Source: Roseateles depolymerans (lineage in GTDB: Bacteria; Pseudomonadota; Gammaproteobacteria; Burkholderiales; Burkholderiaceae_C). Taken from it: a DNA stretch of 64,000 nucleotides. Within the stretch, counting starts at the first letter, position 1. Each line of letters opens with the position of its first letter. Made by a program: the position numbers and the translations under genes. Under the pieces are notes generated by a model. It was not told the origin of the DNA. It ran no database searches and saw nothing but the letters and a program-made list of their open reading frames with translations. Below are positions 1 through 64,000 of this stretch, one piece after another. The DNA lies in the NCBI RefSeq assembly GCF_003387155.1, contig NZ_QUMT01000002.1, forward strand, positions 563,694 through 627,693, given 5' to 3'.

Positions 1-1
1 C

Positions 2-112
2 TGCGTGGCGCCCTGGCATCTGGACCTCGCAGGCCAGTTGCCGGTGGGCACGCGGCTGCGTTTTCAGGTGGTGAGCGGCTTTGATCCGCTGGTCATCGAA
101 ACCCGACGCTGA
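2..112 (+). CDS. 3' end of a PxpC/KipA-like carboxyltransferase (partial)
   Basis: The window opens inside a reading frame that ends with TGA at 110-112; 36 residues are visible. The segment [16 protein letters not shown] resembles the conserved C-terminal stretch of the biotin-dependent carboxyltransferase / 5-oxoprolinase subunit C family (PxpC, KipA). The next gene, 10 bp downstream, is a biotin carboxylase with its own biotin carrier domain, a pairing often seen with PxpB/PxpC-type genes. The assignment rests on a short tail and its neighbour, so it is tentative. Confidence 0.45.
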
Positions 113-122
113 GGGAAAGTCC

Positions 123-1895
123 ATGCCCATGAAGAAAGTCCTGATCGCCAACCGGGGCGAGATCGCCGTTCGCATCATCCGCGCCTGTGCCGACTATGGC
201 GTGCGTTCCGTGGCGGTCTATGCCGACCCCGATCTCGACGCGCTGCATGCGCGCCTGGCGGATGAGGCCTACGGCCTGAATGGCCAGCGCCCCGCCGAGA
301 CCTATCTGTCCATCGACAAGCTGCTGGACGCTGCCCGCCGAAGCGGCGCGGATGCGGTGCATCCCGGCTACGGCTTCCTCTCTGAGAACGCCGCCTTCGC
401 CCGCGCGGTGCTGGAAGCAGGGTTCACCTGGATCGGTCCGCCGCCATCGGCCATCGAGCAACTGGGCGACAAGGTGTCCGCCCGTCGCCTGGCGATGGAG
501 GCCGGCGCGCCGCTGGTGGCCGGGTCTCCCGGGCCGGTCGAGAACGCCGAGCAGGTCCTGGCGTTTGCGCGTCAGCACGGGCTGCCGATTGCCATCAAGG
601 CCGCCTTCGGGGGCGGGGGGCGCGGCATGAAGGTGGTCTGGAAGATGGAGGACGTGGCCGAGCAGTTCGATTCCGCCGTCCGCGAAGCGACGGCCGCCTT
701 TGGACGGGGCGAATGCTTCGTCGAGCAGTTCCTGGACCGCCCCCGGCATGTCGAGGCGCAGGTGATGGCCGACAGCCTGGGCCAGGTGGTGGTGCTGGGC
801 ACGCGGGACTGCTCGCTGCAGCGTCGCAATCAAAAGCTGGTGGAGGAGGCGCCGGCCCCTTTCCTGAGTGATGAGCAGCGCGAGCGGATTCACAGCGCGG
901 CCCGGGATGTCTGCCGGCGGGCGGGCTATGTGGGTGCGGGCACGGTGGAGTTCCTGCTCAGCAGCACCGGGGCGATTTCATTCCTGGAGGTGAATACGCG
1001 GCTGCAGGTCGAGCATCCGGTCACCGAGGAGACCTGCGGGCTGGATCTGGTGGTGGAGCAATTGCGCATCGCCGATGGTTTGCCGCTCACGCTGACGGAA
1101 ACACCGGCGCCCCGCGGCCATGCCATTGAATTTCGCATCAACGCGGAAGATGTGGGGCGGGGCTTCCTGCCCGCGCCGGGCCCGGTGCACCTGTTTGAGG
1201 CGCCGTCCGGCCCGGGGGTGCGGGTGGACAGCGGCGTGGTGTCCGGCTCGGTGGTGCCACCCGCCTTTGATTCGCTGATGGCGAAGCTGATCGTGACCGG
1301 TGCGACCCGGGAGCAGGCGCTTGCAAGGGCTCGTCGCGCGCTGGCCGAGTTCCGCATCGAGGGCGTGCCCACCGTGCTGCCGTTCCATCGCGAAGTGCTG
1401 CGGCATCCGGACTTCACGGCGGGCAGCGGCTTCAAGGTGCATACGCGCTGGATCGAAACCGACTTCGCGACGGCGCTGGCCGCGGCGACCCGGGTGGCGC
1501 CGGTGCCGCAGGCGCCGCTGCATCAGCTGACGATCGAGCTGGATGGCCGGCGCGTACGGCTGGGCTTGCCGGCGGATCTGCTGAAGGGGCTGGCGGCCGG
1601 CGCGGCCGGTGGGGGCGTGGACGGGGACGGGGCGCCCTTCGCCTCCGTCGCAGGCGACGCCACGGCCCCCGCCGCGGCCGGCGACCCCGCGGCGATCGAG
1701 GCCCCGATGAGCGGCCTGCTGCAGGCCTGGAAGGTCGAGGACGGCGAGCAGGTGCAGGAAGGTCAGCTCATTGCCGTCCTGGAGGCGATGAAGATGGAGA
1801 CGCAGGTGCTGGCGCATCGCAGCGGGCGGGTGTCGCAACTCGCGGCGGCAGGGGCTACCCTGACCGCCGGAGCCGCACTGGCGCGCATCGAGTGA
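123..1895 (+). CDS. Biotin carboxylase with C-terminal biotin carrier domain (acyl-CoA carboxylase alpha type)
   Basis: This 590-residue protein carries out ATP-dependent carboxylation of biotin for a carboxylase complex. The N-terminal signature [15 protein letters not shown], the ATP-grasp glycine loop GGGGRG (about 163-168) and [10 protein letters not shown] identify the biotin carboxylase domain. A linker of roughly 80 residues leads to a BCCP domain whose EAMKMET motif puts the biotinylated lysine at about 557. The start at 123 follows GAGGGA at 111-116; an in-frame ATG at 81 would overlap the preceding gene and lacks a ribosome site. It is shorter than the roughly 660-residue propionyl- or methylcrotonyl-CoA carboxylase alpha chains. 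With the PxpC-like neighbour it may serve an oxoprolinase/allophanate-type system, but the acyl substrate cannot be read from sequence. Confidence 0.9.
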
Positions 1896-1899
1896 GCCG

Positions 1900-3033
1900 T
1901 CACAGGGCCCGCAAAAAAGCCTCCAGGTCCTGAAGCTCCTTGGCACTCAGCCGCAGCGGCTGGATGCGGGATGAGGGCGGAATGGCCATCAGACCCTGTG
2001 CGTTTTTGGGGGGCTGCGGCATGCCCGCGTTGTAGGTCTCCAGCACACCGCGCAGCGTGGGCGTCGAGCCGTTGTGGAAGTAGGGCGCGGTCCGGGCGAT
2101 GCCGCGCAAGGAGGGCGTGCGGAACGCGCCCAGGTCCTCCTCCTTGCTCGTGACCGCCTGTCGACCCAGGTCCTGCAGACGCCGACCCAGCGCGCTCATG
2201 CCGATCTGGTGGAACTCGTGCTGCGTGAATTGCGGTCCGCTGTGGCAGTTCATGCAGCGCGCCTTGGTGCGGAACAGATGCAGCCCGCGGATCTCCTGCT
2301 CGCTCAAGGCCATGCGTTGTCCCTCGATGAAGTCGTCGAAGCGGCTACGAGGCGCTTCGATACGGCGCTCGAAAGCGGCCAGCGCCTGGGCCAGCCGCGC
2401 CAGGTCGACCTCCCCAGATCCGAACACTTCCTTGAAGCGCTGCGGGTAGTCCGTCTCCCGCAGGAGCCGCTGCTGCAAGGCTCCGAGGTCCATGCCCATC
2501 TCCACCGGGTTGGCAATCGGCATCAGGGCCTGACTTTCCAGATCACCAGCCCGCCCGTCCCACATCAGGCGAGGCACAAAGGCCACCCCCAACAGATGCG
2601 GCGTATGGCGAGGGCCCGTCTGGGCCTCCAGGCCCAGGGCGAGACGTCGCCCATCGGAGAAACCCAGATGCGGCGCATGGCAACTGGCGCAACTGAGCGT
2701 TCCGTCGCGGGAAAGACGGGGGTCGAAGAACAACTGTTCACCCAGCTTCACCAGCGCCGCTGGCGGGGCGGGCAAGGCGGGCCGCGGCCCCAGCTCTTCC
2801 CAGCGAACGCCGGCGTCCACGGTGGGGGCCGGCCATTGACTGCGATCGCCACGGTAGGCCTTCAGAAGGGCCGCGGCATCGCCGTCCGCGCTACCTGCCG
2901 CCACAGCCCCACTGGCGCCAGCAGCAGCAGGGGTCGCCAGCAGGGGCGCGGTCGCGCTCGCCAGCAGAAGACTGACCAGCCAGGGCAGGCCCTGGCGGGC
3001 ACGTCGGAGCAGGGGCGGGCGATCAGAACTCAT
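1900..3033 (-). CDS. MauG/cytochrome c peroxidase-like di-heme protein
   Basis: A 377-residue exported di-heme enzyme. A signal peptide occupies about residues 8-38. Heme sites are CASCH (115-119) and CMNCH (260-264). MWDGRA around 157-162 supplies the inter-heme tryptophan and TAPYFHNGS (315-323) is the family motif. In bacterial cytochrome c peroxidases an axial Met lies 14 residues after the His of that motif; here the position is Tyr334 (LETYNAG), as in MauG and MbnH, so substrate oxidation is more likely than simple peroxide reduction. The start ATG at 3033 lies inside the last codons of the TonB receptor gene (11-bp overlap), showing cotranslation with it. It converges with the carboxylase gene, 4 bp away. 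Confidence 0.88.
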   Translation of the reverse strand: MSSDRPPLLRRARQGLPWLVSLLLASATAPLLATPAAAGASGAVAAGSADGDAAALLKAYRGDRSQWPAPTVDAGVRWEELGPRPALPAPPAALVKLGEQLFFDPRLSRDGTLSCASCHAPHLGFSDGRRLALGLEAQTGPRHTPHLLGVAFVPRLMWDGRAGDLESQALMPIANPVEMGMDLGALQQRLLRETDYPQRFKEVFGSGEVDLARLAQALAAFERRIEAPRSRFDDFIEGQRMALSEQEIRGLHLFRTKARCMNCHSGPQFTQHEFHQIGMSALGRRLQDLGRQAVTSKEEDLGAFRTPSLRGIARTAPYFHNGSTPTLRGVLETYNAGMPQPPKNAQGLMAIPPSSRIQPLRLSAKELQDLEAFLRAL

Positions 3034-5950
3034 AACCCACCTCCAATGCCACGCTGCGGCCTCGCTCGTAGGTGGCATAGGTGTCGCTGACGGTGGTCTT
3101 GTTCTTGCGGTTGGTCAGGTTCTCGAGCGTCAGCTTGATCTGCAACCGCTCGTCGCCGCGCACGCGCGGTTCCCAGTGAATGACCGTGTCCACGGCCAGC
3201 GAGCGTGGCAATTGCGCACGCTGGTACACGTCGACGGTACTGCCCTGGTAGTCGGTGGTGCCAGTGGACAGCATCTGCTGATAGCGGTCGCGCACCCGCA
3301 ACAGATGGCTGATGGTGAGGTGGTAGGCCGGCAGGCTGCTCATGGCGCCCAGGCGGAAGGTCCAGGGGCGGTTGTAGTTGTCGGCAGGGATGTCGGAGTA
3401 ACGAATGAACTGGCCGTCGTATTGAACGATGACGTCATTGACCTTGTCTGTCGAGTAGTTGTCCGCATACGTGCTGTAGTTGGAGCGCACCTCGCTCTTG
3501 TTGACGGCCATCCACCAACGCGTCACCACGGGGCCAGTCTTGAAGGCTGTGGCGCTGGACCAGCTCAGGGTCCAGTCCCGGGTCCTGCTGCGACCGTCGT
3601 TGGTGTAGATATAGCAGCTGTTGCCGTTGCAGGCGGTTTGCTTGGTGACCACCCGCTTGACCACCTGGTCCTTGCCGTCACGGTCTGTGACGCGCAGGCT
3701 GAGCGGTCCGCCGAGCCAGGCCGGTGCGAACACCAGACCTGCAGTGAGCTCATCATCATGCGGCGTCTTCATGGCGTCCAGGCGGTTCAGAGGCAAGGCC
3801 TGCACGGCCTTGCCCCAGGTCAGCGTGCCGCTGCGTGTCTGGGTGACCTGCAAGGTGTGGATCTTTTCCTGAAGCGCGTACGCAAACAGGCTGCGTCCAA
3901 CATAGCGGCTGGCACCCAGGTCCAGCAGCAGCGTGTCCATCGGCTGCCACGTCAGAGCGAGCCGCGGAGCGGTGTTGACTTGGTCCGTGAGGGTGTCCTT
4001 GTCCGCGCGTAGGCCGGCGCGCAGCTTCAGGGTCTTCCAGCGGATCTCGTCTTCCAGGAACGCGCTGAAGGCATCTGCCGCAAGATCGAAGCGGCCCGCG
4101 TTGTAAGTGATCTGCTGGGTGAAATACTGGCCCACCTGGCGGTTGATGGACGCCGTGGCGGAGCAGGCGTCGGTGTCGACGGAACCGTCTGCGCGGGTGC
4201 ATCGTGAGATGGCCCCGCTGGTGGGCAGGTTGCTGGCCACGAGATAGTAGTGCTGCGCTTTCAGCCGTTCGTATTCGGCTTCCTGATGGCGCAGTTCCAG
4301 GCCCGTGCTCACGCGATGCTGCAGCGCTCCGGTGGCGATGGGCTTGAACGCGGCCTTGACCTTGTAGGCCATGGCCTTGAGACCCTGATCGACGTCTCCC
4401 CACGCGCCTTCGCCGCTGGTGGGGACGCGTTCGGTGGGGTCGCCCCAGTTCTTGTCGGTGGACCAGCGCCAGTTGCGGTAATAGTCGGCATCGCTTCGGC
4501 GTGACTGCGAGGTGGCGCTGTATGAGAGCTGGTGCGTGACGGTGACGGGTTCCCATCGCGACTCCCACCGCCCGGAAAGGCTCAGGCCGCCGCTTTGCAG
4601 CGTGTAGTCGCTGTTGCGGAAGTCCTCGATGAAGTATCGGTTGTCCGATGGCGCGTAGACCAGACTCAGGTCCGCTTTGTGGATGCCGCCAGCGGGCGTG
4701 AAATCGGTCTTGAGCACCAGGGTGTCTTGCCGGCGCTGCTGCGTTACCTCGCGGGACTCGGTGCTGGTGCTGTTGTCGGTGGTGAAGCGGCGCAGGGGAA
4801 TGTCGGACTGACGTCGCACGACACTGGCCAGAATGCCCCACTGTTCGCTGGGACGCCCCTCCACGGTGGTCTTGTACGTCCACTTGCGGAACTTCGGCTG
4901 CATGTCGGCATTGGACGAGGCTTCGAACTCGGCCCGGCGGGCCGGGTCGATGAAGACGTGAGTCCAGTCCGACGAGGTGTACCCCACCGCCACGCTGCCA
5001 CCGAAGCTCTTGCGCGCCGAGCACAGGCGCGCATCCACCACGCCGCCGGTGAAGCGGCCATACTCGGCCGAAACGCTGGCGTCCCTGACTTCCACCTCGC
5101 ACAGCACACTGCTGTCCACCGCCAGTGCCTGCGACGCACCCGGCACGAACTCCGGACTGCTGGGCGTGATCTTCAGTCCCGGGTCCAGATCGTTCATGGC
5201 CGATACCCCGTCCAGCAGGATCTCGTTCTGATAGGGCTTGGACCCGTGGATGGAGATCTCGGCCGGGGCGATTTCTCCGCCGGTGTAGGAAGCGAGCTGA
5301 CCTTCGCTGTACTGAATGTTGGGGTTGAGCTTGAGCTGGCTGGTCAGGTCCCCGTTGAGGGCGGGCAGGTGGCGGAGCATGGCACGGTCCAGGCGCTGGA
5401 CGGTCGGCAGCGCGTTGCCTTGCACGGCCACCCGCGGCAGGTGCTGGAGCTGAGGCACGAGAGCGTTGCGGTCGTTGTCCTCATCCGCGGCATCGCCCGG
5501 GCGAGAGGCTGCACGCTGACGCACCATCAGACCACCGGCCGGAGAGGACACCGCTTCCAGCGAGGTGCCCGCCAGCAGCACGCTGAAAGCCGCCATGATG
5601 TCGTAGCGTCCTTTCAGTCCCTGGGTCCGGTGCCCCTGCACCAGAGAGGCATCAAACACCACCACCACGCCTGCCTCGGCCGCGAACCGGTAGAGCGCAT
5701 CGGCCAGCGAAGACGCAGGGATGTCGTACTGGCGGGCCGGCCCTGCGGCGCGGGACACGGAGGGCTTCTCCGCCGCGCCAGGCTGCGGCGATATCGAGGC
5801 GGCGACGGCCGGGGCAGAACACAGGCCCGCGCTGAATACCGCCATCAGCAGCGCTGATGGTCGATGTTGCAAGCGCTGCGCGGAGCCTGGCGCGCACGCA
5901 GCGGTGGCCGGGAGGGACAGTCGTGGCGAGAAGAAACGGCGGTCGTTCAT
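3023..5950 (-). CDS. TonB-dependent outer-membrane receptor with signalling (STN) domain
   Basis: A 975-residue receptor of the FecA transducer type. A signal peptide (about 27-51) is followed by an STN domain (about 76-145, starting YDIPASSLADAL), a plug (about 195-330) and a 22-strand-type barrel ending in a terminal Phe (LEVGYEF). The STN domain contacts a FecR-like anti-sigma factor, encoded immediately upstream with its sigma factor, so ligand binding should switch on this operon. Two cysteines bracket the plug segment around EVEVRDASVSAEYGRFTGG, a possible disulfide. The start at 5950 is chosen because the signal peptide follows it; its ribosome site is weak. The ligand is unknown: no Fur-box-like sequence is evident and the downstream di-heme enzyme is unusual for a simple siderophore receptor. 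Confidence 0.9.
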   Translation of the reverse strand: MNDRRFFSPRLSLPATAACAPGSAQRLQHRPSALLMAVFSAGLCSAPAVAASISPQPGAAEKPSVSRAAGPARQYDIPASSLADALYRFAAEAGVVVVFDASLVQGHRTQGLKGRYDIMAAFSVLLAGTSLEAVSSPAGGLMVRQRAASRPGDAADEDNDRNALVPQLQHLPRVAVQGNALPTVQRLDRAMLRHLPALNGDLTSQLKLNPNIQYSEGQLASYTGGEIAPAEISIHGSKPYQNEILLDGVSAMNDLDPGLKITPSSPEFVPGASQALAVDSSVLCEVEVRDASVSAEYGRFTGGVVDARLCSARKSFGGSVAVGYTSSDWTHVFIDPARRAEFEASSNADMQPKFRKWTYKTTVEGRPSEQWGILASVVRRQSDIPLRRFTTDNSTSTESREVTQQRRQDTLVLKTDFTPAGGIHKADLSLVYAPSDNRYFIEDFRNSDYTLQSGGLSLSGRWESRWEPVTVTHQLSYSATSQSRRSDADYYRNWRWSTDKNWGDPTERVPTSGEGAWGDVDQGLKAMAYKVKAAFKPIATGALQHRVSTGLELRHQEAEYERLKAQHYYLVASNLPTSGAISRCTRADGSVDTDACSATASINRQVGQYFTQQITYNAGRFDLAADAFSAFLEDEIRWKTLKLRAGLRADKDTLTDQVNTAPRLALTWQPMDTLLLDLGASRYVGRSLFAYALQEKIHTLQVTQTRSGTLTWGKAVQALPLNRLDAMKTPHDDELTAGLVFAPAWLGGPLSLRVTDRDGKDQVVKRVVTKQTACNGNSCYIYTNDGRSRTRDWTLSWSSATAFKTGPVVTRWWMAVNKSEVRSNYSTYADNYSTDKVNDVIVQYDGQFIRYSDIPADNYNRPWTFRLGAMSSLPAYHLTISHLLRVRDRYQQMLSTGTTDYQGSTVDVYQRAQLPRSLAVDTVIHWEPRVRGDERLQIKLTLENLTNRKNKTTVSDTYATYERGRSVALEVGYEF

Positions 5951-6043
5951 GGTTCGGTGGATGTCACTGACCGATGAAGGCCGAACGAAATCGCCAAAAG
6001 GACAATGCGGTGACAATTTTTTTTAGGGCGGCCGCCCACCGAC

Positions 6044-6997
6044 TCAGCGCGGCCGCAAGACCAGGGTGTCCCCACGCTGCTCAAGCCGCAGTCCCAATTG
6101 GTCCGCCAGGGTCGCGAGCGAGCGCTGCGGTTGCGTGATGAGGAAACTGCCGGAGACGCGCAGCCCCGATATCGACGGGTCGCCCCGCATGGCCGCGCCG
6201 GAGTGGCGTTGAAAGTCGCGCAGGAAGATGTCCAGGCGCTGATCCATGACCACCAGCATGCCGCGGGTCCAGGCTTCGTCCGCAAAGCCGGCTTGCTCCA
6301 CAGCCTCATGACCTCCGCGGAAGAACCGCAGTTTCTGTCCTTGCAACACCCTCACCGGGAGCGAGCTGCCCTCCGGCCAGACCTCCACCGCATGGGCCTG
6401 TACCGCCACGACGGTGTTCCGCCCTGACTGCTCCACCGTCAGCCGCGTGCCGAGCGGAGTGATGCGGCCGTCCCGGGTGTGGATCTGGAGGGGGCGTTGC
6501 AGGGGGTCTGGGGCCGTTTGCAATTGCAGCGCGCCGCCGCTCAGATGCAGGGTGCGCTGCGTTGGGCTGTAGGCAATGCCCCATCGTGTTTCAGGCGCTA
6601 CCAGCAACTGCCCGCCATCGGGCAGCGTCACAGCCCGACGTTCGCCGGCATCCGTGGTCATCCATTCGATGGGCATTTCCCTGCCGGACCAGGAGCGCAT
6701 CACCAGGGCCACGATGGCCAGTGCGCCGAGCCCGCCTGCCGCCCCCAGGCCGCTCAGTGCCTGACGACGGCTGATCCGATTCGGGCGGCGCAATGCTTGA
6801 CTGGCGTTGGACGGCGTGAGGGCGAGCAAATCCTTCAGGCGCTCCATGCGCTGCCATGCGAGTCGATGGCCGTCGGCTTGGGCCAGCCAATCTCGCCACG
6901 CGGCGTGATCGGCTTCGGTGGCGGCGCTGTCGCTCAATCGCAAATGCCAGTCGGCCGCCTGCGCCAGATGCTGCGGATTCACAGCAGCGTCAGACAT
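6044..6997 (-). CDS. FecR-family anti-sigma factor / signal relay
   Basis: A 317-residue inner-membrane protein. An N-terminal cytoplasmic DUF4880-like segment (HLAQAADWHLRL...DWLAQADGHRLAW) binds the sigma factor. One membrane helix lies at about 82-102 (GLGALAIVALVM). The periplasmic FecR domain contains TLPDGGQLLVAPETR, and a C-terminal STN-like region (VSGSFLITQPQRSL) should meet the receptor's signalling domain. The start at 6997 falls inside the sigma-factor gene (19-bp overlap), so the two are translationally coupled. It relays ligand occupancy from the TonB receptor to the ECF sigma factor. Confidence 0.9.
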   Translation of the reverse strand: MSDAAVNPQHLAQAADWHLRLSDSAATEADHAAWRDWLAQADGHRLAWQRMERLKDLLALTPSNASQALRRPNRISRRQALSGLGAAGGLGALAIVALVMRSWSGREMPIEWMTTDAGERRAVTLPDGGQLLVAPETRWGIAYSPTQRTLHLSGGALQLQTAPDPLQRPLQIHTRDGRITPLGTRLTVEQSGRNTVVAVQAHAVEVWPEGSSLPVRVLQGQKLRFFRGGHEAVEQAGFADEAWTRGMLVVMDQRLDIFLRDFQRHSGAAMRGDPSISGLRVSGSFLITQPQRSLATLADQLGLRLEQRGDTLVLRPR

Positions 6998-7485
6998 TGC
7001 ACCAACGCCTTGTGCATGTATTTCTTGATGCTGCTCACCGACACCCCCAGGTGGTCCGCGATGCGGGCATGTTCCCACCCCTCCAGTTGCGCCAGCAAAA
7101 AGGCTTCGCGGACCTTCGGGCCGAGACCCTCGAGCAGCCGGTCCAGCGTCAGTAGCGCTTCCAGGGCCAGGGCGCGCTCTTCCGGGGAGGGGGCCAGGTC
7201 GGCGGGGAGCGCGGACAGTTCCTGTAGGTAGGCGCGCTCCAGGTCCTGACGCCGGTAATGATCCACCAGCAGGCCCTTGGCGATCGTCGTCAGATAGGCC
7301 CGGGGCTGGTTCAAGACGGGGGGACGATCACCGGTTTGCAACAGGCGCACGAAGGTGTCCTGCATCAGGTCGGCGGCGCGTTCGGAACAGCCCCCCAGAC
7401 GTCGGCGCAGCCAGTCAGCCAGCCAGGACCGATGGTCGCGATACAGCCCTTCATGGCTGAGTACGGCCGGTTCCGCCAGACTCAT
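6979..7485 (-). CDS. FecI-type ECF sigma factor
   Basis: A 168-residue sigma factor of the iron-starvation/FecI group. Region 2 is near residues 12-50 (AADLMQDTFVRLLQ) and region 4 near 105-165 (HARIADHLGVSVSSIKKYMHKAL, a typical helix-turn-helix ending). There is no anti-sigma or extra domain. It is the first gene of the fecI-fecR-TonB receptor-di-heme enzyme operon, whose members overlap or lie close together. No clear Fur site or promoter is evident in the 272 bp upstream, so the inducing metal or ligand is unknown. Confidence 0.92.
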   Translation of the reverse strand: MSLAEPAVLSHEGLYRDHRSWLADWLRRRLGGCSERAADLMQDTFVRLLQTGDRPPVLNQPRAYLTTIAKGLLVDHYRRQDLERAYLQELSALPADLAPSPEERALALEALLTLDRLLEGLGPKVREAFLLAQLEGWEHARIADHLGVSVSSIKKYMHKALVQCLTLL

Positions 7486-7679
7486 GATGCCAGCGCTTTC
7501 AGGCGAGCGGGCGCAGGGTCACGGGAGGCGTGGGAGGGTGTCGGGCCGGCATGGAGCCGGGCCACGCGCGAAGGGCTGGGCATGACGAAATCCGGAGGGG
7601 CGTTTCACACAAGGGCCTCCGGCTGGCCCGTCGCAGACTGCGAACGGCTGGCTGTGCCACGGGGCCAGATTGTAGATGA

Positions 7680-7704
7680 GAAGATGAGAACCTTTCTCAT
7701 CTTC
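7680..7704 (-). terminator. Perfect 11-bp inverted repeat after dctM
   Basis: GAAGATGAGAA and TTCTCATCTTC form an 11-bp perfect stem around a 3-nt loop, 54-78 bp past the dctM stop and about 200 bp before fecI. No run of T follows on the minus strand, so it may be a factor-dependent stop, an mRNA end-stabiliser or an operator. The rest of 7486-7757 shows nothing recognisable. Confidence 0.45.
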
Positions 7705-7757
7705 GTGTCTCCCACGCCACGTGGACTTTGGCGGGTCTCGCTCCACCGCAACCCGCC

Positions 7758-9059
7758 TTAGCCTGCCGCCGGATTGAACAGTCTCGGCAGCCACAGCGAC
7801 AGGCTGGGCACATAGGTCACCAGCATCAAGGTCACTCCCAGCGCCCCATAGAACGGCAGGATGGACCGCATCACCTGGCCCACCGAGACGCCGCCAATGG
7901 CGCATCCCACGAACTGCGTGACACCGACCGGCGGGGTGTTCAGCCCCAGTGCGCAGTTGATCAGCATCACGATGCCAAACTGCACCGGGTCCATGCCGAA
8001 CTGGCTGGCAATCGGCAGGAAGATCGGCGTGCAGATGAGGATGGTCGCGGCCATGTCCAGGAAGGTGCCCAGCACGAACAGCAGCAGGTTGATCATCAGG
8101 AAGATGACCCACGGCTCGCTGGTGATGGACTTCATCAGGTCGCCGGTCTTCTGCGGCACTTCGTACAGCGCCATGAAGTAGCCGAAGGCCGATGAGATGC
8201 CGATCAGGAACAGCACCACGCCGGTGGTCTTGCAGGCCTTGGCGCAGGCCTTGAGGAAGTGCTCCCAGCTCAGGCTGCGATAGGCCAGCACGGTCACCAG
8301 CAGCGCCCAGAAGACCGCGGTGGCGGCCGACTCGGTGGCCGTGAAGATGCCGGACAGAATCCCGGCCAGGATGATCACCACCACCAGCAGGCCCGGCATG
8401 GCGCCGAGCAGGGCCACCAGCACTTCCTTCCAGCCCGGGAACTGTCCATGCGTGCTGTAGCCGCGCTTGACGGCCACATAGTAGGCCGCGGCCAGGTTGC
8501 AGACGGTGAGCAGCAGCGCAGGGATGACGCCCGCCAGGATCAGGCTGAACACACTGACCGACGCGATCCCGGTCGTTGCCAGGGTAAAGATGATGAGGTT
8601 GTGGGAGGTGGGCATGAGGGCGCCCACCAGGGCGGCATGGGTGGTGACGTTCACCGCATAGTCCGCGTCGTAGCCTTCCTTCTTCATCAGCGGAATCATG
8701 ACCGAGCCCATGGCGGACACATCGGCCAGTGGAGAGCCCGCCACGCCGCCAAACAAGGTGCAGCCCAGCACATTGCTCATGCCCAGACCGCCGCGCACAT
8801 GGCCCACCAGGGAGTTGGCAAAGCGCACGATGCGGTCGGCAATGCCGCCGTAAAGCATCAGCTCCCCGGCAAAGATGAAGAACGGGATGGCCAGGAAGGA
8901 AAAGATCTGCATGCCGCCGACCATCTTCTGGAACACGACGGCGATCGGCAGGCCCGCTGCCAGGATGGTGGCCACCGAGGCGAGGCCGATGGAGAACGCC
9001 ACCGGCACGCCCAGCACCAGCAACACCGAAAAGCTCACCAGCAAGACAGTCAGTTCCAT
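7758..9059 (-). CDS. dctM: TRAP transporter large permease (DctM)
   Basis: A 433-residue polytopic inner-membrane protein, the Na+- or H+-coupled transport subunit of a tripartite ATP-independent transporter. The family pattern is clear: an N-terminal hydrophobic helix, GVPVAFSIGLAS, FAGELM, the LFGGVAGSPLADVSAMGSVM block, and NCALGLNTPPVGV near the C-terminus. It overlaps dctQ by 10 bp. Together with dctQ, dctP and the upstream uronate dehydrogenase gene it probably imports a hexuronate; the substrate is inferred from context. Confidence 0.95.
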   Translation of the reverse strand: MELTVLLVSFSVLLVLGVPVAFSIGLASVATILAAGLPIAVVFQKMVGGMQIFSFLAIPFFIFAGELMLYGGIADRIVRFANSLVGHVRGGLGMSNVLGCTLFGGVAGSPLADVSAMGSVMIPLMKKEGYDADYAVNVTTHAALVGALMPTSHNLIIFTLATTGIASVSVFSLILAGVIPALLLTVCNLAAAYYVAVKRGYSTHGQFPGWKEVLVALLGAMPGLLVVVIILAGILSGIFTATESAATAVFWALLVTVLAYRSLSWEHFLKACAKACKTTGVVLFLIGISSAFGYFMALYEVPQKTGDLMKSITSEPWVIFLMINLLLFVLGTFLDMAATILICTPIFLPIASQFGMDPVQFGIVMLINCALGLNTPPVGVTQFVGCAIGGVSVGQVMRSILPFYGALGVTLMLVTYVPSLSLWLPRLFNPAAG

Positions 9060-9580
9060 GAGGGCACCACCTCTTCACGACGGATGAGCGCCACCATGTG
9101 CTCCATCGAAAACAGCACGATCAGGACACCGGCAATCACCAGGGCCAGGTAGTCCAGGCCGACGGGAACGCCCAGCATCGGGTCGAGTTCGTCCCATTTC
9201 AGCCGGGTCCAGGTCCAGCCGCTCCAGGTCATCAGGCCACCAAACACCCCCACCAGCGCGTGGATGAGCAGTTCCAGCTTCAGCCGCCACGCCTCTGGCA
9301 GCAACGCGGCCAGCGACTCCAGGCCGATGTGGCCGGCATCCCGCACGCCCACGGCCACGCCCAGCGCGGTGACATACAGCACCAGTTGCAGGGCCAGACC
9401 CTCGGCCCAGGTCGGGGTGTCGTTGAACAAATAGCGGCCCACCACCTGCACCTGCACCGCCACGATGATCACCACCAGCATGCCGACGGCCGCCATCAGG
9501 CTGATCTTCGACAGCCAGGCACACAACCGCGTGTAGGGATGCCGGGACGCTGCCGGCGCCGTCATGGGGAGGACGCTCAT
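9050..9580 (-). CDS. dctQ: TRAP transporter small permease (DctQ)
   Basis: A 176-residue membrane protein with four predicted helices, including [14 protein letters not shown], the typical DctQ first-half motif, and [17 protein letters not shown]. It is the membrane partner of DctM. The start at 9580 overlaps the dctP stop in an ATGA junction and gives the expected DctQ length; an upstream extension would intrude far into dctP. Confidence 0.93.
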
Positions 9581-10635
9581 GGCGTGTCCTGCACGGCCTT
9601 GACGAGGCGCTGCAGGTCCGGGGTGTTGATGAACCGCGCGTACACCGGCGCCATGGCTGCCTTGAAGGCGGCCTTGTCCACGTCGGTCACGATCTGGGAC
9701 CCGGCCTTTTGCACCAGCGCCTTGTCCTTGGCTTCCTGTTCGTCCCACCGCTGCCGCTGGAAGCTGACCGATTCCTTCGCCGCGGCCCGGAACAGATCCT
9801 GGTCGGCCTTGGAGAGCTTGTCCCACACCAGCTTGGACATCAGCAGCATCTCCGGCGCCATGGAATGCTCGGTGAGCGAGTAGACCTTCACCGCTTCATA
9901 GTGCTTGAAACCGGCATAGGACGGGATGTTGTTTTCCGCCGCATCGATCAGCCCGGTCTTGAGTGCGGTGTAGATCTCGCTGGTGGGCATCGGCGTGGCA
10001 TTGGCGCCGATGGCGGAGGCAATGGCCACCCAGAGCTCCGATTGCTGCACGCGGATCTTCAGGCCCTTGCTGTCCGCGGGGGTGCGTACAGCCTTCTTGG
10101 CATAGATCGAGCGGGACCCGCTGTCATAGAACGCCAGGCCGACCATGCCCTGGGATTCACAGCCCTTCAAGATCTCTTCGCCAATCGGGCCGTCCAGCAC
10201 CTTGCGCATGTGGGCGACCGAGTGGAAGAGGAAGGGCATGGTGGGCACCAGGCTCTTGGGGCAGATGGAATTGAGGGAACTGATGTTCACCCGATTCATC
10301 TCCAGGGCGCCGATCTTGAGCTGGTCCAGCGTCTCCTTTTCGGTGCCCAGGGCGCTTTTGTTGAAGACCTTGATCTTGTATTTGCCGCCGCTGCGCTGGT
10401 TCAGCACCTCGCTCATGTGCTTGACGGCGGCAACGGTGGGGTAGTCGTCGCTGTTGTGCACATCGGCGGAGCGGAACTCGACCGCCATGGCGGGGGTGGT
10501 CGCCGCCAGCGCAAGGGTCAGGGCCGTGACCCAGCGAAGGGGCCGTCGCGCGCTCCCTGCGGCGTCATGGGCGATGGACCCTTCAGGGCGCCCGCGAGCG
10601 GGCAGGGGGCTGAGGGCCGTTCCAGTTCGTTGCAT
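9577..10635 (-). CDS. dctP: TRAP transporter periplasmic solute-binding protein (DctP)
   Basis: A 352-residue exported binding protein. The signal peptide ([22 protein letters not shown]) is preceded by an unusually long, roughly 30-residue hydrophilic start; a shorter true start cannot be excluded, but no later Met precedes the signal. The mature part has DctP family features: [23 protein letters not shown], the carboxylate-binding Arg region [13 protein letters not shown], and [22 protein letters not shown]-like text. It delivers solute to DctQM. Proximity to uronate dehydrogenase suggests galacturonate or glucuronate. Confidence 0.93.
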
Positions 10636-10674
10636 CGTGCGGTCTCCGTGGGTTCTTGTTGGAAGGACAGGACT

Positions 10675-10713
10675 GCAGGCGGTTCATGCAGGCGGGTCAT
10701 GCAGGCGGGTCAA
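10675..10713. repeat. Three 13-bp tandem repeats at the 3' end of udh
   Basis: Three copies of GCAGGCGG(T/G)TCAT/A run head to tail. The udh stop codon (10697-10699) lies in the middle copy, so the repeat encodes the last residues of the enzyme and extends into the udh-dctP gap. Confidence 0.8.
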
Positions 10714-11521
10714 AGGGCCCAATGCCCAGGAAGCTGCCGCCCTGCAGGCGGGCCATCAGACTGTCTTCCGGGAACACCTTGTCGCCGACTTGGTCGCGCC
10801 AGGGCTCGGCGCTGTCCTGCGGCTGGTAGCCCAGTTGGGCCCAGCCCGTGTCGCTGTACCAGCGGGCTGGGTTGTCGGAAATGGCATAGGTGACCAGGCA
10901 GCCGACCTCCGGCGCTCGCAGCGATGCGCAGACCAGGCTGAACAGGTCGCGAGGGCTGATCCAGGTGGACAGGGCGCGCCGGTCCGGCGGCTCGGGCAGG
11001 CAGGTGCCGATGCGCAGGCACACCGATTCCACGCCATAGCGATACCAGTACAACTGCGCCATGCCTTCGCCAAACAGCTTGGTGACGCCGTAGTAGCCGT
11101 CCGGGCGGGCTGGATCGGTCGGGTCCAGCGGATGCCCCTGCGGATAGCAGCCGGTGACATGGTTGGAGCTGGCGAAGACCACGCGCCGCGTGCCGGCCAG
11201 GCGTGCGGCTTCATAGAGGTGGAACACGCCGTCCAGATTGGCGCGGGCCATTTGCTCGAAGGGCGCTTCCACGGAATGGGCGCCCAGATGCACCACCGCA
11301 TCCACGCCTTGCAGCAGTCGCTGGACGGCGGCCCGGTCGGTCAGATCGCAGGGGCGGTCTTCTTCATGATCGGCCAGCGGACCCTCGAGTGGGCGCAGGT
11401 CGCTCAGGATGAGGCGGCGGCATGCGGTGCCCAGCGGCGCCCGCAGCATCCGTCCCAGGGTGCCGGCAGCGCCGGTCAAGAGCACGGTGTCCAGGCCGGC
11501 AGCGGCGGGAGAGGATGTCAT
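10697..11521 (-). CDS. udh: Uronate dehydrogenase (NAD-dependent hexuronate oxidase)
   Basis: A 274-residue short-chain dehydrogenase that oxidises D-galacturonate or D-glucuronate to the aldarolactone (EC 1.1.1.203). The Rossmann loop TGAAGTLG lies near 16-23, ASSN at 117-120 supplies the catalytic Ser, and the YxxxK pair is Tyr144/Lys148 (YYGVTK). Segments VHLGAHSVEAPFEQ, ARPDGYYGVTK and LSTWISPRDL closely follow the Agrobacterium Udh pattern, which distinguishes it from sugar-nucleotide epimerases. It lies 61 bp upstream of a TRAP operon on the same strand, giving uptake plus first oxidation. A palindrome 13-30 bp before its start is a candidate regulator site. Confidence 0.88.
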   Translation of the reverse strand: MTSSPAAAGLDTVLLTGAAGTLGRMLRAPLGTACRRLILSDLRPLEGPLADHEEDRPCDLTDRAAVQRLLQGVDAVVHLGAHSVEAPFEQMARANLDGVFHLYEAARLAGTRRVVFASSNHVTGCYPQGHPLDPTDPARPDGYYGVTKLFGEGMAQLYWYRYGVESVCLRIGTCLPEPPDRRALSTWISPRDLFSLVCASLRAPEVGCLVTYAISDNPARWYSDTGWAQLGYQPQDSAEPWRDQVGDKVFPEDSLMARLQGGSFLGIGPFDPPA

Positions 11522-11533
11522 GTTCTATTTTTT

Positions 11534-11551
11534 AAAACGGCGTTTCGAAAC
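11534..11551 (-). promoter_or_regulatory. Palindromic operator candidate upstream of udh
   Basis: Two overlapping palindromes lie 13-30 bp before the udh start: AAACG-G-CGTTT (11535-11545) and GTTTCGAAAC (11542-11551). The GAAACGCCGTTTT string on the minus strand resembles the GAAAC/GTTTC sites of IclR-family sugar-acid regulators such as KdgR. No regulator gene is in view, so the match is suggestive only. The remaining 11552-11739 holds only a weak CCCC-A7-GGGG hairpin (11620-11634). Confidence 0.4.
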
Positions 11552-11739
11552 AGTATCGGAGAGCGGGGCAGATCCGGCAACTGGAGATCGCCCCGGGGAG
11601 ACCCTGAGGCTGGAGGCGTCCCCAAAAAAAGGGGAGGCGGCATGCTGCAATGCAGCAATCGCGATGCAAGATGCGGTTTTCAGAGTGGGGGCAACCCTTG
11701 GCCGTTGCCTGCGTCACTCCAACTGTTTGGGACATGGGA

Positions 11740-12819
11740 ATGCTGGATCAGGACACGAAACGGTATGTGGTGCTCGACGGCATGCGCGGCGTGGCAGCGC
11801 TTTGCGTGGCGGTGCTGCATGCCAGCCAATTGCTCAAGCTGGGCTACAAGCCCTTTCACGCGTCACTGGCCGTGGACTTTTTCTTCTGCCTGAGCGGCTT
11901 TGTCGTGGCGTTTGCCTATGACCGCAAGGTGCCGGGGCTGTCGATTCAGCGCTTCTTCGCCATGCGGCTGATCCGCCTCTACCCGATGATCGCGCTGGGC
12001 ATTGCCGTTGGCGCGGTGGTGCTGCTGCTGGCTCTGCTGCGCGGCGATCTGGCCTGGAAGCAGACCCTGCTGTTGATTGCCTCGGCCTTTGTGCTGATGC
12101 CCATGGGCCTGAAGTACCAGTTCCAGGCCTATCCGGTGAACAACCCGATCTGGTCGCTGTTCTTCGAGCTCTGTGCCAATGCGGTCTACGGACTGCACAC
12201 CAAATACGGTCGACCGCTCAAGCCGGCTGCTGTGGTGGCGTTGGTGGGCGCCCTGGGGGTGGCCCTGGCCGGAGCGGTGCTGCTGCAAAACGGCGTGGAC
12301 CCGATCGGGTTTGATGGGCCGCGCAACTTCGTGCTGGGTGTCGTGCGGGTGGCCTTTCCCTTTGTGGTGGGCATGTGCATCTGCCGCAGTGGTATTCATC
12401 GCCGCCTTCCGCAGGTGCATTGGACGCTGCCGATGCTGGTGCTGCTGGGGGTGCTGATGTGCCCCTGGTGGCGGCATGAGCCGGTGTTTGATCTGGTCTG
12501 TCTGCTCGCGGTGCTGCCGCTGATCGTGGCGTTTGGCGCTGCGGCCGATGTGCAGCCGCACAGCATCAGCCTGCGCGGGCTCGAATGGCTGGGCGCCTTG
12601 TCTTACCCGTTCTACCTGCTGCATGAGCCGCTGCTGCGCCTGGCGCGGGACCTGAACATCAGCGACGTGCCCAAACCGCTGCTGGCGGTGCTGACCATGC
12701 TGCTGGCCGGCGTGCTTGCGCAACTGGCGCTGCGCTTGTACGACGAGCCGCTGCGGGCGGCGCTGATGCGGCGTCTGCGCCGCACTCCCTCTGCTGCCGG
12801 GGTGCCTCAGCGGGCTTGA
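11740..12819 (+). CDS. Acyltransferase family 3 membrane protein (OafA/YrhL-like)
   Basis: About 359 residues with some ten membrane helices. The N-terminal LDGMRGVAALCVAVLHASQLL with its Arg and His, followed by DFFFCLSGFVVAFAYDRK, is characteristic of acyltransferase-3 proteins that O-acetylate surface or secreted sugars. The C-terminus (YPFYLLHEPLLRLARDL) also matches. The start is uncertain: ATG codons at 11734 and 11740 are both possible and the region lacks a strong ribosome site. It stands alone between the udh and OPT genes, so its target glycan cannot be inferred. Confidence 0.85.
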   Translation: MLDQDTKRYVVLDGMRGVAALCVAVLHASQLLKLGYKPFHASLAVDFFFCLSGFVVAFAYDRKVPGLSIQRFFAMRLIRLYPMIALGIAVGAVVLLLALLRGDLAWKQTLLLIASAFVLMPMGLKYQFQAYPVNNPIWSLFFELCANAVYGLHTKYGRPLKPAAVVALVGALGVALAGAVLLQNGVDPIGFDGPRNFVLGVVRVAFPFVVGMCICRSGIHRRLPQVHWTLPMLVLLGVLMCPWWRHEPVFDLVCLLAVLPLIVAFGAAADVQPHSISLRGLEWLGALSYPFYLLHEPLLRLARDLNISDVPKPLLAVLTMLLAGVLAQLALRLYDEPLRAALMRRLRRTPSAAGVPQRA

Positions 12820-13057
12820 GCCTTGCTTGGTGAACAAGCACTGCTGCTCTGTATCCGCACGTGATCGGACGCGACCGCACGAGTCGCCCTCGCACATCCA
12901 CCGCGTTTAGGCCCGGAAATTAAGGGGAAACCCTTGTTTCCTGGCGATGTCAGGCCGATGACGGACTGGGACAATGCGCGCTGTTTTTTTGTTTCAAAAG
13001 AACGCCCGATCCTGGCCACAAGCCTGACAACGGGCGTAACGAAGGATCGAGCAGAGC

Positions 13058-15043
13058 ATGGCGCTACAGCACTTGACCGACGAACAGGTCCGCACCTGGA
13101 CGCGGGCCCAAAAAGACGAGTGGTGGTTCAAGAACGTCTTCCGCGGTGACATGGCGCAGCTCTCGCTGCGTTCCGGCCTGACCGGTTTTTTCCTGGGCGG
13201 CATCCTGGCCGCCACATCGCTCTACATCGGCGCCAAGACCGGCATCAGTGTGGGCGTGGGCCTGACGTCGGTGATCCTGGCCTTCGCCATGTTCCGTCTG
13301 CTCAATCAGATGGGCTGGGCCGATGACTACACCATCCTGGAGAACAACTGCACCCAGTCCATCGCCACGGCGGCCGGTTATGTGGTGACCCCGCTGATCT
13401 CCAGCCTGGTGGCCTACATGCTGGTGGTGGACCGCATCATCCCGTGGTGGCAGATGATGATCTGGATGGTCCTGAGCTCGATCACCGGGGTGCTGGTGGC
13501 CTTCCCGATGAAGCGTCGCTTCATCAATGAAGACCAATTGCCGTTCCCGGAAGGGCGCGCCTGCGGCGTGGTGCTGGATTCGCTCTACACCGGGCAAGGC
13601 GGCGAGGGCCTGTATAAGGCGGCGCTGCTGGCCAAGGTGGCGGGACTGGCCGCGTTCTACCAGGCCATCGTCAGCGATGGCTGGATGAAGCTGATCCAGT
13701 TCAAGCTGCTGCGCATGGACCAGTGGGCCGGCATGAAGGAGCCCTGGACCTTCCATGAACGCCTGGACCAGTACTACTACAGCTGGGCGGTGAAGGCGGA
13801 CGCCTGGATCCCCAAGATCATGGGCGTGGACTTCCGCGTGCTGGGCCTGCGCCTGACGCTGGACGTGGCCATGCTGGGTGTGGGTGGCCTGATGGGCATT
13901 GCCGTGGCCACCAGTTGCCTGCTGGGGGCCTTCGTGAACTTCGCCGTGCTGGCGCCGATCATGATCAACGCCGGCGACATCGTCCAGCGCGTGGGCCCCA
14001 ATGGCGCGGTGATTCCCATCTCGCGGGTGGAGATCGTGAACCAGTGGTCGATGTGGTGGGGCGTGGCCATGATGGTGGCCGGTTCGGTGACCAGCCTGCT
14101 GGCCAAGCCGGACATCTTCACCAATGCGTTCAAGTCGCTGACCAACCGCAACAAGAACAAGGACAAGGGCCCGGACCTGCTGGCGCACATTGAAGTGCCG
14201 CTGTGGGTGTCCTACATCGGCGTGCCGGTGTTTGGCTTCCTGTCGGCCTGGACCGGCCACGTCTTCTTTGGCGTGCCGATGATGCTGGCGCTGGTGTCGC
14301 TGCCGTTGATCTTGGTGCTGACGGTGATCTGCACCAACTCGATGGCACTGACCTCCTGGACGCCGACGGGTGCGCTGTCCAAGATCACCCAGTTCACCAT
14401 GGGCGCGATCGACCGCAGCAACCCGGCGTCCAACCTCGTGCCCGCGGGCATGACGGCGGAGATTGCCTCCAACGCGGCCAACCTGCTGTCGGACATCAAG
14501 CCGGGCTACATGCTGGGCGGCAAGCCGCGCCACCAGGCCATTGGCCACGTGATCGGCATCTTCGCGGGCGTGCTGGCCTGCGTGCCGCTGTTCTTCCTGC
14601 TGTTCGTGCCGAAGAATGCCGAGGGCGTGCGCTCGACGGCCTCCATCATTTCCGACCAGTTCGCCATGCCGGCGGCGGTGCAGTGGAAGGGTGTGGCCGA
14701 GATCATCGCCAACGGGCTGCACAGCCTGCCGGCGTCGGCACTGATCACGATGGGCGTGGCGGCTGCGGCTGCGGTGATCATCGAGGTGCTGCGCCTGGTC
14801 ACGCGCGGCAAGTTCCCGCTGTCGTCGGTGTCGATCGGCCTGGGCGTGGTGCTGCCGCCGGAGTCGACCTTCGCGATGTGGATCGGCGCGATGATCTTCT
14901 TCGTGGCGGCCAAGGTCTACAAGACGCCCGGCACGGCCGGCTGGCGCCGCTGGGTGGACGGATGTGAGCCGATCTGCGCGGGCCTGATCTCGGGCGCAGC
15001 GCTGATGGGCATCGGCAACGCCATTGTCAATGTGCTGATCTGA
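13058..15043 (+). CDS. OPT-family transporter (oligopeptide/metal-chelate type)
   Basis: A 661-residue integral membrane protein of the OPT/YSL superfamily, which moves oligopeptides or metal-chelate complexes by proton symport. Supporting text includes FFLGGILAATSLYIGAKTG near the N-terminus, the NNCTQSIATAAGY segment, FPEGRACGVVL, and GLGVVLPPESTFAMWIGAM near the C-terminus. Many helices span its length. The start at 13058 follows AAGGA at 13042-13046; there is no close neighbour in the same direction. The 238 bp upstream hold a small GCTTG/CAAGC hairpin but no clear promoter. Prokaryotic OPT members are poorly characterised, so the substrate is open. Confidence 0.9.
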   Translation: MALQHLTDEQVRTWTRAQKDEWWFKNVFRGDMAQLSLRSGLTGFFLGGILAATSLYIGAKTGISVGVGLTSVILAFAMFRLLNQMGWADDYTILENNCTQSIATAAGYVVTPLISSLVAYMLVVDRIIPWWQMMIWMVLSSITGVLVAFPMKRRFINEDQLPFPEGRACGVVLDSLYTGQGGEGLYKAALLAKVAGLAAFYQAIVSDGWMKLIQFKLLRMDQWAGMKEPWTFHERLDQYYYSWAVKADAWIPKIMGVDFRVLGLRLTLDVAMLGVGGLMGIAVATSCLLGAFVNFAVLAPIMINAGDIVQRVGPNGAVIPISRVEIVNQWSMWWGVAMMVAGSVTSLLAKPDIFTNAFKSLTNRNKNKDKGPDLLAHIEVPLWVSYIGVPVFGFLSAWTGHVFFGVPMMLALVSLPLILVLTVICTNSMALTSWTPTGALSKITQFTMGAIDRSNPASNLVPAGMTAEIASNAANLLSDIKPGYMLGGKPRHQAIGHVIGIFAGVLACVPLFFLLFVPKNAEGVRSTASIISDQFAMPAAVQWKGVAEIIANGLHSLPASALITMGVAAAAAVIIEVLRLVTRGKFPLSSVSIGLGVVLPPESTFAMWIGAMIFFVAAKVYKTPGTAGWRRWVDGCEPICAGLISGAALMGIGNAIVNVLI

Positions 15044-15054
15044 TGCATGCATCG

Positions 15055-15077
15055 GCCGCCGGCGTCAGGCCGGCGGC
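15055..15077 (+). terminator. Strong GC-rich hairpin after the OPT gene
   Basis: GCCGCCGGC and GCCGGCGGC form a perfect 9-bp stem with the loop GTCAG, 12 bp after the OPT stop. There is no T run, so intrinsic termination may be inefficient. Confidence 0.6.
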
Positions 15078-15154
15078 ATGGCACAATTCGGGCCCTCTGC
15101 CGGCATGGGAATGCCGAGGAGGGCCTGATTTATTTCAGGTGCCGATGTGTCTGT

Positions 15155-15231
15155 CTGCCCGTAGCTCAACTGGATAGAGCAGCTGCCTTCTAAGCAGCAG
15201 GTCGGGGGTTCGAGTCCCTCCGGGCAGGCCA
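15155..15231 (+). tRNA. tRNA-Arg (anticodon TCT)
   Basis: A 77-nt cloverleaf can be drawn by hand. The acceptor stem CTGCCCG pairs with CGGGCAG, D stem GCTC with GAGC, anticodon stem GCTGC with GCAGC around loop CTTCTAA (anticodon TCT), and T stem GGGGG with CCCTC around TTCGAGT. CCA is encoded at 15229-15231. The prophage uses its 3' part as attachment site, and the gene stays intact because the phage carries an identical copy of that part. Confidence 0.97.
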
Positions 15232-15232
15232 A
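15183..15232. repeat. attL core, within the 3' part of tRNA-Arg
   Basis: These 50 bp are identical to 55868-55917. They run from the anticodon stem of the tRNA through its CCA end plus one base. Identity stops abruptly on both sides, which defines the integration cross-over block. Confidence 0.95.
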
Positions 15233-15280
15233 GCAAATCAACAGCTTAGCTGCGCCACAACCCCCTGCGATTGCACCAGA

Positions 15281-15299
15281 AGTTAGACACTGTCTAACT
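15281..15299. promoter_or_regulatory. Left arm-type integrase site (inverted AGTTAGAC pair)
   Basis: AGTTAGACA and TGTCTAACT form a 9-bp inverted repeat around one base, just past the integrase stop. The octamer AGTTAGAC occurs twice more beside attR, as expected for integrase arm sites. A 7-bp stem with a 5-nt loop could also end the integrase transcript. Confidence 0.6.
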
Positions 15300-15300
15300 T

Positions 15301-16284
15301 TCAGCGCGAAGGCTTCGCTTTGCGCGGCGCCTTGCCGTCCACGTAGGCCTCTGTCATGCGAATGGACTTGTGCCCCAGCAGCTCCTTCGCAGCCTCCAGG
15401 CTGCCAGCCTCTCGCGCATCCATCCCAGCCCGGCCACGCAAGTCGTGGATGTTGAGATCCTTGATGCCTGCTCGCTCGCATGCACGCACCCAGGCGCTGC
15501 GGATCCCGGCGTACTGGTAACCCCGGCCGCTCTGAGTCTTGAGCACGTGCCCGATCTTGTCGCCGCGGGCGCATGCCTCGATGGCGGCCCGCAGCGCTGG
15601 GCTCCACTGGATCAGCAGGCGCTGGCCGGTCTTTCCCTGCTCGACCAGCAGGCCATCGTCGGTCACGTCCTGCCACCGCATCTTGATCAGGTCGCCGATG
15701 CGCTGCCCGGTCAGCAGGGCCAGGTCGATCATTTGCACCAGCGCCTCTCCGTTGCGGGCCTGCTGCATGGCAGCCACCTTCAGAGCGGCGATCTCCGCGT
15801 CCGTCACCAGGCGCTTGCGGCCGGCCAGCGTCTTGGTCGGCACGTTGTCGATGGGGTTGAATCCCTCGCGCAGGCCCTCCAGCGCAGCGAAGGCCAGCAC
15901 CTGCCGCAGCATGGTCCTGTGCAAGTTGTAGGTGCGCGGGGTCTCGGAAAAATTCTTCAGGTATTCGGCGCACACCGGCGTCGTCACCTGGGCCGGCGCC
16001 AAGTCGGCGAATGCCTCGGCCATCACCTTGGAGATCCGTTCCTGGTCCGTGGCAGTCTTGTCCGCCCACTCGCCGCGCTTGGAATCCACCCAGCGACCGA
16101 TCACGGCGGGCATGCTGTCGTGGGTGTTGTCAGCCTTGAGCGTGGCGGCCAGGGCCTCATACATCGCGGCCATGCCGTCGGCGACGGAGCACAGCCGGAT
16201 CCACTTGCGCTCGATGGTGACGAAATAGAAGGCCCCGTGCTTCTGGTAGACGCGGCGGGGCAGGGAGCCAAGCTTGCGGATCAT
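15301..16284 (-). CDS. int: Tyrosine-family phage integrase
   Basis: A 327-residue site-specific recombinase responsible for integration at tRNA-Arg. Catalytic residues can be placed: Arg195 (LLTGQRIGD), Lys218, the HxxR pair His280/Arg283 (HDLRGR), His305 (LLGHKS) and the nucleophile Tyr314 (EAYVDG). The N-terminal part (residues 1-150) supplies arm and core binding. The start at 16284 overlaps the stop of the upstream DUF4224 gene (ATGA). It reads towards attL, 69 bp from the repeat. Confidence 0.95.
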   Translation of the reverse strand: MIRKLGSLPRRVYQKHGAFYFVTIERKWIRLCSVADGMAAMYEALAATLKADNTHDSMPAVIGRWVDSKRGEWADKTATDQERISKVMAEAFADLAPAQVTTPVCAEYLKNFSETPRTYNLHRTMLRQVLAFAALEGLREGFNPIDNVPTKTLAGRKRLVTDAEIAALKVAAMQQARNGEALVQMIDLALLTGQRIGDLIKMRWQDVTDDGLLVEQGKTGQRLLIQWSPALRAAIEACARGDKIGHVLKTQSGRGYQYAGIRSAWVRACERAGIKDLNIHDLRGRAGMDAREAGSLEAAKELLGHKSIRMTEAYVDGKAPRKAKPSR

Positions 16285-16517
16285 GTGACGGTGCGAAGGC
16301 GCGGAGGCTTGACGGGGCGAAGGGCTGGAGGCGGCGCTGTCTGCTCGCGGCCAGTGCACACGGCATCGTAGTGGGCCCGCTCAAGCACCACCTGGCCGGC
16401 GGCATTGCGCCGGGCGCGGTGGAAGCCCTGGGCCTTCAGAGCGGTGAGCTGCATGGCCGGCTGCTTGTAGCCAGTCAGCGCCTCGATCTCCAGGCTGGAC
16501 AGAATTAGGTCAGCCAT
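16281..16517 (-). CDS. DUF4224 protein, putative excisionase-like partner of the integrase
   Basis: 78 residues. The pattern LSSLEIEALTGYKQPAMQLTALKAQGF followed by R..AAGQVVLERAHYDAV (described here in pieces) matches DUF4224, a small winged-helix-like family usually encoded beside phage integrases. It overlaps the integrase start by 4 bp and the upstream gene stop by 8 bp, so it is made together with the integrase. The role in excision is inferred from position. Confidence 0.8.
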   Translation of the reverse strand: MADLILSSLEIEALTGYKQPAMQLTALKAQGFHRARRNAAGQVVLERAHYDAVCTGREQTAPPPALRPVKPPRLRTVT

Positions 16518-17028
16518 CCCGTCCCCCTTCCTGTGAAGCGATGGCTGCGTCGATGATTCTTGATGCCGTGCCATCCCGTAAGTCGCTGGCGTCAAACCAG
16601 CTTGAGCTACTGAAACCGATGCTTCCACTGCTGGCGTTGTTGCAGAACCATTGCCAGCGCCTCGCATCCTTGTCCGCCTGTTCCATCTTTCCCCGCAGCT
16701 CACGCATCAATTCCACGCGCTGCGATGCAAGCCTTGCCTTCAGTTCTACGTTCTCTTCCTGAGCCTGGCGGCGCGCGGCGTTTTCCTGCTCCAGCTTCTC
16801 CAGCATGGATTGGCGCTCGGCAAGCAGCTCGCGGATCGAGTCAGGATTGGCGGCAGCCACATACGCGGCAACTTTGCGATTGATGAGCTTGTTGGCGCGG
16901 CACTGGATAGTGACCCGCGCCCACTCGTCCGACTCTTCAATCTCGACAGTGGCACCATGGCGCGACCATGACCCCGCTGGTGCCACGCCCTCCAGCGCCT
17001 CCTTCAGGCGTGTGATGTGGTCGGTCAT
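16510..17028 (-). CDS. Ead/Ea22-like phage protein with coiled coil
   Basis: 172 residues. A central helix-rich part (about 65-125, ERQSMLEKLEQENAARRQAQ and on) predicts a coiled coil, and the C-terminal ARRWQWFCNNASSGSIGF segment resembles the Ead/Ea22 group of lambdoid early proteins. Function is unknown. The start at 17028 shares an ATGA junction with the small upstream gene. Confidence 0.6.
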   Translation of the reverse strand: MTDHITRLKEALEGVAPAGSWSRHGATVEIEESDEWARVTIQCRANKLINRKVAAYVAAANPDSIRELLAERQSMLEKLEQENAARRQAQEENVELKARLASQRVELMRELRGKMEQADKDARRWQWFCNNASSGSIGFSSSSWFDASDLRDGTASRIIDAAIASQEGGRDG

Positions 17029-17186
17029 CGGATTCCTTTCACGGCGTGGCCGTATCTCCAGGCTCGCAGCAGCTTTCGACGCTGACGTGCATTGCCACTC
17101 AGCGGTGGCGGATCTGTCACATCAGTTGCCATGTCGTTCATCCATTCCTCATAGGATTGGCTGATCCATCGGGGGCAGTAGCTCAT
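17025..17186 (-). CDS. Small hypothetical phage protein (53 aa)
   Basis: A 53-residue frame beginning MSYCPRWISQSYEEW. It is joined by 4-bp ATGA overlaps both to the HNH gene upstream (stop 17183-17185) and to the Ead-like gene downstream (start 17028), which strongly argues that it is translated. The C-terminal half is basic (NARQRRKLLRAWRYGHAVKG). No family is recognised. Confidence 0.7.
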   Translation of the reverse strand: MSYCPRWISQSYEEWMNDMATDVTDPPPLSGNARQRRKLLRAWRYGHAVKGIR

Positions 17187-17614
17187 GCTTGCTCGCCTCC
17201 CTCGAACAAATCCGCCAGCGCTTTACGGGCGCGGCGAGTGGCTTGGGCATTGGCCCGGTGGTGCTGGGCGTCGTGAGACAGGTGGCACTTCTGGCACCAC
17301 GCCCGCAGGTTCGCGGGATCGCAGTTCTCCGGCACGTGGTCCATGTGAGCGATGGTCAGCACCACGTTCACCATCCGCGCCACGTCGTAGTCGCTCATGT
17401 GGATCTGGCCCAGGCGCTCGCCGGTCTGATCGCTGAAGACCTCGGCGGTGTCCAGCATGTAGGTACCCGCATCGTCCCCGCCGCCGCGTGCAATGCGCTG
17501 TCGGTTTGGCGCCTTGCAGCGCTCACAGCGATGGCCAGCACGCTCCAGGATTGATGCGCGGATCTGCTTCCAGTTCGCCGGGTAGCGGGCGCGGTTCTCA
17601 GGCTTGATTGGCAT
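17183..17614 (-). CDS. HNH-endonuclease-like protein
   Basis: 143 residues. Two Cys pairs (C30/C33 and C107/C110) frame HMDHVPEN (90-97) and N102, then CQKCH, matching the Zn-supported beta-beta-alpha metal fold of HNH nucleases. A roughly 35-residue insertion (GGGDDAGTYMLDTAEVFSD) between the first Cys pair and the HxDH motif is distinctive. It lies in the early operon rather than next to the terminase, so a packaging role is less likely than DNA processing or competition. The ribosome site GGAGGCGAGC precedes ATG at 17614. Confidence 0.7.
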   Translation of the reverse strand: MPIKPENRARYPANWKQIRASILERAGHRCERCKAPNRQRIARGGGDDAGTYMLDTAEVFSDQTGERLGQIHMSDYDVARMVNVVLTIAHMDHVPENCDPANLRAWCQKCHLSHDAQHHRANAQATRRARKALADLFEGGEQA

Positions 17615-17825
17615 GCTCGCCTCCCTCAGACATGGCGGCGCGGCGGTCGTTGGCGTTCTTCCAGTCGATGTATTCATCCGGGAAGCTAGTCATGTAGGCC
17701 AGCTCGATCAGCATCGAGCACGCCACGACCATCACGACGGGATGAGTCTTCCCGGCTGCCTTCGCCATTTGCTGCGCCAACACTGCTGCATCGGCTCGCT
17801 GCTCGGTGGTGATCTGGTCACTCAT
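17598..17825 (-). CDS. Hypothetical phage protein (75 aa)
   Basis: 75 residues starting MSDQITTEQRADAAVLAQQ. A hydrophobic stretch (HPVVMVVACSMLIELAYMTS, about 27-46) could be a membrane helix. It overlaps the HNH gene by 17 bp and starts after GGAGGCGAGC, the ribosome site repeated at several junctions in this operon. No family recognised. Confidence 0.65.
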   Translation of the reverse strand: MSDQITTEQRADAAVLAQQMAKAAGKTHPVVMVVACSMLIELAYMTSFPDEYIDWKNANDRRAAMSEGGEHANQA

Positions 17826-17853
17826 GCTCGCCTCCAGTGGAGCGGATGCCGTG
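17816..17853. repeat. 38-bp gene-junction direct repeat, copy 1
   Basis: Identical over 38 bp to 18471-18508. It spans the end of one gene (residues HGIRSTGGEHE), the ribosome site GGAGGCGAGC and the first codons (MSD) of the next gene on the minus strand. Confidence 0.9.
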
Positions 17854-18480
17854 GGCAGCTTCGATGGCGCGGGCGAACCCAATGAAATCGTCATATCCGC
17901 GCTGGACTTCCTTGTAATAGCCCGGGCGGCTGTCGGTTTCCTCGACCCACTCTTGGGCTACGTAAGGTTTCCAGAGGTGTTTCGCTTTCAACTCCTGCAA
18001 CTGCTCATCCGTCAGCGGCTTGCGCTGCTCGCTGGTGGCGGGCTGAGGGGCGGCGGCGAGCATGGCGGACCAAGCATCAATCAGCGGGCCAATAATGTCA
18101 TGCGCCGAAGACGCCTCCAGTGCGATGCCACCCGCGATCCCCATCGCCTCCGTGGGCTCCACCGGTACCAGCTTCCACCCTTCCGGCACCGCCTGCGCCT
18201 TGGTTTCAGGTTTGGCGCAGATGACACCACGAGTGATGGCTCGACGTGTGGCGACACGGCGCACCCCCAGCTTCGCCTGCGCCTTACTCGCGGCGCCGAG
18301 CAGCACCTGCCACTCTGCCCACTCGTCTGGATCCCAATCGCTTTCGGTGAGTGGAAAGCGATCCACGTCAGCCGCCTTGAGCTTGCGCCTCAAGGCCGCC
18401 CGCGCCTCATTGCGTTCCACCCATGCAGCGTGCTCTTCGATTGCCAGTGCGGCCACCTTCAGCAGTTCCCGGTCACTCAT
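17818..18480 (-). CDS. Hypothetical phage protein (220 aa)
   Basis: 220 residues with the phage-typical strings EGWKLVPVEPTEAM and SAMLAAAPQPATSEQRKPLTDEQ. The last 20 residues (FARAIEAAHGIRSTGGEHE) are nearly identical to the end of the neighbouring 341-residue protein, and both contain RKPLTDEQ before it, showing shared modules. Function unknown. The start at 18480 follows the repeated GGAGGCGAGC site. Confidence 0.65.
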   Translation of the reverse strand: MSDRELLKVAALAIEEHAAWVERNEARAALRRKLKAADVDRFPLTESDWDPDEWAEWQVLLGAASKAQAKLGVRRVATRRAITRGVICAKPETKAQAVPEGWKLVPVEPTEAMGIAGGIALEASSAHDIIGPLIDAWSAMLAAAPQPATSEQRKPLTDEQLQELKAKHLWKPYVAQEWVEETDSRPGYYKEVQRGYDDFIGFARAIEAAHGIRSTGGEHE

Positions 18481-18508
18481 GCTCGCCTCCAGTGGAGCGG
18501 ATGCCGTG
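18471..18508. repeat. 38-bp gene-junction direct repeat, copy 2
   Basis: Second copy of the junction repeat at 17816-17853, again linking a TGGEHE-ending gene to an MSD-starting gene. Confidence 0.9.
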
Positions 18509-19498
18509 TTCGGCTTCAATGGCGCGTGCGAAATTGACCCAATCACTAGTCGTCAGCGGATACGAGGCTGAAGGGAGACCGACATACTTATCTTGCAGAT
18601 CGACGATCTGCTCATCCGTCAGCGGCTTGCGCTCTTCTTGCTTGGGAGGCCGAGGGGCGGCGGCAAGCAGTCGATGCAACGCATCACGGTCCTTCCAACC
18701 CTTAGCGCCAATAGGGCTGTCCATGGGCACCGGGTCAAACTCGACTACAAGTTGCGGCACGTGGTGAAGCGCGTCGCCGTCCCAACGAAAGCCAACTTCC
18801 ACCACTTTACATTTCGGAACCGCCTGCGCCTTGGCTTCCTCGATCACCTGCTCCAGGCGGTACAGGAACCATCCAGACCTATTCGGGTCAGCGTCGTCGT
18901 GGTCGTAGATGAACTGATGCAGGTGCGTGGCCGTGCCGGAATCGACGCGCGCTTTGCATTCGTCCCAATCGGGCAGACTATGAGCGGGCGGGGGTTCCGT
19001 TGATACCTGCGCCTTGGCTTCTGGCGAGGTGGCAGAGTATTCGGTGGTGCGGACAAGATCATGCATGAGCACGCTGAGGATTTGACGCGCGCCCCGGTGG
19101 TCATCATCCAGGCTCGCGTCATGTGCTTCGCCGATGCGTTCCACCAGTTCTTCAGTCGAGATTGACGTGTGGCCCGGCACCTTCGGCGCTGCCTGGGCGG
19201 CGAGGGCGCGGACCTCGGCAAAGGCAGTCGCGAGCTTAAACACGGCGCGACGAACTTCACCCTCGGCCATGCCGTGAATGGCGGTCAACTGGCTCTGGAA
19301 GTCGGCCCACTGCTCATCCATCGCTGCCACCGGCTGTGCAGGGGCAGAGGCGAGGGCGGCGTATGCGGCAAGGGCAGAACGGGACCTTTTGACGGCCTCG
19401 TTCCATTGGTCCGCAAAGACCTCAAGCGGAGGCCCGTTTTGCTCATCCAGAAGCGCCTGAAGTGCCTCCGCAAGTTCCATAGTGATGTTGGTGGTCAT
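18473..19498 (-). CDS. Hypothetical phage protein (341 aa)
   Basis: 341 residues, largely helical and acidic, with Ala-rich linkers (LAAYAALASAPAQPVAAM). The middle (ISTEELVERIGEAHDASLDDDHRGA) and the C-terminal RKPLTDEQIVDLQDKY resemble modular early proteins of Burkholderiales phages. Its tail is shared with the downstream 220-residue protein through a 38-bp DNA repeat. No enzymatic motif seen. Confidence 0.65.
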   Translation of the reverse strand: MTTNITMELAEALQALLDEQNGPPLEVFADQWNEAVKRSRSALAAYAALASAPAQPVAAMDEQWADFQSQLTAIHGMAEGEVRRAVFKLATAFAEVRALAAQAAPKVPGHTSISTEELVERIGEAHDASLDDDHRGARQILSVLMHDLVRTTEYSATSPEAKAQVSTEPPPAHSLPDWDECKARVDSGTATHLHQFIYDHDDADPNRSGWFLYRLEQVIEEAKAQAVPKCKVVEVGFRWDGDALHHVPQLVVEFDPVPMDSPIGAKGWKDRDALHRLLAAAPRPPKQEERKPLTDEQIVDLQDKYVGLPSASYPLTTSDWVNFARAIEAEHGIRSTGGEHE

Positions 19499-19501
19499 GG
19501 T

Positions 19502-19879
19502 TCAATCCTCGGTGTAGGCGAACTCGATTCGGGTGATGATGGTGGACGGCTCGCAGCCCTTGTGGGTCTTGCAGAACATGGCGATCCACTCGGTGGGCCA
19601 GCAGTAGGTAGGGTGGAGAGCGAAGCCCTCGCGCCGCACTTCCTCGAAGCCGTAATCCATGTCGTCGGTCATCATCCGCAAGGGCTCGCGGCGCACATCC
19701 ACCACCCGCAGAGGTGCGCGCAACGGCTCGATGGTCTCGCCGGGCCGTAGGCCCATGCACTTGCGCACCGGGCGGATGAGCTCGCCGGGCTTGAGTTGCA
19801 GCCAGCCCAGGCGTCGCGTCACATCCTTCGTTCCGGCCTGGATTTGGGGCACGGTGAGGGCAAAGCTCATGTTCCGCAT
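19502..19879 (-). CDS. ASCH-domain-like phage protein
   Basis: 125 residues starting MRNMSFALTVPQIQAGTKD. The VTRRLGW...LKPGE...RPLRV pattern followed by an aromatic C-terminal half suggests an ASCH (PUA-like) RNA/nucleotide-binding fold common in phage early regions. Alternative start: the second Met, at 19870. It overlaps the next gene upstream by 13 bp. Role unknown. Confidence 0.6.
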   Translation of the reverse strand: MRNMSFALTVPQIQAGTKDVTRRLGWLQLKPGELIRPVRKCMGLRPGETIEPLRAPLRVVDVRREPLRMMTDDMDYGFEEVRREGFALHPTYCWPTEWIAMFCKTHKGCEPSTIITRIEFAYTED

Positions 19880-20223
19880 GCTTGGCTGTCCTCTTGTTGG
19901 GTGGTGGAGAGGGTGCACGAGCATGGGCCGACGCCATGCCCATATCCGCCCAACGCATCGCACCCTGGTTGGTGTTCCCGGGCTTGGGTGGTTGAGAGGA
20001 GGGCGTGGGCGACCTCTAAGGCCACTCCGTCATAATCTTCATGCCATTCGATGCCAGCTCGGTAGTCATTGAGCGAGCAGACGGCTTCTAACAGCGCCTT
20101 CTCCAGCTCCTCAATCCGCTGGTGCTGGCGGCGGAGAATTTGAGGCGCACGAGAGTGCCAACGGCCTTGGCCTTGCTCTAGCCAAGCTGCAATCTCCAGC
20201 GCTTCCGGTGTCTTGTCGGTCAT
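19867..20223 (-). CDS. Hypothetical phage protein (118 aa)
   Basis: 118 residues with an N-terminal helical region (RQHQRIEELEKALLEAVCSL) and a Gly/Cys-rich tail (GYGHGVGPCSCTL). GGAGGA lies 5 bp before the chosen ATG at 20223; the upstream in-frame ATG at 20235 lacks a ribosome site. No family recognised. Confidence 0.6.
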   Translation of the reverse strand: MTDKTPEALEIAAWLEQGQGRWHSRAPQILRRQHQRIEELEKALLEAVCSLNDYRAGIEWHEDYDGVALEVAHALLSTTQAREHQPGCDALGGYGHGVGPCSCTLSTTQQEDSQACGT

Positions 20224-20278
20224 GTGGTCCTCCATTGAATCCACTCGCCAGGGCCCAGCAGGCCCTGAGCGGCTGGGC

Positions 20279-20452
20279 TCAGCTCGCAATGGCGTGGCAG
20301 TGCACCGCCGGGTCAAACACCGAGAACGAGTTGTCGGGATGCCGCACGTAGAAGGTCGGCTCCATCCGATCCGGGTTGCGGCTTGGCACCTGGTCGCTCA
20401 CCGTGAAACTGCCGTCGATGTGCTGCTCAAACAGCGTGGGGAGGGTGCTCAT
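20279..20452 (-). CDS. Hypothetical phage protein (57 aa)
   Basis: 57 residues (MSTLPTLFEQHIDGSFTVSD...). GGAGATC sits 4 bp before ATG at 20452. Two similar half-motifs, HIDGSFTVSD and HPDNSFSVFD, suggest an internal duplication. No family recognised. Confidence 0.6.
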   Translation of the reverse strand: MSTLPTLFEQHIDGSFTVSDQVPSRNPDRMEPTFYVRHPDNSFSVFDPAVHCHAIAS

Positions 20453-20566
20453 GTGATCTCCTGCTGGAGTGGTTGGAAGAAAAACGGGCTCAGGCGGGGA
20501 ATGGAGGAGGTCGGCCCAGGGAGGAAAGGCCCGCTGTCCCGCCGTCAAAGCCCGGGGAAACTGTTG

Positions 20567-21199
20567 TCAGGCGGCGGCCTGGTCGAGCACAACGCGCTCG
20601 CGGATGCCGTCCTGGATGGCCCACCAGACCGCCATCAGGGCGCGTACGTCCACGATTGCGCTGTGTGCGCCTTCGAGCTTGCGGCCGGTGAAGAACTCGT
20701 AGGCCTCGGACAGCTTGGGGGTTTTCGGATGATTGCGGCGCGCGGCGATCATCTTGGCCGTGGGCGGCAGCTTGCAGATCGGCGTGGCAGCGGTTGCGGC
20801 GCACAGCGCGGGTGCGGCCTTCCATGCGTCGGCAGCTTCCTGATCGCGGTACCGCATCAGGGCGATGCGGAGGATGCGCATGTCGAAGGCCTCGTTGAAT
20901 GCGATCCGGCCGCCAGCACGGGCATGCATGGCCATGAACTTCTCCACGGCCTCCGCTTCCGGGATGCCTTCTGCTAGCGCTCGCTCGGTGGTGATTCCGG
21001 TGAGCGTTGCCGCCTCCTCCGGAATGACCCAGCCGTCCGGCTTGACCAGCACGTCCATCATGTCCACCTCTTCGCGGGTGGACTCGTTCACGAGGATCGC
21101 GCCAACCTGCGTGAGGTGGGGCTGGTGCTTGGCCTCGCTGGGTGCTTTGAAGTCCGGAAAGCCGGTGGTTTCCGTGTCGAAAAAGAGGATCAGGCTCAT
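20567..21199 (-). CDS. DnaQ-like 3'-5' exonuclease (DEDDh)
   Basis: 210 residues. The DEDDh catalytic set is visible: Asp8 and Glu10 (FDTETTG), Asp106 (NEAFDMRI), His179 and Asp184 (GAHSAIVDVRA). This is the proofreading-exonuclease fold; phages use such proteins in replication or recombination. It stands between the small early genes and the YqaJ exonuclease-RecT pair. The 151-bp gap 21200-21350 upstream holds only GC-rich inverted sequence and no gene. Confidence 0.88.
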   Translation of the reverse strand: MSLILFFDTETTGFPDFKAPSEAKHQPHLTQVGAILVNESTREEVDMMDVLVKPDGWVIPEEAATLTGITTERALAEGIPEAEAVEKFMAMHARAGGRIAFNEAFDMRILRIALMRYRDQEAADAWKAAPALCAATAATPICKLPPTAKMIAARRNHPKTPKLSEAYEFFTGRKLEGAHSAIVDVRALMAVWWAIQDGIRERVVLDQAAA

Positions 21200-21350
21200 G
21201 GTGTGTGGTCTCGGTAGGTGGGTAAAGGGTGGGGCGGGCCGGAGCTGATCCCGGCATGACTCTTTCGCTCTGTTTCAGCGGGTCCGGTGGTGTTCCAGTT
21301 GGCCGCGGCGCCGCGCCGCTCGCATCAGCCTGCGCATTCCGCCCCGTTGA

Positions 21351-23291
21351 TCAGACGGCCTGTTCGATCTCGGCGGCCACTGCCAGGACGTGCGCCGAGA
21401 TCGCGGCGCAGATCGCTGAGAAGTCGCCTTCGCGATACAGCCGGGCCGAGCGGTCCGTGTGAGCGGTAAAGCCCAGGCTGGCCAGGAAATCCGACGTCAT
21501 GACGAAGCCCAGGCGCTCGTTGATGACGCCCAGTTTCAGCGTTGGAACCTCAGCGACCGGAGCGCGGTGCACGGGCGCTGCCGCCGGTGGCATCGGCGTA
21601 GCCACAGGCACCACCTCGGCGGCGACCTGGGCTGCGGCCTTGGCTGCCAGCTCATCGCGGGCTGCCTGCGCTGCAGCTTCCTCACGGACCAGGGCGGCCT
21701 GGTGCTGCTCACCCAGCGCGATCAGCACCTGGGAGCGCAGCTTCACGGCCTCGGCCAAGCGGTCGCCATAAAGGTCTTCGCTGGGCTCGTTGGCCATGAT
21801 GGCCATACGCTTGGCGTCGATGGCGCCGGAGGGGAGCGGGCCGTACTCCACCAGCGCTGTTTCCAACTGAGCGATGCGCGCATCGATCCGGGCCTTGCGG
21901 TCGGCATCCAGTCGCGCCTGGCGCTGCTCTTCCGCCGCCTTCGCGGCTGCGACCTTGTCTGCCTCGGCCTGCTTGTGCTCGGCGATGCGAGCGCGGATCA
22001 CCATGGCGAAGTCTTCCGGCGCCTTGGTGACGATCTGATGCAGGTCCGGGAACAGGAAGCCGAAGCCGTCAGCCTGCTCACGCAGTGCCGCCATGTTGGA
22101 GCGTACAGCGCGGGCGGCCATGTCTGCGGAAATCTTGGACTTGGCCAGCAGGGTGTCCAGCGCCTCCTGCATGCTGTCGAAAGAGCGCAGTCCCTTGATG
22201 GCGCCAGCGAAGTCCACCAGGGGCGTCGGCAGGATGGGCGAGGCACCGGGTGCCAGCTCTGCATTCAGTACCGCGTAGTGGTCGTGCAGCGCCGCCCGGG
22301 CGCGGACAACCGCCTCTTCCTTGACCTCCGTCTTGCGGCGGGTGACCAGCTTGTCCAGGTCCAGCCGCACGCGGCGTGCCTCGCCGCTGATCTCGTCGAT
22401 GGTGCGGAACAGCTCGTCGATGCTGCTGGTCTGGCTCAGCGCGTGCTGCTTGGCGGCGGCCAGGCGCTCCTCCACTTCGGAGCACCACTTCACCGCCTTG
22501 GCGGCGTCGGCGAAGTCCTTGTCGGTCTTCAGGTCACGGTTCACCGAGCCGATGGCGGCCAGGGCTGTGCGCTTGAAGTCGGCCAAGTTGCTGGAGGTGA
22601 CCTTGCCGGTGACCTCGATCAGCAGCGCCGGCAGCGCTTCAGGTGCCTTTCCGACCGGTGCAGGCTCTGCGGCTTCGGGCAGCTTGTAGGCTGCCAGATC
22701 CTTGGCGAACTGGTCCCAGCCGGCGACGATCTCGGCGCGCAGTGCTGCGTCCGGGAAATACCAGCAGTGCTGCTCCTCCACCAGCTCCTCACCGTTCCAC
22801 TGGCTGGCCATGAACAGCACCTTCTCGGCGCCGCTGATCATGAGCTGCTGCTCCATCTGCACGCGGTGATAGATGGGCAGCTCGCGGCCGGGATCGCATT
22901 CGCGGTACTCCGGAGTCGCAACGCGGCGGAAGCATTCGCGGAGCTCGTTGTTCAGCGCCTTGTGCTCGAAGCCGATGGAATAGTCCAGCGTCAGTCCGTC
23001 GAAGCTGGCGGACAAGCGGCCATTCGAGCCGGTGACCGGGTACAGCTCCTGGCCAATGAACTCCTCGGCCAGCGGCCGGGCCAGCGCCTCGGCGCGGTGC
23101 CCGTTGTCGTAGCGGCGCTGTGTGCCCTCGTCGATCTCGGCGGCCACGCCCGTGTGCAGCTCGCGCAGCAGCTCGGCGCGCGTCTTGTAGGGAGACACGC
23201 CCATCATTGCCGGCGCATCGCTGGCGTTGAAGTGCTGGGCGCGATAGGCCAGCCACTCGGGGCTGCCTTGGCGAAGGTTGTGGATCTTCAT
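21351..23291 (-). CDS. YqaJ-type viral recombinase exonuclease
   Basis: 646 residues. The N-terminal 230 residues carry the lambda-Exo/YqaJ fold: GSPEWLAYR, the NASDAPAMMGVSPYKTRAEL active-site entry region, and GFEHKAL with the catalytic acidic/Lys cluster. The rest, about 400 residues, is a long helical extension rich in Ala, Glu and Lys (predicted coiled coils), much longer than the usual 200-320-residue YqaJ proteins. It overlaps recT by an ATGA junction, so the pair forms an exonuclease-annealase recombination system. Confidence 0.85.
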   Translation of the reverse strand: MKIHNLRQGSPEWLAYRAQHFNASDAPAMMGVSPYKTRAELLRELHTGVAAEIDEGTQRRYDNGHRAEALARPLAEEFIGQELYPVTGSNGRLSASFDGLTLDYSIGFEHKALNNELRECFRRVATPEYRECDPGRELPIYHRVQMEQQLMISGAEKVLFMASQWNGEELVEEQHCWYFPDAALRAEIVAGWDQFAKDLAAYKLPEAAEPAPVGKAPEALPALLIEVTGKVTSSNLADFKRTALAAIGSVNRDLKTDKDFADAAKAVKWCSEVEERLAAAKQHALSQTSSIDELFRTIDEISGEARRVRLDLDKLVTRRKTEVKEEAVVRARAALHDHYAVLNAELAPGASPILPTPLVDFAGAIKGLRSFDSMQEALDTLLAKSKISADMAARAVRSNMAALREQADGFGFLFPDLHQIVTKAPEDFAMVIRARIAEHKQAEADKVAAAKAAEEQRQARLDADRKARIDARIAQLETALVEYGPLPSGAIDAKRMAIMANEPSEDLYGDRLAEAVKLRSQVLIALGEQHQAALVREEAAAQAARDELAAKAAAQVAAEVVPVATPMPPAAAPVHRAPVAEVPTLKLGVINERLGFVMTSDFLASLGFTAHTDRSARLYREGDFSAICAAISAHVLAVAAEIEQAV

Positions 23292-24145
23292 TGCTGTTCT
23301 CCCTCGGCAGCTTCCATGTCGCGGACGAACGGGTCGTCCACCTCGGCGGCATCCTGCTCAATCACGCCCAGCGCCAGGATGGCTTCCTGCTGCTCAGCGG
23401 AGAAAGTGGCCTTGGTCTGCAGCATGGCCAGCAGGTCCGGGGCGCTCTTACGGCCGGACTCGACCACGTTGCGCCAGCCAGGCAAGTTCTTGTCGAAGTC
23501 GGCCTGCGGATAGGCGGGCAGGGCGGGGCGGGCGACTTCCTCGGCTTGGCCCATATCGCGCACCGACGGCTGCGACGGCATCACCTGCAGCTCGTCTTCG
23601 GTGTAGACACCCAGCAGCGCGTCGGGCGCATACAGACGAGCCCAGTTGCGGGCCTGCAGGTAGCCGAACTGCTGCTTGGGGTTCGTCTGCCACAGTGGCG
23701 AGTTCTTCACCTTGATGCCGCTGATGGACAGCCACTCGGTCCACAGCACAGCATCTTCACCGGCGGGGATGAATCCGGCGCGGCACTCCAGATTGTTGCC
23801 TTCGCCGCGGAACTCGTAGTGCGGCCGGCCTTTGACCGCGCCGGAGTTCTTCAGCACGGCCACGACGAGCTGTGCCTCATACCCCAGGTTCCCGTTCACA
23901 AGGTGCGTTTTGCTGCCCACGATGTACGGGTCCATGCGCCAGCGCATCGCCTGCAGCGTGATGGCCATGCAATCGGCCGGCTTGCCTTGCAGGTGCTTGG
24001 GCACCGTGACGCTGCCGCGAGACATGAGGTTGGAGAACTCCATCAGCGCCGTCATGCGCTCGGAGTCGAACAGGAACGCCGACGGATTGCCGAGGTCGGT
24101 GTTTGCTGCGATGGCCGTCTGGTTGACGGGGGCGATTTCGGACAT
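23288..24145 (-). CDS. recT: RecT-family single-strand annealing protein
   Basis: 285 residues. LQGKPADCMAITLQAMRWRMDPY, SKTHLVNGNLGYEAQLVVAVL and KNSPLWQTNPKQQFGYLQARNWARLY are RecT hallmarks. It anneals single strands produced by the adjacent exonuclease and can circularise or recombine phage DNA. Translational coupling on both sides. Confidence 0.92.
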   Translation of the reverse strand: MSEIAPVNQTAIAANTDLGNPSAFLFDSERMTALMEFSNLMSRGSVTVPKHLQGKPADCMAITLQAMRWRMDPYIVGSKTHLVNGNLGYEAQLVVAVLKNSGAVKGRPHYEFRGEGNNLECRAGFIPAGEDAVLWTEWLSISGIKVKNSPLWQTNPKQQFGYLQARNWARLYAPDALLGVYTEDELQVMPSQPSVRDMGQAEEVARPALPAYPQADFDKNLPGWRNVVESGRKSAPDLLAMLQTKATFSAEQQEAILALGVIEQDAAEVDDPFVRDMEAAEGEQQ

Positions 24146-24258
24146 CAGAGGCTCCGGTTGAAGAGTCGTTGAAAGAGGTCGCGCAGCAGCTCCAGCGGGC
24201 CGCGGCGGCGGAAGCAGGTGATGACCTGCGGTGCGAAGGGGTAGGCGCGGCGCTTCAT
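24145..24258 (-). CDS. Very small coupled gene (37 aa)
   Basis: A 37-codon frame (MKRRAYPFAPQVITCFRRRG...). Its start makes an ATGA junction with the upstream gene (stop at 24255) and its stop makes a TGATG junction with recT. It is highly basic (Arg-rich). The exact fit between two genes argues for expression; function unknown. Confidence 0.6.
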   Translation of the reverse strand: MKRRAYPFAPQVITCFRRRGPLELLRDLFQRLFNRSL

Positions 24259-24503
24259 GCGGGCCTCACGGAGACAAAGCTGTCGGCGCCGAAGAACTCC
24301 AGCGCCCATTCCGCGATGTCGCCGCTGCGCTGGCCGATGACCGGCATCTCAATGCGCTGGCCACCGCGCGGACGAACCGCCAGGTGGAAAACGCGGGCAT
24401 CGCGGTTGTGGATGAACTCGTCGAGCTCAGCCTCAGACAACTTGCAGGCGAAGCGGGCCGTGTCGTCCATGTCGGCCATCTGGTCCAGAGTGACGGCGTT
24501 CAT
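24255..24503 (-). CDS. Hypothetical phage protein (82 aa)
   Basis: 82 residues starting MNAVTLDQMADMDDTARFAC. No motif recognised. It is coupled by 4-bp overlaps to the genes on both sides within the leftward early operon. Confidence 0.65.
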   Translation of the reverse strand: MNAVTLDQMADMDDTARFACKLSEAELDEFIHNRDARVFHLAVRPRGGQRIEMPVIGQRSGDIAEWALEFFGADSFVSVRPA

Positions 24504-24730
24504 GCCGGCACCCGATCGGTCAGTTGGCGGCGGGCAGCATTGGCCAGCTTGCGGGCTGCCGCGGACTGGTCGAGGAACTGCAGCTCACGCGTGGCGTGGT
24601 ACTCGCGCTGCATCAGCGTCTTTTCCGGCTCCGCTGCCAGAGCGCGGTGCTCCATGGCAGCAGCCAGGTAGTCGTTCGCCTCTCGCAGGCGCTTGGCCAG
24701 TTCGGCCTTCAGCGCGGCGCTCACTTGCAC
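24500..24730 (-). CDS. Hypothetical phage protein (76 aa)
   Basis: 76 residues, almost entirely helical and charged (AELAKRLREANDYLAAAMEH). It overlaps the upstream lipoprotein gene by 10 bp and the downstream gene by 4 bp. No family recognised. Confidence 0.6.
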   Translation of the reverse strand: MQVSAALKAELAKRLREANDYLAAAMEHRALAAEPEKTLMQREYHATRELQFLDQSAAARKLANAARRQLTDRVPA

Positions 24731-24894
24731 TGCTCCGGATGAGCCTTGCAGTCCACGGGCAGGTTGCTCTGCCGCTGGTCCTCGTCGTCGTCACCACCGC
24801 CGCCGCAGCCGGTGAGCAGATTGCACAGCATCAGCGCGCACACCAGGGCCATCCACAGCGATGGCGACGATGCGATTTCGCGAAGTCGGTTCAT
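24721..24894 (-). CDS. Small phage lipoprotein, first gene of the leftward early operon
   Basis: 57 residues. A hydrophobic helix leads to the lipobox LLTGC (cleavage before Cys34), then a Gly/Asp-rich linker (GGGGDDDEDQRQ) and a short Cys-containing tail. GGAGC lies 5 bp before ATG at 24894, and the leftward promoter is 40-70 bp further upstream. It is exposed on the membrane early after induction or infection; an exclusion role is possible but not shown. Confidence 0.65.
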   Translation of the reverse strand: MNRLREIASSPSLWMALVCALMLCNLLTGCGGGGDDDEDQRQSNLPVDCKAHPEQCK

Positions 24895-24934
24895 GTTTTG
24901 CTCCCAAGTGCGCCGGGGTGGCGCGTTGGGATCA

Positions 24935-24978
24935 ACTATGCGCGCAGGAATATTCCTTGTCAAGCTTGTAGGAATATT
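24935..24978 (-). promoter_or_regulatory. Leftward early promoter with two repressor boxes
   Basis: On the minus strand, -35 TTGACA (24963-24958) and -10 CATAGT (24940-24935) are 17 bp apart. The spacer contains the palindrome GGAATATTCC (24948-24957), and a second box, GGAATATT, lies at 24971-24978. The same GAATATTC core occurs at 26206-26213 between cI and the Cro-like gene. The boxes are the obvious CI/Cro operators by position. Confidence 0.7.
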
Positions 24979-24985
24979 TGCACGC

Positions 24986-25012
24986 AAAAAAATGCCCGCT
25001 AGGGCGCGGGCT
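24986..25012 (-). terminator. Intrinsic terminator of the cI-lipoprotein operon
   Basis: On the minus strand GCCCGC and GCGGGC pair around GCCCTA and are followed at once by A then seven T. It lies 19 bp past the lipoprotein stop (25031) and just before the leftward early promoter, so it insulates the early operon from repressor-operon transcription. Confidence 0.85.
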
Positions 25013-25030
25013 TGTGGTTCGTGCTTGTAC

Positions 25031-25579
25031 TCAGTCTTGCCAGCTAGCGCATTGCCCATCCGGGCGTCTGTAGCCTGGCCCGCCTCTTGAGCCGCACCCA
25101 CCAATGAGGAAGAACCGTGCCGGCGCGGCGGGCTTCGCGGAGGCATGGTTGATGATCACGCGGCTGAACTCCACGGTATTCAGTCGGCGGCCATCCCACT
25201 CCCAGAACGCTTGCCCTTGAAATCCAAGCCTTGCCAAGCACTGCGGGAACTGTTGATCAAAGATGTCCGAAAACCTGCCGAACTCCGCGGCTTGGGAAGC
25301 TCTGGCGATGTCCGGAGCAAGAAGGAAACTGCGTCTGAAGACATCAAACGACTCTTTTGGGCCTTCCAGACAACTGCGTTCGATCTTTGCGTCCGTGGCG
25401 GCTCTAACGTCGGCGGGCGCGGTATTTGGCGCAGACCTTCCATCCGCGTAAGCGTAGTCATAGCGCAGCGGAGTGCGCGCCAATTCTGCTGAGACAGCCT
25501 GCCAGCGCTCAAGCTCAGAAGGAGCGTGTGAGCATCCCGCAAGCACCGACATCAAGGCCGCGAGCGCCGCTTTCCTCAT
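25031..25579 (-). CDS. Lipoprotein translationally coupled to the CI repressor
   Basis: 182 residues. The signal MRKAALAALMSVLAGC has the lipobox LAGC with Ser at +2, predicting outer-membrane sorting. The mature part holds four further Cys (SCLEG, QCLAR, GGCGS, GQCAS) that could form two disulfides, and the segment FDVFRRSFLLAPDIARAS. ATG at 25579 overlaps the cI stop (25576-25578) as ATGA, with GGGAGG as ribosome site; a GTG at 25585 is an alternative. The terminator follows directly. It should therefore be made in the lysogen along with CI. Prophage lipoproteins with this expression often block superinfection, which is an inference here. No family recognised. Confidence 0.75.
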   Translation of the reverse strand: MRKAALAALMSVLAGCSHAPSELERWQAVSAELARTPLRYDYAYADGRSAPNTAPADVRAATDAKIERSCLEGPKESFDVFRRSFLLAPDIARASQAAEFGRFSDIFDQQFPQCLARLGFQGQAFWEWDGRRLNTVEFSRVIINHASAKPAAPARFFLIGGCGSRGGPGYRRPDGQCASWQD

Positions 25580-26184
25580 GACCACCTCCCTTCGACTGCA
25601 GTCAGCACTGCCAGGATTTCAAGGCCGTCGCGCTGACTGTCAAGCGGCGCATAGGCCGCGTTCTCGGCGTGTGCTTCCCAACATCCAGGCCTCCCCGCCC
25701 GGTAGTACCTGAAACACACTCCACCTGTGCTGTCCCTCAACAGCACTCCGTCGCCAGGTCGCGGAGTCACGCGGCGGTCGAACTGCACCCACGCACCAGA
25801 CGGCACGCGCGGCGCCATGGCCGCGTCATCAATCTGGACCCGAAACACCGGCGGCAGCTTGTCCCGATCTGTCATCTGGATCTGCTCCCACGTCATTGTT
25901 GGGACAGTCTCGACGACCAACTGGCTCACTGAATGAGCCACCCCCACTGCGGGGGATGACCAATTTGGTTCGGGCCCAAGGCCACGTTCGAGCCACGCGG
26001 TTGGCACCTGCACGGCTGCAGCGAGCCGCGCGATTGCTGGGGTCTCCTGGGTATCACCCTTCTCAATCTTGGACACGGCCGGCTGTCCAAGCTCGGCAGC
26101 CTCGGCTAGCTGCGCCTGTGTCATGTGCCGCATCTTTCGCGCGTGCTGGAGTCTTTGGCCCAGCGTCATGAGTTCTCTTGCCAT
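25576..26184 (-). CDS. CI-like phage repressor (XRE HTH plus degenerate S24 domain)
   Basis: 202 residues. The helix-turn-helix (about 8-45) has recognition text ELGQPAVSKIEKG. The C-terminal half follows the LexA/S24 fold (FRVQIDDAAMAPRVPSGAWV, then PGDGVLLRD). The catalytic Ser before Met is Ala122 and the catalytic Lys position has Arg159/Tyr160, so self-cleavage looks impossible. ATG codons at 26184 and 26169 are both possible; AAGAGAAC precedes the second. It maintains lysogeny by binding GAATATTC boxes, by inference from position. Confidence 0.85.
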   Translation of the reverse strand: MARELMTLGQRLQHARKMRHMTQAQLAEAAELGQPAVSKIEKGDTQETPAIARLAAAVQVPTAWLERGLGPEPNWSSPAVGVAHSVSQLVVETVPTMTWEQIQMTDRDKLPPVFRVQIDDAAMAPRVPSGAWVQFDRRVTPRPGDGVLLRDSTGGVCFRYYRAGRPGCWEAHAENAAYAPLDSQRDGLEILAVLTAVEGRWS

Positions 26185-26188
26185 GAGG

Positions 26189-26234
26189 GGGATTTAATCC
26201 CACTTGAATATTCCCGCAGGACTGGCACAATAGT
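26189..26234 (+). promoter_or_regulatory. cI-cro intergenic operator region and weak rightward promoter
   Basis: The palindrome GGGATT-T-AATCCC (26189-26201) and the box GAATATTC (26206-26213) lie between the divergent repressor genes. TTGAAT at 26204-26209 and AATAGT at 26229-26234 could be a rightward promoter, but the 19-bp spacing is poor. No convincing promoter for cI itself is visible. Confidence 0.5.
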
Positions 26235-26252
26235 CCCAAAGGAATGCAAGCC

Positions 26253-26465
26253 ATGGAAGCACGCGACTACGTCATCGCCCTGCTGGGTGCCGGTATGACC
26301 CAGGCTCAGATCGCCGAAAAAACCGGCATGGGCCAGCCAACCGTCAGCAAGGTCTATCGGGGAGAAGTGGCCGATGTTCTCTCCCGCAATTACCGCCGCC
26401 TTCAGGAATTGCACGCTGAAGTGGTTGGCGACCAAAAGGCGCCCAGCGAAGCCGCCCAGGCCTGA
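26253..26465 (+). CDS. Cro-like HTH regulator
   Basis: 70 residues. The helix-turn-helix MTQAQIAEKTGMGQPTVSKVYRG is nearly identical in its recognition helix (GQPTVSK) to that of the divergent CI protein (GQPAVSK), so both should read the same operators. AAAGGA (26238-26243) suits ATG at 26253 and directly abuts the earlier ATG at 26244. It is the first gene of the rightward operon. Confidence 0.8.
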   Translation: MEARDYVIALLGAGMTQAQIAEKTGMGQPTVSKVYRGEVADVLSRNYRRLQELHAEVVGDQKAPSEAAQA

Positions 26466-26476
26466 GCCATGCGCGC

Positions 26477-26611
26477 TCACCTCCACGCCCTCAGCTTGGC
26501 CGCCAGCTCCGGCTGGCCGTCCGCTGCCAGGCGCCTGGCCACCAGCTCCCACAGCAGCAAGAGCTTGTCGGCGGCCCAGTCGTGTTCGGCCCGGTTTGGT
26601 TCTCGCTTCAT
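26477..26611 (-). CDS. Small antisense-strand gene between cro and cII (44 aa)
   Basis: A 44-residue frame (MKREPNRAEHDWAADKLLLL...) opposite to the surrounding rightward genes. GGAAGGAAGAG immediately precedes ATG at 26611, a strong ribosome site, and the sequence has amphipathic helical character (LWELVARRLAADGQPELAAKL). It starts inside the structured interval. It could be a real regulator or a chance frame; no promoter is evident. Confidence 0.4.
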   Translation of the reverse strand: MKREPNRAEHDWAADKLLLLWELVARRLAADGQPELAAKLRAWR

Positions 26612-26628
26612 CTCTTCCTTCCTGGCTC

Positions 26629-26754
26629 CCTTCGGGGAGCGCATGTCCTGTGATGCCTTGCAGAGGCGGTTCCCCATTGCGGATGCAACGGTGGATCGGG
26701 TCGTGCGCTCCCCGAAGGCCGTCCGGCCTTCAGCCTTCAACAACCGCAATGGGG
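26629..26754 (+). promoter_or_regulatory. Structured leader before the CII-like gene
   Basis: Three pairings compete in the rightward transcript: CCTTCGGGGAGCGCA (26629-26643) with 26704-26718 (15 bp perfect), CCCCATTGCGG (26672-26682) with 26744-26754 (11 bp perfect), and the hairpin GAAGGCC-GTCC-GGCCTTC (26714-26731), which overlaps the right arm of the first. The first two pairings cross, so they form a pseudoknot or alternative states. Apart from the antisense frame, the roughly 290-bp interval has no other gene. Confidence 0.55.
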
Positions 26755-26759
26755 ATTGC

Positions 26760-27188
26760 ATGAACCAAAGTTTTTCCGCAGCCCAATGGAAAGATCGAGA
26801 CAGCACTGAAAAGGCTTCGACGCTTCCGGGCGCTTTCTTCTCCGACGTGATCGAGCTGCCCCCTCTGCAGCTGGCCAACGTCGCCTTCATCCGCCGCTGC
26901 AGCTGGGACTCCAGCCTGCGCTACGCCGTGCAGAACTCCGGCGCCGACGACTACGAGGTCGCCGACGACATTCCGGTCTCGCACAGCTACATGAGCAAGA
27001 TCCTCAAGGGCACCGCCGGCCTCCACGGACAAAAGCTGGTGACCTTCATGCGCCGCACGCGCTCGCTTGCCCCGCTGCAGTGGCTTGCCGAGCAGATGGG
27101 CGCTGAGATCGTTCTCAAGGACAGCCAGGCCCAGCGCATCGCCGCGCTGCAGGCCGAGCTGCGGGAACTGCAAGGAGTGCGGGCATGA
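26760..27188 (+). CDS. CII-like HTH transcription regulator
   Basis: 142 residues. The centre (EVADDIPVSHSYMSKILKGTAGLHGQKL in pieces) reads as a helix-turn-helix followed by TFMRRTRSLAPLQWLAEQMG, a pattern common to small phage regulators placed after cro. The C-terminus (AALQAELRELQ) is a short coiled coil that may mediate oligomerisation. Position two in the rightward operon matches lambda CII. The start at 26760 lies at the end of the structured leader. Confidence 0.6.
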   Translation: MNQSFSAAQWKDRDSTEKASTLPGAFFSDVIELPPLQLANVAFIRRCSWDSSLRYAVQNSGADDYEVADDIPVSHSYMSKILKGTAGLHGQKLVTFMRRTRSLAPLQWLAEQMGAEIVLKDSQAQRIAALQAELRELQGVRA

Positions 27189-27493
27189 GCCAACACGACT
27201 ACGAAGCGCCGTACTACCAGTTGGCCGAACTGCTCTTCAGCCTGGGCTGGCGCCCCGACTTTGATGCGCAGTACACGAACCTGCGCGACAACCTGCACAA
27301 GGTGACTGCCATCACACACCCCGCGACGACGCGCAAGCTGCGCGACGAATTTGCGGCGAAGGCCATGGCGGCACTGATTGGAATGGTTCCCGGCGGCACA
27401 GCCTTCGGCCCGAGCCATCCCGAGCAGAACGCCGGCCTTGCGAGGTGCGCTTACACGCTGGCCGACGCCATGCTGAAGGCGAGGTCGGCATGA
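27185..27493 (+). CDS. Hypothetical phage protein (102 aa)
   Basis: 102 residues beginning MSQHDYEAPYYQLAELLFSLGW. It overlaps the CII-like gene and the next gene by 4 bp each (ATGA). No motif recognised. Confidence 0.65.
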   Translation: MSQHDYEAPYYQLAELLFSLGWRPDFDAQYTNLRDNLHKVTAITHPATTRKLRDEFAAKAMAALIGMVPGGTAFGPSHPEQNAGLARCAYTLADAMLKARSA

Positions 27494-27753
27494 CCAGCAC
27501 ATCCACCGAAGCGGTCATCCGCCACCGCGGCGACAACTGCCGCTGCGCCACCGAGCTGGGCACCGAGCAGCAGTGCAAGGCCTGCGGCGACTGGTGGCCC
27601 CTGGACTCCACCTTCTGGCATGTCGCTTCCCGCGGTAGCTGGAAGTGCGTCTGCAAGTACTGCTCCAAGGTCATCCGCCGCGGCAAGGAAGCGCAGCCCG
27701 TCGCCCGGCCGGTGCCGGAGGTGTTCCGGGCGGTGCAGTGGGGGGCGCAATGA
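27490..27753 (+). CDS. Small Cys-rich (zinc-ribbon-like) phage protein
   Basis: 87 residues. The pairs CRC, CKACGDWW and CVCKYC suggest one or two metal sites. Basic C-terminus. ATGA overlaps on both sides. It may bind nucleic acid; the function is not recognised. Confidence 0.6.
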   Translation: MTSTSTEAVIRHRGDNCRCATELGTEQQCKACGDWWPLDSTFWHVASRGSWKCVCKYCSKVIRRGKEAQPVARPVPEVFRAVQWGAQ

Positions 27754-28604
27754 CCGCCATCACCCGCCCCGCGCTGCGCTACCACGGCGGCAAGTTCCGC
27801 CTGGCGCCGTGGATCCTGCAGTTCTTTCCGCCGCACCACATCTACGTCGAACCGTTCGGTGGCGGCGCGTCGGTGCTGCTATTGAAAGACCGAAGCTACG
27901 CGGAGATATACAACGACCTTGACCTCGAGGTCGTGAATTTCTTTCGCGTGCTGCGGGAGGCCAATCTGGCGGAGCAGCTGCAAAAGGCCCTCTATTTGAC
28001 GCCGTTCTCGCGGGATGAGTTCCGAGACGCATACGCAGAGACCACAGACCCAGTGGAAGGCGCTCGGCGCACGCTAGTCCGCAGCTTCATGGGCTTCGGC
28101 ACGACCACGCTGCGGCACAACCGAACCGGCTTCAGGGCGAAGGCGAATCGCCAGACCCAGCCCGCCCAGATCGACTGGACGAACTACCCGGCGCATGTGG
28201 CCACATTCACCGAGCGCCTCCGCGGTGTGGTGATCGAGAACAGGGACGCTCTGGAGGTGATGGCCCAACAGGACACCGAGCGCACGCTGTTCTACGTGGA
28301 CCCACCGTATCCGCACGAAACGCGCTCGGCGATCAAGAGCCACAACGACCAGGCCTACCGCCACGAAATGACCACCGAAGACCATCAGGCGCTCGCAGCG
28401 ACGCTGCATAGCCTGAAGGGAATGGTGGTCCTGAGCGGATACGCGTGCGAACTCTACGACCGTCAGCTATTCGCCAACTGGGAACGTCACGAGCGCGTCG
28501 CCATGGCCGATGGCGCACGCGAGCGCACCGAGGTGGTCTGGCTCAACCCCGCCTGCAGCGCGGCGCTCGAGCGAAGCCGCGGTGGACTGTTTGCCGCCGC
28601 CTGA
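27750..28604 (+). CDS. DNA N6-adenine methyltransferase (Dam / D12 class)
   Basis: 284 residues. The AdoMet site FGGGAS (36-41) with N-terminal RYHGGKFRLAPWI, and the catalytic DPPY (184-187) define a D12-class adenine methylase. Phages use such enzymes to evade restriction; GATC specificity is plausible but cannot be read from sequence. The start at 27750 overlaps the preceding stop (ATGA). No cognate restriction enzyme gene is nearby. Confidence 0.9.
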   Translation: MTAITRPALRYHGGKFRLAPWILQFFPPHHIYVEPFGGGASVLLLKDRSYAEIYNDLDLEVVNFFRVLREANLAEQLQKALYLTPFSRDEFRDAYAETTDPVEGARRTLVRSFMGFGTTTLRHNRTGFRAKANRQTQPAQIDWTNYPAHVATFTERLRGVVIENRDALEVMAQQDTERTLFYVDPPYPHETRSAIKSHNDQAYRHEMTTEDHQALAATLHSLKGMVVLSGYACELYDRQLFANWERHERVAMADGARERTEVVWLNPACSAALERSRGGLFAAA

Positions 28605-28622
28605 ATCAACAGAGGCAGATCC

Positions 28623-29623
<1,001 letters not shown>

Positions 29624-29627
<4 letters not shown>

Positions 29628-30136
29628 GCACGAAACGCGATCAGCGCATCGCCGACGAGACCCTGCAGCACGACGCCGCGCTCATGTGCCGTGTCGGTGG
29701 CTGCCCGAACCCCTGGTCCGTGGACGGCCCCGCCGGACGCTGCTGCAGCGCCCACGCATGGGCCCAGCCGCACCAGTGGGCCCGCATCACCGACGAGCAG
29801 CTCGACGCCCAGGCCCGTCGGGCCATGCGCGCCAGCCAGGAGCAGCCCAAGCCCCGCAAGCGGCCCATGACGATCGACGAAAAGCGCGCCATCGGCCAGA
29901 AGCTGCGCCAGGCCATCCGGCAGCAGGGCGGCCGCCAATGGGCCCACAAGCTCCGCGATCGCGAGCAGCGCGGCGAGAAGCTGACCGAGGCCCAGCGGTC
30001 CATGTGGCGCGATGCCTTGGGCGTGCACGACGAGCCGGCCCAGGCACCCCTGGTCGAGCCCGCACCGCAGGCCGAGTTCGACGATGGGCCCTACATCGCC
30101 GACGTCCAGGACGAGCTGGAGGCAGCGCCATGGTGA
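29624..30136 (+). CDS. Hypothetical phage protein (170 aa)
   Basis: 170 residues. An N-terminal Cys/His group (MCRVGGCPNPW, CCSAHAWAQPHQW) may bind zinc, followed by a basic helical part (QPKPRKRPMTIDEKRAIGQ). ATGA overlap with the YdaU-like gene. Replication-associated by position; no family named. Confidence 0.65.
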
Positions 30137-30357
30137 CCCATGCCATCACCCACGACGTGCCGCCACCGGCAGCCCGCCAAGGCGCCTTCAAGCGCTGGCC
30201 CTTCGACCGCATGAGCCCCGGCGACTCCTTCGTCGTCCAGGCCACCGAGATCACCGCCGCTCGCAAAGCCGCGTCGAAGTACGGCGCCTACAACGGCGAG
30301 CGCTTCACCACCGAAACCCAGCCAGACGGCACGCTGCGCGTCTGGCGGATCGCGTAA
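30130..30357 (+). CDS. Hypothetical phage protein (75 aa)
   Basis: 75 residues containing PFDRMSPGDSFVVQ and RKAASKYGAYNGERF, a pattern of small phage proteins that look like a compact beta-alpha-beta fold. Overlaps the previous gene by 7 bp. Function unknown. Confidence 0.65.
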   Translation: MVTHAITHDVPPPAARQGAFKRWPFDRMSPGDSFVVQATEITAARKAASKYGAYNGERFTTETQPDGTLRVWRIA

Positions 30358-30368
30358 GGAGAAACCCT

Positions 30369-30587
30369 GTGAACCACCATTCGAAAAACTTCTGTTGCGA
30401 CGGCAGCTGCAACCAGGGGCGCGAATGCCCCCAGCGCTTGCGCATCAAGCCCACAAGCGCCGAACGCGATGCAGCTAAGGGGGTGGTGGCCACCGCCTAC
30501 CGCAAAGGCCTACTGGACGTTTTCTTGACGCTCTTCGCCGTTCTGGCCTGCGCCAGCGTGGTGAGCCTGTTCGGGGTGGCACCATGA
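30369..30587 (+). CDS. Small phage membrane protein with CxxG/CPQR motif (72 aa)
   Basis: 72 residues from a GTG start at 30369 with AAGGAG 8 bp upstream. The N-terminus CCDGSCNQGRECPQR is a recurrent phage motif, and the C-terminus is one membrane helix (VFLTLFAVLACASVVSLFGV). Overlaps rusA by ATGA. Function unknown. Confidence 0.65.
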   Translation: MNHHSKNFCCDGSCNQGRECPQRLRIKPTSAERDAAKGVVATAYRKGLLDVFLTLFAVLACASVVSLFGVAP

Positions 30588-31054
30588 GCGCCGTCACCTT
30601 CGTCGTCCCTGGGCAGCCTCAAGGCAAGGGCCGGGCCAAGATCGTGAAGATCGGCGGCTTCTCGCGCATGGCAACGCCCGCGAAGACCGTCGCGTATGAG
30701 GGGCTGGTGGCACACGCGGCGCAGATGGCACTCGCGGGTCGGCCGTTGCTCCAAGGCCCAGTCCATGTGCGCCTGGCCGTCGAGTGCCAAGTGCCAGGCA
30801 GCTGGTCGCAGAAGAAGCAGCGCGCAGCCATCAACGGCGAGGTCATGCCCACCACGAAGCCGGACATCGACAACGTCATCAAGGCCGTCTTCGACGGCTG
30901 CAACGGCGTGCTGTGGAAGGACGATGTGCAGGTGGTGCAGGTCACCGTGGTGAAGCAGTACAGCGCCACGCCTTGCGTGCGGTTCGCCGCGGTGGAACTG
31001 CAGCCGGTGTCGGCTGACCAGCCGCAGCGCGAGCTGCTGGGAGAGCCGGCATGA
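30584..31054 (+). CDS. rusA: RusA-family Holliday junction resolvase
   Basis: 156 residues. The fold's N-terminus (VPGQPQGKGRAK) and the catalytic acidic set PDIDNVIKAVFDG with Asp94/Asp96 and WKDD (Asp113/Asp114) identify RusA. It resolves four-way junctions made during phage recombination or replication before packaging. Confidence 0.92.
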   Translation: MSAVTFVVPGQPQGKGRAKIVKIGGFSRMATPAKTVAYEGLVAHAAQMALAGRPLLQGPVHVRLAVECQVPGSWSQKKQRAAINGEVMPTTKPDIDNVIKAVFDGCNGVLWKDDVQVVQVTVVKQYSATPCVRFAAVELQPVSADQPQRELLGEPA

Positions 31055-31521
31055 GAAAGCACTGCCACCGCCGCCCGCGCGAGCTGGTTAACCCGCTAAC
31101 GCGCATGCAGGTCGCGCCCAAGGCCAAGCGCGACCGCGTGATGCTGACCTTCCACACCGCGCTGGAGGCAATCGCCGCCGGCCAGCACCCGGGCGAGGAA
31201 GAGTGGCGCAGTCTGTCCGACGCCATCAACACGCTGGAGACCATGGTGCTGATGGGCAAGCTGCTCGACCACGAGGTCATGCCGCTGGTCGATCAGTCCA
31301 TCGCCGCCATGGTGGGTGCCGCCAAGCGGTACCGGGCAGGGCAGGGCATGCGCCTGGACGGCCCCGGCCTGATCGCGCTGCGCCAGGTGATCGACGTCTA
31401 CGACCAGTGCCTGCAGGGCTTCACCGAGGCCGAGATGGCCAAGGCCCAGCAGGAAACCCAGAACCGGCTCAACGCGCTGCTGCGCGCCAAGACGAAGCCG
31501 GCCAACCTCGTGATGGTGTGA
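31051..31521 (+). CDS. Hypothetical phage protein (156 aa)
   Basis: 156 residues, mostly helical, with a basic start (RKHCHRRPRELVNPLTRMQV). Overlaps rusA by ATGA. The position between rusA and terminase is often held by antitermination or late-regulator genes, but no such motif is recognisable here. Confidence 0.6.
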   Translation: MRKHCHRRPRELVNPLTRMQVAPKAKRDRVMLTFHTALEAIAAGQHPGEEEWRSLSDAINTLETMVLMGKLLDHEVMPLVDQSIAAMVGAAKRYRAGQGMRLDGPGLIALRQVIDVYDQCLQGFTEAEMAKAQQETQNRLNALLRAKTKPANLVMV

Positions 31522-31522
31522 C

Positions 31523-31711
31523 ATGAGCCACGACAACGACCAACGCGGCCAGGCCGCCAGCATGGTGACGCCGGTGAGCCCTGGGCTGCACATCCGCTTC
31601 CTGTGCCCCGTGTGCGGCAAGCCTTCCTCGCAGACCGGCTCCAAGCTGCGCCACATCCAGGGGCTGCGCCAGCGCGTGTGTGCGACGTGCCATGAGGAGC
31701 TGTCGAAGTGA
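31523..31711 (+). CDS. Small zinc-finger-like phage protein (62 aa)
   Basis: 62 residues with CPVCGK and CATCHEEL, a four-Cys arrangement likely to bind one zinc. GTGA overlap with the next gene. Function unknown. Confidence 0.6.
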   Translation: MSHDNDQRGQAASMVTPVSPGLHIRFLCPVCGKPSSQTGSKLRHIQGLRQRVCATCHEELSK

Positions 31712-31926
31712 AGACCGTCACCCTCATCACCAGCCAGCACGTGGACAGCGCCAGCGAGGCCTGGCGCGCCGAGTGCGCGGCCCGGTATGAGGAAGCGCTG
31801 CGCGTGGCCCGCATGGCCACCAACCGCGAGCGCCGCGACCACGTCGACAAGGTCCGCGCCTCCCGCGGAGATCTCGCCGCCGACCGCCTGCGCGCGGTGG
31901 CCAAGCAACTGATCGAAGGAGCATGA
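31708..31926 (+). CDS. Small hypothetical phage protein (72 aa)
   Basis: 72 residues from GTG at 31708 (KTVTLITSQHVDSASEAWRAE). Charged and helical. Overlaps both neighbours by 4 bp, which supports the GTG start. No confident family. Confidence 0.6.
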   Translation: MKTVTLITSQHVDSASEAWRAECAARYEEALRVARMATNRERRDHVDKVRASRGDLAADRLRAVAKQLIEGA

Positions 31927-32105
31927 GCATGCGCACCCCGAACGAGCCCACCGACAACTTCAAGCTGCCGCCCGTGGCGCCCAAGCCTGCACCGCAGCCA
32001 CAGCCCGAGGTCTGGAAGCCCACCGGCACGCCCGGCATCCAGCAGGACCAGAACGGCAGGCTGAGGACGGATCTGCCGGACCCGTACAAAGGAATCACGA
32101 TCTGA
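31923..32105 (+). CDS. Small Pro-rich hypothetical protein (60 aa)
   Basis: 60 residues, Pro- and Gln-rich (PPVAPKPAPQPQPEVW), probably disordered. ATGA overlap with the gene before it. Function unknown. Confidence 0.5.
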   Translation: MSMRTPNEPTDNFKLPPVAPKPAPQPQPEVWKPTGTPGIQQDQNGRLRTDLPDPYKGITI

Positions 32106-32139
32106 CCGGCACCGATCCGGCCGCCGTTGGGAGCACACC

Positions 32140-32463
32140 ATGACCACAACCATCACGCTACCGCTGCACACCCGGAAGAAGCGCGACTGGTTCCGCATCC
32201 TGCGTGACCTCAGCGCTGCCGGCGTGTCCATGTCCCTCGTGGCCCGCAAGTGCGGCCTGCACAGCAGCACCGTGCGCATGTGGGCCGAGGGCAGCGAGCC
32301 CAAGGAATCCGACGCCCGCACCGTGCTGGCGATCTATGCCCGCGTGTGCCCGGCCAAGTACCGGGAGCACCAGGCCCAGTTCAGCATCCGCGCCGAGATG
32401 GAACGGACAGTGGACGAGGGCGAGAACTTTGATCTGCCTTTCGTTGACGACACCGACGAGTGA
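32140..32463 (+). CDS. HTH-containing phage protein upstream of terminase
   Basis: 107 residues. LSAAGVSMSLVARKCGLHSSTVRMWAEGSEP reads as a helix-turn-helix (about 24-52). Acidic C-terminus. It could regulate late transcription or assist packaging; the GTGA overlap with terS links it to the late operon. Confidence 0.6.
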   Translation: MTTTITLPLHTRKKRDWFRILRDLSAAGVSMSLVARKCGLHSSTVRMWAEGSEPKESDARTVLAIYARVCPAKYREHQAQFSIRAEMERTVDEGENFDLPFVDDTDE

Positions 32464-33023
32464 CGACCATGCCCATCAAGAAAGACTTGAGTGTGCTCAC
32501 CCACCTGCAGCGCCTGTTCGTTGATGAATACCTGATCGACCTAAACGCATCGAAGGCAGCACTTCGGGCCGGCTACAGCGCGAAGACTGCGGGCCGAATT
32601 GGCTCATACCTGCTGGAGAAGCCGAAGGTTGCGGCCGCCATTGAGGAGGCCATGAAGGAGCGCGCCAACCGGACCAACATCACAGCCGACCGCATCCTGC
32701 AGGAGCTGGCCCGCGTGGCGTTCTTCGACATCCGAAAGCTCTACAACGAGGACGGCTCCATGAAGAAGCCGACCGAGCTGGACGACGAGACCGCGGCCGC
32801 ACTGGCCGCCGTGGAGACCATCGAGGGGCTGGAGAAAGAGGCCGGCGCCACCACCACCTGGACCCGCAAGATCAAGGCGGTGGACAAGGTCAGCGCCCTG
32901 ACGCTGGCGATGCGCCATCTCGGCATGCTGCGGGACAAGGTGGAGCACTCCGGACCCGGTGGCCAGCCCCTGCCGGCCATGGCGCCGGTGTTCAACGTGA
33001 CGCTGTCAACCGACGACGAATGA
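32460..33023 (+). CDS. Terminase small subunit
   Basis: 187 residues. The N-terminal DNA-binding part (LTHLQRLFVDEYLIDLNASKAALRAGYS in pieces) with KTAGRIGSYLLEKPKV is the terminase_2-like pattern. It selects phage DNA for packaging. The start may be GTG 32460 or ATG 32469. Overlaps the large subunit gene by 4 bp. Confidence 0.88.
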   Translation: MTTMPIKKDLSVLTHLQRLFVDEYLIDLNASKAALRAGYSAKTAGRIGSYLLEKPKVAAAIEEAMKERANRTNITADRILQELARVAFFDIRKLYNEDGSMKKPTELDDETAAALAAVETIEGLEKEAGATTTWTRKIKAVDKVSALTLAMRHLGMLRDKVEHSGPGGQPLPAMAPVFNVTLSTDDE

Positions 33024-34555
33024 CCCAGAACCCGCCCCGCTTCGACATCAAGTTCACGGCCAAGCAGTCGCGGGCCGTCAAGTCTCCGGCAACGGAGATC
33101 CTCTACGGCGGCGCGGCCGGCGGCGGCAAGTCCTACTTCATGCGGGCCCTGGCGATCATCCTGTGTGGGCTGATCCCTGGGCTGAACGTCTACCTGTTCC
33201 GGCGTCTGTACGACGACCTGATCAAGAACCACATCGAGGGCACCGGCGGATTCCCGGAGATGCTGTCCGAGCTGGTGCTGTCCGGCCACGTCAAGATCGT
33301 GGAGAACGAGGTCAGGTTCTGGAACGGGTCGAAGATCTTCCTCTGCCACTGCCAGTACGAGAAGGACCGCTTCAAGTACCAGGGCGCGGAAATCCACGTG
33401 CTGCTGATCGACGAGGCGACCATGTTCACCGAGAAGATCTACCGCTTCCTACGGGGCCGGATGCGGGCGCCAGGCCTGAAGATGCCCAAGTGGGCCATCG
33501 ACTACTTCAAGGCGCAGTTCGGCGTGGAACTGTCCGAGAAGATCCCCCTCGCGATCCTGGGCAGCAACCCCGGCAACATCGGACACCAGTGGGTGAAGTC
33601 GTCGTTCATCGACGGCGTGAAGCCCTACGAGGTTCGCCGGATGCCGGCCAAGGAGGGCGGCATGCTGCGCCAGTTCATCCCCGCCAAGCTGCAGGACAAC
33701 CGGCACGTTGATGCGGAGGATTACGAGGCAAAGCTGATGGGCCTGGGGTCCGAGGAACTCGTCCGGGCGATGCTCGACGGGGATTGGGACGTGGTGGCCG
33801 GCAGTTTCTTCGACATCCTGCGCCGCGACGTGCACGCGCTCCCGCCATTCACGCCGCCCAAGCACTGGACCCGCTTCCGCTCGATGGACTGGGGCTCTGC
33901 CAAGCCGTTCTCCGTGGGCTGGTGGTGCGTCGCAGAGGGCGGCGAGTGGGTGAAGTTCAGCGACGGAAAGGAGCGCATGCTGCCGCAGGGCGCCATCGTG
34001 CGCTATCGCGAGTGGTATGGCGTGAAGAAGGACGAGCAGGGCAAGGTGATGCCTGACGTGGGCCTGCGGCTGAGCGCTGAGGCGGTGGCGCGCGGCATCA
34101 TGGAGCGCGAGGCCGGAGAGAAGATCGACGAGAACCTCAGCGTGTGCGACCCGTCCATGTGGAAGGAGGACGGCGGCCCCAGCTTCGTGGAGCGCATGCT
34201 CAAGTGCGACCCCAAGCGCCCCGGTCAGTTCGTAGGGCCCAGGTTCCGAGCCGCTGACAACAGCCGCGTGCAGGGCTGGCAGCAGATGTACGACCGCATG
34301 AAGTACCAGGAGATGGACCACGGCGAGCCCATGCTGTACGTGGTGGAGACCTGCTACGACTGGTGGCGCACCGTGCCGGCCCTGATGCACGACGAGAAGA
34401 ACATGGAAGACCTGGACAGCCGGATGGAGGACCACGCCGCCGACGAGACGCGGTATGCCTGCATGGCGCGGCCGGTCAGCCGCGTTCCCAAGCCCAGGAA
34501 GCTGGCCGGCGGCCCGAAGCCATTCACCTTGGAGTGGGTCCTCGCGCAGAAGTAG
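33020..34555 (+). CDS. Terminase large subunit
   Basis: 511 residues. ATPase Walker A GGAAGGGKS (30-38) and Walker B VLLIDEA (127-133) are followed by the nuclease domain starting near FRSMDWGSAKP (about 288-298). It drives DNA into the prohead and cuts concatemers. The packaging type (cos or headful) cannot be told by eye. Confidence 0.95.
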   Translation: MTQNPPRFDIKFTAKQSRAVKSPATEILYGGAAGGGKSYFMRALAIILCGLIPGLNVYLFRRLYDDLIKNHIEGTGGFPEMLSELVLSGHVKIVENEVRFWNGSKIFLCHCQYEKDRFKYQGAEIHVLLIDEATMFTEKIYRFLRGRMRAPGLKMPKWAIDYFKAQFGVELSEKIPLAILGSNPGNIGHQWVKSSFIDGVKPYEVRRMPAKEGGMLRQFIPAKLQDNRHVDAEDYEAKLMGLGSEELVRAMLDGDWDVVAGSFFDILRRDVHALPPFTPPKHWTRFRSMDWGSAKPFSVGWWCVAEGGEWVKFSDGKERMLPQGAIVRYREWYGVKKDEQGKVMPDVGLRLSAEAVARGIMEREAGEKIDENLSVCDPSMWKEDGGPSFVERMLKCDPKRPGQFVGPRFRAADNSRVQGWQQMYDRMKYQEMDHGEPMLYVVETCYDWWRTVPALMHDEKNMEDLDSRMEDHAADETRYACMARPVSRVPKPRKLAGGPKPFTLEWVLAQK

Positions 34556-34556
34556 C

Positions 34557-34593
34557 GCGAAAACCCAACGCGCGCGCGGGCCCAATGGTCCGC
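34557..34593 (+). promoter_or_regulatory. Late-operon junction element, copy 1
   Basis: GCGAAAAC, 12 bp, CGGGCCCAAT, 7 bp, then ATG. The element begins 2 bp after the terL stop. The same arrangement with identical spacing lies at 50988-51024, and a degenerate copy at 42282-42317. Confidence 0.5.
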
Positions 34594-35100
34594 ATGATCT
34601 CCGCAGCCAACGTAGCCCCCGACTTCAGCCAGCGCCGCGACCTGACCGCGTCAGAACTGCGCCGCCTGGATGACCTGTGCGTCGTCTTCGAACACGAGGG
34701 GCGCGACAGCGACATGCAGCCCTTCTACGTGTTCACCGTCGGCGGCACGCTTGACGGCCTGCCGGTGGGCAGCGTGCAGGGTGGTTGCACCGTGGGCGGC
34801 GACACGATTGTCATCAGTGGCGTGGACAGCGTCGAGGCTGCCACCGAGATTGCGGCGGTGAACCTGGAAGACACGGTCCGCGCTCTGGACGCCGAGGCCG
34901 CTGCCTTTCTGCAATCGAAGGCCGCCCTGGAGCGCCTGAACAGCGTCGGCTTCCTGGAAGTCATCAACCAGGCCATCAAGCCCGACAGCGACAAGTCCGA
35001 CCAGTTCGTCGCCGACATGGAAGCGATCCGACCCCTGCGCGGCGACGGGATCATCCTGGCCGCCGGTGGTGTGGTTGGCCCCGACGAGCCCAAGACCTGA
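34594..35100 (+). CDS. Hypothetical phage protein (168 aa)
   Basis: About 168 residues from ATG 34594 (an ATG at 34585 is also in frame; 34594 fits the junction element). Text such as FTVGGTLDGLPVGSVQGGCT and ISGVDSVEAATEIAAVNLED suggests beta-rich and helical halves. No family recognised; by position between terminase and portal it may be a head accessory protein. Confidence 0.6.
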   Translation: MISAANVAPDFSQRRDLTASELRRLDDLCVVFEHEGRDSDMQPFYVFTVGGTLDGLPVGSVQGGCTVGGDTIVISGVDSVEAATEIAAVNLEDTVRALDAEAAAFLQSKAALERLNSVGFLEVINQAIKPDSDKSDQFVADMEAIRPLRGDGIILAAGGVVGPDEPKT

Positions 35101-35145
35101 AACGAGCCTCCCCGGGTTTTCAACCACCACGCGAAAGGAAGCGCC

Positions 35146-35190
35146 ATGAAGAAGAAGGGCAAGGGCGGCGGCGGCAAGAAGCGCTGCTGA
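35146..35190 (+). CDS. 14-residue Lys/Gly-rich microprotein
   Basis: MKKKGKGGGGKKRC, preceded by AAAGGAAG at 35134-35141 with 4-bp spacing before ATG. It lies alone in the gap after the preceding gene and is followed by an intrinsic terminator. The ribosome site and composition suggest a real basic peptide, but such short frames can arise by chance. Confidence 0.45.
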   Translation: MKKKGKGGGGKKRC

Positions 35191-35195
35191 TCAGC

Positions 35196-35218
35196 CGGCC
35201 GGTCAACCCGGCCGTTTT
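35196..35218 (+). terminator. Intrinsic terminator before the FCCH-like structural gene
   Basis: CGGCCGG pairs perfectly with CCGGCCG around TCAAC, followed by TTTT. As the portal and capsid genes lie downstream on the same strand, it must be leaky, antiterminated, or followed by another promoter. Confidence 0.7.
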
Positions 35219-35285
35219 CATGGGGCGGTGCGGCCCCTCGCTTCGCACCCGGCTGGCAGGGCCGTTCTCTGCATAGGAGACCATC

Positions 35286-35897
35286 ATGTCCAACAAGGTA
35301 CTCACCATCGGCTCTGCAGGCGCTGCGGGCGGCCTGATCACCATCAGCGGCGCCACCAACGCGACGCCCATCGTCATCACGCTTGGCGCTGGCCACGGCC
35401 TGAAAAACGGTGACCGCATTGCCATCGCTGGCGTCACCGGCAACACCAACGCCAACGGCGAGTGGACGCTGGCGAGCGTCGGCGCCACCACGGCAACGCT
35501 GGTCGGCTCGGTCGGCAACGGCGTCTTCGGTGGAACTCCGCGCGTCGCGACCATCTTCGATGCCACCCCCGGCATGCGCAACCACTCCGCAGCCCTGCAC
35601 CTGTGGGGCAACGGCGTGGCCACGCTGCTGCTGGAGGCCTTCGAGAGCTACGCTGAGTTCGCGGCCGGCAACAACGCGCAGTTGGGCATCGTCCCCGCGC
35701 CGGTGCTGTCGCCTGGTCTGCCGGGCATCACCAACACCTCCGCGTCGGCGGCATCGTCCAGCACGGTGGCCAGCTCGTCCATCGTGGTGGCGGCCACCAA
35801 CCAGGGCATGGTGATGGAGATGAAGATGCCGCGCTATCTGCGCGCCAGCCTGTCGGCCTACACGTCCGGCACGCTGGGCGTGTCCGTCGAGGCGTAA
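35286..35897 (+). CDS. Virion-associated protein with FCCH-like beta repeat
   Basis: 203 residues. ISGATNATPIVITLGAGHGL and IAIAGVTGNTNANGEWTL match the beta domain often called ubiquitin-activating FCCH in phage decoration or fibre proteins. The C-terminus is Ala/Ser-rich. AGGAG lies 5 bp before ATG. Probably a head decoration or structural protein. Confidence 0.6.
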   Translation: MSNKVLTIGSAGAAGGLITISGATNATPIVITLGAGHGLKNGDRIAIAGVTGNTNANGEWTLASVGATTATLVGSVGNGVFGGTPRVATIFDATPGMRNHSAALHLWGNGVATLLLEAFESYAEFAAGNNAQLGIVPAPVLSPGLPGITNTSASAASSSTVASSSIVVAATNQGMVMEMKMPRYLRASLSAYTSGTLGVSVEA

Positions 35898-35909
35898 CCG
35901 GAGCAACGC

Positions 35910-38039
35910 ATGGCGGGAGAGCAAGTCATGGACGCAAGTCAACCACAGCGGGCCGGTTACGGCGAGAGGGAAGTGTCCGACCAAGACAAGAAGCTCTCGT
36001 CCGACTACCAGCGGCGCGTGGAGACCGCGCTCTCCCGCCCCTGCGTGAAGGACACCTTTCACGAGTTCGAGCACAACCGCACGCGGCTGAGAGGCTTTGA
36101 GCCCGGCGACGGCACGCAGAAAAAGCGCCTGCGCTCGAACCTCTATTACTCGAACCTGGCTTCCATCCGTCCGCAGATCTACGCCAAGGACCCGGAGTTC
36201 AGCGTCGAGCCCACCTCCGGCGTTCCGACCGAGCAGGTACCGCTGGTGCGCAAGTTCGGTGAGACGGCCCAGACCGTGCTCACGCAGATGCTGGTGGTGG
36301 ACTGCAAGCTCAAGAAGAAGGCCAAGCGCCAGTTGACGAGCGCCTACGCCACGTCAGTGGGCTGGCTGAAGCTGTCCTGGCAGGAAGAGCGGCAGAAAGA
36401 CCCGCAGATTCAGGCGCGGATGGACGACACACAGGACAACATCGCTCGGCTGCAGCAGCTGCGCGACTGCCTGGAGGACCCGCAGGCCGGATCGGATCAG
36501 GACCTGGAGCTGGCCCAGCTACGCGAGACGCTAGCGGGCCTGCAGAGCCAGTCCGAGATCGTCATCTGGCGTGGGCTGGTGCTGGACTTTGTGCTCTCCG
36601 AAGACATCCTGGTGCTCGACAGCAGCGTCCGCGAGGTGACTGACTACGAGCGCTCCGAGGCCATCGCCCACCGCGTGTGGATGACCCGCGCGGCCTACGT
36701 GAAGGCATTTGGCTACGACCCGAAGAAGGCCAAGACCTATAAGCAGGCCGGCGGCGAAGGCAAGGAGCAGGCGCCGGCCACCATGTCCGGCAACAAGGGC
36801 AGCAAGGACGACGACCTGCTGTGCGTCTGGGAGATCTGGGACAAGTCCCAGAATCGCGTGCACACCATCTGCATGGGCGAGGAGGGCTTTTGCCGTCCGT
36901 CGTTCTCTCCGGACTGGACGGCCCGACGCTGGTATCCCTTCTACCTGCTGGCCTGGAACGAGGTGGACGGCGGCATGTATCCGCTGGCAGACGTGTCGCT
37001 CATCAAGCCCCTTGTCGACGAGTACAACGAGGCCCGGGACGACTTCGTACAGGACCGGCGCGACTCGCGGCCGTTCACGGTGGGCCGCAAGGGCGGCTCA
37101 CTCACTGACAACGACCTGGCCAACATCCGCAACCGCAAGGGCAACGACCTGATCATGGTCGAGGGCGCCGGCAACAACCCCATCACGAACGACCTAGCGG
37201 CCATCACGCTGGGCAGCATCGACCCACGCAACTACGACACCGCGCCGGCTCGCGCCGACATCGAGCAGATCCTGGGCGGCGGCGATGCAAGCCGCGGTTC
37301 CGTGCTCCAGGCCAAGACCGCCACCGAAGCCGAGATCCTGAGCCAGGGCCTGCGGGGCCGCAGCGCCGAACGCCAGGACATCCAGGAGGACCTGCTGTCC
37401 GATCTGGGCAGCGACTCGCTGCAGATCTGCCTGAGAAAGCTGAGCGAGTCCGAGGTCAAGCGCATCGCCGGGCCTGATGCTCAGTGGCCGCAGCTCAGCG
37501 CCGAGGAGATCTTCGACCAGGTGACCGTGCGCGTTCGTGCTGGCTCCACCGGCCGTCCAGATCGCCTGCAAGAGCAGGACCGGTGGACGAAGCTGCAGCC
37601 GGTCATCAAGGAAACCGTCATCACGGTGGCAGACCTCTACTCGAAGGGCCAGGTCCAGCTCGGACAGGCCCTGGTGGAGATGCTGCGCGAGACGCTGCGC
37701 CGCTTCGACGAGCGGATCGACCTGGACGCGCTGCTGCCCAAGCCGCCGGAGCAGGGCCAGCAGGACCCCACCCTGCTGATGCAGCAGGTGCAGGAACTCC
37801 AGATGAAGGTCAAGGACCTGACCGAGCAACTGGAAAAGGCACAGGAAGAGGTGGAGAAGGGCTATGTCACTGCCGCAACCAGCATCGCAACCTCTGCCAA
37901 CCCCGCGGCCGCCGCCATCGCGTTCGTGCAGTCCCTGCAGGTGGTGCGCTCCGTGGAAAGCTCCGAGAAAACCCCCGAGCCACAGTCCGACGATATGGGT
38001 ACGCCGATGCCGCCTGAGCAATCGGTGACCGACGACTAA
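35910..38039 (+). CDS. Portal protein (large podovirus type)
   Basis: 709 residues. Position after terminase, size and text such as YYSNLASIRPQIYAKDPEF, PLADVSLIKPLVDEYNEARD and QAKTATEAEILSQG mark a P22-class portal forming the dodecameric DNA channel. The C-terminal part is helical with a coiled coil (about 620-665) and a Pro-rich acidic tail. CGGAGC precedes ATG 35910. Confidence 0.88.
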   Translation: MAGEQVMDASQPQRAGYGEREVSDQDKKLSSDYQRRVETALSRPCVKDTFHEFEHNRTRLRGFEPGDGTQKKRLRSNLYYSNLASIRPQIYAKDPEFSVEPTSGVPTEQVPLVRKFGETAQTVLTQMLVVDCKLKKKAKRQLTSAYATSVGWLKLSWQEERQKDPQIQARMDDTQDNIARLQQLRDCLEDPQAGSDQDLELAQLRETLAGLQSQSEIVIWRGLVLDFVLSEDILVLDSSVREVTDYERSEAIAHRVWMTRAAYVKAFGYDPKKAKTYKQAGGEGKEQAPATMSGNKGSKDDDLLCVWEIWDKSQNRVHTICMGEEGFCRPSFSPDWTARRWYPFYLLAWNEVDGGMYPLADVSLIKPLVDEYNEARDDFVQDRRDSRPFTVGRKGGSLTDNDLANIRNRKGNDLIMVEGAGNNPITNDLAAITLGSIDPRNYDTAPARADIEQILGGGDASRGSVLQAKTATEAEILSQGLRGRSAERQDIQEDLLSDLGSDSLQICLRKLSESEVKRIAGPDAQWPQLSAEEIFDQVTVRVRAGSTGRPDRLQEQDRWTKLQPVIKETVITVADLYSKGQVQLGQALVEMLRETLRRFDERIDLDALLPKPPEQGQQDPTLLMQQVQELQMKVKDLTEQLEKAQEEVEKGYVTAATSIATSANPAAAAIAFVQSLQVVRSVESSEKTPEPQSDDMGTPMPPEQSVTDD

Positions 38040-38060
38040 ACCAACAGCCCACAGACCGCC

Positions 38061-39245
38061 ATGCTCAAACTTTTCTTCCTCAGAAAGGCCCCCCGGTACC
38101 AAAAGCCGGAGGACGGCGACGGATCAAACCTGGGAGGAGGCGTTGGCGTCCTCGAATCCCAGGCGCCGGCTCCAGCGCCTGCTGAGGCAGCGCCCGCTGC
38201 GCCGAGCCCGGCGCCCGCGCCAGCTCCTGCTGGTCCTGCTTCCATGCTGGAAGCCATCGAGCGAGGCCTGGGCCAGTCGGCCGCCGCGCCTGCTCCAGCG
38301 CCCGGTGCGTCGCCTGCTCCGGCCGGTGCACAGCCCCGCGATGAGCTGGGCCGCTTCACTCACAAGAACGCACAGGGCCAGGCGGTCGATGAGCAGGGTA
38401 ACCTCGCCCCCGATCAGGCAGCCGCCCTTGCCGCCCAGGAAGCCGCCAAGCAGAAGCCGCCCGGCGCTGAAGATCTGACCCAGATGCCCGAGGGCCTGGG
38501 CCAGAAGGCACAGGAGCGGTTCCAGAAGCTCGCGAACACCAACCGCGATCTCACGGCCAAGGTCGAGCAGTACGAGCAGAGCGTCAACGCCATGCGGGAG
38601 ATCTGGACCGAGAACCAGGTTCAGCCCGAACAGTTCCAGATGGCCATGGGCGTCATCGGCGCCATGAACCGCGGCGACTATGTCGGCGCCATGCAGGCGC
38701 TGCAGGAGCAGTTGCAGCAGCTCTCCGTTCTGGCTGGTCAGGCCCCCGGGCAAATCGATCCGTTGGCCGAGTTCCCGGACCTGCGCCAGAAGGTCAACAA
38801 CTTCCTGATTGCGGAGGAAGACGCACTGCAGATGGCGCGCGCCCGCCGCATGGAGCAGATGGGTCAGCAGCGCATGCAGGCCCAGCAGCAGCAACAGCAA
38901 CGCCAGCATGAGCAGGACCAGCAGGCGCAGCGGCAGCAGCAGGAGCTGCACACTGCCCTCAAGGCGGTGGACGACTTCACCAAAGAAATGGCGCGCGCCG
39001 ACCTGGACTATCCGCACATTGAGGCCCAGCTTGAGCCGGTGCTGAAGGACATGCTTCAAAGCGTGCCGCCAGCTCAATGGCTGCAGGTAGTCAAGACGCA
39101 GTACCAGCTCATCAAACGGGTGGCGACGCAAAGCCGTGGCGGCGGATCCGCTGCGCCTGCCGCCCAACCGCTCAGGCCCACCGGCACCGTCGCAGGCGCC
39201 GCCAAGCCGGGCAACATGTTCGACGCGATGTGGGCCAACCGCTGA
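38061..39245 (+). CDS. Scaffolding protein
   Basis: 394 residues. A Pro/Ala-rich disordered N-terminus (about 33-90), helical middle, a Gln-rich coiled coil (QAQQQQQQRQHEQDQQAQ, about 273-295) and a short basic C-terminal end are typical of head scaffolds. It lies between portal and capsid genes as expected. The ribosome site is weak, so a later start is possible. Confidence 0.8.
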   Translation: MLKLFFLRKAPRYQKPEDGDGSNLGGGVGVLESQAPAPAPAEAAPAAPSPAPAPAPAGPASMLEAIERGLGQSAAAPAPAPGASPAPAGAQPRDELGRFTHKNAQGQAVDEQGNLAPDQAAALAAQEAAKQKPPGAEDLTQMPEGLGQKAQERFQKLANTNRDLTAKVEQYEQSVNAMREIWTENQVQPEQFQMAMGVIGAMNRGDYVGAMQALQEQLQQLSVLAGQAPGQIDPLAEFPDLRQKVNNFLIAEEDALQMARARRMEQMGQQRMQAQQQQQQRQHEQDQQAQRQQQELHTALKAVDDFTKEMARADLDYPHIEAQLEPVLKDMLQSVPPAQWLQVVKTQYQLIKRVATQSRGGGSAAPAAQPLRPTGTVAGAAKPGNMFDAMWANR

Positions 39246-39427
39246 CCGTCACCGCGCGATAACGCTGGCCCCGCGCACCAGCACCAGGGTGGCACCGCCC
39301 CGGCGCAAGCCAAGCGGTGCAGTCAGGCGTGAGCCCAGGTCGCCGAGGGCATGTGGGACGCATTTGCGGGATTCGTCCGCCGCGAGCCGCCGGGCCAGCC
39401 CGGTTTCACATGCACATGGAGGACACC

Positions 39428-40486
39428 ATGCCGTTTTCCGCTCAAGACATCCAAGACGCCGGCAAGGCCGGTCTCGACTTCTATCTGGCCAACAACCCCG
39501 TCGATCAGGTCGCCGTTGACCGCGTGCTGATGGTGGCGCTGCAGGCCAAGAAGAAGAACGCCCCCGGCGCGAAGCAGTTCATCGTCGAGCAGCTGCGCAA
39601 GGGCTACCAATCCAACTTCCAATGGTTCAACGGCTCGCAGGTCGTGACGTACAACCGTCGCGCCACCCTGGAGCAGGCGAACTACGCATGGCGCTCGTGC
39701 CACGACGGCTTTGCGCTGGACGAGGACCGGCTGGCCCAGAACGGTATTCAAGTGACCGATGACCGCGGCCCCAGCAACGCCAGCCAGGCCGAAAAGATCC
39801 AGCTCACCAACCTGTTCGAAGAGCAGTCGGAAGTGCTGCGCCTGGGCTTCCAGGAGCAGTTCTCCTACGCCCTGCACGTGGACGGCTCTCAGAGCCCGGA
39901 CGCGATCACCGGCCTGGACGCGCTGGTGTCGCTGACCCCGACCGTGGGCGTGGTGGGCGGCATCGACCGCTCGGTCGCGGCCAACGCCTACTGGCGCAAC
40001 AACGTGGCCACCGGCCTGACGACCACGACCGGCACCGGCACCATCCTGAACCAGATGGAGGTCACCTACCGGAACTGCCGCCGCAACGGTGGCCGCCCGG
40101 ATCTGATGATCGCCGGATCCAACTTCATCGACGGCTATCGCAACTTCATGCTGAACAGCTTCGGCCGCGTCGATTACGGCGTCCAGGCCTTCGGCAAGAG
40201 CGTGAGCGGCGGCACCGAGGAACTGATGTTCCAAGGCACGGAGATCAAGTGGGCACCGGAGTTCTCGGACCTGGACGCGCGCTTCGCGCCGGCCACGCCC
40301 TGGGAAAAGCGGATGTACATGCTCAACACCAACACCATCCGGCTGCGCCCGCTGGAAGGTCACGACATGATCACCCGCAAGCCGCCGCGCGCCTATGACC
40401 GTTACGAGTACTACTGGGCCATCACCTGGCGCGGTGGCCTGACCATGAATCGGTCCAACGCCAACGCCGTTCTGGCCCTGGCCTAA
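39428..40486 (+). CDS. Major capsid protein
   Basis: 352 residues. Position after the scaffold gene, GGAGGA 5 bp before ATG 39428, and the N-terminal helix DIQDAGKAGLDFYL with later RRATLEQANYAWR and YEYYWAITWRGGLTMNRSN suit an HK97-fold capsid protein. The 182 bp upstream hold a small CCGGGC/GCCCGG hairpin (about 39390-39405). Confidence 0.85.
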   Translation: MPFSAQDIQDAGKAGLDFYLANNPVDQVAVDRVLMVALQAKKKNAPGAKQFIVEQLRKGYQSNFQWFNGSQVVTYNRRATLEQANYAWRSCHDGFALDEDRLAQNGIQVTDDRGPSNASQAEKIQLTNLFEEQSEVLRLGFQEQFSYALHVDGSQSPDAITGLDALVSLTPTVGVVGGIDRSVAANAYWRNNVATGLTTTTGTGTILNQMEVTYRNCRRNGGRPDLMIAGSNFIDGYRNFMLNSFGRVDYGVQAFGKSVSGGTEELMFQGTEIKWAPEFSDLDARFAPATPWEKRMYMLNTNTIRLRPLEGHDMITRKPPRAYDRYEYYWAITWRGGLTMNRSNANAVLALA

Positions 40487-40568
40487 CGGCACCCCGGCGG
40501 CGGCTGCTTCGGCGGTCGCCGCCTCCTGTTTCCAGATCCTGCAGACGGCGGTCGGCAGGGCCTTTTGG

Positions 40569-40603
40569 CCGGGGAGCTGCGCAGTTGCCTCCCGGTCCTT
40601 TTT
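40569..40603 (+). terminator. Terminator after the capsid gene
   Basis: CCGGGGAG pairs with CTCCCGG (one bulge) and is followed by TCCTTTTT. It lies 83 bp past the capsid stop, suggesting that capsid mRNA is made in excess of downstream tail mRNA. Confidence 0.6.
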
Positions 40604-40638
40604 GACCGCCACATCCACAGCCACAGATGGAGATCCAC

Positions 40639-41250
40639 ATGGCCCGCATCCAGAAGACCGCCCCCGCACCTGCTGACCGTGAACTGCCGCGCCGCGTGCT
40701 GGTTCGCATTGGTGGCGACATCACGTCCTCGCTGCCCCGCATCGTGTGGCAGCACGAGGTCCCGATCCTGGAAGAGATCTGGGGCGAAGGCAACGTGGTC
40801 GAGCTGGATCCGGCGGTGCTGGACGACGGCTACACCGACAAGATCAGCCCGGCCCTGCTGCCGCACAACAAGAAGCAGGATCTGATCCAGCGCCCGTCCG
40901 AAGTGGCCGGCATCGGCTTCGTGTTCGTCGGCGATGCCCGCAGCGAATACGACCGCCTGGCAGAGGTCTACGGTCGCCACACGGACCACAACATCCCGTA
41001 TGTGGAGCATGTCTACGGCCGGTTCCAGGACCGTCGCTTCGAGCGCATGCTGGGCCTGCCCGACTTCAGCGACATGCCCGACGCGCAACTGCGCGAGATC
41101 GCCATCGCCCACGGCCACCTGCCGACGGTCAATCAGGACTCCACGAAAGAGGAGCGCCTGGCCCAGGCCGAGGAGCGCCGCAAACTGTTCACGATGAGCC
41201 GTGAGCAGCTGCTGGAGCTGGTCACCAACCTGGCCGGCGAGCTGGCCTGA
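40639..41250 (+). CDS. Hypothetical virion-region protein (203 aa)
   Basis: About 203 residues from ATG 40639 (GGAG 6 bp upstream; an earlier ATG at 40627 lacks a site). EVPILEEIWGEGNVVELDP and VYGRFQDRRFERMLGLPDF suggest a compact alpha-beta protein. Position after the capsid fits a head-completion role. No family recognised. Confidence 0.6.
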   Translation: MARIQKTAPAPADRELPRRVLVRIGGDITSSLPRIVWQHEVPILEEIWGEGNVVELDPAVLDDGYTDKISPALLPHNKKQDLIQRPSEVAGIGFVFVGDARSEYDRLAEVYGRHTDHNIPYVEHVYGRFQDRRFERMLGLPDFSDMPDAQLREIAIAHGHLPTVNQDSTKEERLAQAEERRKLFTMSREQLLELVTNLAGELA

Positions 41251-41285
41251 ACGGCCGCCGTCTTCATCCACCACCGGAGAGCACC

Positions 41286-41585
41286 ATGCCCCTGTTCCTG
41301 ATCGAGAAAGACTCCTCCACCAAGATCCCGAAGGACTGCAGCCTGGAGGAGGCCAAGGCCTTCCTGGAGCAGGGCTTCGGCGTGCAGCGCATTGGCGAGA
41401 ACGGTGAGCTGCTGCCCTTGGACGAAAACCCGTACATCGATCCGTCGTACGAGGAGAAGCTGAAAACCCATCAGGAAGCCGAGCAGGCCGAAGAGGCCGG
41501 CAGCGATGATGCCCCGGACGAGGTTCAAGCCGAGCAGGCTCCGGATCCTGCACCGGCCCGCAAGACCGCCAAGAAGGGGAAATAA
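41286..41585 (+). CDS. Hypothetical virion-region protein (99 aa)
   Basis: 99 residues. A folded N-terminal part (FLIEKDSSTKIPKDCSLEEA) is followed by an acidic then basic low-complexity tail (EAEQAEEAGSDDAPDEV, ARKTAKKGK). Function unknown. Confidence 0.6.
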   Translation: MPLFLIEKDSSTKIPKDCSLEEAKAFLEQGFGVQRIGENGELLPLDENPYIDPSYEEKLKTHQEAEQAEEAGSDDAPDEVQAEQAPDPAPARKTAKKGK

Positions 41586-41588
41586 GCC

Positions 41589-42275
41589 ATGCCGCTGTTT
41601 CGCACCCTCGGAGACCTTCGCGCTGAGCTGCTGGCCCGCCTGGGCATGGGCGCCATGGGCGCGTCCGGGGGCGCGAACGGCGCGCTCGTCAACAGCTTCC
41701 TGCGCAATGGCCAGGCCCAGCTCTACGCACTGCAGGACTGGAAGCACCTGACTGACTTCTACGACATCACCACCGGCGCCCAGCAGAACACCTACGACTA
41801 CCCGACCCAGGGCACGTTGCAGGCTTCAGGGTGCTCGCAGTACCAGCGCGTCCTGCGTCTGGAGACGAAGGTCAACAACCAGTTCACGACGCTGCGCGAG
41901 GGCATCACCACAGAGATGTGGAACACGATGGACACGCTCAGCCAGCCGCAGCGATATGACCGCCTGGCGCAAATCCTGGTCTATCCCAAGGCGGATGCCG
42001 CCTACACGCTGCGCGTCTGGTTCGTGGCCGACCTTGGGCGCTTCACAGAGGACAACGACCGAGCGACCATCGATGACGAGATGATCCTGCTGCACGCGAT
42101 CACGAACGCCAAGGCGCACTACCGCCACCCGGATGCGCAGATCTACCAGGGCCAGCTCAACACGCTGCTGGCCAAGATTCGCGGCCAGTCCATCGGCAGC
42201 AATGGCGTGTTCCGGCGCGATGACGGACGGACGATGGAGCCCAAGCCCGCAGTAGTTGGGCGCGACGTTCCGTAA
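41589..42275 (+). CDS. Head-tail adaptor (P22 gp4-like)
   Basis: 228 residues. VNSFLRNGQAQLYALQDWKHLTDF and the C-terminal LLHAITNAKAHYRHPDAQIYQ fit the phage adaptor family that docks under the portal. The position before the gp10-like gene agrees. Confidence 0.7.
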   Translation: MPLFRTLGDLRAELLARLGMGAMGASGGANGALVNSFLRNGQAQLYALQDWKHLTDFYDITTGAQQNTYDYPTQGTLQASGCSQYQRVLRLETKVNNQFTTLREGITTEMWNTMDTLSQPQRYDRLAQILVYPKADAAYTLRVWFVADLGRFTEDNDRATIDDEMILLHAITNAKAHYRHPDAQIYQGQLNTLLAKIRGQSIGSNGVFRRDDGRTMEPKPAVVGRDVP

Positions 42276-42281
42276 AGCTGC

Positions 42282-42317
42282 GCGAATTCTCCCCGGCCGC
42301 CCGCGCACGATGCGGGC
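42282..42317 (+). promoter_or_regulatory. Late-operon junction element, degenerate copy
   Basis: GCGAATTC, 12 bp, CGCGCACGAT, 6 bp, then ATG, 7 bp after the preceding stop. It matches the element at 34557 and 50988 in spacing and in 7 of 10 bases of the second block. Confidence 0.4.
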
Positions 42318-43826
42318 ATGCCAAGCGTCACCTTCAACGACTTCTCCGGCGGCCTCGATCTGCGGCTGCCGATCAACGTCCAAGACGCGTCGCGCCTGTG
42401 GGTGCTGCGCAATGCCTATGTGACGCTCGGTCGGCGCCTGAAGAAGCGCCCTTGCCTGAAGCGCCTGGCGGACTACACGCTGACGGGCTCCTATGGCCTG
42501 GAGAACGTCAACGGGCAGTTGGCAGTCTTTGTCCCGCGTGGTTCTCCAATCACGCTTCCAACGGCGATGGCCACGATTCAAAGTGGGACCTCGTTTAAGC
42601 CGCTGGTGACGCAGTACCAACTCGACATACCGTCCATTGCCGACGCGTCTGCCAACCTCATTGGCATCAACTACGCAGACATTTTCCAGGGGTATCCGTA
42701 TGTCGTGGCGAAGTACCTGGTTCAGTACTCGCCATCTATGCCCAACCCAACACAGTTGGCCTACTACCACCACTATGTTGACACCAACCCCAGCACCCTG
42801 ATTGCGGACGTCAACTGCCCGCGCACGCCATCGGCGACCAAGGCAGCCTCCCGCATCTTCGCAATCAATGGCGAGACGGTACGCTATTGCGCCGCCGGTG
42901 CTGCTCGCAATTGGACGACGGCCAGCGATGCCGGATTCCTGCCGGTGGCGCTGCAGCAAGACACGAAAGAGCCGTGCACCGCGGTGGGCACTTTCCAGGA
43001 CTCGCTCGTGGTGTTCTTCCCGGAGGGTGCTCAGATCTGGGATGTGGCCGTGGACCCCAGCGCCAACCAGATCCGCAAGCGCATCTATGGTGTCGGGACC
43101 AACTATCCGATGACATTGGCGTCATGGGCCCTGGACCTTGGCTTCCTGAGCCAGTTCGGTTTTCGCTCCATGACCGTGGCCGCGAACACCGATCGCATTG
43201 ACGACACGGATCTGGGCGTTCCCATCGATGCACCGGTGGTCGATGACATCGCCACATCCAATGCGCTGAGTTTCGTCTCTCGCATCGAACCGTTCGGCGC
43301 CTGGATTCCTCAGCTCGGCCAGTACTGGTGCGTGTTCGACAATGGCGTCACGTCCAAAGTGTGGGCCTACAGCTTCAGTAAGTCGGCCAAGATCGGCTGC
43401 TGGTCGGAATACACGCTTCCGGTGCGCGCCACCGCGCTGGCATCCCTCGGCGGCAAGGTGTATCTGCGCACCGCCAGCGCGCTCTACGAGATTGACGCCG
43501 GCACCTTCACGGACGACGGAACGCCTGTCCCGGTCGAAGTGCAGATGGCATTCCAAGATGCCAAGTCGCCGGGTGTGAGCAAGCAATTCACCGGGGCCGA
43601 TTACGTCATGGTGGGCGGCGCCGACGTGTCGTTCAAGTACGACCCGCGCGATCTGGGCAAGGAGAGCATCCCCCAGAACATCTCCGGCGACACGCGGCCC
43701 GGAGACGTGATCCCCGTCGAGATCCAGGCGACCGCCCTGGCGCCCGTTTTCCGCCACCAGGCGGACGAGGACTTCGAGCTGACGCAGGCCACCTTCTATT
43801 TCCAGGTGCTGGGCGCGATCCGATGA
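42318..43826 (+). CDS. Tail hub / DNA stabilisation protein (gp10-like)
   Basis: 502 residues. The N-terminus FNDFSGGLDLRLPI and later VGTFQDSLVVFFPEGAQIW, SKVWAYSFSKSAKIGCWSEYTLP are typical of beta-propeller-like podovirus tail-hub proteins that close the tail after packaging. It overlaps the next gene by 4 bp. The gp10 equivalence is inferred from order and length. Confidence 0.65.
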   Translation: MPSVTFNDFSGGLDLRLPINVQDASRLWVLRNAYVTLGRRLKKRPCLKRLADYTLTGSYGLENVNGQLAVFVPRGSPITLPTAMATIQSGTSFKPLVTQYQLDIPSIADASANLIGINYADIFQGYPYVVAKYLVQYSPSMPNPTQLAYYHHYVDTNPSTLIADVNCPRTPSATKAASRIFAINGETVRYCAAGAARNWTTASDAGFLPVALQQDTKEPCTAVGTFQDSLVVFFPEGAQIWDVAVDPSANQIRKRIYGVGTNYPMTLASWALDLGFLSQFGFRSMTVAANTDRIDDTDLGVPIDAPVVDDIATSNALSFVSRIEPFGAWIPQLGQYWCVFDNGVTSKVWAYSFSKSAKIGCWSEYTLPVRATALASLGGKVYLRTASALYEIDAGTFTDDGTPVPVEVQMAFQDAKSPGVSKQFTGADYVMVGGADVSFKYDPRDLGKESIPQNISGDTRPGDVIPVEIQATALAPVFRHQADEDFELTQATFYFQVLGAIR

Positions 43827-44311
43827 CGCTGACCGAGTTGACCCTGGCGGACGCGATCAGCGTGGTCGGCCGAATGCGTGATCGGGACCGCGAATGCGTC
43901 CGCGAGCTGGTTGGCGAGATCTCGGACGACGACTTCGCGATTGACCGGTACCGCAGCTATGGCCCCGCCTGGGCGCTCCGTGATGAAGCCGGTATGCCAT
44001 GGGCAATTGGCGGCCTGACGCTGGTCAGCGGCTGGACTGGCGTGCTGTGGCTGGTGGTGGCCGACGGTCTGCCGCTGCAATCGTGGCGAAAACTCGTGCG
44101 CCACACGCGAACAATCCTCGTGAACGCCATGGACCCGCTCAATGAGCACGGCCGGCGCCGCGTCGAGGCGCATGTGCTGGCGTCGTGGCCACAGGCGCAG
44201 GCGCTGGTGGCGCAGGTGGGCATGGAGCACGAGGGAACACGTCGCGCCGCCGGCAGCACCGGTGCCGACATCCAGATTTGGGCCAAGGTCCGAGAGCAAC
44301 AGGAGAACTGA
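43823..44311 (+). CDS. Gp13-like GNAT-fold phage protein
   Basis: 162 residues. MRDRDRECVRELVGEISDDD, WAIGGLTLVSGWTGVLWLVV and RRRVEAHVLASWPQAQALVAQVG have the layout of T7 gp13-like acetyltransferase-fold proteins near the end of the head-tail cluster. Catalytic activity is doubtful. Confidence 0.65.
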   Translation: MTLTELTLADAISVVGRMRDRDRECVRELVGEISDDDFAIDRYRSYGPAWALRDEAGMPWAIGGLTLVSGWTGVLWLVVADGLPLQSWRKLVRHTRTILVNAMDPLNEHGRRRVEAHVLASWPQAQALVAQVGMEHEGTRRAAGSTGADIQIWAKVREQQEN

Positions 44312-44312
44312 A

Positions 44313-45512
44313 ATGCCGACTCAAGGTGTGGGCCCAGGTGGGCAGTGGGTGACGTATCCGGATCAGCCGTCAGGACCGCTCGCCAACTCTGGCGGAGGAG
44401 CCAAAAGCGAAGCCATCAATACGCCCATCTGGGTGTACGGCCACAGCTTCACTACTGACCCAGGTTCCTGGTGCACGGCCGGCAACGAGTTCTTCAAGCT
44501 CGCGGCAAAAGCGCTGGGGGCGTCCGGATCGACGAGCTACGGTGTTGCTAGTGGCAGGGCGGTAGACACCGCACAGGATGTCGTTGGACAAGCTGTGCGC
44601 ACCGCCAAAACGGGCTCCACATGGGTTGGGACTCGCCGCGGGCTGGTCATTGTGGATACGCAGGCGAACGACAGCTACAACCCTGCCGATTTCAACGCCA
44701 ACACTCCCACAGTCCCGCTTACCGCGGTGAACCGGGCAAATTTCCGCGATTGCATGCGGACGATCTTTGCAGTGCTTTCGAGTGCATCTCGTGTTGATTC
44801 ATCTGCCTTCACGGGCCAGACAGGAACTTGGGTTTCTGGCGCTGGCGCTCAATATTCAAATGCGGAACTGCAGCGCACGGCTGTCCAGGGAAGCACCTCC
44901 ACCTATGCAGTGACGGTTCCATCAGCCGGATATGTGTGGCTGCTCACCTATGTCGTTGTTGCTGATGCCGGGCAGGGGCAATTCACGGTCACTGAGGGCG
45001 GAACCACCTACCTGACTTACAACGCATCCGACTACCCGTGCGCGTCGATCTTCAGCCGGCGAGGCAGTGGCGGTGCACAGACGGTATTCCCTGTGATGCT
45101 GAAAATCGTGGCGAGCCCAGGCGTGCACAACTTCACCATCACAAAAACTGACGCCACGGCGACGAACATCTACATTGATGCCTTCTTCGTCCCACATGAT
45201 CGGCCTGTTCCGATCATCACCTTCCTTGACCAGTTGCCCATCTACGATGCTGGTGGAGCTGGCATGAATGGTCCTGTGAACTATCCGCTTACGGTGGCCA
45301 ACAAGGCTGCGCTCGACGTTGACGTACGCACGGTGGCCTCTGAATTTTCCAACGTGATTGTTCTGGCTGATCCTGATGTCGCTGAGAACCGCTCTTTGGG
45401 CGACAAGTTCCACCCAGGCGATTTCGGCATGGCATCTCGTAGCGATGCCATCATCACGGCGGTCAACTCTCTCACGGCCGCTCAGCAGCAGGGTCTATAC
45501 GCAACCCCCTGA
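44313..45512 (+). CDS. SGNH-hydrolase-like virion protein
   Basis: 399 residues. Block I is VYGHSFT (Ser45, GHS instead of GDS), block III resembles QAND, and block V is DKFHPG with Asp364 and His367. A beta insertion lies around residues 165-280. Such domains in phage particles deacetylate or cleave host surface polysaccharide. AGGAG lies 7 bp before ATG 44313. Confidence 0.7.
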   Translation: MPTQGVGPGGQWVTYPDQPSGPLANSGGGAKSEAINTPIWVYGHSFTTDPGSWCTAGNEFFKLAAKALGASGSTSYGVASGRAVDTAQDVVGQAVRTAKTGSTWVGTRRGLVIVDTQANDSYNPADFNANTPTVPLTAVNRANFRDCMRTIFAVLSSASRVDSSAFTGQTGTWVSGAGAQYSNAELQRTAVQGSTSTYAVTVPSAGYVWLLTYVVVADAGQGQFTVTEGGTTYLTYNASDYPCASIFSRRGSGGAQTVFPVMLKIVASPGVHNFTITKTDATATNIYIDAFFVPHDRPVPIITFLDQLPIYDAGGAGMNGPVNYPLTVANKAALDVDVRTVASEFSNVIVLADPDVAENRSLGDKFHPGDFGMASRSDAIITAVNSLTAAQQQGLYATP

Positions 45513-45534
45513 GCAATCTGAGCGAAACCACCAG

Positions 45535-45557
45535 GCCGCCACCGTCAGACTGGCGGC
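45535..45557 (+). terminator. Hairpin between SGNH gene and next virion gene
   Basis: GCCGCCA and TGGCGGC form a 7-bp stem around a 9-nt loop with no T run. It is preceded by GCGAAACC (45522-45529), the first block of the junction element. Confidence 0.4.
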
Positions 45558-45578
45558 AATTGGACAACGGAGGCCACT

Positions 45579-46337
45579 ATGGGCGGCGGCGGTGGAGACG
45601 GCGGGTATCGGGAAGAGCAGCAGCGGATCGAGCGGCAGAAGCAGGCCGCGCGAGACCAGCTCAACGCGATCTTCGGGGTGGCTCCGAGTGCGTCGTCTTC
45701 GACGGGATCGTCCGGCGGAATGCTGGAATCGGTAGACGGGGAGATCCGTCTGCCTGGATCGTCAACGACTGACCCGACTCTGGCCAGCAAAGCGGCCACG
45801 AACAAGACGGCGCGCGATGCTCTTTACAACGACATCCGCACCAATGCCTACAACGCCGGCAAGCGGACCTTCGACGAGCGAAAGACGGATGCCGCGCGCA
45901 ACAACAAGTTCGCGCTCTTCGCTCAGGGCCTGGCCGGTGGCTCGGAGGATGTCGATCAGAACGCGCTGCTTGAGCGGACCTATAACCAGGGCCTGCTGGA
46001 CCTCGGCGCCAAGGCTGACGCCGCCAAGGCCGACTTCCAGAGCAACGACGAGCAGACGCGCCTGGGTTTGCTGCAGTCCATCGACGCCGGCATGGACCAG
46101 AACAGCGCCCTGTCGTCTGCGCTGGCCCAGCTCCAGAACAACAACAGCAAGGCGGCGGCCGAAGCGGCCGGCACCACGCTGGGCGACACGTTCGCAGACG
46201 CGGGCCTGCTTTACACCAAGTCCAACGCAGCCCGGGGCAGGGCGGCCGCATCCGCTTACGACCCCTTCAGCGTCTATTCGCAGGGCCTGCGCAAGCAGGC
46301 AGGCTCTACCGGCATCATCAGCAACACCGGAGTTTGA
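45579..46337 (+). CDS. Internal virion protein candidate (252 aa)
   Basis: 252 residues with a Gly-rich start (MGGGGGDGGY), Ser-rich linker and long helices (AAARDQL, NALLERTYNQGLLDLGAKADA). Position before the ejection-type proteins suggests a small internal virion protein. No family recognised. Confidence 0.6.
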   Translation: MGGGGGDGGYREEQQRIERQKQAARDQLNAIFGVAPSASSSTGSSGGMLESVDGEIRLPGSSTTDPTLASKAATNKTARDALYNDIRTNAYNAGKRTFDERKTDAARNNKFALFAQGLAGGSEDVDQNALLERTYNQGLLDLGAKADAAKADFQSNDEQTRLGLLQSIDAGMDQNSALSSALAQLQNNNSKAAAEAAGTTLGDTFADAGLLYTKSNAARGRAAASAYDPFSVYSQGLRKQAGSTGIISNTGV

Positions 46338-46338
46338 T

Positions 46339-47022
46339 ATGGCAGCTGGAATCCCTCTCGGTGCTGCGGCCCTGCTGGGCGGTGGCGCGGCCCTGAACAT
46401 CCTCGGCCAGCGAAGCGCCCAGCGGCAGCAACGCAGCATCCTCAACCAGGCGATGGAGCGCAACAACGAGGCGCAGCAGAAGGCCACCTCGCAGGTGCTG
46501 GACGAGGGCGCCAACTACGGCGGTGAGAAGCGTCTGGACGCGATCAGCGCGCAGCAGGACGCCACCTACAACCAGTCCCTCAACGACATCGGCATGGGGC
46601 AGGGCGGCAACGCCGGAGTGACCATCGACACCGCTGGAACTGATGGCGCCGTGAGCGGCGACTTCCTCAAGGCCAAGGCAGACAAGGCGATCAGCGAGGG
46701 CAATCGCATCACGCAGGTTGCGCGCGAGCTGGCGAAGGTTCGGGCGCCTGGCCAGCAATCCCTGCAGGACAGCATGCGCCGCGCAAACCTCAGCGGCAAC
46801 CTGGCCAGCAACGCCTCCAGCAACCAGGCCATGGCGCGGGCTGCGCAACTGGACGCGCAGAGCGTGCAGACCCCCTGGTATGGGCAGCTCGGAAAGCTCG
46901 CCAGCACGCTGGGCACGATCTACGCAGCGGGCGCACTTGGCGGCGCCGGTGCAGGCGCTGGTGGCGGGATCGTCAACGGCAGCGCCGTCAACACCGCGGT
47001 GCCTGGCATCGGCTTCGCATAA
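46339..47022 (+). CDS. Internal virion protein candidate (227 aa)
   Basis: 227 residues. An N-terminal hydrophobic Gly/Ala stretch (AAALLGGGAALNILG), long polar helices, and a second hydrophobic Gly/Ala C-terminal region (GTIYAAGALGGAGAGAGGG) look like a membrane-interacting ejection protein. Starts 1 bp after the previous stop. Confidence 0.6.
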   Translation: MAAGIPLGAAALLGGGAALNILGQRSAQRQQRSILNQAMERNNEAQQKATSQVLDEGANYGGEKRLDAISAQQDATYNQSLNDIGMGQGGNAGVTIDTAGTDGAVSGDFLKAKADKAISEGNRITQVARELAKVRAPGQQSLQDSMRRANLSGNLASNASSNQAMARAAQLDAQSVQTPWYGQLGKLASTLGTIYAAGALGGAGAGAGGGIVNGSAVNTAVPGIGFA

Positions 47023-47034
47023 GGGGATCTCAAC

Positions 47035-48489
47035 ATGCCACGCACCAGCTTTGCCGGTACCGCATTCGGCGCTGCGAACCAGGGCCTGGGCCGGCTCGCG
47101 TCTTCGCTGCTTGGCGGCGATCAGGCCTACCAGCAGGGCTACGACCAGGAGCTGGGGCTACAGAGCAACATCGCCAAGTCGCTGGCTCAGATCGGGGCCG
47201 CCAATGCCATGGCGCGCGAGAACAACGCCAAGGCTGACCAGCAGGCCGCAGAAACCGCGCTGCTCAAGGGGCGCCCGGACCAGTACGAATCGCTCGTGGC
47301 CAGCGCGGCGGGCGCTGATCTGCCGACCGTACAGGCTGTGCGCAAGGCCATCCAGACCGGGCAGCCTGCTCAGATTGATGGCGTCGGCCCCATGCCGGAC
47401 GGCAGCGCCCTGCAGGTGGGCGTTGAGCCTGCTGTGTCGGGCCGCATCGCCCAGCAGCTCCAGCGCTTGGCGCCGGTCTTGCTCAACAGCAAGGACTTCA
47501 AGATCGACGACTGGGCCAACGCGCAGGGCCAGTACCGCAACATGGACCTGGGCGACCAAGTGCTCAACGGGCAGCGTAGTGCCAGCGATGTCGGTCGCGC
47601 TCAGGCCGCTGTGGCTGCAAAGCCGCTCTACAACTCGGACGCCTCGGGCGCCGTGCTGGACCTGTTCGGCGGCGGTTTGGACACCTCCAACCCGATGGCC
47701 CAGGCGGCAATCGCGCTGCGTGGGGCCCAAGCTGGCGCTCAGCGCGCCAATGCTGTCCAGTCCTACGCCTCCGCGGAGAACTCCCGCGCCAACGCCGAGA
47801 AGCTGCGCACCGAGATGCGCGACGGTCTCAACCGGGCCGGTGCGAAAGCTCCGACCGGATACCGCTGGATGGCTGACGGCTCCGGCCTGGAGCCCATTCC
47901 AGGCGGGCCCGCTGACCCGAACACCAAGGGCGCCAAGCAGACCAAGCCGCCCACCGAGGGCCAGGCCAAGGCATTGCTGTTCGGGTCTCGCATGCAGATC
48001 GCGGACGACATCATCAACGAGCTGGCATCCCAGGGCGTCAACGAGAACAGCCGGACGAAGCGGGCGCTGGAGTCTGTGCCGGTGGTTGGCGGGGCGCTTG
48101 GGACGCTCGCGAACTTCAGCCAAACGCCTCAGCAGCAACAGGTTGAGCAGGCTCAGCGGGATTTCATCAACGCGGTGCTGCGGCGCGAGTCTGGCGCTGC
48201 CATTGCAGAGAGCGAGTTCGCGAACGCCAAGCGGCAGTACTTCCCACAGCCCGGCGACACGCCGCAGGTGCTGCGCCAGAAGGCGGCCAACCGCCGCGCA
48301 GCAATCCAGGGCTTCAAGGCCGAGATCGGCGACTCACTCAGCCCGGACTTCGAACGCATCGTCGGCGAGGCAAAAGCCGGACGCATGCCACCCGATGCCG
48401 TGCCGGTAAACACAGGCAGCACCTCCGGAGGCTGGGGAGACGCCGCACCGGCCGACGCCAGCGGCTGGTCTATCAAGAGGATCAATTGA
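47035..48489 (+). CDS. DNA ejection / internal virion protein (484 aa)
   Basis: 484 residues, mostly helical. The C-terminal segment AVLRRESGAAIAESEFANAK followed by RQYFPQPGDTPQVLRQK recurs in podovirus internal virion proteins, which pass through the tail to form a trans-envelope channel. Starts 12 bp after the previous stop. Confidence 0.7.
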   Translation: MPRTSFAGTAFGAANQGLGRLASSLLGGDQAYQQGYDQELGLQSNIAKSLAQIGAANAMARENNAKADQQAAETALLKGRPDQYESLVASAAGADLPTVQAVRKAIQTGQPAQIDGVGPMPDGSALQVGVEPAVSGRIAQQLQRLAPVLLNSKDFKIDDWANAQGQYRNMDLGDQVLNGQRSASDVGRAQAAVAAKPLYNSDASGAVLDLFGGGLDTSNPMAQAAIALRGAQAGAQRANAVQSYASAENSRANAEKLRTEMRDGLNRAGAKAPTGYRWMADGSGLEPIPGGPADPNTKGAKQTKPPTEGQAKALLFGSRMQIADDIINELASQGVNENSRTKRALESVPVVGGALGTLANFSQTPQQQQVEQAQRDFINAVLRRESGAAIAESEFANAKRQYFPQPGDTPQVLRQKAANRRAAIQGFKAEIGDSLSPDFERIVGEAKAGRMPPDAVPVNTGSTSGGWGDAAPADASGWSIKRIN

Positions 48490-48490
48490 C

Positions 48491-50881
48491 ATGGCCAAGT
48501 ACCAGATCACCGGCCCGGACGGCGGCTCCTACGAGATCAACGCCCCGGACGACGCCACCCCTGAGCAGGTCCGCAGCTTCGTAATCAGCAACTTCTCCGG
48601 CCAGCAAAAGCCCGCCGGGCCGAAAGGCAATGCCTCGGACGGCGGCGTGCTCGGCGGCATCGTGCGCGGCCTGCGCGACCCAATCGACGGCGGTGCGCAG
48701 ATCCTGCGCCGGCTGGTGCCGGACTCGGTGGGCCAGGCGGTGGACCGTTTCGGGAACGCGCTCGCCGACATGGGCCTGCCGGTGGCGCGCTCTGAAGGCG
48801 TCGGCGGCGTTGACAAGATCGTCAAGGACACCAACGCCCAGTACGAAGCCGACCGCGCTGCCGCCGGCCGCGCTGGCTTCGACGTGGCACGCCTGACGGG
48901 CAACGTCATCAATCCCGTCAATCGCGTGCTGCCAGGCGTTGGGAACGCCAACGGCCTGCGGGCACTGGCAGTTGGCGGCATGAAGGCCGGCGCGGCCAAC
49001 GGCCTGCTGCAGCCGGTGACCGAGGACACGGACAACTTCTGGGAATCCAAGGCCAAGCAGGTGGCAGCAGGCGCGCTCGCCGGAGGGCTGGTAACTCCCG
49101 TCTTGGCGAAGGGCATCCAGGTCGCAACGAATGTGGGTGGCAAGGCCATCAATGCGGTCATGCCCAGCGCTCCCATGGCCCTGACGCCTGCCCAGATGGA
49201 GATCTCAATCAACCGGGTCTTGGAATCGCAGGGAATGAACGCCCGCGAGGTGCCGCAGCAGATCCAGGACTCCGTGCGCCGTCAACTGGCCGAAGCAGTG
49301 TCCACCGGACGTCGTGTGGACCCAGCGGCTGCAATCCGCATCGCCGAGGCCGAGGCGGTGGGCCTGACCGGGGATGCCGCGCTGACGGCAGGCCAAGCCG
49401 CCCGCAGCCCGATGCAGTACGCCAGAGAGCGCAACCTGTCTGGCATTGAAATCCAGACGCCCACGGGGCCCAGCAACATGCTGGCCGACCGGTTCCAGGC
49501 TCAGGCAAACGCGCTGCAGGGCGTCTTCGACCAAGCGGGCGCCACCCGCGCGGTCAACCCCAACAGCGCCGGCATCCCCATCATGGACGCCCTGCGGGCC
49601 GCCGATGCGCCGGTGCGGGCAGGCGTGGACGACCTCTACAACACCGCCCGGGCGATGACCGGAGGCCGCGCCGCCGAGTTGGACAGTGCCGCCTTCAGCC
49701 AAACTGCGAATCGGGCGCTCGACGAAGGCATGTGGGGCCACTCGCTGCCGGCGGACGTGCGAAACGTCCTCAACGACATCACCAGCGGCAAGACGCCGCT
49801 CAATGTCGGGAACTCGGTCCAGATCGACAGTTTCCTGTCGGCCGCTCAGCGCCGTGCAGCGCGTGCTGGCGATGATGCTGCGGCAGCGGCCATCGGCATC
49901 GTGCGCACCTCACTGAACAACGCTCCTCTTGCGGCAGAGCAGGCAGCCACCCGCGCCCCCGGTGTGGCAGAGGCCGCGCGTGCGGCCGGCGTGGTGGACA
50001 ACGGGATCACGGATGTCCCGTTCCGGGACGTGATGCCAACCGGGCTTCCCGGCCAGCGGGCGCTGCCGGCCGCTCCCGGTCGCCAGCTTGCCACCGAGGC
50101 AGATTTCCAGATGCCGCAGCCGGCTCAGCCTGGGACAGCTGTGGGGCCTGTTGCCCAGCAGGCTGCGCCACGCATGAGTGAGGGTGAGGCTGCGCGGGCA
50201 GCCTTCGAGCAGGCCCGGCGCGCCGCACGCGATCGGTTCGCCACCATTGAGAGTACGCCAGCGCTGCGCGCAGCGCTTGAAGGTGAGGCTCCAGACCGAT
50301 TCGTTCAGCGCTACATCATCGGCGCCGACGCCCGTGATCTGGCAGCCATGCGCAGGGTTCTGGAGAACAGCCCGGAAGCGCTGGATCAGGCCCGGGCCCA
50401 GATCGCCAATCACCTCAAGCGCGCCGCATTCGGCGACAACCTGTCGGGGGACGGCAACTTCGCTGCGGCGCGCTTCGCGGCCACGCTGCGCAGCATCGGG
50501 CCTGAGCGCCTTCGGGTTTTCTTCAGCCCCGAGGAGATCATGCGCTTCAACCTGGCCGGCAAGGTGGCTTCGGACATCAACAGCATTCCTGCGGGCGCGA
50601 AGAACGCGGTGAACACGAGCGGCACGGCTGCTGGCGTGTTCAACCTGTTGCAGAAAATCGGGGACGCGCCACTGCTGCGGAACATCCCTGGGGTGCGTGG
50701 CTTGGCCAACCAGGCCGGGGAGATCGCGAACGAGCGCGCAATCCAGCAGGCCGCACGGGCCCAGCCCTCAGCGGCGGTGCAGACGCCTACCGAGCTGACG
50801 CCCGAACAGGTACGCGCGATTCAGATGTTCCTGACGCCGGCTGCGCAGGGCGCCGGGGCGACGGCGGGCAATGGCTTCTAA
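48491..50881 (+). CDS. Large internal virion protein (796 aa)
   Basis: 796 residues. The first 30 residues (YQITGPDGGSYEINAPDDAT) are a small module common to phage internal proteins, followed by long Ala-rich helices and a C-terminal region that resembles structural ejection proteins. No lytic transglycosylase motif is visible. One bp separates it from the previous stop. Confidence 0.7.
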   Translation: MAKYQITGPDGGSYEINAPDDATPEQVRSFVISNFSGQQKPAGPKGNASDGGVLGGIVRGLRDPIDGGAQILRRLVPDSVGQAVDRFGNALADMGLPVARSEGVGGVDKIVKDTNAQYEADRAAAGRAGFDVARLTGNVINPVNRVLPGVGNANGLRALAVGGMKAGAANGLLQPVTEDTDNFWESKAKQVAAGALAGGLVTPVLAKGIQVATNVGGKAINAVMPSAPMALTPAQMEISINRVLESQGMNAREVPQQIQDSVRRQLAEAVSTGRRVDPAAAIRIAEAEAVGLTGDAALTAGQAARSPMQYARERNLSGIEIQTPTGPSNMLADRFQAQANALQGVFDQAGATRAVNPNSAGIPIMDALRAADAPVRAGVDDLYNTARAMTGGRAAELDSAAFSQTANRALDEGMWGHSLPADVRNVLNDITSGKTPLNVGNSVQIDSFLSAAQRRAARAGDDAAAAAIGIVRTSLNNAPLAAEQAATRAPGVAEAARAAGVVDNGITDVPFRDVMPTGLPGQRALPAAPGRQLATEADFQMPQPAQPGTAVGPVAQQAAPRMSEGEAARAAFEQARRAARDRFATIESTPALRAALEGEAPDRFVQRYIIGADARDLAAMRRVLENSPEALDQARAQIANHLKRAAFGDNLSGDGNFAAARFAATLRSIGPERLRVFFSPEEIMRFNLAGKVASDINSIPAGAKNAVNTSGTAAGVFNLLQKIGDAPLLRNIPGVRGLANQAGEIANERAIQQAARAQPSAAVQTPTELTPEQVRAIQMFLTPAAQGAGATAGNGF

Positions 50882-50987
50882 GACGGCATCAACCAGGGCC
50901 CAGAAGATGGGCCCAAGCGCCGCTGCCAGCGCGATCCGGAGCAGGTCGTTGTCCATGGGGCAAGAGTCTACCGCGCCGCAAACCTGA

Positions 50988-51024
50988 GCGAAAACGCCAC
51001 CCCATGACGGGCCCAATCCTTGGC
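50988..51024 (+). promoter_or_regulatory. Late-operon junction element, copy 2
   Basis: GCGAAAAC, 12 bp, CGGGCCCAAT, 7 bp, ATG: identical blocks and spacing to 34557-34593. Here the ATG opens an 8-codon frame (MSTHARSL, 51025-51051) whose stop overlaps the tail spike start. Confidence 0.5.
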
Positions 51025-51050
51025 ATGAGCACCCATGCCCGGAGCCTGTG

Positions 51051-53240
51051 ATGGCACAAGCCCCCCAGTACACCCCGACCACGGATTTTTCCGACGACGA
51101 GCGCAACAACGTCGGCGGCCGGTCAACGGTGCGCACAGCCAACCTTGACGCAGAGCTGGCAGCCATTGCCAGTTCCATCAATGCGCTGCGGTCCAATCAG
51201 TCGCTGAATCAGCGCGATGACGGGAACATCCGAGACGGGCGCGTGAAGCTCTTCACGCTCGCATCTGAGGTGTTGGCACTCTTGGCCTCCTACGGGTGCA
51301 CCCCAAGAGGGAACTGGCAAACGGCAACGCTCTACGGATTGAAGGATCTCGTCAACCAGGGCGGCAACACCTACATCGCGGTTTCTCCCCACATCTCTGG
51401 CGTGTTCGCGACAGACCTTGCCGCGGGCAAATGGCTGCTTTTCTCTCTGAGCGCGTCCCCGGGCGCTACCCAGGTGGTGTTCACGGCGACGGCCAACATC
51501 GCGGCCACCAATGTGCAGGCCGCCATTGAGGAACTTGACAGCGATCTGAGGACGCTCATCAATGCCGCAATCGCATCTGCGGCGGCAGGTGACGCAACGT
51601 TGATTGCGAACCTGGCCAACTACACCAGCCCGCTGTACGGCTCCAGCATGGTCGGGTTTGGCGGCGACCAGAACTATGCGGTACGGACCATCGGGGCCAG
51701 GCTGCTGGACATCGGCGCGAGCCCGCGAGCATTTGGCGCTACAGCCGACGGTGTTGCGGATGACACGGCCTACATCAATGCAGCGTTCATCTACTCAAAA
51801 ACGCTGGATTTGAGAAACCGAAAATGGCGAATCACCAGCACCATCGCCCTGCCGGCCGGTGCCTGCGTCGATCTGAGAGGCGGCTCAATTGTGGCTGTGA
51901 CCGGCGCGACGCCCTTGTTCTCCTACACCGGCGCAAAGGAGGGCCTCGCCATCATTGGCGGGGGATCTTCGGACACGGCAGGCCAGATCACTGGCACGTG
52001 CTCAGACGTTTTGTACTTCGACGGCTTGACCGATCAGCCCACCGCGGCAAGCCAATACGATCGACAGATTCGGATCGAGGGCGTGCATGCCACGTCTTCC
52101 ACCATTACGCGCTTCGCAACGTTCAATCGCGCGTGCCGCCAGATCTTTATCCGTGCGTGCATGATCTACACGCAAAGCGGCTTCCTGTTCAACGGAAAGA
52201 ACGTCGAGGCGATGATCAGCGACTCGATCATCTACAGCTCGACGGGTGTGGCAGGCACCTACGGAATCCGCCTGCGAAGCACAGGAGGCACCACCTACTA
52301 CAACGAAGGAATTTCGGTCGTCAATTGCACCGTTGATAACTTCGAGATTTCGCACGACATATCGGACTGCTTCGTCTATCAGGTGATCGGCGGGTACCAC
52401 GGCGTCGCGGGTGCGCTGGCCGCGACCTCCGGCTACGTCTTTCAGTTCCAGGCGCCCACCACCAACCTGTGTGAGGAGATTGAGCTCGCGGGCGGCATCG
52501 TGGTGGCGGGCCGGAGCCGATTCGTCGCATCCGCAAGCGGCGTTGCTTACCACGCCAAGATCGACGTTCACAACATCAATACGCCTGGGACCGCCTGGGC
52601 CATTGAAAACAACGCGTCAGACATCGACATCAATGTCATAGCCAAGAACGGCAGCGGGACCGCGATTGGCATCCTGGGATCGAACAACAACGCTCGCATC
52701 ACCGCACGAGGCAAGTTCGACAGCACCTACACAAACGGCATCGTGCTCAACGGGCCAAACGGAGCCGGATGCGTCATTGGTCCAGTTTCGGGAGACACCA
52801 TTGGCGGACTGGTGGGGGCAGGGCGTCCCGTGCTTCTTGTCGGAGTTCCTGTTGGTGGCACCAGCGTCGCCAACCTGATCAGAGCCGTCAGCGCGTCCAA
52901 CATCAATGGCACCTTCGCCGTTGGCGCCACGATTGGAAGCGTGGCCTGGGCCTTTTGCAAGGGCGAGCGCGGCGACATCATCATCAACCTGCCCTACAGC
53001 GGCGCCAACGCAGCGACCCAGGGCATCCAGATCATTCCGCCAACAGGCATGGTGCTGGAGTCGGGGAGCGGCTGGGCGGCGACGAACATCTACCTGGGAG
53101 CTGCTTCCGGCCTGTGCTTCGTGCGCGTGCCCTATCGATGCACTTCTGACGGCGGCGGAACGCTTTCAGTGATCAATCTTGCGGGCAACAGCCTGACCAT
53201 CAACAACCAGGCTTACATAGGCCTGCACAAGGACATCTGA
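51051..53240 (+). CDS. Tail spike with pectate-lyase-like beta helix
   Basis: 729 residues. The N-terminus (about 1-150) is a particle-binding part. PRAFGATADGVADDTAYINAA (near 225-245) is the entry motif of right-handed beta-helix spikes. The middle repeats N/S/T/G-rich rungs (VEAMISDSIIYSSTGVAG, INVIAKNGSGTAIGILGSNN). The C-terminus is a small beta domain. It should bind and perhaps cleave the host surface polysaccharide. GGAG lies 6 bp before ATG 51051; GTG 51048 is an alternative. Confidence 0.8.
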   Translation: MAQAPQYTPTTDFSDDERNNVGGRSTVRTANLDAELAAIASSINALRSNQSLNQRDDGNIRDGRVKLFTLASEVLALLASYGCTPRGNWQTATLYGLKDLVNQGGNTYIAVSPHISGVFATDLAAGKWLLFSLSASPGATQVVFTATANIAATNVQAAIEELDSDLRTLINAAIASAAAGDATLIANLANYTSPLYGSSMVGFGGDQNYAVRTIGARLLDIGASPRAFGATADGVADDTAYINAAFIYSKTLDLRNRKWRITSTIALPAGACVDLRGGSIVAVTGATPLFSYTGAKEGLAIIGGGSSDTAGQITGTCSDVLYFDGLTDQPTAASQYDRQIRIEGVHATSSTITRFATFNRACRQIFIRACMIYTQSGFLFNGKNVEAMISDSIIYSSTGVAGTYGIRLRSTGGTTYYNEGISVVNCTVDNFEISHDISDCFVYQVIGGYHGVAGALAATSGYVFQFQAPTTNLCEEIELAGGIVVAGRSRFVASASGVAYHAKIDVHNINTPGTAWAIENNASDIDINVIAKNGSGTAIGILGSNNNARITARGKFDSTYTNGIVLNGPNGAGCVIGPVSGDTIGGLVGAGRPVLLVGVPVGGTSVANLIRAVSASNINGTFAVGATIGSVAWAFCKGERGDIIINLPYSGANAATQGIQIIPPTGMVLESGSGWAATNIYLGAASGLCFVRVPYRCTSDGGGTLSVINLAGNSLTINNQAYIGLHKDI

Positions 53241-53241
53241 T

Positions 53242-53496
53242 ATGGCCAAGATCACCATCATCGTCCGCCCTCCAGCGCCGCCGGCTGACTACTGGACGGC
53301 CAGCAACTGGGATGGGGAAATCACCATGGGAGGCTGGACGCTGTCCGCCGCTCAAGCTGCTGATGAGGCTGCGCTCATCGCTTTTGGCCGTGACGCGTAT
53401 CCAGCTTACGACGAGTTCGAAGTTCAATACCCCGACGGCGTGCCGGCCGTGGGAGACACGTCCAACGGCGGCGGCGGCCCGGGGCCCCGGCTGTGA
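53242..53496 (+). CDS. Small hypothetical protein after the tail spike (84 aa)
   Basis: 84 residues with WTASNWDGEITMGGWTLSA and EFEVQYPDG. It may be a spike chaperone or assembly factor by position. Ends in a Gly/Pro-rich tail. Confidence 0.55.
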   Translation: MAKITIIVRPPAPPADYWTASNWDGEITMGGWTLSAAQAADEAALIAFGRDAYPAYDEFEVQYPDGVPAVGDTSNGGGGPGPRL

Positions 53497-53849
53497 TGAG
53501 CGCGGTGCTGCTGGCCCTGGGCGTGGCCGGTGCGCACTATGCCTACTACCTGTGGCCGGACCCGATGGGCCGGTCTTGGGCGGCGTACATCGGCACCCAT
53601 CTGCTGGTGGTGCTGACCCTGGTGCTGCTGCTGCCGGCCGCGCGCCGCGCGCAGCGCTTCGCCTTCCTGGCCGTGACGAGCTGCTGGCTCGGTGCCATCG
53701 AATCCACCCAGGCTGTCGTGTGCAGCGTGTACGCCTGGGGCTCCATACCTAAATCAGACCTCTGCATCGAGGCATTCGGGCCCTGGCCATACGTAATCGC
53801 GGCGTCTGTCATCGGCGCCACCGTGCTCACACGAGGGAGGAAATCGTGA
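53493..53849 (+). CDS. Four-helix membrane protein, holin candidate
   Basis: About 118 residues with four hydrophobic helices (VLLALGVAGAHYAYYLW, TLVLLLPA, FAFLAVTSCWLGAIE, YVIAASVIGATVLT). First of three membrane genes before the endolysin. GTG 53493 or ATG 53496 start, overlapping the previous stop. Which of the three is the holin cannot be decided from sequence. Confidence 0.55.
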   Translation: MMSAVLLALGVAGAHYAYYLWPDPMGRSWAAYIGTHLLVVLTLVLLLPAARRAQRFAFLAVTSCWLGAIESTQAVVCSVYAWGSIPKSDLCIEAFGPWPYVIAASVIGATVLTRGRKS

Positions 53850-54217
53850 CCGAACCAACGTCCACCACCGCATCCACGTCCCTGCTGTTCGCTGCCCTAG
53901 GTGCTGCTCTTGGCCCGCTGCTGGCCGAGTGGGCCCTGATCCTGATCGGAGGCTTCGTCGGCAGCTTCCTGGCCGTGTCTCTGCTGCCGACGCCCAGCTT
54001 CCGCTCCGCTGCTGTGGTGCTGGCGCGGGGCCTGGGCATGAGCGTGTTGTTCACCGGCATCGCCGCGGCCGCGCTGGCAGCGCTGGCGCCCAGCACCATG
54101 AAGTTCAGCACCGACGTGCTGCTGCTGCCCACTGCTGGCCTGATCGGCTGGCAGCAGGAACGGCTGCTGGACTGGATCAAGCTGGCGTGGCCTTTCGGCA
54201 AGAAGGAGTCCCCATGA
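53846..54217 (+). CDS. Membrane protein, holin candidate (123 aa)
   Basis: 123 residues from GTG 53846. Two or three helices (LLFAALGAALGPLLAEWALI, GFVGSFLAVSLL, LGMSVLFTGIAAAALAAL) and a charged C-terminus (WPFGKKESP) give a class I or II holin-like profile. 4-bp overlaps on both sides. Confidence 0.6.
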   Translation: MTEPTSTTASTSLLFAALGAALGPLLAEWALILIGGFVGSFLAVSLLPTPSFRSAAVVLARGLGMSVLFTGIAAAALAALAPSTMKFSTDVLLLPTAGLIGWQQERLLDWIKLAWPFGKKESP

Positions 54218-54564
54218 TCACCGTCGAATTCCACCCTTGGATGCAATGGGCCATCACGGCGGCCGGGCTGGGCCTGGTGTATTCCTGCCTCTGCCGCGCC
54301 CGCTGGATGACCAAGGCGACCACATTGGCGCCCATGCGGTACGCCACCACGGCGCTGGCCGGCGCCGGATTCACCCTGCCCATTGTTGCGTTCCTGCGGC
54401 CTGACTGGCTGCCCGGAGCGCTGCTGGCGCTGAGCCTGGCGGCGCTGGGCACGCAGGCGGTGTCGGCCCACTTGTGGCGCGGAGGCCTGCCGCTGCCGTT
54501 CACCAAGCGCGGCAGGCATGCCGAGCATTTCATGCAGTCCGTGCGCAGCTGGAGGAAGCCATGA
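54214..54564 (+). CDS. Membrane protein in lysis cassette (116 aa)
   Basis: 116 residues with three helices (WAITAAGLGLVYSCLC, TALAGAGFTLPIVAFL, LLALSLAALGTQAVSAHL) and a basic C-terminus. Could be the holin, antiholin or an accessory membrane protein. ATGA junctions with both neighbours. Confidence 0.6.
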   Translation: MITVEFHPWMQWAITAAGLGLVYSCLCRARWMTKATTLAPMRYATTALAGAGFTLPIVAFLRPDWLPGALLALSLAALGTQAVSAHLWRGGLPLPFTKRGRHAEHFMQSVRSWRKP

Positions 54565-54986
54565 TCACCCTTGACGACTACTTCATGGGCCGCCGCGAGA
54601 AATACCCGGCCGCGCTCACCACCGAGATCGAGCGCAACGCCGCCCGCACGGTGGACCTGGCCAACAAGTTGCTCACCGAGGCGCAGAGCTACGGCGTGAC
54701 GGTGGACCAGCATCCGGCCAATCACTCGACCGTCAGCAGCGGCTGGCGGCCGCCGGAGGTCAACGCGGCAACGCCCAATTCCGCCGCCAGGTCCAAACAC
54801 ATGACCGGGCAGGCGATCGACATCTATGACCCAGACGGAGACCTGGACGAGTGGCTGATGACTGGTCAGGGCCAGGCCGTGCTGTCCGCCCTGGGACTGT
54901 GGATGGAGCACCCGTCCGCCACCAAGGGCTGGTGCCACGTGCAGACGGTGCCGCCTGGGTCAGGTCGCCGCGTCTTTTATCCCTGA
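54561..54986 (+). CDS. Endolysin, M15-family peptidase
   Basis: 141 residues. SGWRPPEVN (60-68), His80 and Asp87 (SKHMTGQAIDIYD) and His126 (WCHVQ) form the zinc site of M15 DD/DL-peptidases. It cleaves peptidoglycan cross-links at lysis. No signal sequence, so it needs a holin. The start at 54561 overlaps the preceding gene. Confidence 0.9.
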   Translation: MITLDDYFMGRREKYPAALTTEIERNAARTVDLANKLLTEAQSYGVTVDQHPANHSTVSSGWRPPEVNAATPNSAARSKHMTGQAIDIYDPDGDLDEWLMTGQGQAVLSALGLWMEHPSATKGWCHVQTVPPGSGRRVFYP

Positions 54987-54995
54987 GGTGAAGCA

Positions 54996-55352
54996 ATGGG
55001 ACGACTCTCTTCGATCCTTCGCAATGGCAGTGACGGGCGGCTCACGTGGTGGTGCCCTGGGTGCAATCACTCTCATCAGATCCTGACCGGAGACGGCGAG
55101 GGGCCGCGTTGGGGCTGGAATGGGAGCGTGGACAAGCCGACTTTCACGCCCAGCGTCTTGGTCACGTGGAAAGAACCAAGCGACGATCCGGCGCTGGCTG
55201 GTGACGAGCAACACGACATCAATCGGGTGTGTCACTCATTCGTCGTGGATGGCCAGATGCAGATGCTCGGTGACTGCACGCACCCGCTCGCTGGACAGAC
55301 GGTCCCCATCCCGGACTGGCCCTACGCCGAAGGCGAGTGGAGAGACGGATGA
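54996..55352 (+). CDS. DUF6527-like Cys-containing phage protein
   Basis: 118 residues. WWCPGCNHSHQI, GPRWGWNGSVDKPTFTPSV, CHSFVVDGQMQMLGDCTHPL and VPIPDWP follow a small phage family labelled DUF6527 (sometimes misnamed ammonia monooxygenase). It is probably a zinc protein of unknown role, often within lysis cassettes. 4-bp overlap with Rz. Confidence 0.75.
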   Translation: MGRLSSILRNGSDGRLTWWCPGCNHSHQILTGDGEGPRWGWNGSVDKPTFTPSVLVTWKEPSDDPALAGDEQHDINRVCHSFVVDGQMQMLGDCTHPLAGQTVPIPDWPYAEGEWRDG

Positions 55353-55795
55353 GCCTACCCGCCAAAATCCTAGCCCTGCTGCTCGCGCTGGCTGCGAGCT
55401 TCGCCGCCGGCTGGGGTAAGGCCACTCGGGAGGCCCACAGGGACGCCCAGATCAAGCAACTGGCCCAGGAGCGCGCGGCCCGGGTGCTGGAGGCCCAAGA
55501 ATCCAGGCGCGCCGCGGAGAATGCTGATGCCCTCACAAACGACCGTCTGCGCACCGAGCGCGCTGCTGCTGGCACTGCTCAGCGGCTGCGCGACCTCGCC
55601 TCCACCGCTCCCGGTGCAGCGGCCTCATGTCCCGGCCGAAATGATGATCCCAGCCCCGCCGCCTGGCGCATTTCTGACCGAACTAGAGAGGATCTTGTCC
55701 AGCTCGCCAGCAGCGCCGACGCCGTCGCCGACCGCCTCAGGGCCTGCCAGCGGGAGCTGAGTGGGCGTCTAACTCCTGAGTCCGAAGCCCCATGA
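55349..55795 (+). CDS. Rz-like inner-membrane spanin
   Basis: 148 residues. One N-terminal membrane anchor (ILALLLALAASFAAGW) is followed by a long periplasmic helix (about 25-85, TREAHRDAQIKQLAQERAAR). It joins an Rz1 lipoprotein to fuse the membranes at the end of lysis. The 3' end overlaps an integrase arm site. Confidence 0.85.
   Translation: MSLPAKILALLLALAASFAAGWGKATREAHRDAQIKQLAQERAARVLEAQESRRAAENADALTNDRLRTERAAAGTAQRLRDLASTAPGAAASCPGRNDDPSPAAWRISDRTREDLVQLASSADAVADRLRACQRELSGRLTPESEAP
55521..55760 (+). CDS. Rz1-like outer-membrane lipoprotein nested in Rz
   Basis: 79 residues in the +1 frame entirely inside Rz. The signal LLLALLSGC has the lipobox LSGC, and the mature part is Pro-rich (ATSPPPLPVQRP), as in classical embedded Rz1. 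Starts at ATG 55521 or 55527. Confidence 0.8.
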   Translation: MLMPSQTTVCAPSALLLALLSGCATSPPPLPVQRPHVPAEMMIPAPPPGAFLTELERILSSSPAAPTPSPTASGPASGS

Positions 55796-55828
55796 AATGG
55801 GCCATGCTTGTGGACATTGGAGTTAGAC
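55767..55828. promoter_or_regulatory. Right arm-type integrase sites
   Basis: GTCTAACTCC (55767-55776) and GGAGTTAGAC (55819-55828) form a 10-bp inverted repeat 42 bp apart, 40 bp from attR. The octamer equals that at 15281-15299 beside attL. Confidence 0.6.
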
Positions 55829-55867
55829 AGAATCGACCGGTACCAGCGCCGTTGCTGGATTCTGCGC

Positions 55868-55917
55868 CTGCCTTCTAAGCAGCAGGTCGGGGGTTCGAGT
55901 CCCTCCGGGCAGGCCAA
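55868..55917. repeat. attR core
   Basis: 50 bp identical to 15183-15232. Only the 3' part of the tRNA sequence is here, with no D arm or acceptor 5' strand, so it is not a second tRNA gene. The 197 bp from here to the next gene hold nothing recognisable. Confidence 0.95.
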
Positions 55918-56114
55918 TTCTTCAAAGGCTGCGATCTGCCGCAGTCGTCACCGCGCAAACCGGGTCGCCAGTGCTGCTTCGATGCTGGGCCCAAGTCATT
56001 GGTGGCGACCACCGCAAGGCTGGGAAAATCGGAAGCTGGATTTCCGTCTTTGACCGATCGTCTCCCGTGCGCACCCCTGTCACGCTGAACAGGTGTTGCA
56101 TTCAGGGGGACATC

Positions 56115-56759
56115 ATGGCTTCAGAATCCGAGCGACGTGGGGCGAGCCATCGTGGCTCTGACGTGGAGTTCTCGCAGGGTCGAGCAACGGCTCAGCGCCG
56201 AGAGGGGCTGTCGCCCTTCGAAGCTGTCGCGCAAGGCACGACGCACGAGGGCAACGGCCCTCGAGCGATGGTGCAAAGGCAGATGCAGATGCTGGCGGAC
56301 AACAGCGTCCGGGTGGGCAGGAGCGGGCAGGTTCAACGATTGGCGAACCATGCCGGCGTCGCCCAACTCAACCAGGAATGGAACACCTTTCAAGGCCAGG
56401 TCGCCAACGGCGAGATCGTTCTCGTTTTCAAGGATAAACACGTCAAGGGAAACAACAAGGCGAGAAAGCGGCGTGGCCAGGGTTTCAGCAATCAATCGCA
56501 AGAGGCTGTCTTGCTGCATGCGATTGAGGCAGTCAAGAGCGGCGCAGCGACATTCCTCCAAATGACGAATACGAATTTCGTCGTTGAAGTCGACAGCAAG
56601 CACGGAAAGCACGGCCCGAGAAAGTTCAACATTCATCGGGGAGGCGGCGGCAGCGCCAATGAGAGGGATATCTATCAGAGCAGCGGCGACACCTATGGAG
56701 ACAACGAGCCCAATGGCAACGAATACTCGGACTCGGACTCGGACAGCGAGGACGACTAG
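56115..56759 (+). CDS. Unrecognised accessory protein with acidic C-terminal tail
   Basis: 214 residues from ATG 56115 (AGGGGGA 5 bp upstream). The N-terminal third is polar and probably disordered. VQRQMQMLADNS and GQVQRLANHAGVAQLN resemble the short degenerate linkers found in extracellular contractile-injection-system or polymorphic-toxin cargo. The middle has KDKHVKGNNKARKRRGQGF, basic, then a hydrophobic helix-strand region. The end is SDSDSDSEDD. It lies just outside attR and could be a host accessory gene or a cargo left by an earlier element. Confidence 0.6.
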   Translation: MASESERRGASHRGSDVEFSQGRATAQRREGLSPFEAVAQGTTHEGNGPRAMVQRQMQMLADNSVRVGRSGQVQRLANHAGVAQLNQEWNTFQGQVANGEIVLVFKDKHVKGNNKARKRRGQGFSNQSQEAVLLHAIEAVKSGAATFLQMTNTNFVVEVDSKHGKHGPRKFNIHRGGGGSANERDIYQSSGDTYGDNEPNGNEYSDSDSDSEDD

Positions 56760-56836
56760 TCTAGTAGGTCGAGCTCTTTCCTCTTGCGATGCACGGGTCG
56801 GCGGCGGGTCCGCAATCCATGCATGGGTGAAATGAG

Positions 56837-56870
56837 AAAGGCCCGCTGCAAGCATGCAAGCGGGCCTTTT
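56837..56870. terminator. Bidirectional terminator between convergent genes
   Basis: AAAGGCCCGCT and AGCGGGCCTTTT form a perfect 10-11-bp stem. A and T runs flank it on each side, so it can stop the 56115 gene on the plus strand and the MCP gene on the minus strand. Confidence 0.85.
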
Positions 56871-56912
56871 CAGAGGTGTGTGGCGACAGGCGTCGGCCTC
56901 CCTCTCACCCCC

Positions 56913-58793
56913 TCAAAACGACGTCCACTGATCATCCGCCCCGGGCGCATCCGCCGCCACCGCTAATGCCGGCTTGGCCGGAGCGACGGGCCGTGCAGGC
57001 GGGCTTGGCTTGGCGGGCGATGTAGCGGCCTTCAACGCTGGTTGACTGCCCAGCTTGGATCCCGATGCACTTGTCTTCGAAGGCTTGAAGGACGGGGCGG
57101 AGGGAGAAGAGGCGCTGCCACCAGCCGTCTTGGACAGCTTCGGTGCCTGAGACCTCCCGGACGCGCCCGATCCACCTGACCCGTCCGAAGCTGGCCCTGA
57201 CCTGCTCACCGATGCCGATGCGCCCAATGCGGAAGCGCCCGAAGCCGCCCGCGTCCCCCCGGCCAGCTTGAAGAAGTCCACCGCCTCCAGCAGCTGCTGG
57301 GCCTGGGTCTTCAAACTCTCCGCCGCCGCGGCGCTTTCTTCCACCAGCGCCGCGTTCTGCTGCGTCACCATGTCCATCTGCCCGACGGCCTCACCCACCT
57401 GGTGAATGCCGTTGCTCTGTTCCACCGTTGCGGCGGTGATCTCGCTGACGATGTCGCTGACCCGCTTGATCGAGCCGACGATCTCTTCCATCGTCCGGCC
57501 CGCGCCGTCGACCAGCGCATTGCCTTGCTCGACCTGCTCGACGTTGCTGGTGATCAGCGTCTTGATTTCCCGCGCCGCCTGCGCACTGCGCTGCGCGAGG
57601 GTGCGCACTTCCCCAGCCACCACGGCAAACCCGCGGCCTTGCTCGCCAGCGCGTGCCGCTTCCACAGCGGCATTGAGCGCCAGGATGTTGGTCTGGAAAG
57701 CAATGCCGTCGATCACGCCAATGATGTCGCCGATCTTGCGGCTGCTGTCGCTGATGCCCTGCATGGTGGCCACCACATGCCCCACCATCTCGCCACCGCG
57801 CGACGCTACTTCGGCGGCATTGCGGGACAGCCCGTCAGCCTGCCGCGCATTGTCCGCGTTGCTCTGCACCGTGCTGCCCAGCTCTTCCATCGTGGCAGCC
57901 GTTTGCTCCAGGGCGCTGGCCTGCTCTTCGGTACGCTGGCTCAGGTCCTGATTGCCCTGCGCAATCTGTGCACTGGCGGTAGCCACGCTCTCCGCATTGG
58001 ACCGGACCAGCCGCACCGTATTGACCAGCGCCTCGCGCAGGCGATGCAGGCCTTTCTGCAACTGGCCGATTTCGTCTTCGCGGTCGGTCGTCACTTCAGC
58101 CGTCAGGTCACCGGCGGACATCGTGTCCATCGATTCCACCAGACGCTGGATCGGCTTGGTGATGCTGCCGGTCACCAGCAGTGCGGCGAACACGGCCAGC
58201 GTCAGGCCCAGCCCCGCCGTGATCAGAATGGTCAGCTCCGCCCGGTCCACAGACGCCTGACTGCTCTTGGCGTCCTTGCTCATCAGGTCGGCCTGGAACT
58301 TCGACAGTTCATTCAGGTTCTTCTCATAAGCGAGCTGGGCCGGACGCAATTGCGTCAGCAGCGTCTCGCGCAGCGCTGGGTCATTGGCCTGTGCTTGCGC
58401 CACAAAAACGTCCATCGCCTTCTTGTAGCCTTCTCGGGACGTCAGGGCCTTGGCCATCAGCGCCTTGCCATCTTCGGACTCGATCAAGGCCGCCAGCTTG
58501 TCATAGAGCTCGCCGGCTTCCTTGCGGGAGGTGGCCAACTGCTCCAGCTGCGTCTTGCGTTGCTGCGCATCATCAAAAATGACGATGTTGCGCGTCAGCC
58601 TTGCCTGCTGGTTCAACTCACCGTCGATGTCGCGAACCATCATGACCTTCACGTACCGGTCCTCGACGATCAGGTCGACCATTTCGTCCACCTTCACCAG
58701 CGAGGCCCAGGCTGAAACGGCCAGCACCAGCAGCAGCAGGCCCACTGTGCCAAAGCCCAGTCCCAGTTTCCACGCTACCCGAAGATTTTTCAT
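56913..58793 (-). CDS. Methyl-accepting chemotaxis protein with C-terminal pentapeptide
   Basis: 626 residues. TM1 (about 10-30), a four-helix-bundle-type periplasmic sensor, TM2 (about 190-212, ITAGLGLTLAVFAALLV), HAMP, and a signalling domain with the hairpin signature [24 protein letters not shown]. After the bundle comes a flexible tail of about 100 Ala/Ser/Pro/Lys-rich residues ending DDQWTSF. The last five residues match the W-x-x-F pattern of the NWETF pentapeptide that tethers CheR/CheB. AGGAAGGAA precedes ATG 58793. The 214 bp upstream show no certain promoter. Confidence 0.93.
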   Translation of the reverse strand: MKNLRVAWKLGLGFGTVGLLLLVLAVSAWASLVKVDEMVDLIVEDRYVKVMMVRDIDGELNQQARLTRNIVIFDDAQQRKTQLEQLATSRKEAGELYDKLAALIESEDGKALMAKALTSREGYKKAMDVFVAQAQANDPALRETLLTQLRPAQLAYEKNLNELSKFQADLMSKDAKSSQASVDRAELTILITAGLGLTLAVFAALLVTGSITKPIQRLVESMDTMSAGDLTAEVTTDREDEIGQLQKGLHRLREALVNTVRLVRSNAESVATASAQIAQGNQDLSQRTEEQASALEQTAATMEELGSTVQSNADNARQADGLSRNAAEVASRGGEMVGHVVATMQGISDSSRKIGDIIGVIDGIAFQTNILALNAAVEAARAGEQGRGFAVVAGEVRTLAQRSAQAAREIKTLITSNVEQVEQGNALVDGAGRTMEEIVGSIKRVSDIVSEITAATVEQSNGIHQVGEAVGQMDMVTQQNAALVEESAAAAESLKTQAQQLLEAVDFFKLAGGTRAASGASALGASASVSRSGPASDGSGGSGASGRSQAPKLSKTAGGSASSPSAPSFKPSKTSASGSKLGSQPALKAATSPAKPSPPARPVAPAKPALAVAADAPGADDQWTSF

Positions 58794-59007
58794 TGAGGTT
58801 CCTTCCTGTTGAATCTAACCGTGTGTCACGCGACGCCAGCGGGCAAGAACAAGCCCAACGACGAGCCGACAATGACCTTAATGAGTTTGGGGCCGCACTT
58901 CAAACGAAAGACCCGGAAATAATGGGGAGGAAACGGTCATCTGTCACTTGGTGGGGAAAGCCGTTCATTCGCACCGGGAATATTCCCGCGCAAGCTCGGA
59001 GTCGCTG

Positions 59008-59772
59008 ATGTGCAATCTCTATCACATGACCCCCAAGAACGACCTGGAGGTCTATGTGCGTCGGCATCTGGCCCGGCTGTGGTTGCCGGAGTACGAGCCG
59101 CCCAAGCCCTTTGTCGGCCCGTTCGACACCGGCCTGTTTCTACGGCCGGCGGGGCAGGAAGAGGGCGTTCTGACGTTGCAAGGCGTGCTGGGCCAGTGGG
59201 GTTTGATCCGCCCTGGTGCACCGGCCCGAAAGGACATGATGCAGCCCAAGGTGGTGCCGGGGCGCAAGCCCGCCGCGCCGCGGGCCCGCACCACCAACAA
59301 TGCCCGTATTGAGACGGTCGCCACATCGCCGACCTTTCGTGCCGCCTGGAATGAAGGCAGGCGATGCCTGATTCCCGCGAGCTGGTATCAGGAACCCAAC
59401 TGGGAGACGGGGAAGAACATCTGGTGGCAGCTCAAACGCGCCGATGGCCAGCCCTGGATGCTGGGCGGCCTCTGGAATGAATGGGTGGACCCGGCCACGG
59501 GGGAGGTCGTGCCCAACTTCACCCTGCTGACCTGCAATTGCGATGGCCACCCGCTCCTGGGCCGTCTGCACAAGCCTGACCCCACACTGCCGCCGCAGGC
59601 GCAGGACAAGCGGGCGGTGATCCACATCGAACCGCAGGACTGGGCCGCGTGGCTGACCGGGACGGTGGCGCGGGCGCAGGCATTGCTGCGTCCACAGCCC
59701 TCGGAGTTCTTTGACCAGGCGGATGCGCGGTCCACCGATCAAGCCCTGGCCCTGCAGGCCAGCAGCGGTTGA
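59008..59772 (+). CDS. SRAP-family protein (HMCES/YedK-like abasic-site shield)
   Basis: 254 residues. The family hallmark MCNLYHMT puts the catalytic Cys at position 2, which crosslinks to abasic sites in single-stranded DNA. TTNNARIETVA and CLIPASWYQE supply the conserved Asn/Arg and Glu region. The start is fixed at 59008 because Cys2 must follow the initiator Met; earlier in-frame ATG 58948 would bury it. It stands between two oppositely oriented MCP genes with no clear operon partner. Confidence 0.9.
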   Translation: MCNLYHMTPKNDLEVYVRRHLARLWLPEYEPPKPFVGPFDTGLFLRPAGQEEGVLTLQGVLGQWGLIRPGAPARKDMMQPKVVPGRKPAAPRARTTNNARIETVATSPTFRAAWNEGRRCLIPASWYQEPNWETGKNIWWQLKRADGQPWMLGGLWNEWVDPATGEVVPNFTLLTCNCDGHPLLGRLHKPDPTLPPQAQDKRAVIHIEPQDWAAWLTGTVARAQALLRPQPSEFFDQADARSTDQALALQASSG

Positions 59773-59878
59773 CCCTGAGAAGACCGGGCTGTAGGCAAGC
59801 GGCCATGCCTCGACGCGGTCCGGATGATAGGAGAGCCCGCCAGGACTGCCCGTCGGGGTTAATGCGCGGGCGCGCGCA

Positions 59879-61423
59879 TCAAACGCGGAACGCCTCCACC
59901 GTCTTGAGCAGCGTGCGGGCCTGCTCGTCCAGGCTCTGGGCCGCCGCAGCACTCTCTTCCACCAGCGCCGCATTTTGCTGAGTGGCCTGGTCCATATGCG
60001 ACACGGCCACATTGACCTGGCCAATGCCGCTGCTTTGCTCGGAGGCCGCCGACGAGATCTCCCGGATCAAATGGGACACCTTGTCCACCTGGGAGACGAT
60101 CTCCCGCATGGTGGACCCGGCCAGCGACGCATGATGCGCACCGGCTTCCACGCGCTCGATGGAAGTGCCAATCAGGCTGTTGATCTCCTTGGCCGCCTGT
60201 GCGGAGCGCTGGGCCAGCGTGCGGACTTCCGCGGCCACCACGGCAAAGCCGCGGCCATGCTCGCCCGCCCGGGCGGCTTCCACGGCTGCATTCAGGGCGA
60301 GGATGTTGGTCTGGAATGCAATGCCGTCAATGACGCTGGTGATGTTGCCGATCTTCTTGCTGGAGTCGGTGATCTCGTTCATGGTGCTGACCACATCGGC
60401 CACCACCGCGCCGCCCTTGCCCGCGGACGCGCTGGCCGCCGTGGCAAGTTCCGCCGCCTGGCGGGCCGAGGTGGCGCTTTCCGACACGTTGCTGGTGAGC
60501 TGCTCCATCGACGATGCGGTCTGCTGAAGCGCGCTGGCCTGTTGCTCGGTACGACCGGAAAGGTCGAGATTGCCGGCGGCGATCTGGCCGGCCGCGGTGG
60601 ACACGGAGTCCACCCCCTGCCGGACCGAGCTCACCACCTGGCGCAGGGAGCGAGTGGTCTGATCCACCGCGCGCAGCAGTTCGCCCATTTCATCCTGGCG
60701 ATCCACCACGAGGTCCGCAGTCAGGTCGCCGGACGCCACGCGCTTGAGCGCCTGCACCGCCTCGCCGACCGGTCGGGTGATGGAGCGGGAGATCAGCACA
60801 CCGGCCGCCACCGCAAACAGCACGGCCAGCAGGCTGCCCCCGATCAGCGCACTCATCGCTCGCGCCATGGCCTTGTCGGCATCTTCGCCGGACTGCTCCA
60901 TGCGCGATTCCTCATGCAAGGTGAATGCTTCCAGCTCCTTCATGTAGTCGAGTTGCGGCACGCGCACCTTGTTGAGGAGGGCTGTGCGGGCGCCTTCCAC
61001 ATCATCGGCCCTGGCCTTCTCGACAAACACGGCGAGCTGCTCCCGGTAGAGGCTGCGCTTTTCCACCAGCCTGGCCAGCATCGCCTTGCCTACGTCCGAC
61101 GTCATCATCGGGGTGAGCGTGCGGAACGCTCCATCCACCACGGGAGACTGATCCAGCAGCTTTTGCAATTCGCTGGCGCGTTGGCTGGCATCGCTCACGA
61201 TCACCAGGTTCCGCGCCGAGCGCGCCTGCTGATTCACCGCGCGCGTCATGATGGCCGCCTGCTTGACCTTGGGGTAGGCGTCATCAGTGATCTTGTCCAC
61301 CTGGGCGCCGACGCCCTTCAGCCCGGTGTAGGCCAGCACGCTGATGGCCGCCAGCAGAGCGCATACGCCCGCAAAGGCCAGCAGCAGTCGTTTCCCAATC
61401 TTGATGTTGTCGATGAAGCGCAT
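59879..61423 (-). CDS. Methyl-accepting chemotaxis protein
   Basis: 514 residues. TM1 (about 10-30), a helical periplasmic sensor of four-helix-bundle type, TM2 (about 180-200, [19 protein letters not shown]), HAMP and signalling domain with [24 protein letters not shown]. It ends [10 protein letters not shown] with no tethering pentapeptide, unlike its neighbour at 56913. Start at ATG 61423; a farther upstream ATG would add 12 atypical residues. Confidence 0.93.
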
Positions 61424-61607
61424 GTGGACGTCGGGCCGTTGGTCGGCAGGCTGAAGCAAGGATGCGCGACTCTAGACGGCGTCCGGTTCCCGGTCAGTCG
61501 GGGCAGGGGGCTTTGCGGCGTACGGTGTTCCACCAGGGCTGCGTGAGGCATCGCCCTACGCAGAAACCGAGGGTGAGCCTCCCCGCCAAGGGAGGATTTC
61601 GGGGTGA

Positions 61608-61636
61608 TTGGCAAAACCACTGTATGCGTATACAGT
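61608..61636 (+). promoter_or_regulatory. Promoter with overlapping palindrome
   Basis: -35 TTGGCA (61608-61613) and -10 TACAGT (61631-61636) are 17 bp apart. CTGTAT-GCGT-ATACAG (61620-61635) is an inverted repeat covering the -10 box, so a repressor could block it. The gene at 61676 starts 40 bp downstream. Confidence 0.6.
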
Positions 61637-61675
61637 TGTCGCATGCCTCCCATGAATGGGAACAAAGGAACGAAC

Positions 61676-62047
61676 ATGCTGCTCGACCTGAACGACCCCA
61701 AAAGCATCGTTGCATGGTGGGAAGTCTTTCCCGAACGCCACGGCCCGCTGCTGGCCGACTGGGCGCAACGGCGTCCGGAGGTTCGTGGCGCCATTGCGCT
61801 GGCATCGCAGATGATCCGGGCCAACCCCCGCACGGCGGTGATGCTGCGGGAAGCGGAGCTGCGGCGCGCGGCGAATGAGGTGGCGCAGGTGCCCCCGTCG
61901 CATGACGAGCAACTGGCCCGGGAAGAGGGCGTGCTGCAGGCCGATGATTTCGCCGGTCAGGACGAGCGGGACCCCCGCGATGCCTGGGATACCTGGGATG
62001 CCCAAGAAGACGAGTCCGTCCAGGAACTGGACGCAGTGGCCTGCTGA
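61676..62047 (+). CDS. Hypothetical protein (123 aa)
   Basis: 123 residues (MLLDLNDPKSIVAWWEVFPE...). The N-terminal half is helical (ALASQMIRANPRTAVMLREA), the C-terminal third acidic and probably disordered. AAAGGAACGAAC precedes ATG 61676. No family named; it does not look like a shadow frame. Confidence 0.65.
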   Translation: MLLDLNDPKSIVAWWEVFPERHGPLLADWAQRRPEVRGAIALASQMIRANPRTAVMLREAELRRAANEVAQVPPSHDEQLAREEGVLQADDFAGQDERDPRDAWDTWDAQEDESVQELDAVAC

Positions 62048-62156
62048 AGATCGACTGCAGCGGTCGGGCTCACTTGCCGGTCTCCGCGACCGGTCTCAAC
62101 GGCCAGTTTCAGCGGCCAGTTGGCCCTTGCAGCGCCGTTGATCGACGCCCGCTGGC

Positions 62157-62435
62157 TCAGAGCTCCTGGCCGTACTGGTCTCGGTAAGCGACCCGCAGCG
62201 CCCGGCAGTGCGCCAGAGCCTGTCGCCGGGCCTCTTCGCCCAACTCCGCCCGCGCGGCCGCAAGATCACATTGGTGAACCGCCTCGGCTGCCGCGGAGAG
62301 TTCGCGCCGGCGCGATTCCGGATAGACCAGCGCCAGCACCGCCATCGCGCACATGCCGGCGACCAGCAGTTTGCGGGCCACGCCATGCAGCCAGCCGGAT
62401 GGCTCCTGGCATCCTTGTTGTGTTGTTGGATTCAT
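62157..62435 (-). CDS. Small membrane protein (92 aa)
   Basis: 92 residues from ATG 62435 (GAGGGTGGG directly upstream). One helix (LLVAGMCAMAVLALVYP) then a helical, Ala/Arg-rich outer part with two Cys (HQCDLAAARAEL, LAHCRALRVAY). Function unknown. Confidence 0.6.
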   Translation of the reverse strand: MNPTTQQGCQEPSGWLHGVARKLLVAGMCAMAVLALVYPESRRRELSAAAEAVHQCDLAAARAELGEEARRQALAHCRALRVAYRDQYGQEL

Positions 62436-62627
62436 CCCACCCTCGTGAACGCTGCTGTGGCGCAGCTTTTTCGCCCGAGCCGGGATTCTCAGGCCATCCG
62501 GGTTCGCATCCCGCCCCAGGGATGAGGGGGGAAGGCCTCGGGTGTGACGCACCGCACAGCGAAGCGGTCAGTCTTGGCATACTGCGGGCCGTTCATTGTT
62601 CCAACCCGATTGCCGGTTCCGATTCCC

Positions 62628-62846
62628 ATGTCATCGACCCCGTCCACGCCCTCCCAGGAGACCCTGGTCATCACCCCCGAAGAGCGCGCGGCCCTGTACT
62701 TCATTCCGCAGGCGCCGGGCGGCATGATCGTCAGCGAAGAGATGCAGCAGCGGCTGCAGGACAAAGGCCTGGCCACCGGCATCCGTGAGGACGGCCGGCG
62801 CTGGCTCACCGAGTTGGGAGACCGGGTCCGCCTGGGCAAGCTCTGA
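62628..62846 (+). CDS. Hypothetical protein (72 aa)
   Basis: 72 residues from ATG 62628. ITPEERAALYFIPQAPGGMIVSEEM and RWLTELGDRVRLGKL suggest a small alpha-beta protein. No good ribosome site; no family recognised. Confidence 0.5.
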   Translation: MSSTPSTPSQETLVITPEERAALYFIPQAPGGMIVSEEMQQRLQDKGLATGIREDGRRWLTELGDRVRLGKL

Positions 62847-62889
62847 CCCGGCCAGCGGCGCTTCGACGTTCAGCGCCGCTCAGCGCTGA

Positions 62890-63582
62890 TCAGCGCCGCT
62901 TGTATTGCGACGAACCGAAGAGGTTCTCGCGCGCCTTGTCGTCGACCAGCGGCTTGCGCCGTTCGGCCAGCACCTCCACCGCCCGCTGCACGGCGGGGCG
63001 GGCTGCGATCTCGTCGAACCATCCCTTGAGGTGGGTGAACTCGCTCAATTCCACGCCCTGGTTCTTCCAGCTGCGCAGCCACGGGAAGATGGCCATGTCG
63101 GCGATGGTGTAGAGGTCCCCGGCGATGTAGCGGCTCTGGGCCAGGCGCTTGTCGATCACCCGGTACAGCCGCTGGGCCTCGTTCGTGTAGCGCTCGATGG
63201 CGTACTCGATCTTCTCGGGTGCGTAGATGCGGAAGTGGTGGGCCTGCCCCAGCATCGGGCCCACACCGCCCATCTGGAACATCAGCCACTGCAGCACCTC
63301 ATACCGCCCGCGGGTGTCCTCCGGCAGGAACTGGCCGGTCTTGCCCGCCAGGTAGAGCAGGATGGCGCCCGATTCGAACATCGACATCGGCGCGCCGTCC
63401 GGGCCGTCCGGGTCCACGATGGCCGGAATCTTGTTGTTCGGGCTGATGCGCAGGAAGGCGGGGTCGAACTGGTCCCCGGCGCCAATATCCACGGGAATCA
63501 CCCGGTAGGGGAGGCGACATTCCTCCAGCATGATGTGCACCTTGTGCCCATTGGGCGTGGGCCATGAATACACTTCGATCAT
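62890..63582 (-). CDS. yfcG: Glutathione transferase of YfcG type (disulfide-bond oxidoreductase)
   Basis: 230 residues. The N-terminus YSWPTPNGHKVHIMLEE places Thr9 and Asn11 as in E. coli YfcG, and RISPNNKIPAIVDPDGPDG, MFESGAILLYLAGKTG and GGVGPMLGQAHHFRIYAPE follow the same enzyme throughout. YfcG has disulfide-reductase activity with glutathione. Start at 63582; it diverges from the gene at 63641. Confidence 0.92.
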   Translation of the reverse strand: MIEVYSWPTPNGHKVHIMLEECRLPYRVIPVDIGAGDQFDPAFLRISPNNKIPAIVDPDGPDGAPMSMFESGAILLYLAGKTGQFLPEDTRGRYEVLQWLMFQMGGVGPMLGQAHHFRIYAPEKIEYAIERYTNEAQRLYRVIDKRLAQSRYIAGDLYTIADMAIFPWLRSWKNQGVELSEFTHLKGWFDEIAARPAVQRAVEVLAERRKPLVDDKARENLFGSSQYKRR

Positions 63583-63640
63583 CTTGTGTTCTCCGTTGGG
63601 GCGCAGGGCCAGGTTCCGGCCCCCGCGCTTCCCCAGCCTC

Positions 63641-64000
63641 ATGGTAATCAAACAAATCAGACAGTGGTTCACCGTTCGTGCCAATGCCGCGCGGTGGCGT
63701 CCGCTGACGGAGTGGGCCGAGCAGCGCGGCGGCGTGCTGCGGCATACCCGCGACGGCCGGGGTTTTGTCATCGACCTGCCCCGGGCGCTGCCCGGGCTGA
63801 CCCGCATCGAATGGGGCCCGTCCCAGCGCAGCTACATCAAGGGCGCGGAGCTGCGCATGCGCTGCGAGCTGAAGCTGCATCCGGACCTGCAGATGATGAT
63901 CATCGAGCGGCAGCTGATGGACGAGCTCGAGCGCAGCGTCTTCGAGGCCTACACCGACACCCTGCGCACCCGCGTTGACACCGACACCCCGGAGGAAATG
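63641..64000 (+). CDS. 5' end of an unrecognised gene (partial)
   Basis: 120 codons open to the window end (MVIKQIRQWFTVRANAARWRPLTEWAEQRG). Basic N-terminus, then EWGPSQRSYIKGAELRMRCEL and QMMIIERQLMDELERSVFEAY. No family recognised. Confidence 0.6.
   Translation, partial: MVIKQIRQWFTVRANAARWRPLTEWAEQRGGVLRHTRDGRGFVIDLPRALPGLTRIEWGPSQRSYIKGAELRMRCELKLHPDLQMMIIERQLMDELERSVFEAYTDTLRTRVDTDTPEEM

Follow-up and report, generated by a model that had tools for sequence, protein, structure and literature searches.

The window analysed here, a 64,000-nt stretch of the Roseateles depolymerans genome, contains a complete-looking prophage of ~40.7 kb between 50-bp direct repeats (15183-15232 and 55868-55917). 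These repeats are the predicted attL and attR, the first copy lying in a tRNA-Arg gene beside an integrase gene (15301-16284; Pfam Phage_integrase, E = 5.4e-17), and the IMG/VR record that encodes an identical lipoprotein has a length close to that of the prophage (40,495 bp). The region around the repressor is organized as follows:

21351..24145, minus strand: homologues of recT and recE, part of the leftward early operon (Pfam and PHROGs matches)
24721..24894, minus strand: second, smaller lipoprotein-like ORF (57 aa) with LLTGC, opening the pL-like operon
24935..24980, minus strand: pL-like promoter (TTGACA-17-CATAGT) and candidate CI operators (GGAATATTCC at 24947-24956, GGAATATTTG at 24971-24980)
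24994..25011, minus strand: stem-loop of the intrinsic terminator that ends the cI-lipoprotein unit, followed by a T run
25031..25096, minus strand: C-terminal module CGSRGGPGYRRPDGQCASWQD plus stop codon, shared with otherwise different exported proteins
25031..25579, minus strand: lipoprotein gene (182 aa), ATGA-coupled to cI, with lipid-anchor Cys16 and no family match
25576..26184, minus strand: CI-type repressor (202 aa) with an HTH and an S24-like C-terminal domain, dyad columns Ala/Arg
26185..26243, no strand assigned: 59-bp divergent region between cI and cro with TGAATATTCC at 26205-26214, possibly oR and pRM
26244..26465, plus strand: cro-like HTH gene (Pfam and PHROG matches)

A repressor-lipoprotein unit closed by a terminator

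The repressor is identified by Pfam matches to HTH_31/HTH_3 and Peptidase_S24 and by a match to phrog_4 (E = 2.3e-17). In an alignment with 11 other repressors, most of which have Ser and Lys in the S24 columns that we take to be the self-cleavage dyad, these columns read Ala and Arg in cI, so RecA-stimulated self-cleavage of CI appears unlikely. Both columns likewise read Ala/Arg in a cI relative from genome G026 (L005), the L102 repressor keeps Ser with Arg at the Lys column, and the L103 repressor departs as well.

The lipoprotein gene is the sole gene between cI and a strong terminator (25011-24994; GCCCGC-6-GCGGGC-ATTTTTTT; -14.2 kcal/mol, z = -3.35; seven T follow the hairpin), which falls just outside the interval 25031..26184. 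Between 24600 and 26800, four terminator-like sites were found against 1.8 expected: this hairpin on both strands and two weaker sites in the lipoprotein gene (25350-25332 and 25283-25265). The same interval holds a single promoter-like site (0.6 expected by chance), the pL-like site at 24963-24935, and none for cI itself, so we infer pRM. Palindromes of the GGAATATTCC type occur near the pL-like site and between cI and cro; the assignment of candidate CI operators rests on this position, because the window contains no more copies of the 10-mer, with two mismatches allowed, than expected by chance. Beyond the terminator, the order is pL-like site, 57-aa ORF, then recT and recE with small ORFs between. 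Lying between cI and the pL-like region, the lipoprotein gene occupies the place of rexAB in lambda. In the 57-aa ORF (24721-24894), LLTGC is followed by GGGGDDDED, and this protein is perhaps a surface factor of early infection.

The first-pass annotation had described a lipoprotein whose start overlaps the cI stop, and this coupling is exact: on the minus strand, the ATGA at the start codon (ATG 25579) shares 4 nt with the cI TGA. Because of this overlap and the strong ribosome site GGGAGGTGGTC ahead of it, ATG 25579 is a better start than GTG 25585, which yields a 184-aa product in the ORF list. The N-terminus, MRKAALAALMSVLAGC followed by Ser at +2, has a hydrophobic stretch (2.34 over 11 residues) and a lipobox, LAGC at residues 13-16 ([LVI][ASTVI][GAS]C), and four further cysteines (70, 114, 162 and 177) follow Cys16, both as annotated. 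Ser at +2 directs lipoproteins to the outer membrane under the sorting rule from Escherichia coli, which the predicted mature N-terminus fits. Outside the N-terminal signal, none of the 19-residue stretches of the protein is strongly hydrophobic (best in the mature part, 0.89).

Codon use in the lipoprotein gene is atypical (-0.146 per codon against a recE-trained model), as is that of cI (-0.027 per codon), with GC3 of 0.645 and 0.685, respectively, versus 0.853 in recT; the low GC3 of the lipoprotein gene can be read as a moron-like sign. A gene caller trained on recE missed both the lipoprotein gene and cI; this and the atypical codon use count against the ORF being a gene. However, the signal and lipobox fix its first codons and a conserved in-frame module running up to the stop fixes its last, so the ORF is a real gene and the cI-coupled arrangement is confirmed.

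No full-length relatives of the lipoprotein

The whole lipoprotein has no family in Pfam, NCBIfam or PADLOC and only two weak PHROG matches, both on the signal peptide (E = 0.028 and 0.15); no relative of solved structure was found (best E = 1.1). Full-length relatives were absent from 50,697 phage records, 72,556 plasmids, viral contigs (apart from the identical IMG/VR record), genome contigs (searched with exact short peptides, which detect close relatives only), and, the own genome aside, 149 relatives' genomes and 399 family genomes. Two matches were returned from the 149 genomes, one being the own genome. The other (G139; E = 7e-5) overlaps an opposite-strand ORF for a regulator and was rejected as chance. 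Matches at E <= 0.1 occurred in 63 of the 399 family genomes, a count that includes the own genome and five C-terminal matches. Since the main part of the protein, ~145 residues in the middle, has no relatives, no function is inherited from homologues.

If the gene had been captured recently and served no selected function in this phage, both the lack of full-length relatives and the low GC3 would be explained. That explanation appears very improbable: the signal, lipobox, ribosome site, exact coupling and C-terminal module are all intact, and the arrangement recurs in other phages (see below).

A C-terminal module shared with other exported proteins

The statement that the lipoprotein matches no known family holds for the protein as a whole and fails at its C-terminus, where the last 21 residues (CGSRGGPGYRRPDGQCASWQD) form a module common to other exported proteins. 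Residues 160-182 matched in five genomes of the family besides the own genome (70-83% identity, E = 1.1e-6 to 6.5e-4; 399 genomes), and further carriers were found in viral and genome contigs. Seventeen aligned rows share an invariant Cys-Gly-Ser-Arg-Gly-Gly-Pro-Gly-x-Arg and a later Gly-x-Cys; forms outside this alignment vary (for example, CGCK, CGDRS and CGEK). The window lipoprotein contains the defining Cys-Gly-x-Arg-Gly-Gly-Pro-Gly-x-Arg followed by Gly-x-Cys, and the module profile, which includes the window's own row, matches its genome at E = 1.7e-13. The carriers are otherwise dissimilar, and export signals are apparent at their N-termini (judged by eye; that of the window protein was scored).

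The module is uncommon. Its profile matched 4 of the 250 genomes examined from the order (two of them strongly), 1 of 16 from the genus, namely the own genome, and 5 of 379 from the family, own included, with at most 22 candidates scored per genome in this last search. No Pfam, PHROGs or NCBIfam family covers it in the 8, 6 and 6 carriers scanned, respectively, and a literature text search for 'RGGPGYR' returned nothing, which is no proof of its being unpublished. The 30 C-terminal residues matched nothing in phages or plasmids, perhaps on account of the short query, and an 89-aa relative used as query retrieved only two chance-level phage records (E = 9).

At the DNA level, the window contains a single match to the module pattern, and none of 100 shuffles contains any. 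Genome-wide, the 29-nt pattern is unspecific (5 of 398 genomes versus 10 for the backward control), and the analysis was therefore confined to in-frame ORFs in which the later Cys is present. An exact search of IMG/VR gave 52 stretches, 21 of which passed the in-frame filter; L071 (a chance match) and L073 (the record of the window itself) were removed, and L064, L074, L078, L081 and L090 were counted as one, leaving 15 distinct phage loci besides the window. A Curtobacterium match (L035) was not recovered by the in-frame filter and was excluded. As in the window, the module forms the end of the protein in 6 of the 15 loci.

The homologue check turned up no ordinary chromosomal lipoprotein with a known role, in keeping with the first-pass reading: chromosomal proteins found share the module only, and the sole domain recognised in any of them marks homologues of SNase-type nucleases. 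Two SNase carriers were found, one on a viral contig with the module at its C-terminus (L057; Pfam SNase, E = 4.5e-19) and one on a Burkholderiales chromosome (L154, identical to L041; E = 3.7e-19). As the module occurs on these nucleases and on chromosomal proteins among ordinary genes (L150 and L151), it is not specific to phage exclusion.

These fusions raise the question of whether the lipoprotein is an accessory of an extracytoplasmic nuclease, the module serving as an adaptor shared with secreted SNase proteins so that incoming phage DNA is degraded or trapped in the periplasm. One repressor operon (L104) encodes a secreted SNase, which speaks for such a role; with only two fusions found and no SNase domain in the window lipoprotein (Pfam), we consider it improbable.

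Two arrangements at module loci are recorded here. The Burkholderiales nuclease (L154:8528-9256, also L041) has a degenerate second module copy at its C-terminus and a second SNase gene nearby (6074-6586). A gene for an exported-looking protein rich in His and Ser is followed by one for a small module protein, both chromosomally among ordinary genes (L150:8885-9249 and L151:8971-9491) and on a viral contig (L048:1350-1858).

Some module genes lie behind phage repressors

Module genes are enriched in repressor operons, defined by a same-strand repressor at most 1.5 kb upstream. This holds for 7 of the 15 distinct phage loci (L045, L054, L063, the L064 group, L075, L088 and L094) compared with 13 of 176 neighbouring called genes (Fisher P = 1.8e-4), the latter being a rough control because the stretches had been chosen for the module. 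Repressors were detected with a profile built here, except for the HTH gene of L045, which was found by eye and then by Pfam; each of the seven carries an HTH or S24 domain by Pfam. Repressor stop and module-gene start overlap as TGATG in L088 and L094. The other eight loci were not placed in a repressor operon, and some of these contigs end close by. A later module scan gave 12 loci, four of them new: L160 and L161 are two clear new cases with a same-strand S24 repressor upstream, L163 is doubtful (its only upstream candidate is a 108-aa profile match at E = 2.2e-5 that has no Pfam match), and no upstream repressor was found for L162. Another exported-looking ORF stands between repressor and module gene in L063, L064, L160 and L161.

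Exported proteins recur as the first gene after the repressor

A second comparison used the position of the gene and took the window RecE as query, yielding 46 viral loci and, among them, 13 distinct repressors of at least 190 aa upstream on the recE strand, window included. A hydrophobic N-terminus is present in the gene immediately following the repressor in 8 of 13 regions, as against 19 of the 297 remaining called genes (P = 1.1e-6); the corresponding lipobox counts are 5 of 13 and 3 of 297 (P = 2.9e-6). Lipoboxes occur in the window, L102, L122, L127 and L138, and a signal or membrane segment in L098, L104 and L108. In the remaining five regions, the first gene is absent or has no hydrophobic N-terminus: that of L103 has a membrane segment further in, that of L118 is cytosolic with a lipoprotein second (this lipoprotein is counted among the control matches), and L113, L135 and L140 show no convincing signal. 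None of the slot proteins with which the window lipoprotein was compared is related to it (best E = 2).

Atypical genes escape the gene caller that supplied the 297 and 176 controls. A control that used called genes as anchors only, applying the same automatic next-gene rule throughout, gave the same answer: 8 of 13 versus 16 of 274 for a hydrophobic N-terminus (P = 7.0e-7) and 5 of 13 versus 3 of 274 for a lipobox (P = 4.3e-6), or P = 5.2e-6 and 5.9e-5 with the window left out. When the preceding gene was any other gene of 190 aa or more, each feature was seen in 1 of 79 cases. All these P values are optimistic, because contigs were merged only where the repressor was identical and because two repressors are doubtful, L103 having no Pfam match and L138 being an HTH joined to part of an AAA domain; without these two, the counts become 7 of 11 for the hydrophobic N-terminus and 4 of 11 for the lipobox. 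A search with cI among the 399 family genomes, in which seven candidates were scored per genome, found one relative at E = 1e-20, in G026. There, the next same-strand ORF encodes a cytosolic zinc-ribbon-like protein and not a lipoprotein; G026 is not RecE-linked and lies outside the 13 regions.

Two of the slots hold related small lipoproteins (L127:7071-7346 and L138:7044-7331; 34% over 92 aa) behind different HTH/S24 genes, which by their sequences constitute a putative recurrent slot family; the L138 protein retrieved only itself from viral contigs and nothing from phages. In L104 (5115-5776), genes for two secreted proteins, an Excalibur protein and an SNase nuclease, lie behind the repressor, the nuclease being a possible periplasmic DNase made by the lysogen.

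The slot thus holds exported proteins in other phages, several of them lipoproteins, which makes a lysogen and envelope reading likelier than before. The first-pass claim that the gene must be expressed in the lysogen was too strong as worded for something deduced from sequence. The recurrence of the module behind repressors and the exported first genes of RecE-linked regions nevertheless make both lysogen expression and an envelope role of the lipoprotein likely, and overall the earlier interpretation is partly supported.

Comparison with known repressor-linked and excluding systems

The kind of place is known. The region from the repressor to n is described as a common moron site, including rexAB and bstA (PMC7067206), and RexABpp of a Pseudomonas putida prophage is reported downstream of a CI-like repressor with two genes between (PMC12894663). 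Like the window lipoprotein gene, both rex systems, as these sources present them, lie downstream of a CI repressor, and the window gene stands, as does rexAB, between cI and a pL-like region, whose operators are candidates by position. This place would suit an abortive system like RexAB, or a regulator that feeds back on the repressor. However, Rex comprises a DNA-binding RexA and a membrane RexB, whereas the window has a single lipoprotein gene whose product lacks any strongly hydrophobic stretch beyond its signal and any Rex match in Pfam or PHROGs, and we regard a Rex-like role as decidedly improbable.

Among phage lipoproteins of Gram-negative hosts, Llp and Cor block infection. The window lipoprotein differs from these and from Lpp021 and Lpp010 of mEpimmI in having no Pfam family and only signal-level PHROG matches. 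According to the available account of mEpimmI, expressed Lpp021 and Lpp010 exclude phages and are encoded in the structural cluster (PMC11893012), whereas the window gene stands behind the repressor, a difference that counts against the analogy with exclusion. Closer in position is Ltp of Streptococcus thermophilus phage TP-J34, described as a small lipoprotein of the lysogeny module for which exclusion was shown; that module is transcribed opposite to the other genes, and ltp is thought to have been horizontally acquired (PMC3952083). Both proteins are small lipoproteins encoded within a lysogeny module, but Ltp belongs to a Gram-positive phage, its gene is listed between int and a gene given as a metalloproteinase or cI-like, and the window lipoprotein matches no Ltp family (0 Pfam and 0 NCBIfam families). 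The secreted SNase proteins (thermonucleases) L057 and L154 share the C-terminal module with the window lipoprotein, from which the nuclease domain is absent. The Ltp, Rex and Lpp parallels are best described as analogies and not as membership, no sequence having been found that links the window lipoprotein to any of them.

A proposed role at the lysogen envelope

We propose that the phage is temperate and lambda-like and carries the lipoprotein gene as cargo (a moron) in its rex slot; the most likely single role of the gene, put forward tentatively, is superinfection exclusion at the envelope. Under this proposal, pRM would transcribe cI and the lipoprotein gene together in the lysogen, and ribosomes ending cI would re-initiate on the lipoprotein start. 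The signal would be cut at Cys16, lipid added and the protein delivered to the outer membrane, where the middle part of ~145 residues may hold the specificity. The C-terminal module would act outside the cytoplasm, perhaps stapled by Cys162-Cys177, and superinfecting phages would be excluded at the receptor or DNA-entry step, as with Ltp and Lpp021. The coupling, lipobox, terminator, integrase, att repeats, low GC3 and the slot and module enrichments favour this proposal; the lack of a PADLOC match and the 8 of 15 module loci and 5 of 13 slots that depart from the pattern count against it.

Superinfection exclusion probably leads, with other forms of lysogenic conversion close behind. In these, the prophage would gain through host fitness without phage exclusion, by way of envelope stress, competitor protection or surface binding, an account to which we give somewhat less weight. 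It draws on the diversity of exported proteins in the same slot of relatives, which are not obviously anti-phage (Excalibur and SNase in L104), and on the module proteins encoded among ordinary chromosomal genes; the studied occupants of comparable places (RexAB, RexABpp and Ltp), in contrast, are anti-phage.

Repressor-operon genes are among the few expressed by a silent prophage and therefore reveal what the prophage does for its host. One slot behind the repressor repeatedly holds exported proteins, and several of these, from different phages, share a short tail. The kind of place is familiar and the protein undescribed; the new part is the tail module that recurs behind repressors. More speculatively, and on balance doubtful, the CGSRGGPG module may mark an undescribed class of envelope proteins made from the repressor operons of temperate phages, amounting to a general prophage surface defence at DNA entry. 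Such a class would combine a variable body, or none, with a near-constant two-cysteine tail shared with secreted nucleases, and the window lipoprotein would be its outer-membrane-anchored form. The 21-residue motif behind a repressor provides a searchable handle on prophage surface factors that are missing from the family libraries used.
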